A program made the translations under genes and the position numbers. The notes under the pieces are model-generated. The model was given only the letters and a program-made list of their open reading frames with translations. It made no database searches and had not been told where the DNA came from. This document shows, piece after piece, positions 1-48,476 of a stretch of DNA of 48,476 bases. The stretch covers positions 1 through 48,476 of the forward strand of contig JAUSLQ010000189.1 of NCBI GenBank assembly GCA_030645675.1, in the 5' to 3' direction. Source of the stretch: Actinomycetota bacterium (lineage in GTDB: Bacteria; Actinomycetota; Acidimicrobiia; Acidimicrobiales; Ilumatobacteraceae). Positions within the stretch are counted from its first letter, which is position 1, and each line of letters opens with the position of its first letter.

Positions 1-463
1 AGTAGCCCTGGCACATCCACAAGAAGTTGGTGGTGAAGCGGCGCGACTCACCCGTCGCGGTGTTGGTGACATTCACGGTCCACAGGTTCGTGCCGCTGTC
101 CCACGCTGCATCGGTGATCGTGTGGTGGTAGCGGATGTGGCGGGCGAGGTCGTTCTCCTCGATCACCTCACCCATGTACTTGAGGATCTCCTCCGCGGTG
201 GCGATGGGCGCGCCGGTCCACGGCTTGAAGCGGTAGCCGATCGTGTACAGGTCGCTGTCGCTGCGGATGCCCGGGTACTTGTGCATCAGCCAGGTGCCGC
301 CGAAGCTCTCCAGCCCTTCCAGCACCACGAAGCTGCGCTCGGGGCACTGCTGCGTGAGGTGGTAGGCGGCACCGACACCGGAGATGCCGGCACCGACGAT
401 CAGCACGTCGAAGTGCTCCGTCTGCTGCGCCGCGGCGGTGCCCAGCGTGGCTGTCTGGCTCAT
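1..463 (-). CDS. Flavin-containing monooxygenase, Baeyer-Villiger type (3' part outside window)
   Basis: The visible 154 residues are the N-terminus of an FAD/NADPH-dependent monooxygenase. A Rossmann motif GAGISG lies at about residues 23-28, followed by the FAD-site pattern GGTW near residue 54 and a YPGIRSDS segment typical of FMO/Baeyer-Villiger enzymes such as cyclohexanone or 4-hydroxyacetophenone monooxygenases. The family oxidises ketones to esters or hydroxylates heteroatoms in the cytoplasm. The ATG at 463 is preceded by a GGAGG-like ribosome site. The gene runs off the left edge, so the catalytic C-terminus cannot be judged. It diverges from sigK, with 132 bp between the starts. 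The substrate is unknown. Confidence 0.88.
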   Translation of the reverse strand, partial: MSQTATLGTAAAQQTEHFDVLIVGAGISGVGAAYHLTQQCPERSFVVLEGLESFGGTWLMHKYPGIRSDSDLYTIGYRFKPWTGAPIATAEEILKYMGEVIEENDLARHIRYHHTITDAAWDSGTNLWTVNVTNTATGESRRFTTNFLWMCQGY

Positions 464-561
464 GGGTCCCCTACCTCCTCGAGATGGGCAGAGCCTCGCG
501 CAGACGCCAGAACGGAGCGCAGTCGAAGGTACCGCAGCGACATGGCCTCCTCGAGATTCTC

Positions 562-588
562 CGATCCAACGCAGCGCGGGCAACGAAC
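562..588 (+). promoter_or_regulatory. Possible SigK-type promoter of sigK-rskA
   Basis: CGATCC (562-567), 15 bp, then ACGAAC (583-588) loosely resembles the mycobacterial SigK promoter (CCATCC / CCGAAT), which would fit autoregulation of the downstream sigK. The spacer is short and the -10 matches only partly. Predicted transcription would begin near the ATG at 596. Confidence 0.25.
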
Positions 589-595
589 CTGGGCT

Positions 596-1204
596 ATGAC
601 CAAGGAGATGAGGGCGTTCCGGCGGCTGCACTCGGCAGCCACTGCGACTTCGGTCGCCGGCTCCGATTCCTTGGCGCGCCTGCTGGCCGCCGCCGGCCGC
701 GGCGATCAGGCCGCGTTCGGGATGCTCTACGACGAGCTGGCCGGGCTGGTGCACGGCATCGTGCTGCGCGTCGTGCGCGACCCGTCACAGGCCGAGGAGG
801 TGACCCAGGAGGTGTTCGTCGAGCTGTGGCGGCTGGCCCCGCGCTACGAGGAGTCGCGCGGCTCGGTGAAGTCGTGGACCGCAACGTTGGCCCACCGGCG
901 AGCGATCGACCGCGTGCGCAGCGAGCAGGCCAGCCGCAACCGCATGGAGCGCGACGCTGCCGGCCGGCCGGGAGAGGTCGAGTCGGTGGGCGACATCGTG
1001 GAGACCTCGCTGGACAATGCCCGCGTGCGCCGGGCCTTGGGCAGCCTCACCCCCTCGCAGCGGGAAGCCGTGGAATTGGCCTACTTCGGCGGGCACACCT
1101 ACCGTGAGGTCGCCGTGCTGCTGCAGGTGCCGGAGGGCACCGTCAAGTCACGAATCCGCGACGGCATGATCCGCTTGCGCGACGAGCTGGGAGCATCGTC
1201 ATGA
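596..1204 (+). CDS. sigK: ECF RNA polymerase sigma factor, SigK-like
   Basis: This 202-residue ECF sigma factor directs core RNA polymerase to a specific promoter set. Region 2 contains SQAEEVTQEVFVELWR (about residues 63-78) and the SWTATLAHRRAIDRVRSEQA stretch characteristic of the SigK family. Region 4 has the HTYREVAVLLQVPEGTVKSR helix-turn-helix. The start at ATG 596 gives the usual family length; ATG 542 and ATG 608 are in the same frame and cannot be excluded. The stop overlaps the next ATG (ATGA), so it is translationally coupled to an RskA-like anti-sigma factor, exactly as in mycobacterial sigK-rskA. It is probably held inactive at the membrane until RskA is proteolysed. Confidence 0.92.
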   Translation: MTKEMRAFRRLHSAATATSVAGSDSLARLLAAAGRGDQAAFGMLYDELAGLVHGIVLRVVRDPSQAEEVTQEVFVELWRLAPRYEESRGSVKSWTATLAHRRAIDRVRSEQASRNRMERDAAGRPGEVESVGDIVETSLDNARVRRALGSLTPSQREAVELAYFGGHTYREVAVLLQVPEGTVKSRIRDGMIRLRDELGASS

Positions 1205-1926
1205 GCACCAACCTCGACATTCACCACCTCGCGGCCGCCTATGCGCTCGACGCGCTCGACGCCCGCGAGCGAGCGGTGTTCGAGGCCCACTACCCGGCCT
1301 GCGTGATCTGCAGCCACGACGTGCGCGAGTTCCGCGCCACGCTGGCCGCGATGGGCGAGGCTTCGGCCACTCCCCCGCCGGCCGACCTACGTGCACGGTT
1401 GATGCAGGAGATCGGTGAGACCCGCCAGCTGTCGCCGTTGCTGCCAGGGCCCGTGGCCCACCTGGCCGCCCGCCGGCGGCCGAGCGCGCTGGTGCTGGCC
1501 GCAGCGGCCGCCGTGCTGCTGCTGATCGGCCTGGCGTCGTTCGCATTCGGCCGCTCGTCGAACGACGACCGCACGTTCGCCGACGCCCTCGACCATGTGC
1601 TCGCCCAGCCCGATGCGCGGCTGATCGAGCTGACCGCCACCGACGGCACCGGCGGGCGCGTGCAGCTGGCCTGGTCGGCAACCGCCCACCAGGCCGCGCT
1701 GCTGGCCGACGGCCTGGCGCCGGCCGGCGAGGGGATGGCCTACGAGCTGTGGTTGATCGACGCCGGCGGGCCGGCGCCGATGCGGCTGCTCGACCCCGCC
1801 GCCGACGGCTCGCTGCGGCGCACGCTGACGGTCGACGGCACGCCCGTGCAGTGGGGCATCACGATCGAGCCCCGCGGCGGTTCCCCGGCGCCAACTGGCG
1901 ACGTGATCTTCCTCGGCGCAGCCTGA
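1201..1926 (+). CDS. rskA: Anti-sigma-K factor RskA family
   Basis: This 241-residue single-pass membrane anti-sigma factor should bind and inhibit the sigma factor encoded just upstream. The cytoplasmic N-terminal domain carries the zinc-associated anti-sigma motif H30-x3-C34-x2-C37 within HYPACVIC. One transmembrane helix spans about residues 97-118 and ends in FAFG. The extracytoplasmic C-terminal part shows the RskA pattern GMAYELWLID and ends near VIFLGAA. It overlaps sigK by 4 bp. In the known family, regulated intramembrane proteolysis releases the sigma factor. Confidence 0.92.
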   Translation: MSTNLDIHHLAAAYALDALDARERAVFEAHYPACVICSHDVREFRATLAAMGEASATPPPADLRARLMQEIGETRQLSPLLPGPVAHLAARRRPSALVLAAAAAVLLLIGLASFAFGRSSNDDRTFADALDHVLAQPDARLIELTATDGTGGRVQLAWSATAHQAALLADGLAPAGEGMAYELWLIDAGGPAPMRLLDPAADGSLRRTLTVDGTPVQWGITIEPRGGSPAPTGDVIFLGAA

Positions 1927-1996
1927 GGGGCGGCCCGGGCGGCAGCTGCCGGTAGGCCACTTCACGTCGCTGCACACAAGTGGTACAACCAGCTTC

Positions 1997-2773
1997 ATGA
2001 CACGCCGCGACATCACCCCGGATGGGGCACCCTGCTGGATCGAGCTGTTCACCACCGAACCCGACCAATCGCGCCCGTTCTACTGCGACCTGTTCGGTTG
2101 GCAGTCGCAAGAGACCTCGGCCGACTACGGCGGCTACGTGAACTTCACCAAGGACGGTGCGATGGTGGCCGGCAGCATGGCCAACGACGGCCAGTCGGGT
2201 GCACCCGACGGCTGGTCGGTGTACCTCGCCGTCCCCGACATCGAGGCCGCAGCCGCCGCCGTGCCCGCACATGGCGGCAACGTGATGATGCCGCCGATGC
2301 AGGTGATGGAACTGGGGTCGATGGCCATCGTCGCCGATCCGGGCTTCGCCGCCATCGGCATGTGGCAGCCCGGCACGCACAAGGGGATCCAGCTGGTGGC
2401 CGAGCCGGGTGCGCCGGCGTGGTTCGAGCTGCACACCCGCGCCTACGAGCCGTCGGTCGCGTTCTACCGCGAGGTGTTCACCTGGCCCGCACACACGATG
2501 AGCGACACCCCCGAGTTCCGCTACACCACCTACGGCGAAGGCGACGACGCGCTCGCCGGCATCATGGACGGCACCGGCCACATGCCAGAGGGCAGCGCCG
2601 GCGTCTGGTCGATCTACTTCGCCGTCGCCGACGCCGACGAGGCCCTCGCCGAGATCAAGCGACTCGGCGGCTCGGTGCGCAGCGGCCCCGACAACACCCC
2701 CTTCGGCCGCCTGGCCGAGGTGGCCGACCCCACCGGCATCACCTTCCGCATCGTCGCCCCGAACACGGACTGA
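1997..2773 (+). CDS. VOC-superfamily protein with two glyoxalase-like domains
   Basis: This 258-residue protein has two vicinal-oxygen-chelate modules: residues about 10-125 (starting CWIELFTTEPDQSRPFYCDL) and about 136-255 (starting AWFELHTRAYEPSVAFYREV). Both contain the strand order and the late ADP-type segment (VADPGFAAIG, VADPTGITFR). The family includes glyoxalases, dioxygenases and antibiotic-binding proteins and resembles the actinobacterial 27-kDa antigen Cfp30B. Whether a metal site is complete cannot be judged by eye. It stands alone between two sigma-factor loci, and no substrate can be assigned. Confidence 0.85.
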   Translation: MTRRDITPDGAPCWIELFTTEPDQSRPFYCDLFGWQSQETSADYGGYVNFTKDGAMVAGSMANDGQSGAPDGWSVYLAVPDIEAAAAAVPAHGGNVMMPPMQVMELGSMAIVADPGFAAIGMWQPGTHKGIQLVAEPGAPAWFELHTRAYEPSVAFYREVFTWPAHTMSDTPEFRYTTYGEGDDALAGIMDGTGHMPEGSAGVWSIYFAVADADEALAEIKRLGGSVRSGPDNTPFGRLAEVADPTGITFRIVAPNTD

Positions 2774-2832
2774 TCGGACACTCGCCGGCCGCGGCCCCCG
2801 GGCGCCGGCCGCCACGAATCGCTACCGGCGAG

Positions 2833-2861
2833 GCAACCCTTCCGCCACCGTCATCCGTGTA
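2833..2861 (+). promoter_or_regulatory. Possible ECF-type promoter of the 2868 sigma gene
   Basis: GCAACC (2833-2838) and CGTGTA (2856-2861) are separated by 17 bp. This looks like an ECF promoter, with an AAC-containing -35 and a CGT-type -10. The predicted transcript start would fall at or next to the GTG at 2868, suggesting a leaderless or near-leaderless mRNA. Confidence 0.3.
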
Positions 2862-2867
2862 GTAGAC

Positions 2868-3380
2868 GTGACCACGATGACGGCGCAGGAGTTCGACGAC
2901 CTGTTCCGGGCGCAGTACCCACGACTGGTCGCACTCGGTGCGGCCATGACCGGAAGCACGGAGATCGCTCGCGAACTCGCCCAGGAGACGATGCTGCGCG
3001 CTCACGCCAGATGGCACGACCTGGCCGGTTTCGATCAGCCGGAAGCATGGCTGCGCAGGGTGATGACGAACCTGCTGGTCGACGAGCACCGCACACGCAC
3101 CGCCGAGCGGGCGGCGTTCGGCCGGGTCGCGCTGCCGGCGCCGGTCTCGTCGACCACGCCCGCCGACTCTGCGGATCTCATCGCTTGGCGGGAGATGATC
3201 GCTCCGCTCCCTGCACGTCAACGGGCAATCATCGCTCTGCACTATGGCGACGACTGCTCGGTGGACGACATCGCCCGCATGTTGGCGATCTCCACCGGCA
3301 CGGTGAAATCGGCGCTCTTCAAGGCCCGCCAGCGCCTGCACAGCTCGATCGATCACGCCCGACAGGAGGACCACCAATGA
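2868..3380 (+). CDS. ECF sigma factor, sigma-E (SigE/SACE) family
   Basis: This 170-residue ECF sigma factor has the usual two domains. Region 2 (about residues 7-75) includes ARELAQETMLRAHARW and ends in WLRRVMTNLLVDEHRTR. Region 4 (about residues 110-160) includes LPARQRAIIALHYGDDCSVD and ARMLAISTGTVKSALFKARQ. The start is GTG 2868, with an in-frame ATG at 2877 as alternative; no good ribosome site precedes either. Its stop overlaps the start of a membrane protein (ATGA at 3377-3380), the arrangement of a sigma factor with its own anti-sigma or sensor partner. Confidence 0.92.
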   Translation: MTTMTAQEFDDLFRAQYPRLVALGAAMTGSTEIARELAQETMLRAHARWHDLAGFDQPEAWLRRVMTNLLVDEHRTRTAERAAFGRVALPAPVSSTTPADSADLIAWREMIAPLPARQRAIIALHYGDDCSVDDIARMLAISTGTVKSALFKARQRLHSSIDHARQEDHQ

Positions 3381-4987
3381 CCGACGATCGCTGGTACTCG
3401 GTCGCCCGCTCCGTCGCGCACGACGCGGAGGAGAGTGTCGACGTGGAAGCCGACCTCGCCGCCCTGCACCAACGGCTCGCAGGCGCGACCGTCGCGCCGT
3501 CGAGTCGCGACCGTCGCGGTTCCGGTCGCGGACGCCTGCTGGCGGTCGCGGCCACGGTCCTGCTGATCGCGGGCGCAGCCGCGGTCTTGCTCACTCGACG
3601 CGACGACCCCGACAGCATCACCACCGCGACCGTCACCAACGCGACCGTCACCACCACCACCACCACCACACCACCACCGTCGTCGACGACACCAGGCGAG
3701 TCCGAGAACAAGGCTGACGTCGAACCTGCGTCGGGCGCAGCGGGCAGCATCATTCGGGTCACACCCGACGGCGCCGTGGAGCGCGGATGCACCGATATCG
3801 CCTACCTCGCGCGCCTGACCGTCGGCGGATCGGAGAGCCTCGGATTGGTCCGGGGATCGCAGTGGTTCCCGTATGGACCCGGCGAGACAGTGACGATTCC
3901 CGCGTGCATCGGAGAGACCACGGCCGAGCCATCGATCCTGACGGTGCCGAGCGGGCTCGACGATGGGACATACCGCGTGTGCATCGGGCGCAGCGATTCG
4001 AACCCGGGGGCAGGCTGTGGCCTGTTCATGATCGATTCCACCCAGCGCCCGACAACGACGTGTGATGCACCGATCATCCGCGCCGATCTCGCGGCGCCGG
4101 CGGCGGAGGTGGTCGACCATCTGTGCGCCGGCGACTGGGCGGTGGTCGATACCGACCCGCAGGCTGCACTTCCGGCGCCGGTGATCGCCCACCTCACCGG
4201 TAGCCGGTGGACCGTCGCGGTGCATCTGCCTGCGGCCCCCACACTGTGCGCAACCGACCTCCGCGCGCAGGGTGCCTCGCCGGCGATCGTCGAAGGGTTG
4301 ATGTGGCAGTGCGACGAGTTCGACGCCAACGCACTCCAGTTCCACGACGAACCACCCTCCGGCCCGTTGCGCGCCGGTGATCGGGGCATTCGGGTGGGAG
4401 AACTTCAGGAGGCGCTCGCTGCCGAACAACTGCTGGAGGGCGCACAGGTCAACGGGGCCTTCGGGGCCGAGACGAGGAAGGCGATCATCACCGCGCAGCT
4501 CGCTGCCGGGCTGGAGCTGACCGCCGAAGCCGACCTGGACACGCTGCAACTCCTCGGTCTGCTGCCCGAGAGCAGCGGCCCTTCCACTGCCACATCAGCA
4601 AACCCGGCTCCGTCGGACGGCGACGAGTGGCTCGCCATCGCCAATCCTTCGGTGGTTGCCCCGGGCGGCGCGATCCACTTCGCACCGTCGCGTGTCATCG
4701 AACGGATGTGCACGGACATCGCCGTGCTACTACGCCAGACCGCTGACGGATGGGAGATGATGGGGCAGATCCTGCGCGGGATCGACTGGGTGCCGGTGGT
4801 GCCCCGTGTGCCACCCACCTATCCCCCATGTGTGGGCGAGTACTCGGCGCAGGCGCTCGTGCTGATCATGCCCACGACGATCGACGATGGCACCTACCTG
4901 GTGTGCATCGGTGCGGGCGGCCTCGAGGAGCCCGCCGGATGCGGCCGCGTCGCCGTCGAGGCGACCACGCCCGCAGCCAGCCCCTGA
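3377..4987 (+). CDS. Membrane-anchored sensor/anti-sigma-like protein with peptidoglycan-binding domain
   Basis: This 536-residue protein is coupled to the upstream sigma gene. A short N-terminal cytoplasmic segment (about 1-50) precedes one transmembrane helix (about 53-72). A Thr/Pro-rich linker (about 80-105) then leads outside. The exterior part has a beta-rich domain (about 115-222), a middle Cys-containing region (about 228-335), a PG_binding_1-like domain (about 337-403, LRAGDRGIRVGELQEAL) and a second copy of the first domain (about 421-530). Both copies keep four cysteines in the order CTDIA, C(I/V)GE, VCIG, GCG. I infer that the cytoplasmic tail restrains the sigma factor and the exterior senses cell wall or redox state. 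No canonical anti-sigma zinc motif is visible. Confidence 0.7.
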   Translation: MTDDRWYSVARSVAHDAEESVDVEADLAALHQRLAGATVAPSSRDRRGSGRGRLLAVAATVLLIAGAAAVLLTRRDDPDSITTATVTNATVTTTTTTTPPPSSTTPGESENKADVEPASGAAGSIIRVTPDGAVERGCTDIAYLARLTVGGSESLGLVRGSQWFPYGPGETVTIPACIGETTAEPSILTVPSGLDDGTYRVCIGRSDSNPGAGCGLFMIDSTQRPTTTCDAPIIRADLAAPAAEVVDHLCAGDWAVVDTDPQAALPAPVIAHLTGSRWTVAVHLPAAPTLCATDLRAQGASPAIVEGLMWQCDEFDANALQFHDEPPSGPLRAGDRGIRVGELQEALAAEQLLEGAQVNGAFGAETRKAIITAQLAAGLELTAEADLDTLQLLGLLPESSGPSTATSANPAPSDGDEWLAIANPSVVAPGGAIHFAPSRVIERMCTDIAVLLRQTADGWEMMGQILRGIDWVPVVPRVPPTYPPCVGEYSAQALVLIMPTTIDDGTYLVCIGAGGLEEPAGCGRVAVEATTPAASP

Positions 4988-5012
4988 TTCGCCCGACGTC
5001 GTCGGGCGAATC
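4986..5012. terminator. Bidirectional terminator-like perfect hairpin
   Basis: A perfect 12-bp inverted repeat, GATTCGCCCGAC at 4986-4997 and GTCGGGCGAATC at 5001-5012, has a 3-nt loop. Its left arm begins inside the stop codon of the sensor gene. It sits between two convergent genes and has no clear T-tract in either direction, which is common in high-GC actinobacteria. Confidence 0.7.
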
Positions 5013-5034
5013 GAAGCGCGCCGGACTCCTGGGG

Positions 5035-6360
5035 TCAGCTGGCGGAGGCGCTGTCGGCGTGGGTTGGTGGTGAGGTCGCGGATGCGGTCGTGTGCGCGGG
5101 TGGTTGTGCGGCGCGCCAGCCGATTTCGGTGCCGTCGGGGCGGTAGTGGTGCCAGTGGCCGTTGGGGTCGCGCCAGGTGCGGTAGTTGGTGGCTTTCCAC
5201 CGGTTGTGGTAGCCGCACATCGGGCCACCGTTGGTTGTCGCGCTGGGCCCGGCGGTGCCCCACGGGAGCAGGTGATCGGCTTCGCATTGGGACGCCGGGC
5301 GGGAGCAGCCGGTCCAGGTGCACCACCTGTGTTGCAGCAGCACGGCGTCGCGCAAGGGGCCGGTGAACAGTCGTTGCCGGCGGCCGAGATCGACGACGAC
5401 ACCGGCGGAATCGAGCACGACCCGGCGGACGTGGCCGGTGGCGGCAGCGACGAGCATGTCGTAGGGGTCGACCGGGACACCGTCACCGGTTTCGCAGCGG
5501 TGCAGCGGGTCGTTCGGATCCAACGGCGCCGGGTCACCACCCAACGCCTTCTGCAGATGGTGTTGGAACGTGTCGTAGCCGACGACCAGGTTGACGGTGC
5601 ACCCGCTGCCGGTGCTGTCGCTGTCGATGCTGGCGGCTTTCAGGAAGATCGCGAGCAGGGCATCGAAGCGGCGTTGGCCGTCGGTGCGGGCCAACAGGCC
5701 CGGGCACATGCTGTCGCCATGGACGGCAACACCGGCCTCCCAATCGGCGTGCCATTCGGTCTGCGCGTAGGCGTCGAGGATCGCCTGGATCTGCACCCCG
5801 GCGGCGACACCACCGTGGGCGTCGAGGAACGACTGCTCACCAACAATGGTGGCGGTGGCGTTGCGGTTGTGGTGGGCCCGCTCGTGCCCACGATGCGCAC
5901 CGTCGGCGTCGGCGGTGTGTTCCCAGGTGGTGACCACGCTGACGAAGTCGTTGAACTCGCACGACACCGCCGCCTCGACCAACGTCTGTTCACCGGCAGC
6001 GAGGTGTTCACCGACGCGTGGGTTGGCGACCAGCCGCCCGAGGACATGCATCTGGGCGACCCCCAACCCGCCATGCGAGGCGAGTTCGGCCGCGGAAGAG
6101 AAGCGGGCGAGCATCGCCCCGGTATGCACGAACCGCAAAGCTTCGCCGCCGGACCAGTTGCATGCTGCTTGCCCCCACGCCTTGGGTGTGCGATGCCGAT
6201 CGACGAGATGCGCCCCGGCTTCACCGACACGATGGACCAACACCGCGATCCGCGCCTCGCTGACGCGTCGTTGACGATCGAGTTCGCGTGCCAACGCTTC
6301 GATGTCGCCGGGTGCCATGTTCTGGATCTCTGCCACCGACGGCAGACCGAACGAACTCAT
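5035..6360 (-). CDS. DUF222 / HNH endonuclease domain protein
   Basis: This 441-residue protein has the actinobacterial DUF222 architecture: a helical N-terminal domain (about residues 1-320) followed by a C-terminal HNH nuclease module. The nuclease region shows CTWTGCSRPASQCEADHLLP, then NGGPMCGYHNRWK, giving the paired cysteines, the catalytic EADH histidine and the final HN. The ATG at 6360 is preferred because upstream codons look non-coding. These proteins are multicopy in actinobacteria and often called 13E12-repeat-like. Their role is unclear, and a mobile or DNA-processing function is possible but unproven. It is convergent with the sensor gene. Confidence 0.85.
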   Translation of the reverse strand: MSSFGLPSVAEIQNMAPGDIEALARELDRQRRVSEARIAVLVHRVGEAGAHLVDRHRTPKAWGQAACNWSGGEALRFVHTGAMLARFSSAAELASHGGLGVAQMHVLGRLVANPRVGEHLAAGEQTLVEAAVSCEFNDFVSVVTTWEHTADADGAHRGHERAHHNRNATATIVGEQSFLDAHGGVAAGVQIQAILDAYAQTEWHADWEAGVAVHGDSMCPGLLARTDGQRRFDALLAIFLKAASIDSDSTGSGCTVNLVVGYDTFQHHLQKALGGDPAPLDPNDPLHRCETGDGVPVDPYDMLVAAATGHVRRVVLDSAGVVVDLGRRQRLFTGPLRDAVLLQHRWCTWTGCSRPASQCEADHLLPWGTAGPSATTNGGPMCGYHNRWKATNYRTWRDPNGHWHHYRPDGTEIGWRAAQPPAHTTASATSPPTHADSASAS

Positions 6361-6548
6361 GTACGCATCATCCCATAGAGGTGTGACAGAGTTCCCCGGC
6401 GCGACCCGGCGATGCGACGACGCACCCACCACCGTTGCGTTCGTCACCACCCGCCCGGCAGCCGCACATCGGCGAAGATCGCTCAGGGCGAGACTGGTCA
6501 GCACCACCTCGTCAGGCACCCCAAACAGCGGGAGTACAGTGGGCCGCA

Positions 6549-6818
6549 GTGCCGTCGATCACGTTCACCGCGAACCTGCGCCGACATGTCGACTGCCCGC
6601 CAGCCGATGTCGCCGGCACCACGGTCGCCCAGTGCCTCTCCGCGTACTTCCAGCGGTACCCACAGGTGCGCACGTACGTGCTCGACGACCAGGGACGGGT
6701 GCGCCGCCATGTCGTCGTCTTCGTCGGCAGCGAACAGCTGCTCGACCCGTCCACCCAAACCGATGCCGTCGCGCCTGCCACCGAGATCACGGTGATGCAG
6801 GCCCTGTCAGGAGGATGA
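6549..6818 (+). CDS. MoaD/ThiS-family ubiquitin-like small protein
   Basis: This 89-residue beta-grasp protein starts at GTG 6549 and ends in the diglycine ALSGG, the hallmark of MoaD/ThiS sulfur carriers and of prokaryotic ubiquitin-like modifiers. The core shows SITFTANLRRHV at the N-terminus and VFVGSEQLLDPSTQTDAVAP, with a hydrophobic strand before the tail. Its stop overlaps the start of a BNR-repeat protein. No E1-like (MoeB/ThiF) or molybdopterin gene is nearby, so a classical cofactor role is not supported by context. Its activating enzyme must lie elsewhere if it is used. Confidence 0.8.
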   Translation: MPSITFTANLRRHVDCPPADVAGTTVAQCLSAYFQRYPQVRTYVLDDQGRVRRHVVVFVGSEQLLDPSTQTDAVAPATEITVMQALSGG

Positions 6819-7942
6819 CCATGCCCACCACACCCTCACGCACGCTGCTCGTCGGCACCCGCAAGGGCCTGTTCACGCTTGGACGCGCCGACAGCGACGC
6901 CGATTGGCAGATCGCCAACGTCGAGTTCCTCGGCGAGCCGGTGACCGCCGCCGTCGTGGGGCACGACGGCGCCACCTACGCCGCGCTCGGCACCGGCCAC
7001 TTCGGCTCGCACCTGTGGCGCTGCGACCCCAACGGCGCGTGGGCCGAAGTCGGCGCGCCCACGTTCCCCGAGCGGCCGGCCGATGCCACCGACGTGTCGC
7101 CGATGACGCAAGAGCCGTGGCCGTGGTCGGTGCACATGATGTGGACGCTGGAGAACGGCCACCCCGACCGGCCCGGCGAGCTCTGGTGCGGCACCATTCC
7201 CGGCGGCCTGTTCCGCTCGCGTGACCGCGGCGATTCGTGGGAGCTGATCCGGTCGTTGTGGGACATGCCCGAGCGCACCCAGTGGTTCGGTGGTGGCTAC
7301 GACTGGCCGGGCATCCACAGCATCAGCGTCGATCCGCGGTCCGCCGACACGGTGCTGATCGGTATCTCCTGCGGCGGCGCCTGGATCACCGACGATGCCG
7401 GCGCCAGCTGGGCACCCACCCACGGCATGCGCAACGAGTACATGCCCCCGGGCGAGGAGTACACCCCGATCGTCCAAGACCCGCACCGTCTGGCTCGCTG
7501 TGCGGGCGCGCCCGACGTGGTGTGGAACCAGCACCACAACGGCTGCTTCCGATCGATCGACGGCGGCCGCAACTGGACCGAGATCACCGAGCGGCCACCG
7601 GCCGTGTTCGGCTTCGCCGTCGCCGCCCATCCGACCGACCCCGATGTGGCCTGGTTCGTGCCCGCCGTCAAGGACGAGCAGCGAGTGCCGGTCGACGGCC
7701 GGTTGGTCGTCAGCCGTACCACCGATGGCGGCAACTCGTTCGACGTGCTGGGCGACGGCCTGCCCGCCGAGCACGCCTACGACCTGATCTACCGCCATGC
7801 GCTCGACGTCGATGCCTCCGGCGAGCGACTGGCGATGGGTTCCACCACCGGCTCGCTGTGGACCAGCGACGATGCGGGCAGCAACTGGCAGAGCGTCTCC
7901 ACCAACCTGCCGCCAATCCACTTCGTCCGCTTCACGGTCTGA
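6815..7942 (+). CDS. BNR/Asp-box beta-propeller protein (sialidase/VPS10-like)
   Basis: This 375-residue protein has at least five Asp-box-like motifs: SRDRGDSW, TDDAGASW, SIDGGRNW, TTDGGNSF and SDDAGSNW, spaced as in a beta-propeller. It begins with LLVGTRKGLFTL, typical of the exo-alpha-sialidase-like family found beside MoaD-like genes in actinobacteria. No signal peptide or transmembrane segment is apparent, so it is probably cytoplasmic. Sialidase catalytic residues are not recognisable, and I would not assign glycosidase activity. Translation is coupled to the MoaD-like gene (ATGA); ATG 6821 is an alternative start. Confidence 0.82.
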   Translation: MTMPTTPSRTLLVGTRKGLFTLGRADSDADWQIANVEFLGEPVTAAVVGHDGATYAALGTGHFGSHLWRCDPNGAWAEVGAPTFPERPADATDVSPMTQEPWPWSVHMMWTLENGHPDRPGELWCGTIPGGLFRSRDRGDSWELIRSLWDMPERTQWFGGGYDWPGIHSISVDPRSADTVLIGISCGGAWITDDAGASWAPTHGMRNEYMPPGEEYTPIVQDPHRLARCAGAPDVVWNQHHNGCFRSIDGGRNWTEITERPPAVFGFAVAAHPTDPDVAWFVPAVKDEQRVPVDGRLVVSRTTDGGNSFDVLGDGLPAEHAYDLIYRHALDVDASGERLAMGSTTGSLWTSDDAGSNWQSVSTNLPPIHFVRFTV

Positions 7943-7945
7943 GGT

Positions 7946-7967
7946 CGTCGCCGCTGGCGGGGCGACG
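7946..7967 (+). terminator. Terminator-like hairpin after BNR gene
   Basis: CGTCGCC (7946-7952) pairs with GGCGACG (7961-7967) across an 8-nt loop, four bases after the stop codon of the BNR gene. There is no T-tract. Confidence 0.45.
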
Positions 7968-8024
7968 GCGATGTCCAGATCGAGGCCACAACTCACCCAT
8001 TTCTGCACTTTAGGTGGTCGTCTG

Positions 8025-8053
8025 TTGACAGAGAGTGCTGACATTGCAATGAT
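8025..8053 (+). promoter_or_regulatory. Housekeeping-type promoter of the surface-protein gene
   Basis: A perfect -35 TTGACA (8025-8030), a 17-bp spacer and an AATGAT -10 (8048-8053, 4 of 6 matches) lie about 45 bp upstream of the surface-protein start at 8098. The region is locally AT-rich compared with its surroundings. Confidence 0.6.
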
Positions 8054-8097
8054 CGGCTCTATCCGTTAGCGGGATGACGAGAGAGGGACGAGATTCC

Positions 8098-10413
8098 ATG
8101 AAGAGTGTTCGATCACGAGCAGCGCGCCTGCTCACCGTGGGGGCGATCGCGGCGGCAGCCGTCGTCGTGCCCACACTGGCCGAGGTGATCCAGGTGCAAG
8201 CAGCACCTTCGACCACGCTGGTGATCTCCGAGTTCCGCGTCCGGGGGCCAAACGGCGCCAACGACGAGTTCATCGAGATCCAGAACATCAGCGCTGGCGA
8301 CATCACCGTCGCGTCCGCCAGCGGCACCGGCCTCGGCATCGCCGCCTCTGATGGAACCACCAGGTGCTCCATCCCCAACGGCACGGTCATCCCGCGCCAC
8401 GGGCACTACCTGTGCGTCAACAGCGTGGGCTACTCGCTCGCGGCGTACGCCGCCGGCAACGGCACGGCCGCCACCGGTGACGCCACCTACGTCACCGACA
8501 TCCCCGACAACGCCGGCATCGCCTTGTTCAACAACAACGTCGGCGGTGGCAGCTACGTGCTGGCCAACCAGATCGACGCAGTTGGTTCCACGAGCGAGGC
8601 AAACGCCCTCTACAGGGAAGGCGCGGGTTACCCGGCCCTCACCCCGTTCAGCATCGACTACAGCTTCTACCGCAACCTGTCGACCGGCACGATCGTCGGC
8701 ATCCCGGTCGACACCGCCACACCGGGCCTCTCAGAGGACACCGACGACAACGCCACCGACTTCGTGTTCGTCGACACCAACGGCACGTCGGCCGGCGCCG
8801 GCCAGCGCCTCGGCGCTCCTGGGCCGGAGAACCTGTCGTCGCCCGTGGTCAACGGCAACCTCGACGTCAGCCTGATCGACGACTGCGTCAGCGAGAACTC
8901 GCCGCCCAACGCCGTGCGCGACTTCACCAGCGATCCGGCGAACAACTCCACGTTCGGCACGCTCGACCTGCGCCGCACCATCACCAACAACACCGGCGCC
9001 GCCGTCACCCGGCTGCGCATCCGCCTCGCCGACCAGCGCACGTTCCCCGCACCCAGCGGCACCGCCGACCTGCGCAATCGCACGTCGGCCGACGCCGTGA
9101 TCACCGTCGACCGCACGCCATGCGGCAGCACGTCCAGCGTCACGGCGCAGGGCACCACCCTCGAGCAGCCACCGTCGTCGCCCAACGGCTCGGCGTTCAA
9201 CAGCTCGATGAGCGTGGGCGACATCACCCTAGGTACCCCGCTGGCGATCGGGGCCAGCATCGATGTGCGCATGCTCTTCGGCATCCAGCAGACCGGCGCC
9301 AACGCCGCCCGCATCGTGGTCGAGGCACTGGGTGGCACCACCGCCGCGCCCGAGCTCACCTGCATCGGCATGACCGACGGCAGCAACATGACCAACCTGT
9401 GCACCCCCAACAACGCGCCGGTGGCGGTCAACGACGCCTACAACGCGACCGAGGACACCCCGCTGGTCGTCAACGCGGCGAACGGTGTGCTCGACAACGA
9501 CACCGATGTCGACCTCGACACGTTGACGGCGAACACCCCGCAGGTCAGCGGTCCGTCGCACGGCACGCTCGCCCTGAGCGCCGACGGCTCGTTCACCTAC
9601 ACACCGACCGGCAACTACAACGGACCCGACTCGTTCACGTACACCGCCAACGACGGTACAGACGACAGCAACACCGCCACCGTCAACATCACGGTCGGGG
9701 CGGCCAACGACGCACCCGTCGCCGTCGACGACGCGTACAACGCGACGGAAGACACCCCGCTGGTCGTCAACGCGGCGAACGGTGTGCTCGACAACGACAC
9801 CGATGTCGACCTCGACTCGCTGACAGCGAACACCCCGCAGGTCACCGGCCCGTCGCACGGCACCTTGGCCCTCAACGCCGACGGCTCGTTCACCTACACG
9901 CCCGCCGCCAACTACCACGGCCCGGATGCGTTCACCTACACCGCCGACGACGGCACCGCCGACAGCAACACCGCGACGGCCAACATCACGGTGGCGTCGG
10001 TCAACGATGCACCGACCGCGGTGGGCGATGCCAACGTGACGCTGCAGAACGCCCCGTTGGTCTCGCCGGCCCCTGGCGTGCTGGCCAACGACACCGACCC
10101 TGACGGCGACCCGCTGACCGCGGTGCTCATCACGCCACCCAGCCATGGCTCGGTGGCGCTCGCCGCTGACGGCTCGTACGTGTACACGCCGAATGCGGGC
10201 TACTCCGGCCCCGACTCGTTCACCTATGCGGCCAGCGATGGCATCGTGCAGAGCGGTACGGTCACCGTCAACCTGACGGTCACCTTCACCGGCGGTCAGC
10301 TGCCGGCCACCGGTGGCGACAGCCGCCTGCTGCTGCAGGTCGCGATGTGCCTGCTGCTGGCTGGTGGCACGCTGGTGGTGGCCCGCCGCCGACGCCGCCA
10401 GATCATCGGCTGA
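8098..10413 (+). CDS. Cell-surface protein: lamin-tail domain, three cadherin-like repeats, LPXTG-type anchor
   Basis: This 771-residue exported protein has a signal peptide (residues 1 to about 37, ending VQA-AP). A lamin-tail-like domain follows (about 38-175, starting TLVISEFRVRGPNGANDEF), then a middle beta-rich domain (about 250-435). Three 99-residue bacterial cadherin/VCBS-like repeats (about 438-733) carry the patterns VLDNDTDVDLD and GSFTYTP. The C-terminus has LPATGGD, a hydrophobic helix and a basic tail RRRRRQ, the sortase sorting signal. The ATG at 8098 follows a GAGAGGG ribosome site; ATG 8074 is in frame but less likely. It is probably a wall-anchored adhesin or matrix protein. 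Confidence 0.87.
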   Translation: MKSVRSRAARLLTVGAIAAAAVVVPTLAEVIQVQAAPSTTLVISEFRVRGPNGANDEFIEIQNISAGDITVASASGTGLGIAASDGTTRCSIPNGTVIPRHGHYLCVNSVGYSLAAYAAGNGTAATGDATYVTDIPDNAGIALFNNNVGGGSYVLANQIDAVGSTSEANALYREGAGYPALTPFSIDYSFYRNLSTGTIVGIPVDTATPGLSEDTDDNATDFVFVDTNGTSAGAGQRLGAPGPENLSSPVVNGNLDVSLIDDCVSENSPPNAVRDFTSDPANNSTFGTLDLRRTITNNTGAAVTRLRIRLADQRTFPAPSGTADLRNRTSADAVITVDRTPCGSTSSVTAQGTTLEQPPSSPNGSAFNSSMSVGDITLGTPLAIGASIDVRMLFGIQQTGANAARIVVEALGGTTAAPELTCIGMTDGSNMTNLCTPNNAPVAVNDAYNATEDTPLVVNAANGVLDNDTDVDLDTLTANTPQVSGPSHGTLALSADGSFTYTPTGNYNGPDSFTYTANDGTDDSNTATVNITVGAANDAPVAVDDAYNATEDTPLVVNAANGVLDNDTDVDLDSLTANTPQVTGPSHGTLALNADGSFTYTPAANYHGPDAFTYTADDGTADSNTATANITVASVNDAPTAVGDANVTLQNAPLVSPAPGVLANDTDPDGDPLTAVLITPPSHGSVALAADGSYVYTPNAGYSGPDSFTYAASDGIVQSGTVTVNLTVTFTGGQLPATGGDSRLLLQVAMCLLLAGGTLVVARRRRRQIIG
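9409..10299 (+). repeat. Three tandem 297-bp coding repeats
   Basis: Three units start at 9409, 9706 and 10003, each exactly 297 bp (99 codons). Units 1 and 2 are nearly identical at the DNA level across the VLDNDTD region, whereas unit 3 has diverged. This points to a recent duplication of one cadherin-like domain. Confidence 0.85.
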
Positions 10414-10473
10414 TCACACCGTGCCCGGACACCCCTGGTACCAACTGACCGGGACGGATGCCAACTGACAGGT

Positions 10474-10503
10474 CGAGGCCCCGCTCGCACGAGCGGGGCC
10501 TCG
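10474..10503 (+). terminator. Strong GC hairpin terminator after surface-protein gene
   Basis: A perfect 13-bp stem, CGAGGCCCCGCTC at 10474-10486 with GAGCGGGGCCTCG at 10491-10503, encloses a 4-nt loop. It lies 60 bp after the stop codon of the surface-protein gene. Confidence 0.75.
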
Positions 10504-10561
10504 CCGTTCCTGAGGCCACGCCACGGCACCGCGTCGCCCGGACTGCGAGTAGCGTCGGCAC

Positions 10562-11035
10562 ATGACGACGCGCCATCTGGAGACCTCCCGCTCGTTCCCG
10601 GTGACGGTGGAGCACGCGTACGAGACAGTGCTGGTCGCACCGCTCACCGACATCTTCCGCCGGCGCTTTCTGGCCATCCCGCGGATCGCCGAAGTCATCG
10701 GCCAGGAGGGCGAGTGGGGCGCGGCAGTGGGCCAGACGCGCACGATCCGCCTGTCCGACGGCGGCACCATGCTGGAGACGCTCACCGAGCTCGACCGCCC
10801 GCATCGCTTCGGCTACTCGATCGGCACGATCAAGGGGATGATGAAGCCGCTCATCGCGTCTGTCGACGGCACGTGGGCCTTCGCCTCCACAGACACTGGA
10901 GCGCGCATCACCTGGTCGTGGGAGGTCACACCCACGCACCGCCTCGGCCGCCTGGCGATGCCCGCGTTCGCCCGCATGTGGCAGGGCTACGCCGCCCGGG
11001 CCATGGACCAGGTCGAGCAGATCCTGCTGCCCTGA
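10562..11035 (+). CDS. SRPBCC-fold protein (START-like / polyketide-cyclase superfamily)
   Basis: This 157-residue protein begins SFPVTVEHAYETVL and ends with a long amphipathic helix (MPAFARMWQGYAARAMDQVE), the layout of the SRPBCC helix-grip fold that binds hydrophobic ligands. The central part alternates strands such as TWAFASTDTGARITWSWEV. No catalytic residues or partner gene suggest a substrate. It lies between a terminator and the SigF promoter and appears monocistronic. Confidence 0.72.
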   Translation: MTTRHLETSRSFPVTVEHAYETVLVAPLTDIFRRRFLAIPRIAEVIGQEGEWGAAVGQTRTIRLSDGGTMLETLTELDRPHRFGYSIGTIKGMMKPLIASVDGTWAFASTDTGARITWSWEVTPTHRLGRLAMPAFARMWQGYAARAMDQVEQILLP

Positions 11036-11102
11036 GCCGGCACACCGCATCGATGCCCTGTGCGGACAACCATTCAGGCGGACTCCCCGGCCACTCGCCG
11101 AG

Positions 11103-11128
11103 GTTTGCGCCAGACCCGGACGGGGTAT
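11103..11128 (+). promoter_or_regulatory. SigF/SigB-type promoter of sigF
   Basis: GTTT (11103-11106), 16 bp, then GGGTAT (11123-11128) matches the actinobacterial SigF consensus GTTT-N15-17-GGGTAT. It lies 34 bp upstream of the sigF start and suggests positive autoregulation. Confidence 0.75.
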
Positions 11129-11161
11129 CACTGACCCCGTGAAGTTCGAGGTGCAACTGCG

Positions 11162-11944
11162 ATGAGCGAGGTATCGGCCACCGGTCAAACCAGCGATCGT
11201 TGGCCCGCTGACGATCGTTGGCTCGACGGTGCCCTGGCGGAGTTCGCCACGACCCGCGACCCTTCGCTGCGCGAAGAGATCGTGCACCGCTCGATGTGGC
11301 TGGCCACGCGAGGGGCCCGCCGGTTCGCCACACGCGGCGAGCCGTTCGACGACCTGCTACAGGTGGCACGCCTCGGCCTGCTGAAGGCGATCGACCGGTA
11401 CGACCCGTCGCAAGGCGTGCAGTTCGGTGCCTACGCGACCCCCACGATCATCGGCGAACTGCGCCGCCACTTCCGCGACTACACGTGGAGCGTGCACGTG
11501 CCCCGCCGAGCGAAGGACATGCGCGCATCCGTCAACGAGCAGGCCGAGCAGCTGACGAAGGACCTCGGGCGTTCGCCGACGGTGCCGGAGATCGCCGACC
11601 GACTGAACGTGTCGGCCGACCTGGTGCTGGAGTCGTTGGAGGCCAACAACGCCTACCGGTCGTTCTCGCTGGAGCCGGAGGGAGCCGGGCAGCAGCCCGT
11701 CGCCGGCGACGACCCGAACCTCGGCGGAGTGCTCGACCGCGAACAGGTGGTCCAGCTCCTGACGCGCCTGCGTCCGCGCGAGCGGGCGATCCTCTACATG
11801 CGCTTCTACGAAGAGCTCAGCCAGTCGGAGATCGCTGAGCGCATCGGGACCAGCCAGGTGCACGTGGGTCGCCTGCTCGCGGCCAGCCTGAGCGCCCTGC
11901 GCGAGGTGCTCGGCGCCGAACAACTGGAGCCGAGCGACTCGTAA
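11162..11944 (+). CDS. sigF: SigF/SigB-family general stress sigma factor
   Basis: This 260-residue sigma-70-family protein has regions 2, 3 and 4. Region 2 contains FDDLLQVARLGLLKAIDRYD and FGAYATPTIIGELRRHFRD. Region 3 contains LGRSPTVPEIADRLNVS. Region 4 contains LRPRERAILYMRFYEELSQS and IAERIGTSQVHVGRLL. The length and the GELRRHFRDYTW signature are those of SigF/SigB/SigG factors, which are controlled by anti-sigma kinases and STAS antagonists. Candidate partners (STAS protein, HATPase, PP2C phosphatase) lie within the next 3 kb. Transcription probably starts at the SigF-type promoter 34 bp upstream. Confidence 0.93.
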   Translation: MSEVSATGQTSDRWPADDRWLDGALAEFATTRDPSLREEIVHRSMWLATRGARRFATRGEPFDDLLQVARLGLLKAIDRYDPSQGVQFGAYATPTIIGELRRHFRDYTWSVHVPRRAKDMRASVNEQAEQLTKDLGRSPTVPEIADRLNVSADLVLESLEANNAYRSFSLEPEGAGQQPVAGDDPNLGGVLDREQVVQLLTRLRPRERAILYMRFYEELSQSEIAERIGTSQVHVGRLLAASLSALREVLGAEQLEPSDS

Positions 11945-11973
11945 CCGACCTCCGCGCTGACCCGCGGCGAATG

Positions 11974-12001
11974 GCTTGCCGAATGCCTCGGATGCGGGTA
12001 C
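11974..12001 (+). promoter_or_regulatory. Weak SigF-like promoter upstream of STAS gene
   Basis: GCTT (11974-11977), 18 bp, then GGGTAC (11996-12001) is a partial match to the SigF consensus, 80 bp before the STAS start. The -35 has one mismatch and the spacer is long. Confidence 0.3.
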
Positions 12002-12080
12002 GGTGCGGAGAGAGCACCCCATCGGTTGCTCGTTGCGTAGCTCCGGACCTCGGTTGCGCCCGTCAGGGAGGCAGTACGAG

Positions 12081-12395
12081 ATGAACACGGATTTCGCGTT
12101 CCAAGCCAGCGATGGTCTGATCCGCATGAGTGGCGATCTCGACCTCAGCACTCGGCGCCAGGCGTTCGAGGCGTGCTACAACTGCACCGGCCTCGACGTC
12201 GAGCTCGACCTCTCCGAGCTGACCTTCATGGACAGCAGGGGCTATGCCTCGATCATCGATGCCGCAGACGTCCTGCAGTCGGAAGGACGGACCTTGACGA
12301 TCAGCGGGATCCAAGGCGAGCCGTTGCGGCTTCTCACCTTGATCGGGGCGCCGGTGAATGCCACGCTCCTGCACCGACAACCGATCGAGGTGTGA
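12081..12395 (+). CDS. STAS-domain anti-sigma factor antagonist (RsbV/SpoIIAA-like)
   Basis: This 104-residue protein is a single STAS domain. The signature LSELTFMDSRGYASI (about residues 43-57) contains the serine that RsbV-type antagonists have phosphorylated by the anti-sigma kinase (the S of MDS). The GDLDLSTR strand near the N-terminus is also typical. The ATG at 12081 follows a GGGAGG ribosome site. In partner switching, the unphosphorylated form binds the RsbW-like kinase and frees SigF; the phosphorylated form does not. The kinase and phosphatase genes follow at 12774-14713. Confidence 0.9.
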   Translation: MNTDFAFQASDGLIRMSGDLDLSTRRQAFEACYNCTGLDVELDLSELTFMDSRGYASIIDAADVLQSEGRTLTISGIQGEPLRLLTLIGAPVNATLLHRQPIEV

Positions 12396-12490
12396 GCGTC
12401 ACGGCCACGGCCACACCTCCACTTACGCCCGCGGGCAGGTGAGCACTCGCCAGCCCGACCCAGTCGCGTCAACTCCCGCGTGACGCAAGC

Positions 12491-12518
12491 CGAGGGACCC
12501 CCGCGATGGGGTCCCTCG
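12491..12518. terminator. Bidirectional terminator between STAS gene and small-peptide gene
   Basis: A perfect 11-bp stem, CGAGGGACCCC at 12491-12501 with GGGGTCCCTCG at 12508-12518, has a 6-nt loop. It lies between two convergent genes. Confidence 0.7.
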
Positions 12519-12583
12519 CCGCGTCTCTCCGACGACGGCAATCCGACGCGCGCCGGGGGAGACCGGTTCCGCAGAGCAGCCGT

Positions 12584-12667
12584 TCAGCGGCGGCCTCGCC
12601 GGCTGAAGCCGTAGCCGCCGCCTGTCAGCAGCAGCACGATCAGAACGATCACCAAGATGGTCCACAT
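12584..12667 (-). CDS. 27-residue hydrophobic membrane peptide in the SigF locus
   Basis: A short leftward ORF encodes a 27-residue peptide: one hydrophobic helix (MWTILVIVLIVLLLTGGGYG, residues 1-20) followed by a basic tail FSRRGRR. Small peptides of this hydrophobic-Gly-basic pattern are known in many genomes as uncharacterised stress-induced membrane proteins. The evidence that it is real is strong for its size. An excellent ribosome site (GGAAGGAGAG) lies 3-12 bases before the ATG, a SigF-type promoter is about 27 bp upstream, and a terminator lies 66 bp downstream of the stop codon. Confidence 0.75.
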   Translation of the reverse strand: MWTILVIVLIVLLLTGGGYGFSRRGRR

Positions 12668-12693
12668 GGTCTCTCCTTCCTTTCGTCACGGTT

Positions 12694-12720
12694 GTACCCG
12701 CAGGTGGCAGAGTCTCAAAC
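12694..12720 (-). promoter_or_regulatory. SigF-type promoter of the 27-residue peptide gene
   Basis: On the minus strand GTTT (12720-12717), 17 bp, then GGGTAC (12699-12694) fits the SigF consensus. The predicted transcript starts near 12687, just before the ribosome site and the ATG at 12667. Confidence 0.65.
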
Positions 12721-12773
12721 CGGTTCGTCCGCTCGCACCTCGCCGACTGCGCCGGTGGCATGGCGAACGCCCG

Positions 12774-13181
12774 TCAGCGGCGCCGGCGGCAGGTGATGTC
12801 GAGGCGACCGGAGACGAGCGCAACCGTGATCTCGTCGGCCAGGTGGCGAACGATGCCCAGTCCTCGCCCCGACCGTTGATCGGGGGGTGCCACTGTCCAC
12901 GTCGCAGGGTCCAGGGGCGGCCGTTTTGAAGCGAGCCCACTGCCGACGGTGACCGTACAACACGCGCCAGCGTCGGGGTCGACGCGCACGACGATGGTGC
13001 CGCCGTCGCCGTGCTCGATCGAGTTGGCGACCAACTCGCTGACGATCAGGCCGAGGTCGTTGACTGCCGAGGTGCTGGCTTCGGCGCGACGCAACTCAGC
13101 CGCGACGAACTCCCGCGCCTCCTGGGCGCTGAGTGGCGCGGACGGATAGAACCGCACCAGGTTCTCGGCAGGCGGGCTCAT
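12774..13181 (-). CDS. RsbW-like anti-sigma factor / HATPase serine kinase
   Basis: This 135-residue GHKL-type ATPase domain shows an N box (LIVSELVANSIEHGDGG, about residues 44-60) and a glycine-rich ATP lid (DQRSGRGLGIVRHLADE). Proteins of this size and pattern are anti-sigma kinases that bind a SigF/SigB factor and phosphorylate a STAS antagonist. The likely partners are the adjacent sigF and STAS products. The ATG at 13181 is the only good start. A SigF-type promoter lies 120 bp upstream, which would give negative feedback. Confidence 0.85.
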   Translation of the reverse strand: MSPPAENLVRFYPSAPLSAQEAREFVAAELRRAEASTSAVNDLGLIVSELVANSIEHGDGGTIVVRVDPDAGACCTVTVGSGLASKRPPLDPATWTVAPPDQRSGRGLGIVRHLADEITVALVSGRLDITCRRRR

Positions 13182-13193
13182 GCAGACCGGCCA

Positions 13194-13292
13194 TCAGCTC
13201 GTCACGCGGTCGCGAGCGAGCGTGCGATGGTGGTGCAGATCGCTGATGCCACGAACGGCGGGCAGGAACATTGCCAGGGACGCGAAGTGCAT
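13194..13292 (-). CDS. Possible 32-residue leader ORF upstream of RsbW-like gene
   Basis: An ATG at 13292 opens a 32-codon frame ending at 13194, 12 bp before the RsbW-like ATG. The SigF-type -10 element predicts transcription from about 13295, so this ATG could be translated leaderlessly. The product (start MHFASLAMFLPAVRG) has no recognisable domain. It may be only untranslated leader. Confidence 0.25.
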   Translation of the reverse strand: MHFASLAMFLPAVRGISDLHHHRTLARDRVTS

Positions 13293-13301
13293 GACTAGGA
13301 C

Positions 13302-13327
13302 CTACCCTCCCGACGACGGCATGAAAC
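13302..13327 (-). promoter_or_regulatory. SigF-type promoter of RsbW-like gene
   Basis: On the minus strand GTTT (13327-13324), 16 bp, then GGGTAG (13307-13302) matches the SigF consensus in five of six -10 positions. It points toward the anti-sigma kinase gene. Confidence 0.65.
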
Positions 13328-13483
13328 CGTCGATCGTCTCCGCTGGTTGGACGTCAGCGGGCCGAGTGTAGCGATCGAACCCCGCCGAGGTGAGCGCCGT
13401 AGCGCAATGGTGGTGCGCCTCGCCACGACCAGAGGGCGACAGCACCTCGGTAGGCTCGATCGATTGCCGACCGAGGAGAAGAC

Positions 13484-14713
13484 GTGGGCGCCCCTGAGCA
13501 CACACCGAACGACGAGCTACTCGGACGGTCCGTGCGCGCCCTGCTGGATTCGCGCCGGCGAACCGGCCCATCCGACATCTGTGGCGTGGTCGACACCGTC
13601 CGCCTCCTGCTGGGAGCCGAACAAGCCCGGGTGCACGTCGCCGACTACGCACTGAATTGCCTGCGCGTGCTCACCCCCGCCGGCTCCCTGGGCGAGCCCT
13701 ACCTGCTCGAGGGCACGCTGGCTGGGCGTGCCTTCTCCACCGGTGAGGTCGTCGCCACCGATACCACGTGGTGGGTCCCCCTCGTGGACGGCCGCGAGCG
13801 GATCGGTTTGCTGGAGCTGGAGATCCTCGACGCACGCGGCCAGCAGCCAGCGGTGCACCCCGACCTGTCCGCCGTGCTGGTCCTGCTCATCATCTCGATG
13901 CGGCGGTACACCGACGTCTGGTTGCGAACGCGGCGGGCAGTCACCATGTCGGCAGCCGCGGAGGCCCAGTGGGACCTCCTCCCACCACTCTCATCCTCCG
14001 GCCCGGGAGTGGAGGTGAGCGGCATTCTGGAGCCGGCGTACGAGATCGGCGGCGACTCGTTCGACTACGCCCTCAACCCCGGACAGCTGGACCTGGCCAT
14101 CATCGATGCCATCGGCCACGGCATGTCGGCCGTGCTCATGTCCACCGCGGTCATCAACAGCCTGCGCAACACCCGCCGCGAGCGCGGCAGCCTCGTCGAG
14201 GCCTATCGCCAGGCGGACGAGCTGATCGCTCGCCACTTCGGAAACTCCAACTACGTCACCGGCCAGCTGGCGTCGCTCGACCTGGCCACCGGGGTGCTCA
14301 CCTGGATCAACGCCGGCCACCTGCTGCCGCTCCTGGTACGCAACGGCACATACGCAGGCGAGCTGCAGTGCTCGCCCTCGAAGCCGATAGGACTCGGTGG
14401 CCCCGTGCTGCAGGTGGCGCAGGAGACCCTGCAACGCGGCGATCGCGTGCTGTTCCACACCGACGGCATCACCGAGTCCGTCTCACCGAGCGGCGGCCGC
14501 TTCGGGCTCGATCGGTTGGCCGACTTCCTGATACGCGCCACACTCGACGGCCTGCCCGGAGCAGAGACGGTGCGCCGGTTGTCGGCAGCCGTCGGCGCGC
14601 ACGTCGACCAAGGCCTGAACGACGACGCCACGATGCTGTTGGTCGAGTTTCAGGGTGCCGATCACGACCTCACGGACCCGACCGGTCACGGTTCACGCAC
14701 TTCGGAGACGTGA
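13484..14713 (+). CDS. RsbU-like PP2C phosphatase (SpoIIE domain) with N-terminal GAF-like region
   Basis: This 409-residue protein has a GAF-like sensor region (about residues 25-150) and a C-terminal PP2C/SpoIIE domain (about 175-390). The metal-binding motifs are present: EIGGDSFDY, AIIDAIGHGMSA and GLNDDATMLLVEF. Enzymes of this type dephosphorylate STAS antagonists and so activate SigF/SigB factors. The GTG at 13484 follows GAGGAGA. It diverges from the anti-sigma kinase gene and completes a partner-switching set with sigF and the STAS gene. No PAS or receiver domain is visible, so the input signal is unknown. Confidence 0.9.
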   Translation: MGAPEHTPNDELLGRSVRALLDSRRRTGPSDICGVVDTVRLLLGAEQARVHVADYALNCLRVLTPAGSLGEPYLLEGTLAGRAFSTGEVVATDTTWWVPLVDGRERIGLLELEILDARGQQPAVHPDLSAVLVLLIISMRRYTDVWLRTRRAVTMSAAAEAQWDLLPPLSSSGPGVEVSGILEPAYEIGGDSFDYALNPGQLDLAIIDAIGHGMSAVLMSTAVINSLRNTRRERGSLVEAYRQADELIARHFGNSNYVTGQLASLDLATGVLTWINAGHLLPLLVRNGTYAGELQCSPSKPIGLGGPVLQVAQETLQRGDRVLFHTDGITESVSPSGGRFGLDRLADFLIRATLDGLPGAETVRRLSAAVGAHVDQGLNDDATMLLVEFQGADHDLTDPTGHGSRTSET

Positions 14714-14767
14714 CGACAGGACGAGGCTGCCTGCACCGCCTCCGCAGCGAGAAGGTCCGTCTGAGCC

Positions 14768-15061
14768 ATGAGCGAGACGGGTATCGAAGCGGCAATGGTC
14801 GCCGCGCACGCTCCCCACACCACATCCGTCCTGCGGATCCTCGAGGACCATCACCCGAGCAGCAGCTCGCCACTCCGTGGCAGCGGCGTGACGGCACGAG
14901 ACCGCACGGATCGGCTCGACCGTCGACGCGACATCATCGATCATTGGAGCGAAGCACTCGCGCGTGGAGATGACGCCGCCGTGGAACGATTGGTCCGGCA
15001 GAGCCGCATCGACCGCAGCTGGGTCGCGGCCTCTGGCCAGTTCGGGGCGTTGTTGGGCTAG
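14768..15061 (+). CDS. Hypothetical protein, 97 residues
   Basis: I recognise no family. The C-terminal half (about residues 45-97) is charged and helical, with RRRDIIDHWSEALARGDDAA and VERLVRQSRIDRSW, and third positions are G/C-rich as in real genes here. It lies 54 bp after the RsbU-like gene in the same direction and may be co-transcribed. There is no strong ribosome site. An opposite-strand frame across the same region looks less gene-like. Confidence 0.45.
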   Translation: MSETGIEAAMVAAHAPHTTSVLRILEDHHPSSSSPLRGSGVTARDRTDRLDRRRDIIDHWSEALARGDDAAVERLVRQSRIDRSWVAASGQFGALLG

Positions 15062-15156
15062 GCCGGCCAGCTCGGTGGTCTTGTGCAGCTCTCTGCGGTC
15101 GAGCCGGCCCAGGTTCTCGACTGCGGCGGCTGGGAATGAACCGAGAGCGTCCAGGG

Positions 15157-15183
15157 TTGTCATCATTTAGTGCTAACTATGCT
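15157..15183 (+). promoter_or_regulatory. AT-rich island with possible promoter/operator before the SDR gene
   Basis: An unusually AT-rich patch contains TTGTCA (15157-15162) and TATGCT (15178-15183) with a 15-bp spacer. Inside is the small inverted repeat TTAGTGCTAA (15167-15176), a shape common for regulator sites. The promoter match is imperfect. Confidence 0.35.
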
Positions 15184-15223
15184 GGTCTCCCTGTGACGAA
15201 GAACCTGACGAACCTGGACACGT

Positions 15224-15275
15224 ACCCGAACCCAAACCCGAACCCGAACCTGCACACGAACGCGAACGCGAACGA
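15224..15275 (+). repeat. Hexanucleotide-type low-complexity repeat (aaCCCG / aaCGCG)
   Basis: The stretch is built of 6-bp units of the form CGAACC, CAAACC and CGAACG. If translated it would encode alternating Pro-Asn and Asn-Ala pairs just before the SDR domain. It may instead be untranslated leader. Confidence 0.7.
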
Positions 15276-15285
15276 GGTGGCGCCC

Positions 15286-16836
15286 GTGGAAGGCGCCTTG
15301 GGCGTCCGGCCAGGAGCGCTGGTGCTGGTCACGGGGGCCAGCGGCTACATCGGCGGTCGATTGGTGACGGTGCTGCTCGAGCGCGGCTACCGAGTGCGGT
15401 GCTTGGTCCGCACCCCTGCAAAGGTGCTCTCTGCGCCGTGGCGCCCATCGGTCGAGATCGTGCACGGCGATGTCGGCGGCGACCTGAGCACGGCCATGGC
15501 AGGCGTGGAGGCGGCGTTCTATCTGGTGCACTCGATCGGCTCATCGGCCGAATGGGCCGAGCACGACCGTGCAGTTGCCGAGAACTTCCGGCACGCGGCC
15601 GAGGAGGCGCGGGTTCGCCGCATCGTCTACTTGGGCGGGCTCGGCGACCATTCGTCGGGTGAGCTCAGCGAACACTTGGCGAGCCGTCAGGAGGTCGGGG
15701 CCGAGCTCGCCAAGGGTTCGGTGCCGGTGGTCGAGCTCCGAGCCGCAGTCGTCATCGGGTCGGGCTCGGCGAGCTTCGAGATGCTGCGATACCTCGTGGA
15801 AGTCCTTCCGGCGATGGTCACGCCGCGCTGGGTCGACACGAAGTGCCAGCCGGTCGCCGTGCGCGACGTCCTGCACTTCCTCGTCGAGTCGTTGACCGCA
15901 GATGTCACTCACCGAGTGCTCGACGTGGGCGGGCCCGAGGTCCTGACGTATCGCGAGATGATGGCTCGGTATGCGGAGGTCGCCGGTCTGCGACGCCGGG
16001 TCGTCGTACCGGTGCCGTTCCTCACGCCTGGCCTGTCGTCGCGATGGATCGGCCTTGTCACGCCGATCCCACCGATGCTCGCTCGGCCGCTGATCCAGAG
16101 CCTCGTGAACGATGTGGTCGTCACTGGCGATGCTGCGGTCGACGCGATGCCGATCGACCAGCTCAGCTATCGCAAAGCGGTGGAACTGGCTCTGGGCCAT
16201 TCGATCAGTGGCGACGTGCCGACGAGTTGGGCGCACGCCGAGCTGGGCGGGCGCCCACCTGCCGAGCCGCAGCCCACCGACCCCGCCTGGTCCGGAGGCA
16301 CGGTCAACCTCGATCGGCGCGAGCGGCACGTCGCAGCGCTGCCGGACGAGCTGTTCCAGGTGCTCTGCTCCATCGGCGGCCGGCACGGCTGGTATGCAGG
16401 CGACTGGTTGTGGAGCCTGCGCGGCGTGCTCGACTCGCTGGTCGGCGGGGTCGGCATGCGACGAGGACGCCTTCATCCGCGTCAGTTGTCCGTCGGTGAT
16501 CCAGTCGACTTCTGGCGCGTCGAGTCCATCGCCCCCGACAGCCTGCTGCGTTTGCGCGCCGAGATGCGCCTTCCCGGAGACGCCTGGCTGCAATGGCAGA
16601 TAGAACCCGACGGCGCCGGTGCAACCATCACCCAGACGGCACGATTCCACCCGCGCGGGCTCCTCGGTCGCCTGTACTGGATCGCGGTCGCGCCCTTCCA
16701 CCGATTGATCTTCCCAGGGCTCCTTGCTGGTATCTGTGCCGATGCCGAGCGGCTGCACGCCTTCGTCGAGCCCGGTCACGCTCATTGCTGTGCAGCTGAC
16801 GAGCATGGGCGGGGACCGTCGTGGAGGAACGAGTAG
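15286..16836 (+). CDS. SDR/NmrA-like NAD(P)-binding protein with C-terminal DUF2867 domain
   Basis: This protein of about 516 residues has an atypical extended-SDR domain with the dinucleotide motif VTGASGYIGGRL and later VRDVLHFLVE. A C-terminal domain follows (about residues 360-510) with WYAGDWLWSLRG and GDPVDFWRVE, the DUF2867 pattern. Such fusions are common in actinobacteria; the substrate is unknown. The start is uncertain. GTG 15286 has a GAGG ribosome site and gives the expected short lead before the Rossmann motif, while GTG 15193 and ATG 15136 are in frame upstream and would add a Pro-Asn repeat tail. It overlaps the next gene by 55 bp, tail to tail. Confidence 0.85.
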   Translation: MEGALGVRPGALVLVTGASGYIGGRLVTVLLERGYRVRCLVRTPAKVLSAPWRPSVEIVHGDVGGDLSTAMAGVEAAFYLVHSIGSSAEWAEHDRAVAENFRHAAEEARVRRIVYLGGLGDHSSGELSEHLASRQEVGAELAKGSVPVVELRAAVVIGSGSASFEMLRYLVEVLPAMVTPRWVDTKCQPVAVRDVLHFLVESLTADVTHRVLDVGGPEVLTYREMMARYAEVAGLRRRVVVPVPFLTPGLSSRWIGLVTPIPPMLARPLIQSLVNDVVVTGDAAVDAMPIDQLSYRKAVELALGHSISGDVPTSWAHAELGGRPPAEPQPTDPAWSGGTVNLDRRERHVAALPDELFQVLCSIGGRHGWYAGDWLWSLRGVLDSLVGGVGMRRGRLHPRQLSVGDPVDFWRVESIAPDSLLRLRAEMRLPGDAWLQWQIEPDGAGATITQTARFHPRGLLGRLYWIAVAPFHRLIFPGLLAGICADAERLHAFVEPGHAHCCAADEHGRGPSWRNE

Positions 16837-18254
16837 TCCTCGAGGACCTGACACGCATGCCGTGCCTGTTCGAAGATGTCCCCGAGCGAAGCCCTGGTCG
16901 TCGCGTCGGCCATCAGCTCGTCGAAGTCGGTCCCGTCGGCTTCGGCGACCGCTGCGAGGAGGTCCTCCTTGCTGGCGACGAACTGGGTGAGGAGCTTGAC
17001 GTAGTCGGCATGTGCCTCGCCCAGCGAGGGCGGGGGCTCGAGACGCTCGAGGTCCGCGACCAGCGCAGCGATGGCCGCGAAGACCTCGGCGACGAAGGCG
17101 GCGGCCACGGCATGCGGGTCGCCTTCGGCTCGTGAGACGGTGTCGTAGGCGTGAGCGAGCGTGGCGTTGGAGCGGGAGTCGATGCCTGCCAAGGTCACCA
17201 TGTAGTCCAGTTCAGCCGGGGTGAGCGGCACGACGTCCGGCAAGGTGCCACCGTTGAGCATGCGGAGGAACTCCTGTGCTGCGGCGTCGGCGTCGGCGTT
17301 GACAGCGACTGCCACGGCGACTCCGTCGGGGTCGCGCACGATGGCACCGTTGTCGTCGATCCTGACCGTCATCGTCTGCGAGATGACGAGATCCGGGTTG
17401 ACGGCGGTCATGGCGGCGAGTTCGTCCCAGAGGTAGAAGCCGGCGAGAGTCGGGCGGGAGGTGGCCATCTGGTGCACGGTTCGCGCTGCCGGTCCATCGA
17501 GCGTGGCCAGTCGGCGCAGGAGGCGTTCGGTCCACGGGAGGTGGTTCGTGGCGTCGAGCGGTACGAAGGTCACCGGTACGCCGGATGCGAGCACACGGCG
17601 GGCGGACTCGGGGTCGATGTAGATGTTCCACTCCGCGGCGGGTGATGCCTCGACGTTGCCGGGAACGGTGACCGCGCCGCCCATGATCACGATCCTCTCG
17701 ATCTGGCCGGCGAGCTCGGGATGCGCGGCCAGGACCACACCGAGGTTGGTCAACGGGCCGACCGTAACCAGGGTGATCGGGGTCGTCGCCGCGACGAGTG
17801 TGTCGGTGAGGAGCTGCTCGGCGTCACGGACCGGTTCGGGCTCGACCGCGGGCAGCATCTCGGTACCCCAATCGTTGACCTCTGAGCGCCACTCCTCGGG
17901 CCAGTCACGATCACCGATCAGCGGGGTGTTCCGCCCGCAACCAACCGGCACGTCAATGCGGTCGGCGACCGCGAGCAGCGCCCGGGTGGTACGCGTTCCT
18001 GGTTCACAGTCCGCTTCGCCGGTGCCGGGGAGGGTGACGGCGAGCAGGTCGACCGCCGGGTTGGACGCCAGGTACAGCAATGCACCGGCGTCGGAGAGGG
18101 TCGGGCTGTAGTCGAGCAGCACCCGCAACCGCTTCGGCGAGGCGGGATCCACCGTGTCGCCGTTGCTCGCACAGCCCACGATCGCCGGGCTGAGCAGCGA
18201 ACTGGCAACAACGAGGGACCATGCCCGGGTGACGATCCCTCTGGTGATGCTCAT
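16782..18254 (-). CDS. Nucleoside-hydrolase-like lipoprotein with helical C-terminal extension
   Basis: This 490-residue exported protein has a lipobox IVGC with Cys28. It has the inosine-uridine nucleoside hydrolase fold: LTLVTVGPLTNLGVVLAAHP, IERIVIMGGAVTVPGN and EWNIYIDPESARRVL are clear family motifs. The normally invariant N-terminal DxDxGxDD calcium cluster is replaced by LLDYSPTLSDAGALL, so several acidic ligands are missing. A helical extension (about residues 370-490) follows the catalytic domain. GTG 18233 is an alternative start behind AGAGGG. An ECF-type promoter motif ends six bases before the ATG, suggesting a leaderless transcript under the neighbouring sigma factor. Confidence 0.85.
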   Translation of the reverse strand: MSITRGIVTRAWSLVVASSLLSPAIVGCASNGDTVDPASPKRLRVLLDYSPTLSDAGALLYLASNPAVDLLAVTLPGTGEADCEPGTRTTRALLAVADRIDVPVGCGRNTPLIGDRDWPEEWRSEVNDWGTEMLPAVEPEPVRDAEQLLTDTLVAATTPITLVTVGPLTNLGVVLAAHPELAGQIERIVIMGGAVTVPGNVEASPAAEWNIYIDPESARRVLASGVPVTFVPLDATNHLPWTERLLRRLATLDGPAARTVHQMATSRPTLAGFYLWDELAAMTAVNPDLVISQTMTVRIDDNGAIVRDPDGVAVAVAVNADADAAAQEFLRMLNGGTLPDVVPLTPAELDYMVTLAGIDSRSNATLAHAYDTVSRAEGDPHAVAAAFVAEVFAAIAALVADLERLEPPPSLGEAHADYVKLLTQFVASKEDLLAAVAEADGTDFDELMADATTRASLGDIFEQARHACQVLEDYSFLHDGPRPCSSAAQQ

Positions 18255-18259
18255 CGCCT

Positions 18260-18291
18260 GACAGACGAATGACGACGTCTGTCAGGTGACG
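18260..18291 (-). promoter_or_regulatory. ECF promoter motif (third copy) before the nucleoside-hydrolase-like gene
   Basis: On the minus strand CGTCACCTG (18291-18283), 14 bp, then TCGTCTGTC (18268-18260). The second box is identical to those before sodC and the sigma gene, the first matches 7 of 9, and the spacing is the same. The predicted start is near 18254. Confidence 0.6.
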
Positions 18292-18352
18292 TAGCTGATC
18301 GAGTCGTCGCGCGACCGACGCACCGGTTCGCCCGCGAGCGAGAGTCGCGTGG

Positions 18353-19069
18353 CTACGACGCTGGGTCCGCTGGGAGTGCGCCGGGCGCAGGTTCGATTCG
18401 CAGGATCCACGTTCCCGGGCCGAGGGGCGGCACCGACATCGACGGTGGCATGCCCGCTGCGGGTGCGACACCCGACTCGTCGAGCCGCTTGTTGCTGGAG
18501 AGCAGGCGGCCGATGACCGGCAACGCGATGACGTTCGCTGCGTGCAGGACTCCCATGATCAACAAGATGCCGCCGATGCGGGCCGCCTCGTGCTGGAGCT
18601 GCTCGCCGGTCGATCTGCGCCAACTCGCGTGTTCGACGAAGGTGACGGTGAACAGCACGAACGCTGCGAAGATCAGGTAGTACGCGACATCGGTGAGCAC
18701 GAGGTAGCTCTTGCCGGTGCGCGGGTTGGCGCGGAACACGTCGGCGGCGTACGAGCGACCGAAGCGTTTGATGAACGGGCCGAGCCCGATGGCGAGCGCG
18801 ACGAGCACGATGTTGGTGATCAGTTCGATGACCCACCACGGCATGACGAACCTCCTGTTGTCGAAATCGGATAGAGCGAGCGCGAGCAATGCGTTGGCGG
18901 CGACGAAGGCGAGAATCCACCGGGCGAGGCGCCATCGGAATCGGCGTCGGGCCTGTTGGTCGTCGAGGCTTCGGGTCACCCGGGCGAACAGGTCGGGGTT
19001 CTCCGACACGGATGTGCGAGCGTCGGCGAACGCGGCGACGAGCAGCTGTTCGACGTCGGTCGTGTTCAC
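18353..19069 (-). CDS. Four-helix membrane protein, putative partner of the ECF sigma factor
   Basis: This 238-residue protein starts at GTG 19069, overlapping the stop of the upstream sigma gene (GTGA). A charged cytoplasmic N-terminus (about residues 1-50, with DARTSVSENPDLFARVTRSL) precedes four hydrophobic helices (about 52-70, 80-103, 125-145 and 168-195) and a Pro-rich C-terminal tail. Coupled membrane proteins downstream of sigma-E-family ECF factors often act as anti-sigma factors, and I infer that role from position and the N-terminal domain. There is no zinc motif and no known catalytic domain. Confidence 0.7.
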   Translation of the reverse strand: MNTTDVEQLLVAAFADARTSVSENPDLFARVTRSLDDQQARRRFRWRLARWILAFVAANALLALALSDFDNRRFVMPWWVIELITNIVLVALAIGLGPFIKRFGRSYAADVFRANPRTGKSYLVLTDVAYYLIFAAFVLFTVTFVEHASWRRSTGEQLQHEAARIGGILLIMGVLHAANVIALPVIGRLLSSNKRLDESGVAPAAGMPPSMSVPPLGPGTWILRIEPAPGALPADPAS

Positions 19070-19656
19070 GGCTCGGCCAACGACCGGTCGAGCGCAGCCA
19101 TCGCGCGTTGCAGGTGGGTCTTCACCGAGTTCGCCGACAGCCCGAGCGTCGCCGCGATCCGATCGATCGGATACTCCTCGAAGTAGCGCAACGTCACGCA
19201 ATCGCGTTGACGGCCAGGAAGCCGTCGCACCGCGTCGAGGACTCGCGCGTGCTCTTCGGAGCGCACGAGCTGATCGGCCGTGTCGTCACCCACGTCGACA
19301 TCGCGGCCCGTGGTCGCATGATGGCGAAGTGAGACAAGACCCCGTCGGTTGTGGTCTCGAGCGAGGTTCAACACGATCGACCGCAGATACGCGGGCGCTC
19401 TTTCGATCGCGTCGATCCGTCCGGCGTGGCGGGCGAGTCGGAGGAACGCCTCTTGCACGATGTCCTCGGCGGCGTCGCGGTCGTCGACGAACAAGCGGGC
19501 CAAGCGCACCAACGAGCGACCCTCGGTCTCGAACATCCGGACGACGAGTTCCTCGGCCTCGACGGTGATCGTCTCACCCTGCAGCCTTGCCGCGGCGATC
19601 GCCATCAAGAACGGCGGCAGGCTCCGTTCCCGGTGTGGGACGACGACCGTGTGCAC
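19066..19656 (-). CDS. ECF-type RNA polymerase sigma factor
   Basis: This 196-residue ECF sigma factor has region 2 at about residues 43-108, including DDRDAAEDIVQEAFLRLARH and YLRSIVLNLARDHNRR. Region 4 is at about 142-192, including LPGRQRDCVTLRYFEEYPID and IAATLGLSANSVKTHLQRAM. The GTG at 19656 gives the longest form; ATG 19605 is an alternative. It is coupled to a four-helix membrane protein. A promoter-like motif identical to the one before the divergent sodC lies about 145 bp upstream, suggesting autoregulation and control of sodC by this factor. Confidence 0.92.
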   Translation of the reverse strand: MHTVVVPHRERSLPPFLMAIAAARLQGETITVEAEELVVRMFETEGRSLVRLARLFVDDRDAAEDIVQEAFLRLARHAGRIDAIERAPAYLRSIVLNLARDHNRRGLVSLRHHATTGRDVDVGDDTADQLVRSEEHARVLDAVRRLPGRQRDCVTLRYFEEYPIDRIAATLGLSANSVKTHLQRAMAALDRSLAEP

Positions 19657-19800
19657 TTTCGCTCAGCCGTTCACGGTCGGAGGGCGACCTGCTCGCCCAG
19701 GGTTGCACATCCCACCAGAGTGCCAGGCGCGTGAACGTCGAGATGACGAGCACGTCGCCAGAGACCTCGTCGACCCCGCGCTGGACTCTTCGCCATGCCA

Positions 19801-19832
19801 GACAGACGAACGACACCACCAGCCGGGTGACA
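19801..19832 (-). promoter_or_regulatory. ECF promoter motif (copy 1) for the sigma gene
   Basis: On the minus strand TGTCACCCG (19832-19824), 14 bp, then TCGTCTGTC (19809-19801). Both boxes and the spacing are identical to the plus-strand copy before sodC. The predicted transcript has a leader of about 140 nt before the GTG at 19656. Confidence 0.65.
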
Positions 19833-19853
19833 CGAGCACATTCCTTTCTCGCC

Positions 19854-19885
19854 TGTCACCCGCCCGCCGCTCGGCCTCGTCTGTC
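19854..19885 (+). promoter_or_regulatory. ECF promoter motif (copy 2) for sodC
   Basis: TGTCACCCG (19854-19862), 14 bp, then TCGTCTGTC (19877-19885). The predicted transcript begins near 19890, about 24 bases before the sodC ATG, with AAGGAGG between them. Confidence 0.7.
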
Positions 19886-19913
19886 CAGACAACGCCCATC
19901 AAGGAGGCACCCC

Positions 19914-20516
19914 ATGAAACACCGTCTGATCGCCGTCGCTGCCGGCGCGGCGCTCGTCGCCGGGCTCGTCAGCGCGAGTACCGCCGATGCTCGAACCCGC
20001 TCGGCCAGAACCACCCTTGCGACCGCCGACGGCACCCGGATCGGTTCCGTCGAGTTCAGGACCGACGATGGGCACACCGAGGTACGGGTCCGTCTCACGG
20101 GCGCGCCTGGCATCGATGCGTTCCACGGGTTCCACATCCACGCCAACGACGTCACCGCCAACGGTGACGGCTGCGTCGCCGATCCCACCGCCGCACCGTC
20201 AACCTGGTTCGTGTCAGCGGACGGTCACTACAACCCGACTGGGCAGGCCCACTCCCATCATGTCGGTGACATGCCTGTCGTGTACGTGAACGCCGACGGC
20301 AGCGTCGAGACCAGGTTCCGGATCGACAAGATCAACCTCGCCGAACTGAACGGCAAGGTGGTCATCTTGCACGCCGGTGCCGACAACTACGCCAACATCC
20401 CGCTCGGCACCGGCCCGACCCAGTACACGGCGAACTCCACCGACGCGACGAGCGCAACGGCCAAGACCGGCAACGCCGGTGACCGAGTCGCCTGCGGCGT
20501 CATCACGTCACGATGA
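19914..20516 (+). CDS. sodC: Secreted Cu-Zn superoxide dismutase family protein
   Basis: This 200-residue protein has a signal peptide (about residues 1-27). Its Cu-Zn SOD core converts superoxide to oxygen and hydrogen peroxide outside the membrane. Metal ligands are recognisable in GFHIHAND, DGHYNPTG and HSHHVGDMP, and a Cys pair (DGCVAD and RVACGV) can form the structural disulfide. The ATG at 19914 follows AAGGAGG. The late arginine of classical enzymes (GGxRxACG) is represented by GDRVACG. It diverges from the ECF sigma gene and shares its promoter motif, so it is probably in the same extracytoplasmic stress regulon. Confidence 0.92.
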   Translation: MKHRLIAVAAGAALVAGLVSASTADARTRSARTTLATADGTRIGSVEFRTDDGHTEVRVRLTGAPGIDAFHGFHIHANDVTANGDGCVADPTAAPSTWFVSADGHYNPTGQAHSHHVGDMPVVYVNADGSVETRFRIDKINLAELNGKVVILHAGADNYANIPLGTGPTQYTANSTDATSATAKTGNAGDRVACGVITSR

Positions 20517-20579
20517 ACCGCCACGAGAGCGAGCGCTGTCGACTGGTCGATCTCAGCTCGACGATCGGTCCAACATAGG

Positions 20580-21962
20580 GTGATGATGAAGCCATCGACA
20601 CGGCTACCGGGCCCACGTGGAGTCGCACAAGTTCGCCACTTGCGACAGATCTTTCGGAACCCCTCGTCCGCGCTCGACGAGCTCCGCAGCACCTACGGAC
20701 CCGTCTGTGGCCTCGGGTTCGGCCCGGCCCGCCTGGCCATCGTCGGAGATCCCGTGATGTTGCGCGAACTCTTCTCGATGCCATCGGAGCGGTTCAGGTG
20801 GGGCCACAAGTTCAACGTGTTGGGGTTCGTCGTCGGACCCGGCTCGATGATCGTCTCCGACGGCGAGGACCATCGACGCCGCCGCTCCTCGGTCCAGACC
20901 GCGTTCAGCCGCAAACGCTTGAACGGTTGGATCCCGATGATCGTCGACCGAACCGACCACGCGATCGACCACCTGGCCGCCTCCGCCGAACCAGGTGGTC
21001 AGGTCGATCTGACCCCGATCGTGCGAACGCTCGTACTGACGATCGCCGTGCACGCCTTCTTCGGCGAGACCTTCGCCGAACGCAGTGGCGAGATCGCGCG
21101 GCTCTTCGAACGCCCCCAGGCCTACCTCGAGTCCCCCACGATTCGACAGCTCCCTCACCCGCTCCCGTTCACCGCCAGGGCACGGGTCCGTGCCGACCGC
21201 CGGGCGCTCGATGCGATCCTCGACACCGAGATCGCCCAGCGGCGGACAGAACCGACCAGCGATCCACTCGATCTGCTCGCTGCCCTCGCCCACGACAACA
21301 GCCTCTCCGACGCCGAGATCCGCGACCAGGTCGTCACCCTCATCGGCGCCGGCTACGACACCACCGCTGCCGCCATGGCATGGATGCTCTGGCGCAGCAC
21401 GACCACACCGAGCATCTGGTCCCAGCTACGCGCCGAAGCCGACGACGTGTTCGGACCACTCGACCACTCGGCCACCGAGGACGACGCGGCTCCGCCGGAC
21501 CACTCGACGCTCGCCCGCCTCGGATACGCGAACCGCGTCATGCGCGAGAGCCTTCGCCTGCACCCACCAGGAGCGATCTCACCACGCGAGGCCGCGGAAA
21601 GCATCCAGATCGGCGGCCACACCATTCCCAAGGGCACGCTCGTGCTGTGGTCCGCCTACCTCGCCGGACGCGACCCGAACTCCTGGCCGGACCCGCTCGA
21701 GTTCGAGCCCGATCGATTCAGCCATCTCACCCCCGAACAGCAGGCCGTGACCGACCAGGCCTGGGTGCCGTTCGGCCGTGGAGCACGGAACTGCATCGGC
21801 TTCGCCCTGGCCCAGATGGAGCTCACCCTCATCATCGCCCGCCTCGCGCAGCGCCTCGACCTGACACCGCCGACCACCACGATCCCGCGACCCGTCGGCA
21901 TGGTCATCAACCGCCCCACCGGCGGAGCACCCTTCGCCATCACCCCCAGAAGCACCCGCTGA
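20580..21962 (+). CDS. Cytochrome P450
   Basis: This 460-residue cytochrome P450 monooxygenase has the expected landmarks: the I-helix oxygen motif LIGAGYDTTAAAM, the K-helix ExxR in MRESLRLHPPG, and the heme loop FGRGARNCIGFALAQME with the proximal cysteine near residue 405. It lacks an N-terminal membrane anchor, as usual for bacterial enzymes. Starts GTG 20580, ATG 20583 and ATG 20586 are all in frame, with AGGG just upstream. No ferredoxin or reductase gene is adjacent. It is convergent with hypE, and the substrate cannot be inferred. Confidence 0.93.
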   Translation: MMMKPSTRLPGPRGVAQVRHLRQIFRNPSSALDELRSTYGPVCGLGFGPARLAIVGDPVMLRELFSMPSERFRWGHKFNVLGFVVGPGSMIVSDGEDHRRRRSSVQTAFSRKRLNGWIPMIVDRTDHAIDHLAASAEPGGQVDLTPIVRTLVLTIAVHAFFGETFAERSGEIARLFERPQAYLESPTIRQLPHPLPFTARARVRADRRALDAILDTEIAQRRTEPTSDPLDLLAALAHDNSLSDAEIRDQVVTLIGAGYDTTAAAMAWMLWRSTTTPSIWSQLRAEADDVFGPLDHSATEDDAAPPDHSTLARLGYANRVMRESLRLHPPGAISPREAAESIQIGGHTIPKGTLVLWSAYLAGRDPNSWPDPLEFEPDRFSHLTPEQQAVTDQAWVPFGRGARNCIGFALAQMELTLIIARLAQRLDLTPPTTTIPRPVGMVINRPTGGAPFAITPRSTR

Positions 21963-21999
21963 GGGGCGGCGACGCGCCTCCGGCCGGGGCTCAGCGCCG

Positions 22000-23079
22000 T
22001 CAGCAGATGCGGGGGAGCTGCTCGCCCAGTGGGCGATCCACGATCCTCGTCGAGCCGAAACCGGTACGCGCCACGACGACGCCGGCGTGGCCCTCGACGA
22101 CGCGACCGATGACAGTGGATCTGCTGCCGACATCGGTGGCGGCCATCGCGGCCAGTACCTGATCGGCGTGGTCGGGCGCGACGAAGGCGACGAGTTTGCC
22201 TTCGTTTGCCACGTGAATCGGGTCCAGGCCCAGGAAACCGCACGCCGCGCGGACAGCTTCGGGAACCGGCAGTGACCGCTCCTCGAACTCGATGCCCACC
22301 TGAGCGGTCTCGGCGATCTCGCACAGAGAAGCGGCGAGTCCGCCGCGGGTGGGGTCGCGCAACACGTGGATGTCGGCGCACGCGGCGAGCATCGCTGCCA
22401 CCAGATGGTTGAGCGGCGCCGTGTCGGAGCGCAGCTCGGTGCCGAACTCCAGGCCTTCGCGGAGACTGAGCACGGCGATTCCGTGGAGGCCGATCTCACC
22501 GGAGACGATCACCACGTCGCCGGGCCGTGCGCGCTCGGGCCGAATGTCGACGCCGTCGGGCAGCAGGCCGATGCCGGCGGTGTTGATGTACACGCCGTCG
22601 CCGTGGCCGCGCTCGACCACCTTCGTATCGCCGGTGACCAGCTGCACGCCGGCGTTCAGCGCGGCAACACCCATCGACGTGGCGATGCGCCCCAGCACGT
22701 CCATCTCCAGGCCCTCTTCGAGCACGAACCCGGTCGACAACGCGAGCGGCTGCGCCCCGCGCATCGCCAGATCGTTGACCGTTCCGTAGACGGCGAGCTC
22801 ACCGATGTTGCCACCGGGGAAGAACAGCGGCCGCACGACGTACGTATCGGTGGAGAACGCCAACCGGACACCGTTGCCCAGCTCCAGCACGTGGGCGTCG
22901 GTGGGCGTAGCCGTGCGAGCAGCCTCTCCGAAGGCCGGCAGGAACAGGTGTTGCACCAACTCGGCCGACAGCTGCCCCCCGCCACCATGCCCCATCACGA
23001 TGTGGTCCTGATGGCGCAAAGGGAGTGGGCACGACCAGCCCTCGAGGTCGATCGCCGGAGTGGCGTCAGCCTCAGCCAC
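22000..23079 (-). CDS. hypE: Hydrogenase maturation protein HypE (carbamoyl dehydratase)
   Basis: This 359-residue AIR-synthase-like protein ends in PRIC. HypF carbamoylates the C-terminal cysteine, and HypE dehydrates it with ATP to the thiocyanate that supplies the CN ligands of [NiFe]-hydrogenase. Family motifs include [14 protein letters not shown] near the N-terminus, [20 protein letters not shown] and [20 protein letters not shown] 23079 is chosen because it overlaps the hypD stop by 8 bp; an upstream in-frame start at 23142 would lie well inside hypD. It is last in the hypFCDE block. Confidence 0.95.
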
Positions 23080-24184
23080 GACGCACTGCCGCGGGTGGGT
23101 CGAGACGGCGGTACTGGAAGTAGGCGGCGCACGCGCCCTCACTGGAAACCATCGTGGCGCCCATCGGCGTGCGCGGGGTGCACTCCTTGCCGAAGCACTC
23201 GCACTGGTCGGGCTTGAGCACTCCCTGCAGCACGTCGCCGGCCCGGCAGCGCACGGGCTCGCTCACCGACAGCTCACCGACGTCGAAGCGGCGCTCAGCA
23301 TCGAAGGCGGCAAACTCCGACTTCAGCCGCCAACCGCTCATGGGGATCATCCCTATGCCGCGCCACTGGCGGTCGCACGTCTCGAAGACCCGCGCCAGCA
23401 TCTCCTGCGCCGGCTGGTTGCCCTCGGCGCGCACGGCGCGCGGGTAGGCATTCTCCACCTCGGAGCTGCCGGCCTCCAGTTGCAGCACGCACCGGCGGAT
23501 GCCGTCGAGCACGTCGAGAGGCTCGAAGCCGGTGACCACGATCGGCACCGCGTACCGCTCTGCCAAGGGTTCGTACTGCCGCGTGCCCATCACGGTGCAC
23601 ACGTGGCCGGCTGCGAGGAACCCCTGCACCCGCGAGGTCGGGGAAGTCATCAGTGCCTCGATCGCCGGCGGCACGAGCACATGGCTGACGAGCATCGAGA
23701 AGTTCTGCAGGCCCCGCTCGCGCGCCTGGAACACTGCCATCGCGTTGGCCGGGGCGGTGGTCTCGAAACCGACACCGAAAAAGACGACCTCCTTGTCGGG
23801 GTGCTCCTGCGCGAGGTTCACGGCATCGAGCGGTGAGTAGACGACGCGCACGTCGCCACCCTTGGCCTTCACCGAGAACAGGTCGTCGCGGCTACCGGGA
23901 ACGCGCAGCATGTCGCCGAACGAGGTGAACAACACGTTCGGTCGCGCAGCAATGGCCAGCGCCCGGTCGATCATCTCCAGCGGTGTGACGCACACCGGGC
24001 AACCAGGCCCGTGGATCAGCTCCACTCGATCGGTGAGCAACTGGTCGATGCCGTTGCGGATGATGGAGTGCGTCTGGCCGCCGCAGACCTCCATGATCGC
24101 CCACGACTTCGTCGCTGCCGCGTCGATCTGTTCGAAGAGCGAGCGAGCGAGCGCGGGATCGTTGAACTCGTCGAGGTACTTCAC
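23072..24184 (-). CDS. hypD: Hydrogenase maturation protein HypD
   Basis: This 370-residue iron-sulfur protein forms, with HypC, the scaffold on which Fe(CN)2CO is assembled. Conserved motifs include [33 protein letters not shown] and [10 protein letters not shown], which together provide the cluster and active-site cysteines. The family length is normal. The ATG overlaps the hypC stop by 4 bp, and the stop overlaps hypE. All key residues appear intact. Confidence 0.96.
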
Positions 24185-24450
24185 GGTGCCCCTTCAGTGA
24201 CGGCGTCGGCCCCACCCAGCTCTTCGAGCAAGCCCAGGTCGGTGAACATCTGCAGGGTCTCCAGCGCCGACGCTTCGTCGAGCCGGGTGATCGCGAAGCC
24301 GGCGTGCACGATCGTGTAGTCGCCCTCCTGCACCTCCGGCACGTACGCGAGGCAGACGGTCTTCGTCACTCCGCCGAAGTCGACCGTGGCCATGCGCGTT
24401 CCGTGTTCGGACCGGATCTCCAACACCTTGCCGGGGACACCGAGGCACAT
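24181..24450 (-). CDS. hypC: Hydrogenase maturation chaperone HypC/HupF
   Basis: This 89-residue chaperone begins MCLGVPGKV; the essential Cys2 binds the Fe(CN)2CO unit and the hydrogenase large-subunit precursor. The [17 protein letters not shown] and [12 protein letters not shown] segments are the standard HypC beta-barrel motifs. It starts 3 bp after hypF and overlaps hypD by 4 bp. The C-terminal helix ending [11 protein letters not shown] is slightly longer than in minimal HypC proteins. Confidence 0.95.
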
Positions 24451-24452
24451 GA

Positions 24453-26849
24453 CTATCTCCTTCCGTACCCGGCGACGACCGCCTGGCCGAGTGACAAACC
24501 GCCATCGTTGGGTGGGACGAGGCGGTGCGTCAGCACCTCGAACCCTGCTGTTTCCAGCGATGCCCTCGTGAGCCGCGTCAGCAACGCGTTCTGGAACACG
24601 CCGCCGGTGAGCGCCACCGGCAGCACACCGTGAACGGCCGCGACGTGGCGCGAGGCGGCGAGCACGGCGGCGGCGACCGCGTGGTGGAACGCCAGTGCGG
24701 TGCTGGCGAGATCGCTGCCTTCGGTCACGGCGTCGACGATGCCCTGCAGCACAGGGGCGGGGTCGATGATCCCGGCCGTGTCGAGCCCGAAGGCCCACGG
24801 CAACGCTGCCGGGTCGACGGTGCCGCCCTCGGCCAGCACTTCCAACTCGATCGCGGCCTGCGCCTCGTAGGAGATGCGGTGCCGAACCCCCAGCAACGAG
24901 GCGACGGCGTCGAACAGGCGACCCATGCTGGTGGTGGGCACGCACCCGACGTTGCGCTCCACCTGTCGGCGCACGACGGCCAGCTCGACGGCATCGCATG
25001 CTGCGACGGCAGTTAGCGAAGGGTCGGCCTCAATTCCAAGCGCAGCGAGGTACGCCACTGCGATCCGGCACGGGTTGCGCACCGCGCCATCGCCACCGGG
25101 GAGCGGCAACGGAAGCACATGCGCGACGCGGACGAAGCCGGCGTAGTCGGCGAGGAGCACCTCGCCTCCCCAGATCTCGGGTGCGCCGTTGTCGCCGATG
25201 CCGTAGCCGGTGCCGTCGAAGGCGATCCCGATCACCGGCGAGGTGCCGTCCAGGCCGTTCTCGGCCATCACCGATGCGACGTGCGCGTGGTGGTGCTGCA
25301 CCTCCACCAACGTTCGATCGCCGCGGTGCTCGACTGCCCATCGGCGCGTGAGGTAACCGGGATGCCCGTCCGACGCGATGACCGTCGGCTGCACGGCATA
25401 CATCCGTTGGAACGCGTCGACCGATCGCTCGAACGCGTGCAGTGTCTCCAGGTTCTCCATGTCGCCGATGTGCTGGCTGACCCACGCTCGACGGCCGCTC
25501 GCGATGCAGCAGGTGTTCTTCAGCTCACCGCCGACGGCAAGCGTGGGCGCGACGTGCGTGGGCAACGCCACTGGCAACGGCGTGTAGCCCCGGGAGCGGC
25601 GGACAGGCTGCACGTAGCCGTCGACGACTCGGATCACCGAGTCGTCGCAGGGCACGTGGATCGGCCGATCGTGGGTGAGGAACGCGTCGGCCAAGCCTGC
25701 CAGTCGTGTACGTGCATCCGCATCGTCGGTGCAGATCGGCTCGTCGGACAGATTGCCGGACGTCAGCACCAGCGTCCGCGGCGCGGCGTTGCCGGCACCG
25801 GGCGCAGGTGCGAACAGCAGGTGGTGCAACGGCGCGTACGGCAGCATCACACCCAGCAGCGGGTTGCCCGGAGCGACAAACGGCGACACCAGCGTTCCCG
25901 GTCGGCCGCGCAGCAACACGATCGGCCGAGCCGGCGACACGAGCGCGGCAGCTTCCTCATCGCTGATCTCCGCCAACTCATGGGCGGCCGCGAGGTTCGG
26001 CACCATCAACGCGAACGGTTTGTCCGAGCGGCCCTTGCGCTCGCGCAACGAACGCAGCGCCGTGTCGGAGCCGGCGTCACACGCGAGGTGGTAGCCACCG
26101 ATGCCCTTCACCGCCACGATGCCACCGGAGGCGAAGGCGCGGTGCGCTGCCGCGAGGACGGCGTCGGTGCCTTCGACGATCTCGTTGCCGATCTCGAAAC
26201 GCACGCGCGGCCCACACTGCGGGCACGCGTTGGGTTGCGCGTGGTAGCGACGGTCGGCCGGGTCGTGGTACTCGGCGAGACAGGCTGCGCACATGGTGAA
26301 GCCCGCCATCGTGGTGGCCGGTCGGTCGTAGGGCAGGTCGCTGATGATCGTGAAGCGCGGGCCGCAGTTGGTGCAGTTCGTGAACGGGTACCGGTACCGG
26401 CGGTCGGCGGGGTCGAATACCTCGGTCATGCACTCGTCGCACGTGGCGACGTCGGGCGGCACCAGCGTGCGTGCGCCGCCCCCCACTGATGATTCGGCGA
26501 TGACGAAGCCGCTCACACCGGTCAGCGGCACCGCCACTTGAGTCACCGACTCGACGCGCGCCAAAGGTGGGGCATCGCGGGAGAGGCGCTCGGCGAACAC
26601 CGCGAGCACCACCACATCACCCTCGACCTCGACGAACACGCCCGCCGCGTCGTTGCCCACGAACCCGGCGAGTCCGAGCTCGGTCGATAGCCGATGCACG
26701 AACGGGCGGAACCCCACGCCCTGCACCACACCTGTGACGAGCAGGCGCCGACGTTCGACGCCATCCACGCGAGCGCCGGGCGCGGCGATCACGGGTCGAC
26801 GCCCCAGACAGTGACCCGGTTGTTGCCCGGGTCGTTCGGTGGTGGTCAC
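24453..26849 (-). CDS. hypF: Carbamoyltransferase HypF
   Basis: This 798-residue enzyme converts carbamoyl phosphate to carbamoyl-adenylate and transfers the carbamoyl group to HypE. The domain order is complete. An acylphosphatase-like domain (about residues 33-120, VQGVGFRPFVHRL) is followed by two zinc-finger pairs (CDEC, CTNC, CAAC, CPQC; about 137-215), a YrdC-like domain (about 225-400, GIGGYHLACDA) and a Kae1-like domain (about 430-798, VQHHHAHVASVMAENGLDG and a late ALTGGVFQNALL). The start codon 26849 has an N-terminal tail of about 30 residues before the first domain. It is first in the leftward hyp block. Confidence 0.95.
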   Translation of the reverse strand: MTTTERPGQQPGHCLGRRPVIAAPGARVDGVERRRLLVTGVVQGVGFRPFVHRLSTELGLAGFVGNDAAGVFVEVEGDVVVLAVFAERLSRDAPPLARVESVTQVAVPLTGVSGFVIAESSVGGGARTLVPPDVATCDECMTEVFDPADRRYRYPFTNCTNCGPRFTIISDLPYDRPATTMAGFTMCAACLAEYHDPADRRYHAQPNACPQCGPRVRFEIGNEIVEGTDAVLAAAHRAFASGGIVAVKGIGGYHLACDAGSDTALRSLRERKGRSDKPFALMVPNLAAAHELAEISDEEAAALVSPARPIVLLRGRPGTLVSPFVAPGNPLLGVMLPYAPLHHLLFAPAPGAGNAAPRTLVLTSGNLSDEPICTDDADARTRLAGLADAFLTHDRPIHVPCDDSVIRVVDGYVQPVRRSRGYTPLPVALPTHVAPTLAVGGELKNTCCIASGRRAWVSQHIGDMENLETLHAFERSVDAFQRMYAVQPTVIASDGHPGYLTRRWAVEHRGDRTLVEVQHHHAHVASVMAENGLDGTSPVIGIAFDGTGYGIGDNGAPEIWGGEVLLADYAGFVRVAHVLPLPLPGGDGAVRNPCRIAVAYLAALGIEADPSLTAVAACDAVELAVVRRQVERNVGCVPTTSMGRLFDAVASLLGVRHRISYEAQAAIELEVLAEGGTVDPAALPWAFGLDTAGIIDPAPVLQGIVDAVTEGSDLASTALAFHHAVAAAVLAASRHVAAVHGVLPVALTGGVFQNALLTRLTRASLETAGFEVLTHRLVPPNDGGLSLGQAVVAGYGRR

Positions 26850-26869
26850 GACCTGCTCCCTCTCTGCTC

Positions 26870-27074
26870 GTGGACCTGCACCAGCTGGCGGTCGATCACT
26901 TCCACTCCATCGGCATCACCAGCTCGCTGGAACAACTCGCGTGCCTTACGGTACTTGGCCGCCGCGTGTTCGAACACGGCGGCATGGCAGTTCATCTACG
27001 ATCTCGTCGACGGCGGCGGCGAGTTCGACTTCACCGCCGTCGGCGCGGCACTCGTTCAACACGGCTCGCGGTAG
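26870..27074 (+). pseudogene. Possible small gene broken by a frameshift, between hypF and hypA
   Basis: From GTG 26870 a frame with good codon bias reads DLHQLAVDHFHSIGITSSLE up to about 26940. Beyond that, good codon bias continues in a second frame (FIYDLVDGGGEFDFTAVGAA, stop at 27074). A one-base change between about 26935 and 26990 would join them into one protein of about 67 residues. I do not recognise the family. It could be an inactivated hydrogenase-associated gene or a base-call error. It ends 10 bp before hypA. Confidence 0.35.
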
Positions 27075-27084
27075 CGTGCGCGCC

Positions 27085-27444
27085 GTGCACGAGCTTTCGA
27101 TCTGTACATCGCTGGCCAGGATCGTCGAGGCGCACGCCGACGGACGTACGGTCGATGTCGTGCACCTCGACGTCGGCCACCTGCGCCAGGTCATCCCCGA
27201 CACGTTGCGCTACTCGTGGGAGATCGTGGTGCTCGACACGCCACTTGCCGGATCGGTGCTGGACATCAACCACATCCCGGCGGTGCTGCACTGCCGCATC
27301 TGCGGTGCTCGCACCGCCATCGAGGTGCCGGTCTTCCGATGCGGCTGCGGTTCCACCGCCGTCGATGTCGTCGGCGGAGAGGAACTGCTCGTCACATCAC
27401 TCGACCTCGCCGGCCCGCGCACCGCTGCGCCGCCACGACCCTGA
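27085..27444 (+). CDS. hypA: Hydrogenase nickel-insertion protein HypA
   Basis: This 119-residue protein starts at GTG with VHELSICTSL, so the nickel-binding His2 and Glu3 are present. It delivers nickel to the hydrogenase large subunit together with HypB. The zinc-ribbon part has a normal CRIC pair, but the second pair reads FRCGCGS, that is C-x-C instead of C-x2-C. The GGEELLVTSLDLA end matches the family. It is followed 15 bp later by hypB. Confidence 0.9.
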   Translation: MHELSICTSLARIVEAHADGRTVDVVHLDVGHLRQVIPDTLRYSWEIVVLDTPLAGSVLDINHIPAVLHCRICGARTAIEVPVFRCGCGSTAVDVVGGEELLVTSLDLAGPRTAAPPRP

Positions 27445-27459
27445 ACGGAGATCCAACTC

Positions 27460-28263
27460 ATGGGACGGTTCCACTACCACGCCGACGGCACGGGCCACTC
27501 GCACGACCAAGACCACGACCAAGACCACGAGCACGAGCACGAGCACGACCATCACCACGAGGGCAGTGTCGGCGATCACTCCGGGTACACCACCGGTGGG
27601 CTGCGGGTCGACGTGTTGGAGAAGATCCTGGGCGAGAACGACCGCACGGCCGAGGCCAACCGCAGCGACTTCGCCGACGCCCACGTGCACGTCGTCAACA
27701 TGATGTCGTCGCCCGGCGCCGGCAAGACCACCCTGCTGCGCGAGGTCCTGCTGCGCATCGGCGCCACCCTGCGAGTCGGCATCGTCGAGGGCGACATCGA
27801 GACGTCGATCGACGCCGATCGCCTCGCCGGCCTCGGCGCACCAGTGTCGCTGATCAACACGGCCAACGGCTTCGGCGGCGAGTGCCACCTGGACGCGACG
27901 ATGGTGCGTTCCGCATTGCCGCGGCTGCCGCTCGCCGATCTCGACCTGCTGGTCATCGAGAACGTCGGCAACCTCGTGTGCCCCGCCGAGTTCGACGTCG
28001 GCGAAGACGCGCGGGCGATGGTCTTCTCCATCACCGAGGGCGAGGAGAAGCCGCTCAAGTACCCGGTCATGTTCCGCTCTGCCGACCTCGTCATCGTCAA
28101 CAAGATCGACCTGCTCCCGTACCTCGACTTCGACCTTCCCGCGTTCTACTCGAACCTTCGCGACGTGAACCCACACGTGCGCACGATCGAGACCTCGGCC
28201 AAGACCGGTACCGGCGTCGACGACGTCTGCACCTGGCTGCGCTCGCTGGCCGACCACGAATGA
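27460..28263 (+). CDS. hypB: Hydrogenase nickel-incorporation GTPase HypB
   Basis: This 267-residue GTPase drives nickel insertion with HypA. Residues 5-40 contain 13 histidines in a His-Asp/Glu-rich tract (HSHDQDHDQDHEHEHEHDHH), a nickel-storage segment as in HypB proteins of metal-storing type. The G domain has the P-loop SSPGAGKTT (83-91), EGDIETSIDADR, LVIENVGNLVCP and NKIDLLPY. The N-terminal CxxCGC nickel site found in some HypB proteins is absent. Its stop overlaps a 38-codon ORF (ATGA). Confidence 0.95.
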   Translation: MGRFHYHADGTGHSHDQDHDQDHEHEHEHDHHHEGSVGDHSGYTTGGLRVDVLEKILGENDRTAEANRSDFADAHVHVVNMMSSPGAGKTTLLREVLLRIGATLRVGIVEGDIETSIDADRLAGLGAPVSLINTANGFGGECHLDATMVRSALPRLPLADLDLLVIENVGNLVCPAEFDVGEDARAMVFSITEGEEKPLKYPVMFRSADLVIVNKIDLLPYLDFDLPAFYSNLRDVNPHVRTIETSAKTGTGVDDVCTWLRSLADHE

Positions 28264-28376
28264 CCACTGTTCGACGACGTCACGCCGGTGACCTGGCCTA
28301 CCCCTGGGCCATCGTCGCCCGGCTGCGCGAGGAGGGCCACACCGTCGGCCGCACGCGACTCCGAAACGGGTACTGA
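28260..28376 (+). CDS. Short 38-residue ORF coupled to hypB
   Basis: The ATG at 28260 overlaps the hypB stop (ATGA) and opens a 38-residue frame starting MTTVRRRHAGDLAYPWAIVA with G/C-rich third positions. The product is basic with one short helix and no recognised domain. It could be a genuine small protein or the 5' remnant of a gene lost at this junction, since the hyp block ends here and an unrelated catabolic block begins. Confidence 0.4.
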   Translation: MTTVRRRHAGDLAYPWAIVARLREEGHTVGRTRLRNGY

Positions 28377-28464
28377 GATCGTCTCGGAATCCGGGATGGT
28401 CCAGCCCTAGAAGCCGGAATGGGACGGATCAGCCCCGGAAGCGCCGGTGACATCCCACGGTGAT

Positions 28465-28488
28465 CGGATCACGATCTCGTGAGATCCG
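28465..28488 (-). terminator. Possible terminator of the leftward catabolic operon
   Basis: CGGATC (28465-28470) can pair with GATCCG (28483-28488) around a 12-nt loop, directly after the stop codon of the intradiol dioxygenase gene. The stem is short. Confidence 0.3.
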
Positions 28489-29316
28489 TCAGGCGTCGTC
28501 GAGGACGACGTCGAACGTGGTAGCCAGCTCTCCGTCGGCGTCGGTCGTGAACGTTCGCACCAAGCTGTCGCGTACGCCGAAGACTGCGTCGTTGAGCAGG
28601 TAGTCGCTCTCACTGTCGAACAAGTGGGTGATGAGCGGCTTGAAGCCGTCGAGGCTGAACCACAGATGAGTGTGACCCGGACGCCACCAGCTGCGACCGT
28701 TGTCCTTGAGCAGCTTCCCGGCGGGGCCGTCGTCGGGGATGGGGTACGGCACCGGGCGGATGGTCCGGATGGCAAACGTGCCGTCGTCGTCGGTGCGGTA
28801 CACGCCGCGTAGGTTGAACGAGTGCTGGCCGCCGGGCTGCTGGCAGGCGTAGAAGCCCGACGAGGCGTTCTGCCAGGCGTCGACCTTCACACCGGGCAGT
28901 GGCTCGCCGCTCAGGTTCGTCACCCTCCCGCGGATGATGACCCGGTCACCCGCGTCGTCGTCCTCGAGCATCGACTCGCCGTTGGCGCGCTCGGGCGATC
29001 CGGGCACGAAGAACGGGCCGAGGACCGTGTTCTCGGTACTGCCGGCTGAGCCGGCGTGGCTGATGGTCTCCACGAGGGTGCTCACGCCGAGCGTGTCGCT
29101 CAACAGGATGTACTCCTGGCGGACGTCGTCGCAGATCTTGCCCGTGGCAGTGAGGAATTGGATGCCGGTGAACCACTCGTCGTGCTGCAGACCGACCTCC
29201 TCGACGAAGGCGTGTAGGTGCCGGATGGCTGCCTTGGTGATCTCCGCGAGGCGCGGGTTGGGCGACTGGTCGTAGCGCGCCAGGACCTCGCTGATCAGTT
29301 CGGCGTGTTGGTTCAT
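28489..29316 (-). CDS. Intradiol ring-cleavage dioxygenase, hydroxyquinol/catechol 1,2-dioxygenase type
   Basis: This 275-residue Fe(III) dioxygenase cleaves aromatic rings between adjacent hydroxyls. Ligand candidates are the Tyr in GFYACQQPG, the Tyr in PVPYPIPDDGP and the two His in RPGHTHLWF. The N-terminal helical dimer domain includes EYILLSDTLGVSTLVETI, which resembles hydroxyquinol 1,2-dioxygenases. With maleylacetate reductase in the same operon, hydroxyquinol (giving maleylacetate) is the most likely substrate; catechol is the alternative. The ATG at 29316 follows GAGGGA. It is the last gene of the block, 41 bp after the thiolase. Confidence 0.88.
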   Translation of the reverse strand: MNQHAELISEVLARYDQSPNPRLAEITKAAIRHLHAFVEEVGLQHDEWFTGIQFLTATGKICDDVRQEYILLSDTLGVSTLVETISHAGSAGSTENTVLGPFFVPGSPERANGESMLEDDDAGDRVIIRGRVTNLSGEPLPGVKVDAWQNASSGFYACQQPGGQHSFNLRGVYRTDDDGTFAIRTIRPVPYPIPDDGPAGKLLKDNGRSWWRPGHTHLWFSLDGFKPLITHLFDSESDYLLNDAVFGVRDSLVRTFTTDADGELATTFDVVLDDA

Positions 29317-29357
29317 GATTCCCTCAATTTGGTTAGTTGGTATGACGGACCTGTGGG

Positions 29358-30542
29358 TCAATGCAGGCTCTCGATCACCACGGCAATGCCCTGACCGACG
29401 CCGATGCACATGGTGGCGAGGCCGTAGCGCCCACCGGTCCGCTGAAGGTGGTGGGTCAGCGTGGTGACGATGCGGATGCCGCTGCAACCGAGCGGGTGCC
29501 CGATGGCGATGGCACCACCGAGCGGGTTGACCTTGGTGGGGTCGAGTTCGGGCATCTCGCGAAGACATGCGATGGACTGGGCGGCGAACGCCTCGTTCAG
29601 TTCGACCGCGTCGAGGTCGCTCCAGGTGATTCCGGCGCGCCGCAGCGCGAGCCGGGATGCCTCGACGGGGCCGAGACCGAACAGGTGAGGCTCTACACCG
29701 GCGGTGCCACGGCCGGCGATCCGCGCGAGCGGAGTCGCGCCGAGTCGTTCGGCTCCCGCAGCGGAGGTGACGAGCATCGCAGCTGCGCCGTCGTTCATCG
29801 GCGACGAGTTACCGGCGGTCACCGAGCCGTTGGATCGGAAGACAGGCTTCAGCTTGGCAAGCGTTTCCGGGGTGCTGTCGGGCCGGACGCATTCGTCCCT
29901 GGGCAGGTCGGCACCCGGCGCTGCGATGATCTCGGGGTCGAACGATCCATTCGCCCACGCCTCGGTGGCCCGCCGGTGCGAGTCCGCCGCGAAGTCGTCC
30001 TGCTCCTCGCGGCTGATTGCGTACTTGTCGGCGAGGATCTCCGCTCCTTCACCGAGGGCGACCGTCCACTCCTTGGGCATCTGCGGGTTGACCATTCGCC
30101 AGCCGAGCGCGGAGTTCCACAGCTGTTCGTGGCTGGTGGGGTAGCCCTTGGCAGGCTTCAGCAACACCCACGGCGCACGGGTCATGCTCTCGACCCCACC
30201 GGCGACGACGATGTCGGCGTCTCCGACCTCGACGGTTCGGGACGCACCGAACAGCGCCTCCATGCCACTCCCACACAAGCGGTTGAACGTCGCGCCCGGG
30301 ACCGTGACGGGGAAGCCGGCGAGGAGAGACGCCATCCGCGCCACGTTGCGGTTGTCTTCGCCGGCACCGTTGGCATCACCTGCGTAGATCTCGTCGATGT
30401 CGGCAGGATCGAGGGAGGCGTTGCGGCGGGCGATGGCCCGGTACGCCTCGGCAAGAAGGTCGTCGGGGCGGACACCAGCGAGGGCGCCGCCGAGCTTGCC
30501 GAGCGGGGTTCGGACGGCATCGACGATGAATGACTGTGTCAT
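29358..30542 (-). CDS. pcaF: 3-oxoadipyl-CoA / acetyl-CoA C-acyltransferase (thiolase)
   Basis: This 394-residue thiolase has the acylated Cys90 in FNRLCGSG, the NEAFAAQS motif, GHPLGCSG and the second catalytic Cys in CIGVGQG. In this context it would cleave 3-oxoadipyl-CoA to acetyl-CoA and succinyl-CoA, the last step of the 3-oxoadipate pathway. It overlaps livM by 4 bp. Sequence alone does not separate PcaF from other degradative thiolases; the maleylacetate reductase and CoA-transferase genes upstream support the assignment. Confidence 0.88.
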   Translation of the reverse strand: MTQSFIVDAVRTPLGKLGGALAGVRPDDLLAEAYRAIARRNASLDPADIDEIYAGDANGAGEDNRNVARMASLLAGFPVTVPGATFNRLCGSGMEALFGASRTVEVGDADIVVAGGVESMTRAPWVLLKPAKGYPTSHEQLWNSALGWRMVNPQMPKEWTVALGEGAEILADKYAISREEQDDFAADSHRRATEAWANGSFDPEIIAAPGADLPRDECVRPDSTPETLAKLKPVFRSNGSVTAGNSSPMNDGAAAMLVTSAAGAERLGATPLARIAGRGTAGVEPHLFGLGPVEASRLALRRAGITWSDLDAVELNEAFAAQSIACLREMPELDPTKVNPLGGAIAIGHPLGCSGIRIVTTLTHHLQRTGGRYGLATMCIGVGQGIAVVIESLH

Positions 30543-31615
30543 GTGGAACGTTTCCGATCGCGGTGATCGCCGACCTCGTCATCTACGACGAGCCGGCGCT
30601 GGATGGGGAAGACCTGAAGGCTCGGAAAGTGCCGCTGGAGTGAACCCCACAAGCCTCGCTGGAAGAAGAGGGCGACGACCATTGCGAGGAGGCCGGTGAC
30701 GATGAGGTACCACTCGTCGCTCAACTGGATGGCGCTGTCGGTGCTGGTCACGTAGTCGCGCACGAGGTACCACAGGGCAGCGCCGATGATCGGCCCTTCA
30801 ATGGTGCCGATGCCGCCGATGACGACCATCACCACGATTGGAGCGGTCCAATCAGCGACACCGAACGCGGTGTCGGGTTGGATGCGGATCTTGAGCAGGT
30901 ACCAGACGGCACCGGCAGCTCCGGTGAAGAGGGCAGCGATCATGAACACGATGAACCGCTCGCGGTAGACGTTGACGCCGAGACCGCCAGCTCCGTGCTC
31001 GTTGTCGCGGACGGCCTGCAGCGAAAGCCCGATCCGCGAGCGCAGCAGGAGCGCGATGACGGTGACCGCGAGCACTGCCAGGCCCAGCGCGATGAAGGCC
31101 GTCGTCTGGAAGCGCTCGGCCTTCGGATACAGGTCGGTCGGGACGTCGAGCGAGGTGCCACTGCCTCCTTTGATGGGGTCGTCCTTGTACTGCTTCACCA
31201 ACAGGCGGACGACTTCGGCGATCACCCACATACCGATCGCGAAGTAGCCACCTCGAAGCCGGAACGCGAGCAGCGCGATGGGGACGGAGGCGATCAGCAC
31301 GATCAGGGCGGCCGGGACGATGGAGAAGTACACGTCCTGTCCATAGCCGTTGCCGAACACGATGAGCCCATATGCGCCGAGGCCGATGAAGGCCTGCTGG
31401 CCGATCGAGACGAGGCCGGTGTAGCCGGCGAGGAGGTTCCACATCGACGCGACGACGACGAACACGCACAGTTCGACGATCTTCGTCTGGGTGGCCGGGT
31501 TGTCGCTGGCCGCGAGGAACGCCAGCCATGCGACCAGGAGCACGCCGAGGAGGCCGAGGACGCGGCTGGTGGTGGTGGCGCGGACGACGTGCGCTGGTGC
31601 TGGGACGTCGCTCAT
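30539..31615 (-). CDS. livM: Branched-chain amino acid-type ABC transporter permease, LivM-like
   Basis: This 358-residue inner-membrane permease has about nine hydrophobic helices and the family motifs YTGLVSIGQQAFIGLGAYG and AVRDNEHGAGGLGVNVYRER (the EAA-like loop). It pairs with LivH to form the channel of a HAAT-type importer. In this operon the transported compound is more likely an aromatic or related acid than an amino acid; that is inference. It overlaps livH and the thiolase by 4 bp each. The hydrophilic tail after about residue 330 is somewhat long. Confidence 0.9.
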   Translation of the reverse strand: MSDVPAPAHVVRATTTSRVLGLLGVLLVAWLAFLAASDNPATQTKIVELCVFVVVASMWNLLAGYTGLVSIGQQAFIGLGAYGLIVFGNGYGQDVYFSIVPAALIVLIASVPIALLAFRLRGGYFAIGMWVIAEVVRLLVKQYKDDPIKGGSGTSLDVPTDLYPKAERFQTTAFIALGLAVLAVTVIALLLRSRIGLSLQAVRDNEHGAGGLGVNVYRERFIVFMIAALFTGAAGAVWYLLKIRIQPDTAFGVADWTAPIVVMVVIGGIGTIEGPIIGAALWYLVRDYVTSTDSAIQLSDEWYLIVTGLLAMVVALFFQRGLWGSLQRHFPSLQVFPIQRRLVVDDEVGDHRDRKRST

Positions 31616-32478
31616 GTCTCCGCCCTCCCGAACAGGCCGTTCGGTCGCACGGCGAGCACGATCAGGAAGAGCACGTGTCCGAACAGCTGTGCGGGCCAGT
31701 CGGTGAACTGCTCGGCGCCGAGTGTCTGTGCGAGGCCAAGGGCGATGCCGCCGGCAAGCGTTCCCCACAGGGACCCGAGCCCGCCGATGATGACGGCCTC
31801 GAAGGCGAAGATCAGCAGCCCAGGCCCGTCGGAGCTGGCGAAGTTCGTTTGGGCACCGCTGAAGATGCCGGCGAGGAAGACCGTACTGACGGCGATGCCC
31901 GACGCGATCACGTAGATCGCTCGGCTGTTGATACCCATCAGCCTGGCGGCCTCGGGGTCGTCGCTGGTGGCCCGGAACGCGCGGCCCGTGCTGGTGCGGC
32001 CGAGGAAGAGCGAGAGCGACACGAGCACGAGCACCGCGACGACGAAGCGAAGCAACGGAAATGCGCCGACGCTGACCTCCCCGATCGAGAAGGACTTGGT
32101 CTTCAGCGAACCGATGTCCAACGCGCGCCGGTCTGCGGTGTAGACCTTGAGCAGCGCGTTCTGGATGACGATGCTGAGGCCGAACGTGGCGACGATCTGG
32201 AGGGCAGGGTCGACGCCGACGAGCCGGTCGAAGACGACCTTCTGGAGCAGGACGCCGACGCCGAATCCGACCGGTATCAGCACGAGGATCGTCCAGAACG
32301 GCGACCCGCCGGCGGTGAGCACGAGGGTGCTCGACAAGAACGCGGCGGTGACGGCCAGATCGCCGTGTGCGAGGTTGATCAGCCGCATCACCCCGAAGCT
32401 CACCGAGAGGCCGGTGGCGTAGAGGGCGTAGAGGCCGCCGAGCAGAACGCCGCCGATGGCGGCCATGATCCAGTTCAT
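31612..32478 (-). CDS. livH: Branched-chain amino acid-type ABC transporter permease, LivH-like
   Basis: This 288-residue permease is very hydrophobic, with about eight helices. It starts MNWIMAAIGGVLLGGLYALY and carries the LivH signature LINLAHGDLAVTAAF and the loop RATSDDPEAARLMGIN. It forms the membrane channel with LivM. Its start overlaps the end of livF and its stop overlaps livM (4 bp each). Confidence 0.92.
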   Translation of the reverse strand: MNWIMAAIGGVLLGGLYALYATGLSVSFGVMRLINLAHGDLAVTAAFLSSTLVLTAGGSPFWTILVLIPVGFGVGVLLQKVVFDRLVGVDPALQIVATFGLSIVIQNALLKVYTADRRALDIGSLKTKSFSIGEVSVGAFPLLRFVVAVLVLVSLSLFLGRTSTGRAFRATSDDPEAARLMGINSRAIYVIASGIAVSTVFLAGIFSGAQTNFASSDGPGLLIFAFEAVIIGGLGSLWGTLAGGIALGLAQTLGAEQFTDWPAQLFGHVLFLIVLAVRPNGLFGRAET

Positions 32479-33185
32479 GTGTGGACCTCTGATCCGAAGT
32501 AGGCGGCGCTGATGGCAGCGCGGGAGAGCTCAGATGCGCGCCCGGAGAGCGACACCTTGCCCTCGAGCATGCAATGTGCCATGTCGGAGGCAGCAAGGGC
32601 CTGGTTCACGTCCTGCTCGACGATCAGCACCGTGGTGCCATTGTCCCGGATGATCGGGATGACGGCGTAGAGACTCTTCACGACCCCCGGGGCGAGGCCG
32701 AGAGACACCTCGTCGAGCAGCAGCAGTCGAGGGTTGTTCATCAGCGCGCGCCCGATGGCGAGCGCCTGTTGCTCTCCGCCCGAGAGCCTGGCCGCGGAGC
32801 GCTTCGCCAACCGCTCGAGCAGTGGGAAGGTCTCGTAGATCTTGGGAAGCGTCCATGGGCCGGGTCGCTCGCTGAACGCGCCAACCAGCAGGTTCTCCTC
32901 GACGCTGAGACTGCTGAAGATGCGGCGGCCTTCGGGGACCAGCGAGATGCCCGTGGCGGCACGACGGTGGGACGGCAGGTCTGCGAGATCGGTGCCGTCG
33001 TAGAGCACGCGACCCGAACGCGTGGGCACCGAACCGGCGACAGCCTTGAGCAGTGTCGACTTGCCTGCGCCGTTCGCACCGATCACGGCCACCGCCTGGC
33101 CCTCGTCGACGGACAGCGAGAGCCCGAACAGTGCCTGGAAGTCGCCGTAGAACGCGTCGATGGCATCGATCTCGAGCAGTGCCAT
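32475..33185 (-). CDS. livF: ABC transporter ATP-binding protein, LivF-like
   Basis: This 236-residue ATPase has Walker A GANGAGKST, the ABC signature LSGGEQQALAIGRAL and Walker B RLLLLDEVSLGLAP. The FSSLSVEENLLVGAF segment is typical of LivF. It powers uptake together with LivG. The start at ATG 33185 overlaps the livG stop by one base. Confidence 0.93.
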   Translation of the reverse strand: MALLEIDAIDAFYGDFQALFGLSLSVDEGQAVAVIGANGAGKSTLLKAVAGSVPTRSGRVLYDGTDLADLPSHRRAATGISLVPEGRRIFSSLSVEENLLVGAFSERPGPWTLPKIYETFPLLERLAKRSAARLSGGEQQALAIGRALMNNPRLLLLDEVSLGLAPGVVKSLYAVIPIIRDNGTTVLIVEQDVNQALAASDMAHCMLEGKVSLSGRASELSRAAISAAYFGSEVHT

Positions 33186-33907
33186 CAGGCCTCCGTTCCG
33201 AGGTAGACGTTCTTCACTTCGTCGCTCGCCATGACCTCGTGCGGATCGCCCTCGATGAGCTTGCGCCCGTAGTCCATGGCCAGCATCCGGTCGACGACCT
33301 TGAGCAGCGCATGGACGATGTGCTCGATCCAGATGATCGAGACGCCGGCGGCATGAATGCTCTTGATGGTGTCGATGAGCTCCAGCACCTCGCCTTCGGT
33401 CAGGCCGCCGGCGATCTCGTCGAGCAACAGCACCTTCGGTTCGGTGGAGAGTGCGCGGGAGAGCTCGAGGCGCTTGCGTTCGAGCAACGTGAGCTCCCCT
33501 GCGCGGACGTTGGCCTTGGCGAGCATGCCGGTGCGACGCAGTGCGTCGACAGCGACGTCGCGTGCGCGATGCCCGCGGTGGGCGCCACCGAAGGAGGCGC
33601 CCACCAACACGTTCTCGAACACCGTCAGCCCATCGAACGGTCGCGGTACTTGTGAGGTGCGGCCGATGCCGATGCGACACCGGCGGTGCGCGGGAAGACC
33701 GGTCACGTCCCGGCCATCGAAGCGAACGCGGCCAGTCGTCGGACGAAAGTCACCGGCGATCATGTTGAGCGTCGTGGTCTTCCCCGCTCCGTTCGGCCCG
33801 ACGACGCCGAGCGCCTCCCCCTGCTCGAGGGAGAAGCTCAGCTCGTCGATCACCGACAGTGCCCCGAATCGCTTGGAGACACGGTCGACTTCGATGACCG
33901 CAGACAT
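33185..33907 (-). CDS. livG: ABC transporter ATP-binding protein, LivG-like
   Basis: This 240-residue ATPase has Walker A GPNGAGKTT and Walker B KVLLLDEIAGGLTEGE. In place of LSGGQ it has the segment LTLLERKRLELSRAL, a LivG-type variation. RTSQVPRPFDGLTVFENVLV is the LivG Q-loop region. The ATG at 33907 overlaps the stop of the binding-protein gene by one base (TGATG). Confidence 0.93.
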   Translation of the reverse strand: MSAVIEVDRVSKRFGALSVIDELSFSLEQGEALGVVGPNGAGKTTTLNMIAGDFRPTTGRVRFDGRDVTGLPAHRRCRIGIGRTSQVPRPFDGLTVFENVLVGASFGGAHRGHRARDVAVDALRRTGMLAKANVRAGELTLLERKRLELSRALSTEPKVLLLDEIAGGLTEGEVLELIDTIKSIHAAGVSIIWIEHIVHALLKVVDRMLAMDYGRKLIEGDPHEVMASDEVKNVYLGTEA

Positions 33908-35316
33908 CAGCTCGCGATCGGCTCGACCGTGCCGCCGGCGGGCACGTCGGGGTTGCCCGAGTTGTCGACGATGACCAGGTCGTAGCCGGTCGGCGTGTCG
34001 GCGGAGCGCCACTGGCCACCCACGAGCTTGGTCTTCGCGACGTTCGGCGACGGGCTGTCGGCGCCCCAGGTGACGGTGCCGACGATGGTGTCGACGGAGA
34101 GGGTCTTGATCGCATCGCGCACGGCGGTCTTGTCGGCGCTGCCGGCGGCGGCGAGTGCGGCGAACGCCACCTCGAACAACGCATGGGCGAAGCCGAGCGG
34201 CTGCGTCCACTGACTGCCTGTGTCCGCCGTGTAGGCATCGGTGACCTCTTTGGCCGTCAGACCGACCAGCGAGCTCGAGTACGGGTGGCTGGGGCTCCAC
34301 CACACCTCGGAGGTGAGGCCCTCGCCGTCGGAGCCGAGCGCCTGGATGCTCTCGGGGAACAGCAACGCCTTGCCGATCGATGCGACCTTGGGCACGAACC
34401 CCTGCTGCTTGGCCTGCTTCCAGAAGGTCGGGAAGTCGGGCGGGATGACCACACCGGTGATGATCTCGCTGCCGGCGTCCTTGAACGCATTGATTTGCGC
34501 CGTGAAGTCCTGGTTCAGGTTCTCGTAACGGCCCGGGTCGACCAGCGTGTAACCGGCTTCCTTCAGCGGGGCCGGGAAGCCGAGCTCTGCGTCGCCCCAT
34601 GCGTTGCCGTCGCCGTCGTTCGGGAACAGGCCACCGACGGCCTTGTTGGTGTCGACCTGACCCCACATCGCCAGGAACGTACCGATGACGTCCTCGAGGC
34701 CCCAGAAGAAGTGGTAGGTCCAGTCGAACGCCGCGTCCGCACCGGGCGCACCACCACGGCCGATGAGCCACGGCTGCCACGGGGCGACGGTGCTGATGCA
34801 CGGAACGCCGCTGGCCTCGGCCGTGTCACTCACCGGGTTGGTGGTCTCGGGCGTGCTGGACACGAGGATCAGGTCGACGGCGTCCTCGTCGATCAGCTTG
34901 GCGGCCTTGGCAGCCGCCGTGTCGGGGTTCGACTCGCTGTCCTCGACGAGGATCTCGACGGTGTAGCTCTTGCCACCGACCATGAGGCCGTCCTTGACGA
35001 ACTCGTTGATACCCGTGACCACGTAGTTGTCGGCAGCGCCGAACGCCGCCAGGGCGCCGGTCTTCGGGCTGACGTAGCCGATCTTGATGGTGCCGTCCCC
35101 ACCACCGCCTCCTGTGACGCCACCCGTGGTGGTCACAGGCGCGGCTGACGTGTCGGTCCCGCCGGTCGTGCCGGGGGCCTGGGTGGTGGCGGTGCCGTTG
35201 TCGTCCTTGCTACACGCAGCGAGGACGGCGGCGGCGATGCCGCCACCGCTCAGCGCGAGAAAGCGACGGCGGCCGAGGCTGTAGCCGAGCTTGCTGGTCG
35301 GAATCTGGTCGGTCAT
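33907..35316 (-). CDS. Periplasmic-type substrate-binding lipoprotein of the ABC transporter
   Basis: This 469-residue protein has a twin-arginine motif (GRRRFLALSGGG) and a lipobox VLAAC (Cys35), so it is probably a Tat-exported lipoprotein. A Gly/Thr-rich linker (about 40-75) leads to a Peripla_BP_6 domain starting TIKIGYVSPKTGALAAFGAA. It should capture the substrate for the LivFGHM importer. The ATG at 35316 follows a strong GAGGGGGA ribosome site, 28 bp after the maleylacetate reductase gene. The ligand is unknown; the operon suggests an aromatic compound or a short-chain acid. Confidence 0.9.
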   Translation of the reverse strand: MTDQIPTSKLGYSLGRRRFLALSGGGIAAAVLAACSKDDNGTATTQAPGTTGGTDTSAAPVTTTGGVTGGGGGDGTIKIGYVSPKTGALAAFGAADNYVVTGINEFVKDGLMVGGKSYTVEILVEDSESNPDTAAAKAAKLIDEDAVDLILVSSTPETTNPVSDTAEASGVPCISTVAPWQPWLIGRGGAPGADAAFDWTYHFFWGLEDVIGTFLAMWGQVDTNKAVGGLFPNDGDGNAWGDAELGFPAPLKEAGYTLVDPGRYENLNQDFTAQINAFKDAGSEIITGVVIPPDFPTFWKQAKQQGFVPKVASIGKALLFPESIQALGSDGEGLTSEVWWSPSHPYSSSLVGLTAKEVTDAYTADTGSQWTQPLGFAHALFEVAFAALAAAGSADKTAVRDAIKTLSVDTIVGTVTWGADSPSPNVAKTKLVGGQWRSADTPTGYDLVIVDNSGNPDVPAGGTVEPIAS

Positions 35317-35344
35317 CTTGGTTTCCCCCTCAGGATTGTGGTGG

Positions 35345-36451
35345 TCAGCCGGCGGACCGTGCCGCCGCCGAAGCGGTCGGACGCTGTCCGTCGAAGGCCC
35401 GTTCGAGCACGCCGAGGAGTTCGGCCGAGTCGACGGGTCTCGGGTTGGTGGTGACCTCGGCAGCGGCCGCTTCGGCCACAGCACGGAGGTCGTCACGCTG
35501 TAGTGGCCGGCCGGCTCCGGCAAGGTCGGCCAGTCGGGTAGGGACGTGGCTGGCGACAGCCAGGTCCCAGAGTGCCGCGGCTTCGTCGCCGACCGGCACA
35601 TCGAGCGCTGCCGCCAGCCCGGCCATCTCGGTCGGGAGAGCAGGAGCGTTGAACGCAAGCACGTGCGGCAGCACCACCGAATGGGCATCGGCGTGGACGA
35701 GATCGAACATCCCGCCGAGCACGTGGCAGATCTTGTGGTGGAGCCCCGCCGAGGTCGCACCGAGCGCCATGCCGGACAACGCCGCACCGACGAGCAGCCG
35801 GCCACGGGCGTCGACGTCGGCAGGGTGGGCCATCACGGTGGGCAGCGAACCGTGAATGGCACGCACACCTTCGAGCGCGATCGCTGTCGTCACAGGGTTA
35901 CAACCGGGCGCCCAGAGGGCTTCCACCGAGTGCGCGAGCGCGTTGAACGCGGAGGGCCCGGTGATCTGCGGCGGCAGGCCCACGGTGAGCTCCGGGTCGT
36001 ACACCACGACTCGCGGCAGCACTGCAGGGTCCTTGCCGGTCTGCTTGTGACGGCCACCGGTGAGCCCGTAGATGGTGGTCTGCTCGCTCCCGGCGTAGGT
36101 CGTCGGCACGGCGACGATCGGCACCCGATGGCTGAGCGCGATGGCTTTGGCCAGCCCGGTGGACGAGCCGCCACCGATGCAGACCACGGCGTCGATGCCG
36201 GCCGCCGTGGCGGCGTCACGAGCGCGATCGGCCAACGTGACGGGCACGTGCTGTGCGACCTCGTGCCAGCGCAGCACCATGGCCGAGCCCAGCTGAGCGG
36301 CGATGTCCTCTGCGGGTGGCGTGGCGGCCCCGTCGTGAACGAGCATCACTCTGGACACCCCGAGGCCGGCGCATTCGTCGCCGACCTGACGGATGGCGCC
36401 GGCACCGAAGACCATCCGTGAGGCGAGCTGGGTGAAGACGAACGGTTCCAT
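35345..36451 (-). CDS. Maleylacetate reductase (iron-containing alcohol dehydrogenase family)
   Basis: This 368-residue oxidoreductase reduces maleylacetate to 3-oxoadipate with NAD(P)H. Its N-terminus FVFTQLASRMVFGAGAI and the nucleotide loop CIGGGSSTGLAKAIA are typical of maleylacetate reductases. Active-site histidines are in NALAHSVEALW, GLHHKICHVLGG and HADAHSVVLPH. The ATG at 36451 overlaps the CoA-transferase stop; GTG 36454 is also possible. It links both ring-cleavage branches of the operon to the 3-oxoadipate pathway. Confidence 0.92.
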   Translation of the reverse strand: MEPFVFTQLASRMVFGAGAIRQVGDECAGLGVSRVMLVHDGAATPPAEDIAAQLGSAMVLRWHEVAQHVPVTLADRARDAATAAGIDAVVCIGGGSSTGLAKAIALSHRVPIVAVPTTYAGSEQTTIYGLTGGRHKQTGKDPAVLPRVVVYDPELTVGLPPQITGPSAFNALAHSVEALWAPGCNPVTTAIALEGVRAIHGSLPTVMAHPADVDARGRLLVGAALSGMALGATSAGLHHKICHVLGGMFDLVHADAHSVVLPHVLAFNAPALPTEMAGLAAALDVPVGDEAAALWDLAVASHVPTRLADLAGAGRPLQRDDLRAVAEAAAAEVTTNPRPVDSAELLGVLERAFDGQRPTASAAARSAG

Positions 36452-37233
36452 CACGCCGCCTGCAAGACCCTGAGGGCGTCGAGTTCGCCCGCAGTGGGCG
36501 GCGTGGTGGTGGACACTTCGCCGGCGAACTGCAACGACCAGCCGGTGGCCGCGACGGCATGCTCGCGACTCACCCCCGGGTGCAATGCGACCATTGTGAG
36601 TTCACATGTGACCGGGTCGGGCTCGAGCACACCGAGATCGGTGATGACCCACTTGGGGCCGCCGCCCTGGAGGCCGAACCGCTGACGGTCGCCTGGCCCG
36701 TCGCCGTACCCGACCGAGGACCGGAAGTCGCACCGCTCCACGAACGCACGTTTCGACTGTCGCATGATGACCATCACCGCACCGGCCGAGGCGGCGATCT
36801 CAGGAGCACCGCCCGCACCAGGAAGCCGCGTGGATGGGTGCTCGTAGTCACCGATGACGGTGGAGTTGATGTTGGCGTACTTGTCGAGCTGGGCGCCGCC
36901 GAGGAAGCCGACATCGATCCGGCCGGCCTGCAACCAGTACGCGAAGATCTCGGGCACCGACACCACCGCGTCGGCCGTCTCGCCGAGCTCGCCATCGCCG
37001 ATGCTCAGCGGCAGCCGTGTGGGCTTCGAGCCGATGCAGCCCGACTCGTAGACGAGCACCGGCGCCGGTGAGTACAGCCGACGGGCAAGGTTCGCCGCAG
37101 TGGAGGGCAAACCGATGCCGACGAAGCACACGGGACGCCCGGCCGCGGCGAGGGCGCCAAGCTGGCGGGCCGCGTTGACGATCATCAGTTCGTCGGTGGT
37201 GTAGTCCTCGGTGATGGGGGCGACGTCAGACAC
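36451..37233 (-). CDS. CoA-transferase subunit B, glutaconate/3-oxoadipate type
   Basis: This 260-residue beta-like subunit of a class I CoA-transferase is predicted to activate 3-oxoadipate as its CoA thioester. It has GIGLPSTAANLARR and a YESGCIGS segment that probably carries the catalytic glutamate. GFLGGAQLDKYANINSTVIG is a family hallmark. GTG 37233 overlaps subunit A by 8 bp. It is closer to the glutaconate CoA-transferase/IpdB group than to the PcaJ type, unlike the second pair at 44.6-46.1 kb. Confidence 0.85.
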   Translation of the reverse strand: MSDVAPITEDYTTDELMIVNAARQLGALAAAGRPVCFVGIGLPSTAANLARRLYSPAPVLVYESGCIGSKPTRLPLSIGDGELGETADAVVSVPEIFAYWLQAGRIDVGFLGGAQLDKYANINSTVIGDYEHPSTRLPGAGGAPEIAASAGAVMVIMRQSKRAFVERCDFRSSVGYGDGPGDRQRFGLQGGGPKWVITDLGVLEPDPVTCELTMVALHPGVSREHAVAATGWSLQFAGEVSTTTPPTAGELDALRVLQAA

Positions 37234-38086
37234 TTGCGGGCACCTCCACACCAGCCGAGCGACGAAACTCCTCGTAGGTGGTGGTGCCGAGCACGTGCTG
37301 CTCGATCCACGCCGTGAACGATTCGCGGTCCTTCGAGACCGCATCCCACGCCTTGTAGAAGGCGTTGTCACGGACGCTGTAGCCCATGGCGAAGCTCGGG
37401 TGCGCGCCGTTGGGCACCTCGCACACGGCGGTGACGACCCACCATGGCAACACCACCGAGTACGGCACCGGCTCGAGGTGGTCGACGATCTCCTCGACGG
37501 TGACGATCGAGCGCTTCGCAGCCAGGACCGCCTCCTTCTGGACGCCAGTGAGCCCCCACATTTGAACGTTGCCCTCTCGGTCGGCGCGCTGGGCGTGCAC
37601 GATCGACACGTCGGGCCGCAGTGCCGGCACGGCAGTGAGTGACTCGCCCGTGAACGGGCACTCGATCTGCGTGATCGTCGAGGTGTGCTCGGGCAGCCCC
37701 GTGCCGACGTAGCCGCGCAGGATGCCGAACGGCAGGTTCGCCGCGCCGGCGGCGTAGCGGGTGGCCATGCCGGCGTGGCTGTGCTCTTCGATCTCGAGGG
37801 GGTGCGGCCACTGGTTCTCGACTGCATCGCGGAACCGCTGCAGTGAACCGACGCCCGGGTTGCCGCCCCACGAGAAGGTCAGCTTCGTCGCGCACCCGGC
37901 ACCGATGAGTTGGTCGTACACCATGTCGGGCGTCATCCGCACGAGGTGCAGGTCGCGGCGTCCCTGCCGGATGATCTCGTGACCAGCCGCGTGCGGGATG
38001 AGATGCGTGAAGCCCTCCAATGCGACCGTGTCGCCGTCGACCACCAGTTCGGCCACAGCGTCGTGGAGGGACGAGATCCGGCTCAT
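37226..38086 (-). CDS. CoA-transferase subunit A, glutaconate/3-oxoadipate type
   Basis: This 286-residue alpha-like subunit pairs with the downstream B subunit. Motifs include DTVALEGFTHLIPHAAGHEI, FSWGGNPGVGSL and VSIVHAQRADREGNVQMWG, as in GctA/IpdA-type proteins. The ATG at 38086 overlaps the aldehyde dehydrogenase stop by 4 bp. The most likely reaction is transfer of CoA from succinyl-CoA to 3-oxoadipate, inferred from the flanking maleylacetate reductase and thiolase genes. Confidence 0.85.
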   Translation of the reverse strand: MSRISSLHDAVAELVVDGDTVALEGFTHLIPHAAGHEIIRQGRRDLHLVRMTPDMVYDQLIGAGCATKLTFSWGGNPGVGSLQRFRDAVENQWPHPLEIEEHSHAGMATRYAAGAANLPFGILRGYVGTGLPEHTSTITQIECPFTGESLTAVPALRPDVSIVHAQRADREGNVQMWGLTGVQKEAVLAAKRSIVTVEEIVDHLEPVPYSVVLPWWVVTAVCEVPNGAHPSFAMGYSVRDNAFYKAWDAVSKDRESFTAWIEQHVLGTTTYEEFRRSAGVEVPASV

Positions 38087-39546
38087 CGCGGGTACCAGGC
38101 CGGAATCTGCGCGTCGACGTTCACCCAGACGCTCTTGGCTTCGGTGTACTCGCGCATCGCCTCGAACCCCATCTCCCGGCCGTAACCGGACAGGCCGGTG
38201 CCGCCGAACGGTGAGCCGGGGCTGACGCGCTTGTACGAGTTGATCCACACCATGCCGCTGCGGATCGCGTCGGCCGTACGGTGAGCGCGGCCGAGGTGCT
38301 GTGTCCACAGCCCGCCGCCGAGCCCGTAGTCGGTGCCATTCGCGATCGCGATTGCTTCTTCGTCATCGGTGAAGGTGGTGACGGTGACGAAGGGGCCGAA
38401 CACCTCTTCCCGGCAGACGCGGGCGTCGCTACTCGCGCGGACGACGGTGGGCTGCACGTAGCAGCCCTTCTCCAGCGCGCTGTCGTCGGGGGCAGCGCCG
38501 CCGGTGAGGATTTCGCCACCCTCGTCGCGAGCGATCTGCACATAGGACAGCACTCGGTCGCGGTGCAGCGGCGACGTCAGCGGCCCCATCTCGGTGGTCG
38601 GGTCAAGGGGGTTGCCGAGGCGAATACTCCGAGCCAGCGCCACGAATCGGTCGAGGAACTCGTCGGCGATCTTCTCGTGGAGAATGAGCCGGCTGCCGGC
38701 GATGCAGGCCTGGCCCTGGTTGTGGAAGATCGCAAACGCAGAGCCGTTCACGGCAGCCGGGATGAACGCGTCGTCGAACACGATGTTCGCACCCTTGCCA
38801 CCCAGTTCGAGCTGGACGCGCTTGAGGTTCGACGCCGACATCTCGACGATCTGGCGGCCGACGTTGGTGGAGCCGGTGAACGCGATCTTGCTCACGTCCG
38901 GGTGGCTCGCAAGGCGGGCTCCGGCGGTGTGGCCGTAGCCGGGGACGACGTTGACGGTGCCGCTGGGGAACCCGACGTCTCGCATCAGCTCCGCGATGCG
39001 AAGGGTTGTGAGTGGGGTGAGCTCGCTGGGCTTGAGCACCACCGTGTTGCCGGCGGCGAGCGCCGGGCCCATCTTCCACGAGCAGAACATGAGCGGGAAG
39101 TTCCACGGCACGATCTGACCGACCACGCCCAACGGCTCGCGCTGGACGTAGTTGAGGAACCCTGGTTCGACGGGGATCACGTCGCCCTGGAGCTTGTCGG
39201 CGATGCCGCCGAAGTAGCGGAAGCAGGCGGCGGTACGCGGGACATCGAGCGAACGGGCATCCTTGATCGGGTGCCCCGTGTCGAGGCTCTCCAGCTGAGC
39301 GAGCTCCTCCGCGTTCGCCTCGATGGCATCGGCAAGGCGCAGCAGCAGCCGGCCGCGATCGGCGGCACTGCTACGACGCCAGGCAGGGAACGCCGCGTGC
39401 GCTGCGGCCACTGCGAGGTCGACGTCGGCCGCACGCGCCTCAGAGATTTCGGTGATGATCGAGCAATCGTGCGGGTTGAGCACCTCGATGCGGCCACCGT
39501 CCACGGCGTCGACGAATTCTCCGCCGATGAACAGTCGGTTCTGCAT
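38083..39546 (-). CDS. Aldehyde dehydrogenase, probable 4-hydroxymuconic semialdehyde dehydrogenase
   Basis: This 487-residue NAD(P)-dependent aldehyde dehydrogenase has the catalytic Cys in NQGQACIAGSRL, the general-base Glu in QLELGGKGANIV and the cofactor region VPWNFPLMFCSWKMGPALAA. Between hydroquinone dioxygenase and maleylacetate reductase it most likely oxidises 4-hydroxymuconic semialdehyde to maleylacetate (PnpE-type role). Family assignment is certain; substrate is inferred from context. It starts 2 bp after the hapD stop. Confidence 0.9.
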   Translation of the reverse strand: MQNRLFIGGEFVDAVDGGRIEVLNPHDCSIITEISEARAADVDLAVAAAHAAFPAWRRSSAADRGRLLLRLADAIEANAEELAQLESLDTGHPIKDARSLDVPRTAACFRYFGGIADKLQGDVIPVEPGFLNYVQREPLGVVGQIVPWNFPLMFCSWKMGPALAAGNTVVLKPSELTPLTTLRIAELMRDVGFPSGTVNVVPGYGHTAGARLASHPDVSKIAFTGSTNVGRQIVEMSASNLKRVQLELGGKGANIVFDDAFIPAAVNGSAFAIFHNQGQACIAGSRLILHEKIADEFLDRFVALARSIRLGNPLDPTTEMGPLTSPLHRDRVLSYVQIARDEGGEILTGGAAPDDSALEKGCYVQPTVVRASSDARVCREEVFGPFVTVTTFTDDEEAIAIANGTDYGLGGGLWTQHLGRAHRTADAIRSGMVWINSYKRVSPGSPFGGTGLSGYGREMGFEAMREYTEAKSVWVNVDAQIPAWYPR

Positions 39547-39548
39547 CG

Positions 39549-40526
39549 TCAGAACTCCACGGGGTAGACGTTCTCGAGACCCTTGCTGATGCGCTCTGGC
39601 AGGGCCGGGTCGCCGTTCTCCCACACGAGCAACATCGAGCGCTTGGGGCTGTAGCCCTGGTGGCGGATGTCGGCAGGCATCGCAGCAACGTCGCCGGCCT
39701 TCATCGTCACCTTCGCACGGGGTGCACCGGTGTCGCGGTCCTGAACGTCCCAGATGATCTCGTCGCTGAGCTGGAGGAACCATTCGACGCGATCGTTGCC
39801 GTGCACGATCGGGAGGATGTACTCCTCCGTGGTGGGGCAGTAGAGGCTGTCCTTGCACACGCTCACGACACTCGGGTTCCACGTGACGTCGCTGCGGCTG
39901 AGGTAGGCGAAGAGGTTGAAGGCGGCGACCTCGGACTCGAAGCCGGGGTTGGCGTGCACTTCGGGCTCGTCCTGCGGCACGTCGGCGAACATCCGGTTCA
40001 CCGGGAAGCCGCTCTCGTCGGTGCGGATCTGCTCGTCGCTGGGCACACCGACCATCCGCGAGGCGGAGATGCGCCGGCGGGTGACCGCCTCGAGGTTGTC
40101 GCCGTCCTTGTTGCCGAACGGCTTCGCCGTCTCCGCAGGGCTCGCGAACGGGTCGAACGAGGCGTTCGTCCAGTCGGCGAGCATCGCCTTGAAGGTCTCG
40201 CGGATGACCGGGGTCTCGAAGTTCTCGGTGTGGTCCAGCTCGGCCCGGCGATAGGCGTCGTTGAAACGACCGGCGAACATGTCGACGGTGCCGTAGTGGT
40301 TCACGGTGCCGAAGACGTGGTCGAAGTTCACGGTGCCGTAGAAGAAGTCCCAGGCGACGTCGCGCTGCAGCGCACGCAGGAACGCGTCGATGCTGGCAAC
40401 GTGCTTGCCGGTGGGCCAGCTGATGTGCACGAAGAACTCGTCGCGGCGGAAGTGGAACCCGCCGAGGATGAAGGCGCGGTAACCCTGTTCGTTGGGCGGT
40501 GTGCTCTGGACGTCGGTGATGGTCAT
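39549..40526 (-). CDS. hapD: Hydroquinone 1,2-dioxygenase large subunit
   Basis: This 325-residue protein matches my memory of the large (about 38-kDa) subunit of Fe(II) hydroquinone dioxygenases (HapD/PnpD/HqdB). Recognisable segments are GGFHFRRDEFFVHISWPTGK, NFDHVFGTVNHYGTVD and FCPTTEEYILP-like YCPTTEEYILPIVHGNDRVE, with a cupin-like end KAGDVAAMPADIRHQGYSPK. The enzyme opens hydroquinone to 4-hydroxymuconic semialdehyde. It needs the small subunit encoded 45 bp upstream. An N-terminal Met-start at 40526 fits. I could not check metal ligands by alignment. Confidence 0.85.
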   Translation of the reverse strand: MTITDVQSTPPNEQGYRAFILGGFHFRRDEFFVHISWPTGKHVASIDAFLRALQRDVAWDFFYGTVNFDHVFGTVNHYGTVDMFAGRFNDAYRRAELDHTENFETPVIRETFKAMLADWTNASFDPFASPAETAKPFGNKDGDNLEAVTRRRISASRMVGVPSDEQIRTDESGFPVNRMFADVPQDEPEVHANPGFESEVAAFNLFAYLSRSDVTWNPSVVSVCKDSLYCPTTEEYILPIVHGNDRVEWFLQLSDEIIWDVQDRDTGAPRAKVTMKAGDVAAMPADIRHQGYSPKRSMLLVWENGDPALPERISKGLENVYPVEF

Positions 40527-40571
40527 GTCAGTTGCTCCTGAAGTCGATGTGTTCGTCTGGTGCTGCCGCGC

Positions 40572-41066
40572 TCAGCTCAGGCAGATCTCGGCCCAGCGCT
40601 CGATGGTGTCGTCGCCCTGGATGGTTTGCTGGAACAGCACTCCGGGCCGGTCGGCGACGAATCGGTACGCCGAGTTCGCCGGCAGCAGGCCCTGATGGCC
40701 CCGGCGCAGGACCAGGTGGCCCATCGGTTGGCCCACCGGCTCGCCGGTGAGGGCGACCGAGCCCTCCTTGTCGGCCGGTACGGCCGGGGTGTCGAGCTTG
40801 ACCAGTTCGACCTTGACCTCGCCGTCGAGCACAGTGACGAACTCGTCGTGTGCGCAACTGCGCCACCCGCTGGTGCCTTCGGTGCGCACGGCCTCGATCA
40901 CGTACTTGGTGTTCTTCGCGACGGCCACCTTCTCGTACGGCTTCGCGCCGTTCGCGACTTCGAAGATGTTCGAGAAGACGAAGTGCTTCGGATCATCGTT
41001 GATGATCTCGATGCCGCCCTTGTCGTAGGAGTCGAGTGATCCGAACTGAGTGACGTATGTCGTCAT
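40572..41066 (-). CDS. hapC: Hydroquinone 1,2-dioxygenase small subunit
   Basis: This 164-residue (about 18-kDa) cupin-like protein has the features of the HapC/PnpC/HqdA small subunit: INDDPKHFVFSNIFEVANG, SCAHDEFVTVLDGEVKVELV and LVLRRGHQGLLPANSAYRF. Its size and position before the 325-residue large subunit match the known two-subunit enzyme. The ATG at 41066 follows GGAGGAA. It is the first gene of the leftward catabolic operon and faces the IclR regulator. Confidence 0.87.
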   Translation of the reverse strand: MTTYVTQFGSLDSYDKGGIEIINDDPKHFVFSNIFEVANGAKPYEKVAVAKNTKYVIEAVRTEGTSGWRSCAHDEFVTVLDGEVKVELVKLDTPAVPADKEGSVALTGEPVGQPMGHLVLRRGHQGLLPANSAYRFVADRPGVLFQQTIQGDDTIERWAEICLS

Positions 41067-41089
41067 GGTGTTCCTCCGCTGGACAGAAG

Positions 41090-41125
41090 TGTTCGTTGTG
41101 CGTACACTTGTGCGTATGACGAACA
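41090..41125. promoter_or_regulatory. Operator-like inverted and direct repeats between hapC and IclR gene
   Basis: TGTTCGT (41090-41096) and ACGAACA (41119-41125) form a perfect inverted repeat. Inside it are two direct copies of TTGTGCGTA (41096-41104 and 41108-41116). The site covers the predicted start of the hapC transcript, so it is the likely binding site for the divergently encoded IclR protein. Confidence 0.6.
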
Positions 41126-41154
41126 TTCTGTGCCGTGCCGGCAACCTATGTCAA
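41125..41154 (-). promoter_or_regulatory. Promoter of the leftward hydroquinone operon
   Basis: On the minus strand TTGACA (41154-41149), 18 bp, then CAGAAT (41130-41125). The -35 is perfect and the -10 matches 4 of 6. The -10 touches the right arm of the operator-like repeat. Confidence 0.55.
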
Positions 41155-41170
41155 GTGGAAGAGTGAGGGG

Positions 41171-41941
41171 ATGACGGAAGACAGATCCGCAGAATTCGTC
41201 CAGTCGCTCGATCGCGGCCTCGCAGTGCTGCGTTCGTTCAACCACGAGCGCCCAGCCATGACGCTCGCTGACGCGGCCCGTGCGACGGGACTCACGCGGG
41301 CCACTGCCCGCCGCCTGCTCCACACACTGGTCGAGATCGGTTACGTGACCACCGACGGCAAGCTGTTCGAGCTCAGCCCAAAGGTTCTCGACCTCGGATA
41401 CGCCTACGTGTCGTCGCTGCACCTCAGCGACATCGCGCAGCCCTTCATGGAGAACCTGTCGACTCAGGTCCATGAAAGCGTCAGCGCCGCCGTGCTCGAT
41501 GGGAACCAGATCGTCTACGTCGCCCGCGTCAACACCCAGCGGATCATGACCATCTCGCTGTCCATCGGCTCACGACTGCCGGCGCTGTGGACCTCGATGG
41601 GTCGCGTCATCCTCGCCAACCTTCCCCCACACGACCTCCAACGCTTCTTCGAACAGGTGCCGATGGAGCCCCCCACCGCACGAGCGTTGGCGACGAAGGC
41701 CAAGCTCATCGCCGAGCTCGACTCCATCCGGCAGCAGGGTTACGCGCTGCTCGACCAGGAGCTCGAGGAGGGTGTGCGTTCCGTCGCAGCGCCGCTGTGC
41801 GACCGCAAGGGCAAGGTGCTCGCCGGCATGAACGTGTCGGCCCACGCCGGGCGAGTCACCCTCAAGGAACTGCGCGGCGACATCCTCCCCCGGTTGCTCG
41901 AAACGGCAGCCGAGATCAACAACCGTCTGGCCAAACGCTGA
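41171..41941 (+). CDS. IclR-family transcriptional regulator
   Basis: This 256-residue regulator has an N-terminal winged helix (about residues 5-65, TLADAARATGLTRATARRLL) and a C-terminal effector domain (about 75-250, ALWTSMGRVILANLP and QGYALLDQELEEGVRSVAAP). It resembles PcaR/PobR-type regulators of aromatic catabolism. The ATG at 41171 follows GAGGGG. It is divergent from the hydroquinone operon and probably controls it and itself. The inducer is likely a pathway intermediate such as 3-oxoadipate, by analogy only. Confidence 0.92.
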   Translation: MTEDRSAEFVQSLDRGLAVLRSFNHERPAMTLADAARATGLTRATARRLLHTLVEIGYVTTDGKLFELSPKVLDLGYAYVSSLHLSDIAQPFMENLSTQVHESVSAAVLDGNQIVYVARVNTQRIMTISLSIGSRLPALWTSMGRVILANLPPHDLQRFFEQVPMEPPTARALATKAKLIAELDSIRQQGYALLDQELEEGVRSVAAPLCDRKGKVLAGMNVSAHAGRVTLKELRGDILPRLLETAAEINNRLAKR

Positions 41942-41944
41942 GCA

Positions 41945-43324
41945 ATGGTCGAGCAGATCATCGCCCTCGCTGAACGCCTTCGTGGCGCAGGTCTCGACGT
42001 CGCCACGAGTGAAGTCATCGACGCGGCCAGAGCGCTGGAGCACCTCGACCTCGCGGATCGCACGGTCGTCCGCGAGTGCCTACGCGCTGCGATGGTGAAG
42101 GAGGCCGATCCGATCGGGTCGTTCGATCGCTGCTTCGACGCAACCTTCCGCCCCGGCGTGGCGAGCGCCGAGCCGGCCGTCGGCGGTTCCTCTGGCGTCG
42201 GTTTCGAGCCGCTGAGCACCGCCAGTGGGCTCGCCGGCAGCATGGATGACGAGGTTCTGCAGGCGCTGATGTCCGGCGACGCTGATGCCCTCGCCTCGCT
42301 CGCCCGGCAAGCGGTCGAGATGTATGGCGGTGGCGACGGCGACGATGCAGCGAGCGAACGCCGGCTCATGCACCGAGTACTACGCGCCATCGACCTGTCC
42401 CGCATGCTGAGCGCCGCGATGCAACAACTGCGTCGGAGCGGCGACCACGACGACTTCGAGTTGATGCTGCGACGAAACGAGCTGTCGGAGCTGATCGAGG
42501 AGTTCCGTCGGAAGCTCGCTGCTGAGATCGCCCGACAACTCGACGCAGCGACGCCGACGGATGCGCCGACGATCCCCGAGCGCACGAGCCCCGAGGACAT
42601 CGACCTGCTGCAACTCTCCCGGACCGAGTACGACGAGCTGCGGCGGGTGCTGCAGCCACTGCTCCGCAAGATGGCCGCGAGGATCGGGCAGAAGCGCAAG
42701 CTGCGTTCGACCGGCCGCCTCGACGTACGCCGGACCATCCGCCGGTCGCTCCAATCCGGTGGCGTACCGATGGAGGTCGTCCAGCGCCGACGTCACCCTC
42801 ATCGGCCCGACGTGGTGGTGCTCTGCGACGTCAGTGGCTCCGTCGCCGAGTTCGCCCAGTTCACGTTCAGCCTGATGAATGCGCTCCACGCCGAGGTCCG
42901 CAAGGTGCGCAGCTTCGCGTTCGTCGACGGAGTCGCCGAGGTCACCGATGTCTTCCAGGAGGCCCGTCACGACATCGCCGTCAACCGTCTGGTGGAACGA
43001 CGGGGCGTGGTGGGCCTCGACGGCCACAGCGACTACGGCGCCGTGTTCAGCCAGTTCGCCACCGATCACCTCGAGGATGCCGTGGGCAGCGGCACGACGG
43101 TGATCATCTCGGGCGATGCGCGCAGCAACTACCGCGACGGTGGGGTCGACCCGTTCGAGCGCATCGCCGAGCGGGCCCGCCGGGTGTACTGGCTCAACCC
43201 CGAGCCGTGTGAGCTGTGGGGCACCACCGACTCCCTCATCGACACCTATCGCCACGGCTGCACCGCCGTCCACGAGGTGCGCACACTCGGTCAGCTCGCC
43301 GACGTCATCGCCGAGCTGATCTGA
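41945..43324 (+). CDS. VWA-domain protein, CoxE-like
   Basis: This 459-residue protein has a helical N-terminal region (about 1-250) and a C-terminal von Willebrand A domain with the MIDAS start LCDVSGSVAEFAQF near residue 294. The pattern RLDVRRTIRRSLQSGG before it identifies the CoxE/YeaD-like group, which usually works with a MoxR AAA+ ATPase in metalloenzyme maturation. No MoxR gene is in the window. It starts 3 bp after the IclR gene and is probably co-transcribed with it. Confidence 0.87.
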   Translation: MVEQIIALAERLRGAGLDVATSEVIDAARALEHLDLADRTVVRECLRAAMVKEADPIGSFDRCFDATFRPGVASAEPAVGGSSGVGFEPLSTASGLAGSMDDEVLQALMSGDADALASLARQAVEMYGGGDGDDAASERRLMHRVLRAIDLSRMLSAAMQQLRRSGDHDDFELMLRRNELSELIEEFRRKLAAEIARQLDAATPTDAPTIPERTSPEDIDLLQLSRTEYDELRRVLQPLLRKMAARIGQKRKLRSTGRLDVRRTIRRSLQSGGVPMEVVQRRRHPHRPDVVVLCDVSGSVAEFAQFTFSLMNALHAEVRKVRSFAFVDGVAEVTDVFQEARHDIAVNRLVERRGVVGLDGHSDYGAVFSQFATDHLEDAVGSGTTVIISGDARSNYRDGGVDPFERIAERARRVYWLNPEPCELWGTTDSLIDTYRHGCTAVHEVRTLGQLADVIAELI

Positions 43325-43327
43325 CAT

Positions 43328-44536
43328 TCAGGCGTCGGGCACCGACAACGACGGGCGGTCGTTGAGGGTCGCCGGATCGAACCCCGCCGTGCGCTTGTAG
43401 TCGGCGGCGATCGCGACCAACTCGTCGTGCGAGATCACGTCCTCGAGCCGTTCGAAACCGTTCGGGGCGCGCTCGGCAACGAGTTCCATCGAGCGCTCCG
43501 GGCCGGCCCTGCGGTTGGCGAGCACCACGGCAGCGGTGGCCGGCAGCCGTTGGCCCTCGTAGGCCTGCAACGCCTCCGAGATATCGGAACGGAGACGCAG
43601 TTCCCGCGCGAGCACGCGCGCATCGATGATCGCCTGCGAGGCGCCGTTGCTGCCGACCGGGTACATCGGGTGTGCCGCGTCGCCCAGGAGCGTCAACCGT
43701 CCGTGGCGCCATGTCGTCAGCGGATCGCGATCCACCATCGGGTAGCAGAGGATCTGCTCCGACTGCTCGATCAGCGACGGAACGTCCAGCCAGTCGAAGC
43801 GGAAGGCGTCGAAGTAGCGCAACGGCTCGGTCACGTCCACGGTCGCGTTCCAGTCCTGGCGCGGCATCGGCCGTCCGTCCTCCGTACGGACCTCTGCGAC
43901 CCAGTTGACCAGTTGTCGCCCATCCGGCAGGTCACAGATCGGGTAGATCACCATCCGGTGCGCCAGCACTCCGGCCATGATCATCCGACGCCCGCCGAGG
44001 AAGGGCTCGGCGACGGTCGTGCCGCGCCACATGGTCACCCCGTTCCACAGTGGCGGGCCTTCAGCGGGGGCGGCCAGCGACCGCAGCGCCGAGTGCACCC
44101 CGTCGCACGCGACGATCACGTCGCCTTCGAGGTGCTCGAGGTCGTCCGCCTCCACCCGCGACGAGTAGTGGAACCGACGCTCGCCCAACCGGTGCTCCGC
44201 CTCGTCGTGCAGCACGGACAGCAGTGCACCGCGATGCACCGAGAGCTGCGGCCATCGGTAGCCGGCCGCGAGACCACGCGGCTCGAGCCAGATCTGCTGA
44301 CCGAACCGGTTGTGGTAGCTCAGCTCGGACGTCTCGACCGCGACCGCCGCCACCTGCGCGGCCACTCCGAGCTCGTCCAGCTCGCGCATCGCGTGGGGCA
44401 GCACATTGATCCCGACACCGAGCTCACGAACTCCATCCGCCGCCTCGTGCACGACCACGTCGGTGATGCCCGCTGCGTGCAGGGACAGCGCCAGCGCGCA
44501 CCCGCCGATACCACCGCCCACGATGACGACCTTCAC
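43328..44536 (-). CDS. FAD-dependent aromatic monooxygenase (UbiH/PheA/PhzS-like)
   Basis: This 402-residue group A flavoprotein monooxygenase has the FAD dinucleotide motif VGGGIGGCALAL at the N-terminus, the DG motif VIVACDGVHSALRS and the GD motif LLGDAAHPMYPVGSNGASQA. Such enzymes hydroxylate activated aromatic rings using NAD(P)H and oxygen. It could produce hydroquinone or hydroxyquinol for the adjacent operon, but the substrate is not evident. It ends 3 bp from the convergent VWA gene. Confidence 0.88.
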   Translation of the reverse strand: MKVVIVGGGIGGCALALSLHAAGITDVVVHEAADGVRELGVGINVLPHAMRELDELGVAAQVAAVAVETSELSYHNRFGQQIWLEPRGLAAGYRWPQLSVHRGALLSVLHDEAEHRLGERRFHYSSRVEADDLEHLEGDVIVACDGVHSALRSLAAPAEGPPLWNGVTMWRGTTVAEPFLGGRRMIMAGVLAHRMVIYPICDLPDGRQLVNWVAEVRTEDGRPMPRQDWNATVDVTEPLRYFDAFRFDWLDVPSLIEQSEQILCYPMVDRDPLTTWRHGRLTLLGDAAHPMYPVGSNGASQAIIDARVLARELRLRSDISEALQAYEGQRLPATAAVVLANRRAGPERSMELVAERAPNGFERLEDVISHDELVAIAADYKRTAGFDPATLNDRPSLSVPDA

Positions 44537-44578
44537 AGGACGCGCACCGTAGTCCGTCGACGAGCATCACCTTCGCTC

Positions 44579-45247
44579 TCAGTGGCCGTCGCGCGCATCA
44601 TCGTGGAAGGTCACTTCGGCGTCCGTGAGCCCTCTCACCGTCTCTCTGTCGACACCTGGGGCCAGGTCGATGCACTCGAAGTGGGTTCCAGCGGGCTGGA
44701 ACACCCCCAGTGTGGTGTAGACGCGGCTGACGCACCGGGTTCCGGTGACCGGCAGCGTGCAGTGACGCATCAGCTTCGGCGTTCCCGTGCGATCCGTGTG
44801 CTCCATCAACACCCACACCTGCTTCGACCCCGTCACCAGATCCATGGCGCCACCGACACCAGGCGTACGGCCGGGAACGGACCAGTTCGCGAGGTCGCCG
44901 GTCGCGGTGACCTGCATGCCGCCGAGGACCGCAATGTCGAGATGACCTCCGCGAACGATGGCGAACGACAGGGCTGAATCGAAGGCGGCGGCGCCGACGA
45001 CGATCTTCGAGTACTCCTTGCCCGCGTTCTGCATGTCGAGGTCGATCTCATCTGCCTCGGGCACACCACCCAGACCGAGGACGCCGTTCTCCGTGTGGAA
45101 CCACACCTCGCGGTCGTCGGGTATGTGCGAGGCGATCAACATCGGGATGCCGATCCCGAGGTTCACGTATGCGCCGTCGGGAACGTCGAGTGCAGCTCGT
45201 GTTGCAAGGTCGTCGCGCGACCACCCCAGCGGCTCCGGTTCGGACAT
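44579..45247 (-). CDS. 3-oxoacid CoA-transferase subunit B (PcaJ/ScoB type)
   Basis: This 222-residue subunit has the catalytic glutamate motif HTENGVLGLG and the glycine-rich GAYVNLGIGIPMLIA and GGHLDIAVLGGMQV segments. With the subunit A gene just upstream it forms an SCOT-type enzyme transferring CoA from succinyl-CoA to a 3-oxoacid. ATG 45247 has a GGAG ribosome site 7 bases upstream; ATG 45283 overlaps the subunit A stop (ATGA) and is the alternative. This is a second CoA-transferase distinct from the one at 36.4-38.1 kb. Confidence 0.9.
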   Translation of the reverse strand: MSEPEPLGWSRDDLATRAALDVPDGAYVNLGIGIPMLIASHIPDDREVWFHTENGVLGLGGVPEADEIDLDMQNAGKEYSKIVVGAAAFDSALSFAIVRGGHLDIAVLGGMQVTATGDLANWSVPGRTPGVGGAMDLVTGSKQVWVLMEHTDRTGTPKLMRHCTLPVTGTRCVSRVYTTLGVFQPAGTHFECIDLAPGVDRETVRGLTDAEVTFHDDARDGH

Positions 45248-45279
45248 GGTCGCACTCCGTTCTGGTGTGGCAGCGGGGC

Positions 45280-46089
45280 TCATGAGGCGGCGCCGCGATT
45301 CGGGGCGTCGAACGAGCCCGGCCGGGACTGGATCACATGTTGGACGAAGATCCCCGGCAGGTGCACATCGTCGGGTTCGATCTCGCCGACCTCAACGATG
45401 GACTGCGACTCGCAGAAGGTCACCCGCCCGGCCATGGCCGCCGGCACGTTGAAGTTGCGGGAGGCGAGCCGGAACGCAAGGTTGCCGAGGCGGTCGGCCC
45501 GGTGGGACTTCACCAACGCGAAGTCGGTCGCGAGGGCGGTCTCCAGCACGCACGCCGTGCCGCCGAAGACGCGGACGTCCTTCGCCGGCAGCCATGCCGT
45601 AACCTGGCCGTTGCCGTCGTAGCGAGCCGGGTAGCTGCCCGTGGCCAAGTCGGTTCCCGCGCTGGTGGGTGTGTAGAAGGCCGGAATGCCGGCGCCGCCA
45701 GCTCGCATGCGCTCCGCGAGCGTGCCCTGCGGCACCAGCTCGAGCTCGACCCGGCCGCGGTGGAACAGGGTGAAGAAGTCCTTGTTGGAGGGGAACGACC
45801 CGGTGAACTTGCGGAGCCGACCCTCGCCGACGAGGCGCCCGACACCGGTCGGATCGATGCCGGCGTTGTTGGACACGATGTGGAGATCCTTCCGGTCCAG
45901 CTCGCACAGCGCATCGCACAACATGATGGGAACGCCAGTGAGCCCGAACCCGCCGATGGTGATCGACGCTCCGTCCGGGACGATCGACAGCATCTCGAGG
46001 GCGTCAGCCCGAACCTTGTTGATCACGACAGCGACTCGCGGAGGAACAAAGTGAGGTGAACCATTGACACACGCCTCATTCTGAATCAT
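45280..46089 (-). CDS. 3-oxoacid CoA-transferase subunit A (PcaI/ScoA type)
   Basis: This protein of up to 269 residues shows GASITIGGFGLTGVPIMLCD, SNNAGIDPTGVGRLV and FTGSFPSNKDFF-like features of SCOT/PcaI subunit A, and ends near VHLPGIFVQHVI. The start is uncertain. ATG 46089 gives the long form, but its first 21 residues look untranslated; GTG 46026 (INKVRADALEML) matches the usual family N-terminus. It is followed by subunit B and diverges from the FAH-family gene. Confidence 0.88.
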   Translation of the reverse strand: MIQNEACVNGSPHFVPPRVAVVINKVRADALEMLSIVPDGASITIGGFGLTGVPIMLCDALCELDRKDLHIVSNNAGIDPTGVGRLVGEGRLRKFTGSFPSNKDFFTLFHRGRVELELVPQGTLAERMRAGGAGIPAFYTPTSAGTDLATGSYPARYDGNGQVTAWLPAKDVRVFGGTACVLETALATDFALVKSHRADRLGNLAFRLASRNFNVPAAMAGRVTFCESQSIVEVGEIEPDDVHLPGIFVQHVIQSRPGSFDAPNRGAAS

Positions 46090-46115
46090 CCTTTCTGGAA
46101 CTGGAGTCCGTCAGG

Positions 46116-46130
46116 TGGACCTTCGGTCCA
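46116..46130. promoter_or_regulatory. Palindromic operator-like site TGGACC-N3-GGTCCA
   Basis: A perfect 6-bp inverted repeat with 3-bp spacer lies between the divergent CoA-transferase and FAH-family genes. Its size suits a dimeric GntR/FadR- or IclR-type regulator. No direct evidence identifies the binder. Confidence 0.45.
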
Positions 46131-46228
46131 GTGTAGTGCATCATCAGACGGCCCCGCATTGCGTTCTTCCGTGGCCAGACCGGCCACCTCCATCCTTCCG
46201 ACCCGCAACCACAGCTAAGGACTCCTCC

Positions 46229-47176
46229 GTGAAGATTCTCTTTTTCGACGACTTCCGACTCGGTGTGCTCGTCGACGACCAGGTCGTCGACGTCTCCAGG
46301 GTGGCGGAGGGCATCCCCCACGCCCATCCGCAGGACATCATCAGCCGCGTCATCGCCGAGTGGGCGACGTACCGACCGCTGATCGAGGCGGAGCTGACGA
46401 GCGGCCCGGCGGCGCCGCTGGACAAGGTCCGGGTGCGCCCGCCGCTGCCGCGGCCGACGAACATCGACTGCATGGCGCGGAACTACATGGAGAACGGGAC
46501 GCTGCCCGAACGTCCGCCGATCAATGCCTTCACCAAGTCCCCCAACAGCGTGATCGGGCACGGTGACACGATGATCCTTCCGGACGTGGCGGCCACCGTG
46601 TTCGAGATGGAGGCGGAACTGGCGGTGGTGATCGGTCGCTACGCCGACAACGTCTCTGCCGACGAGGCACTGGACTACGTCTTCGGCTACACGAACCTCA
46701 TGGACGGATCGGCTCGCGGCATCCCGCCGCGCCAGAACGCGTTCTACCAGATGAAGTCTCGGGCGACCTTCTGCCCGATCGGCCCCTTCATCATGACCGC
46801 CGACGAGATCACCGAGCCCCAGAACCTGCCGATCCGGTTGTGGAACAACGGCACGTTGATGCAGGACTTCAACACGAACGACATGGCGTACTCGATCCGC
46901 GAGAGCATCGCCTTCATCTCGTCCGTCCACCCCCTGGAGCCGGGCGACATCATCGCCACCGGCACCAACCACCGCGGCCTCCATCCTCTCCAGCACGGCG
47001 ACGTCATCGAACTCGAGGTCGGCCCACTCAGCCGCCTGCGCGTCGACATCTGTGACGATCTCGGCCGGACCTGGGCCCGAGAGACCCGCCTGCAGCGGGC
47101 CGAGGCCGGACTCGAAGGGACGAGCCCACAGCTCACCGGCAAGTACGCCCCTGCCGCGCCAGCCAACACCGACTGA
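46229..47176 (+). CDS. Fumarylacetoacetate hydrolase (FAH) family protein
   Basis: This 315-residue protein has the FAH fold. The metal-binding acids lie in FEMEAELAVVIG and in the GYTNLMDGSARG segment, and the MARNYMENG loop precedes them. Family members hydrolyse or hydrate ring-cleavage products such as fumarylpyruvate or 2-oxo-hept-ene-dioates. GTG 46229 is preferred because upstream codons are not gene-like. It is coupled to a cupin gene (TGATG overlap). Confidence 0.88.
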   Translation: MKILFFDDFRLGVLVDDQVVDVSRVAEGIPHAHPQDIISRVIAEWATYRPLIEAELTSGPAAPLDKVRVRPPLPRPTNIDCMARNYMENGTLPERPPINAFTKSPNSVIGHGDTMILPDVAATVFEMEAELAVVIGRYADNVSADEALDYVFGYTNLMDGSARGIPPRQNAFYQMKSRATFCPIGPFIMTADEITEPQNLPIRLWNNGTLMQDFNTNDMAYSIRESIAFISSVHPLEPGDIIATGTNHRGLHPLQHGDVIELEVGPLSRLRVDICDDLGRTWARETRLQRAEAGLEGTSPQLTGKYAPAAPANTD

Positions 47177-47952
47177 TGCGGGCGCATCTCCTCACCGACG
47201 TCAGCGGCGTGCTCACCAGCCAGCAGGTCGGACTTCCCTACCGCGATGCGCGCGTGCCCGGGCCGGTCGACGTGATCCCGGTGCGTCACTTCTGGGTGGG
47301 CCGGCCACGGTGCGACGAGCTCCCCGACCCCGCCGATCTCGGCAAGGTGATGCTCGTGACCCTGTCCGGGGAGGTGACCGTCGGCGACGGCGCGGCGGTC
47401 GCTGTGACGTCACACCCCGGCGAGGTCCTCGTCATCGACGTCGGCACGCCGCACTCGCTACAGTTCCACTGGCAGCCCGAAACCTGGGTTCTGCTCGCGA
47501 TCACGGAGCCGTGGGTTCCGCCCCGCGATGTCGAGCAGGTCCGACGGCTCGGGCCGGATCGCCGAGGCCGGCCGCTGATGACGTGGGTCCACGACGACCT
47601 CGGGATGTCGCGGTCGCAGCCGATCCGGTGGCCCTTCCCCCTCACCACCGTTCCCCCCGTCTCGGAGTGGGCGCGGTCGAACGGGGCGTTCGTGACCCGA
47701 CGCGACTACGGCACCGAAGCCTTCGATGAAGGGCGGTGGCACAACGGGCCACGCCCGCAGATCGGTGTCACGCTCAACGGTCGAGCGCTGAACGAGACCG
47801 GCGACGGGACGGTCACCGAACCGCGTACCGGCGACCTCGCGTTCTTCGATGACGTCGAGGGTGGCGGTCACGTCACTCGCGGGCTCGGCGATCGGTGGAT
47901 GCTGTTCGTCACCGTTGCCGACGAGAGCCTCCGCCAGGTCAGGGAGCGGTAG
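47176..47952 (+). CDS. Bicupin-like protein
   Basis: This 258-residue protein has two cupin-like beta-barrel regions. The first is about residues 55-110, with GEVLVIDVGTPHSLQFHWQP. The second is about 195-250, with TGDLAFFDDVEGGGHVTRG. Candidate metal ligands (His in GTPHS, His in GGHVT) are few compared with gentisate dioxygenase-type cupins. Its start overlaps the FAH stop by one base, so the two products probably act in one step or pathway. The function is unknown; a ring-cleavage or isomerase role would fit the context. Confidence 0.7.
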   Translation: MRAHLLTDVSGVLTSQQVGLPYRDARVPGPVDVIPVRHFWVGRPRCDELPDPADLGKVMLVTLSGEVTVGDGAAVAVTSHPGEVLVIDVGTPHSLQFHWQPETWVLLAITEPWVPPRDVEQVRRLGPDRRGRPLMTWVHDDLGMSRSQPIRWPFPLTTVPPVSEWARSNGAFVTRRDYGTEAFDEGRWHNGPRPQIGVTLNGRALNETGDGTVTEPRTGDLAFFDDVEGGGHVTRGLGDRWMLFVTVADESLRQVRER

Positions 47953-47977
47953 CTCCGCCACGATGCCGGGCACGATG

Positions 47978-47995
47978 GACCGCCAGACGGCGGTC
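47978..47995. terminator. Bidirectional terminator-like hairpin
   Basis: GACCGCC (47978-47984) pairs perfectly with GGCGGTC (47989-47995) around a 4-nt loop, between the convergent bicupin and IclR-like genes. Confidence 0.5.
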
Positions 47996-48015
47996 GATTC
48001 GGCAGCGGACGCTGA

Positions 48016-48476
48016 TCAGTTCGGCAGCGGCCGGCGCGGCGCTGCGTAGTACCCCTCGTACGCGGCGGTGGGCAGCTCGCCCGCCGACTTGAGCCGATCC
48101 GAGAGCCCCCGCGCCAGCGCCTGCATCTGTTGGACCGTCGCTTCGTCTCGCGCCGGATCCAGCCGGCCAAGCGCCAGCAGCGCGGCGATCGGGAGGTCGC
48201 CTTCGCCCATCACCGGCACGGCCAGACCGCGCCCGGCCTCGAACCGCTCGAAGTTGTCGACGGCGAAACCCTGTTGGCGGATGGTCTCCAGCTCGCGCAG
48301 CATCACCTTCACATCGGTGATGGTGCTGGTCGTGAACGGCCGCATCTCCTCGGACCGCAGCAACGACTCCGCCTCAGACTCGTCGAGGTACGACAGCAGC
48401 AGCTTGCCGTCGGCCATCGCGTAGGCAGGCTGCGGATGCCCCGCCTCGAAGTCGATCAGCTCGGTGTTGACGCCCT
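48016..48476 (-). CDS. IclR-family regulator, C-terminal part (5' end outside window)
   Basis: The visible 152 residues belong to an IclR effector-binding domain: AYAMADGKLLLSYLDESEAE, IRQQGFAVDNFERFEAGRGL, VPVMGEGDLPIAALLALGRL and a C-terminal helix. The reading frame continues past the right edge, so the DNA-binding domain is not seen. It probably controls the neighbouring FAH-bicupin or CoA-transferase genes, which is inference from position. Confidence 0.85.
   Translation of the reverse strand, partial: GVNTELIDFEAGHPQPAYAMADGKLLLSYLDESEAESLLRSEEMRPFTTSTITDVKVMLRELETIRQQGFAVDNFERFEAGRGLAVPVMGEGDLPIAALLALGRLDPARDEATVQQMQALARGLSDRLKSAGELPTAAYEGYYAAPRRPLPN

Follow-up and report, generated by a model that had tools for sequence, protein, structure and literature searches.

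ECF41 sigma factors recognize promoters of the form TGTCACA-n16(±1)-CGTC, and some candidate ECF41 promoters read TGTCACC, according to the accessible part of PMC3426412. Canonical ECF pairs, as far as the available part of PMC8103513 describes them, have sigma factors with sigma2 and sigma4 only, a coupled gene for a membrane partner, positive autoregulation and CGT in the -10 element. Class II anti-sigma factors such as CnrY have a short cytoplasmic N-terminal part with two predicted helices, in the portion of PMC7406223 that was consulted. The locus described here shares with the canonical pairs the sigma2-sigma4 architecture, the coupled membrane-partner gene and the CGT, is predicted to be positively autoregulated as well and resembles CnrY in layout, while with ECF41 it has in common a -35 element TGTCAC, a -10 element CGTC, a spacer range that covers 17 and a site upstream of the sigma and partner genes. 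The sequence-only reading of this DNA had not recognized the -35 element, for which ECF41 offers a precedent.

The locus belongs to the window, which is the whole stretch of 48,476 nucleotides that was analysed. Judging from sequence comparisons, it very likely encodes an ECF sigma factor that activates its own operon, is restrained by a 4-TM protein as its putative anti-sigma factor and drives transcription of sodC, a multi-TM protein gene, a lipoprotein gene and probably a cytochrome P450 gene. Three copies of a two-part motif would be promoters of the sigma factor encoded between them (19066-19656, minus strand), which would transcribe its own operon with the 4-TM membrane protein, and also sodC (probably together with the P450 gene), the lipoprotein gene and the unlinked multi-TM gene. 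Without a stimulus, the short cytoplasmic N-terminus of the membrane protein, made of two helices, would keep the sigma factor bound. A signal within or at the membrane would release it, and the response would then be amplified by positive autoregulation. Because of the SOD targets, oxidative stress outside the cytoplasm is the leading candidate for this signal and would be the most likely one.

Motif copies in the window and in the host genome

The sigma protein has 196 amino acids with sigma2 and sigma4 regions identified by Pfam and NCBIfam profiles; the Pfam models Sigma70_r2 and r4_2 match it, without a match to region 3, and region 4 ends at residue 189 of 196. The gene of the 4-TM membrane protein, a putative anti-sigma factor (18353..19069, minus strand), begins before the sigma gene ends, the two having 4 bp (GTGA) in common. 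The promoter predicted for this operon (19801..19832, minus strand) and that predicted for sodC and probably also for the downstream P450 gene (19854..19885, plus strand) match the motif perfectly, with -35 element TGTCACCCG, 17 bp from TGTCACC to CGTCTG and -10 element CGTCTGTC, and they stand back to back with 21 bp between them. The third, predicted for the lipoprotein gene (18260..18291, minus strand), has two mismatches, both in the first 9-mer (7/9 and 9/9).

These are the three places that had been named from the sequence alone, and their repetition exceeds chance, as had been claimed: TGTCACCCG-N14-TCGTCTGTC has three matches at up to 3 mismatches in the whole window, against an average of 0.24 and a maximum of 2 in 100 dinucleotide shuffles. 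No fourth place was found in the window at this threshold, a second sigma-like gene at 2868-3377, seen by homology, is without a motif copy, and Rfam gave nothing at gathering score for the window and 11 other loci.

In the host genome (4,092,240 bases) the exact core TGTCACC-N17-CGTCTG occurs at three places, two in the window and one on contig C185, where the copy (locus L001, 1501-1530) ends 40 bp before the gene of a 215-aa multi-TM protein. With an 18-bp spacer, two exact matches are found, one over predicted coding sequence and the other before a GNAT-like ORF (by eye), and both are unproven candidate sites only. The spacer-17 places with 1 mismatch in the host (L004, L006, L007) were rejected as targets, since they fall within or next to genes and no plausible start follows them. 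The multi-TM gene on C185 was picked up through the motif alone.

At up to 2 mismatches the genome has 161 matches against 94 for a reversed-pattern control, and a weak match that stands alone therefore carries little weight. These 161 matches are what a chance resemblance of the sites could draw on, and this reading has next to no probability beside the counts in the window (3 against 0.24) and those given below for the multi-TM gene (6/6 against 0/5), the order set (19/24) and the hold-out (27/36).

Conservation of the site in relatives

Loci of relatives were gathered by searches with the membrane protein in 61 genomes (nine matches at E 0.001, seven of them strong, host included) and in 397 genomes of the order (18 matches at E 1e-10), and by a scan of named genome contigs (14 loci). 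The order set consists of 24 sigma loci, window included, with duplicates dropped and start codons set by alignment, and it was scanned over 300 bp upstream of the assigned sigma start and 30 bp into the gene, with spacers of 16-18. An exact site is present in 11 of the 24 loci, a site with up to 1 mismatch in 17 and one with up to 2 mismatches in 19, and the respective expectations from shuffles are 0.00, 0.04 and 0.64. The upstream comparison in relatives that carry the sigma-membrane-protein pair, which had been proposed as a check, places the site before sigma in 19/24 loci against 0.64 expected. When paired 5-mers were counted freely in these loci, parts of the motif came out as the top pairs, any one pair being present in at most 8/24.

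Four of the five remaining loci (L095, L099, L103 and L107) have a site with 0-1 mismatch farther up the same gene row, and in the fifth (L097) the contig ends about 750 bp upstream of sigma. The row of L107 runs from the site through an SOD-like gene, an ABC ATPase, an ABC permease and sigma to the membrane protein. The site stands before a secreted-looking protein and ABC genes in L095, before a lipoprotein-like gene in L099 and before a stand-alone 3-TM gene in L103. Gene order and strand point to single transcripts for these four rows. The motif of sodC is also kept before its orthologues in G006 and G028, and before a multi-TM/sodC pair in G040.

The hold-out comes from searches at E 1e-10 in 396 genomes of the phylum (11 with a match) and 395 of the class (37 with a match), whose best matches gave 43 loci. 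Seven were left out (the window, G004 and G348, which had been used before, and four second hits from genomes that were represented already), so that 36 loci among the best matches, with no part in the definition of the motif, were scanned on the sigma strand over 1200 bp upstream of the sigma match, or less in short loci. An exact site with spacer 17 or 18 is found in 22/36 and a site with up to 1 mismatch in 27/36, and scrambled motifs give means of 0.00 and 0.09 with maxima of 0 and 3; the relatives are non-independent samples, and L157 and L158 carry identical sites. In the stretch scanned on this strand, nine loci (L139, L145, L150, L154, L156, L161, L162, L165 and L177) have no site with up to 1 mismatch; some of them have a 2-mismatch site, a more distant site or one on the other strand. 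A second 5-mer pattern upstream in the hold-out, which supplies the top pairs (20/36), was rejected as coding sequence of a stand-alone 3-TM protein, and the motif comes next (18/36).

The consensus was taken from 42 listed sites, namely those of the order set, of G006 and of the host contig C185. In the -35 element TGTCACCCG, the first T has a frequency of 0.69, GTCACCC of 0.93-1.00 and the final G of 0.79; the spacer is 17 in 30/42 sites and 18 in 12/42; in the -10 element CGTCTGT, CGTC is at 1.00 (42/42, partly by selection) and the following T, G and T at 0.71, 0.98 and 0.95. Since the site list was built by matching, the values of the core are inflated. The C and G that follow TGTCACC, and the T that follows CGTCTG, are outside the search string, and they are likewise preferred in the 34 exact matches of the hold-out (C 0.94, G 0.71, T 0.97).

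Start codons are near the site. The A of the lipoprotein ATG, at 18254, is the sixth base past the third motif copy, and this ATG lies 7 nt after CGTCTG, the same gap as in the two orthologues found, i.e. in all three species; because of this short distance, the lipoprotein transcript is predicted to be leaderless. Of the 20 listed genes that have a site, 10 show an ATG 7 or 8 nt past the -10 hexamer. All eight sigma leaders viewed among the 24 have a start codon 5-7 nt after the hexamer, which in six is an ATG that opens a short frame of 5-60 codons, ending 4-32 nt before the sigma start, and in two is a GTG in frame with sigma; the short leader peptides are dissimilar to each other. In the exact hold-out matches, the ATG is at 5 nt in 8/34 and at 8 nt in 5/34, and 18/34 have none within 12 nt. 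Start codons at such a short gap fit transcripts that start about there, and they speak for a promoter rather than an operator.

If the motif were a two-part operator to which a regulator binds, and no promoter, this could explain why the sigma and sodC copies stand back to back, 21 bp apart, and why the lipoprotein copy contains a perfect inverted repeat, GACAGACG-N8-CGTCTGTC. The two lipoprotein orthologues do not have this repeat, the left arm showing 6 and 8 mismatches there, and it is likewise missing from the sites of sigma, sodC and C185 (4, 3 and 5 mismatches). The motif is moreover directional, often with a start codon at a short fixed distance, and CGTC is a usual -10 element of ECF promoters in the accessible part of PMC3426412, so that an operator is very improbable.

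Predicted target genes and the membrane partner

Promoters for the local sigma factor remain the preferred reading, and the multi-TM gene bears on which sigma factor would use them. Its orthologues lie near a sigma gene, with the motif at their start, in G011, G027, G028, G002 and G040 (0-2 mismatches). When the 11 genomes with an orthologue are split by presence of the membrane-protein partner, the motif stands before the multi-TM gene in 6/6 with the partner against 0/5 without (Fisher p 0.002), where, over 400 bp, the six have a site of at most 2 mismatches and the five others none at up to 3. The exact N17 site extended to CGTCTGT is found in 6 of the 61 genomes, which are 4/7 with the partner and 2/54 without (Fisher p 0.0009). 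The two partner-less genomes are G006 and G043. G006 has sodC with an exact motif, and no sigma gene (E 1e-15) or close orthologue of the membrane protein was found in its assembly; since a second exact motif copy lies at a contig edge, these genes may be in an assembly gap, which is unproven. G043 has one exact motif copy and no match to the membrane protein. The multi-TM protein is present in six of the seven near genomes with the partner and is a more constant target than SOD; homologues of the C185 protein, assigned by eye, stand behind sites in L137, L138, L155, L161 and L176.

These data weigh on the reading that some other ECF sigma factor, e.g. an ECF41 member, uses these promoters and has the local sigma gene as just one of its targets. 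The ECF41 promoter TGTCACA allows a spacer of 16±1, which includes 17, and some of its candidates read TGTCACC (PMC3426412, in the accessible part). Against it, the motif of the multi-TM gene tracks the membrane-protein partner of the local sigma factor (6/6 against 0/5), the site precedes sigma genes both within the order and the class and outside them, and the flanking CCG and TGT as well as the spacer of 18 (12/42) are absent from the ECF41 consensus in that same part. We consider a different sigma factor improbable, and the local one would be the reader of the sites.

The sodC gene (19914..20516, plus strand) encodes a Cu/Zn superoxide dismutase (PF00080, 2.1e-24; Sod_Cu 86.9 bits, above the cut-off of 28.9), whose export is predicted from the N-terminus by inspection and whose top PDB matches are Cu/Zn SODs. 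Sod_Cu is present in three of the seven near genomes with the partner, and in G006. Among the four Sod_Cu genes of these eight near genomes, the motif is immediately upstream of three, and the fourth, in G040, is behind it through a 4-bp overlap with the multi-TM gene, both genes following one exact site. In L086 the two genes are joined in frame as a single ORF of 400 aa. Since only 3/7 near partner genomes have Sod_Cu, SOD is, on these gene contents, a recurrent and not a universal target.

A secreted-looking protein beside sigma, with the motif before its gene, is found in L093, L094, L106 and L107. It has no Pfam match at E 1, and its profile matches Cu/Zn SODs of the PDB at 8.4e-5 and 9.3e-4. 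A model for L094, made from the copy in L092 (pLDDT 73, three sequences), has eight Foldseek matches at E <= 0.001, and among the matches listed all 50 are SODs or the SOD domain of a copper chaperone, with TM-scores of about 0.5. By profile and model the SOD-like proteins are predicted to have the SOD fold. In the alignment, the histidines that we take to be those of the copper side are kept, and the residues that we presume to be the zinc ligands seem to be missing. The profile-profile comparison with SodC gives a probability of 22.9%, and a search of the eight near genomes with the SOD-like profile found nothing, which shows little. Similar proteins, assigned by eye, stand behind divergent sites in L156, L157, L158 and L160.

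The lipoprotein (16782..18254, minus strand; lipobox by eye) belongs to the nucleoside-hydrolase family (PF01156, 7.5e-52), so the family part of the sequence-only reading held, and an intact motif of the family was not found: two aspartates of the D-x-D-P-x-x-D-D motif are replaced by Ser. The protein reads D-Y-S-P-T-L-S-D where two aligned solved enzymes have D-C-D-P-G-H-D-D, and the two orthologues found, in L018 and L019, read as the lipoprotein does. Because of these Ser residues, it may not be a nucleosidase. The cytochrome P450 gene (20580..21962, plus strand; PF00067) begins after a gap of 63 bp behind sodC, in which no terminator-like site was found, and it is probably co-transcribed with sodC; in G002 its orthologue is behind a gene with an exact motif copy.

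The regulon had been described as small. Sigma, sodC and lipoprotein targets were upheld by the comparison of sites, while the size was not, the predicted regulon being larger. The comparisons support as further candidate members the unlinked multi-TM gene of C185, probably the P450 gene behind sodC and, in relatives, DUF4345-like, SOD-like and ABC-transporter genes.

The membrane protein has four hydrophobic segments after two predicted N-terminal helices. It matches no Pfam or NCBIfam family at E 0.001, and at E 1 just Pfam families below cut-off, no anti-sigma family among them; a class I anti-sigma (ASDI) domain was not found in it. In its model, of low confidence (pLDDT 65), the helices span residues 3-20 and 25-66, the second running into TM1, in a block with pLDDT 66-92, and a PDB fold search with this model gave nothing below E 0.001. 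In 24 sequences, D26-L27-F28-x-R30 of the N-terminus is invariant, as are E82, D127, R164 and H176 in the remainder, and the 3-TM module has a strongly conserved loop of cytoplasmic type around KRFGRSYAADVFRANPRTGKS. The tight coupling of sigma and four-helix membrane protein that had been proposed recurs in relatives, the two genes overlapping by 4 bp in 21/24 loci; in L097 and L107 the overlap is 10 bp, and in L104 the genes are apart. In 21/36 hold-out loci and in L103, sigma has as its neighbour a stand-alone protein that is related to the last three TM segments and lacks the N-terminus; six aligned proteins of this kind have identities of 49-62% with the window protein and retain E82, D127, R164 and H176.

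The lack of a recognized anti-sigma domain and the stand-alone 3-TM relatives beside sigma in those 21/36 loci would also suit a membrane protein that is a co-regulated target or an activator and no anti-sigma factor. This is unlikely in view of the gene overlap (4 bp in 21/24 loci, 10 bp in two more) and of the two-helix N-terminus with invariant D26-L27-F28-x-R30, which has the layout of class II anti-sigma factors in the consulted portion of PMC7406223. As an inhibitor, the membrane protein would act on sigma by its N-terminus, and its 3-TM module would sense. A more far-reaching and doubtful possibility is a new type of membrane-embedded ECF sensor, in which the 3-TM module reads a redox or ligand state and becomes an anti-sigma factor when joined to the first TM segment and the two-helix arm; both forms would often stand beside sigma, with a partly leaderless regulon of membrane and exported proteins, often of SOD type, in Acidimicrobiia and some other Actinomycetota.

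Comparison with known systems

No title found in the literature search, which covered titles and abstract beginnings and does not establish absence from print, names the motif or the sigma-membrane-protein pair, and the sigma group may already be numbered, though uncharacterised, in the ECF classification. A predicted regulon with one consensus, which began as a sequence observation in a single draft genome, recurs in hold-out genomes. Through it, a membrane protein family for which Pfam and NCBIfam have no model acquires a function that can be tested, and SOD outside the cytoplasm is tied to an ECF sigma factor in bacteria whose genetics is little developed. The start codons near the predicted +1, placed 7-8 nt after CGTCTG, pin the expected transcript starts to within one or two bases.

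The best NCBIfam model for the window sigma is SigE-fam_strep (TIGR02983), which all 24 sigma proteins match at E 1e-20, and the window protein, with 115.2 bits, is below its curated cut-off of 141.55. SodCMycob, the model of the mycobacterial-type SodC, is the best NCBIfam model for the window SodC, which is below its cut-off, and the regulation proposed here differs. Compared with the canonical ECF promoter in the available part of PMC8103513, the consensus TGTCACCC is without AAC in the -35 element, and the partner has neither a recognized anti-sigma domain nor the long extracytoplasmic stretch of the canonical pairs described there. While CnrY is likened to the membrane protein by layout, the latter has four TM segments and, in many loci, a stand-alone 3-TM relative beside sigma, which sets it apart from class II as the seen portion of PMC7406223 presents it. 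ECF41 has the closest published promoter that was found. With respect to ECF41, as described in the accessible part of its report, the promoter of the locus differs in the C after TGTCAC, the spacer of 17 or 18 and the TGT after CGTC, the partner is a membrane protein and not a COE protein, and the window sigma is without the C-terminal SnoaL-like extension (no SnoaL match in Pfam). The comparison suggests that a -35 element of TGTCAC type is used outside ECF41.

The lipoprotein and the sigma factor leader

The nucleoside-hydrolase-like lipoprotein (16782-18254, minus strand) may not be a nucleosidase, since two of its four motif aspartates are replaced by Ser. Its promoter, which carries the third copy of the proposed ECF promoter motif, contains a perfect 8-bp inverted repeat, GACAGACG-N8-CGTCTGTC (18260-18283), and this repeat is not conserved at either of two lipoprotein orthologues. 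The leader of the sigma gene holds a possible leaderless reading frame of 41 codons (19671-19796, minus strand), which starts 6 nt past the sigma -10 hexamer, CGTCTG, and ends 14 nt upstream of the sigma start, an arrangement in which translational coupling with sigma is possible. Five relatives have peptides at the same leader position, and these are dissimilar in sequence.

Genes beside sigma in relatives

A small membrane protein recurs close to the sigma locus in relatives: in L018 (7311-7730) it has a sub-threshold match to DUF4345, and those in L022 (4474-4893), L023 (12039-12488) and L139 (after position 285) were grouped by similarity or by eye. The L022 gene starts 7 nt past an exact motif copy. 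In L094, the gene at 5450-6619 (minus strand), downstream of the four-helix putative anti-sigma protein, encodes a product that is hydrophobic at its N-terminus and, in a scan of the L094 gene, matches the Pfam Neocarzinostatin family; genes in L093, L095, L097, L099 and L101 are in a like position. In L101 (8467-10268), L107 (1480-3197) and L095 (8667-10573), all from other families, genes for an ABC transporter ATPase and permease-like proteins adjoin the sigma locus and follow a copy of the motif; these genes were called by scan in L101 and L095 and by eye in L107.

Surroundings of SodC

The window's predicted regulon is adjoined by hydrogenase maturation genes (22000-24184, minus strand), one identified as hypE and the other presumably hypD. 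The genome G006, whose sodC has the exact motif, carries a second exact copy in L077 (6618-6647), 54 bp from a contig end; no sigma gene was found in this assembly, possibly owing to an assembly gap. In L086, the multi-TM protein and SodC form a single unbroken reading frame of 400 aa (3096-4295, minus strand), which suggests a membrane-anchored superoxide dismutase.
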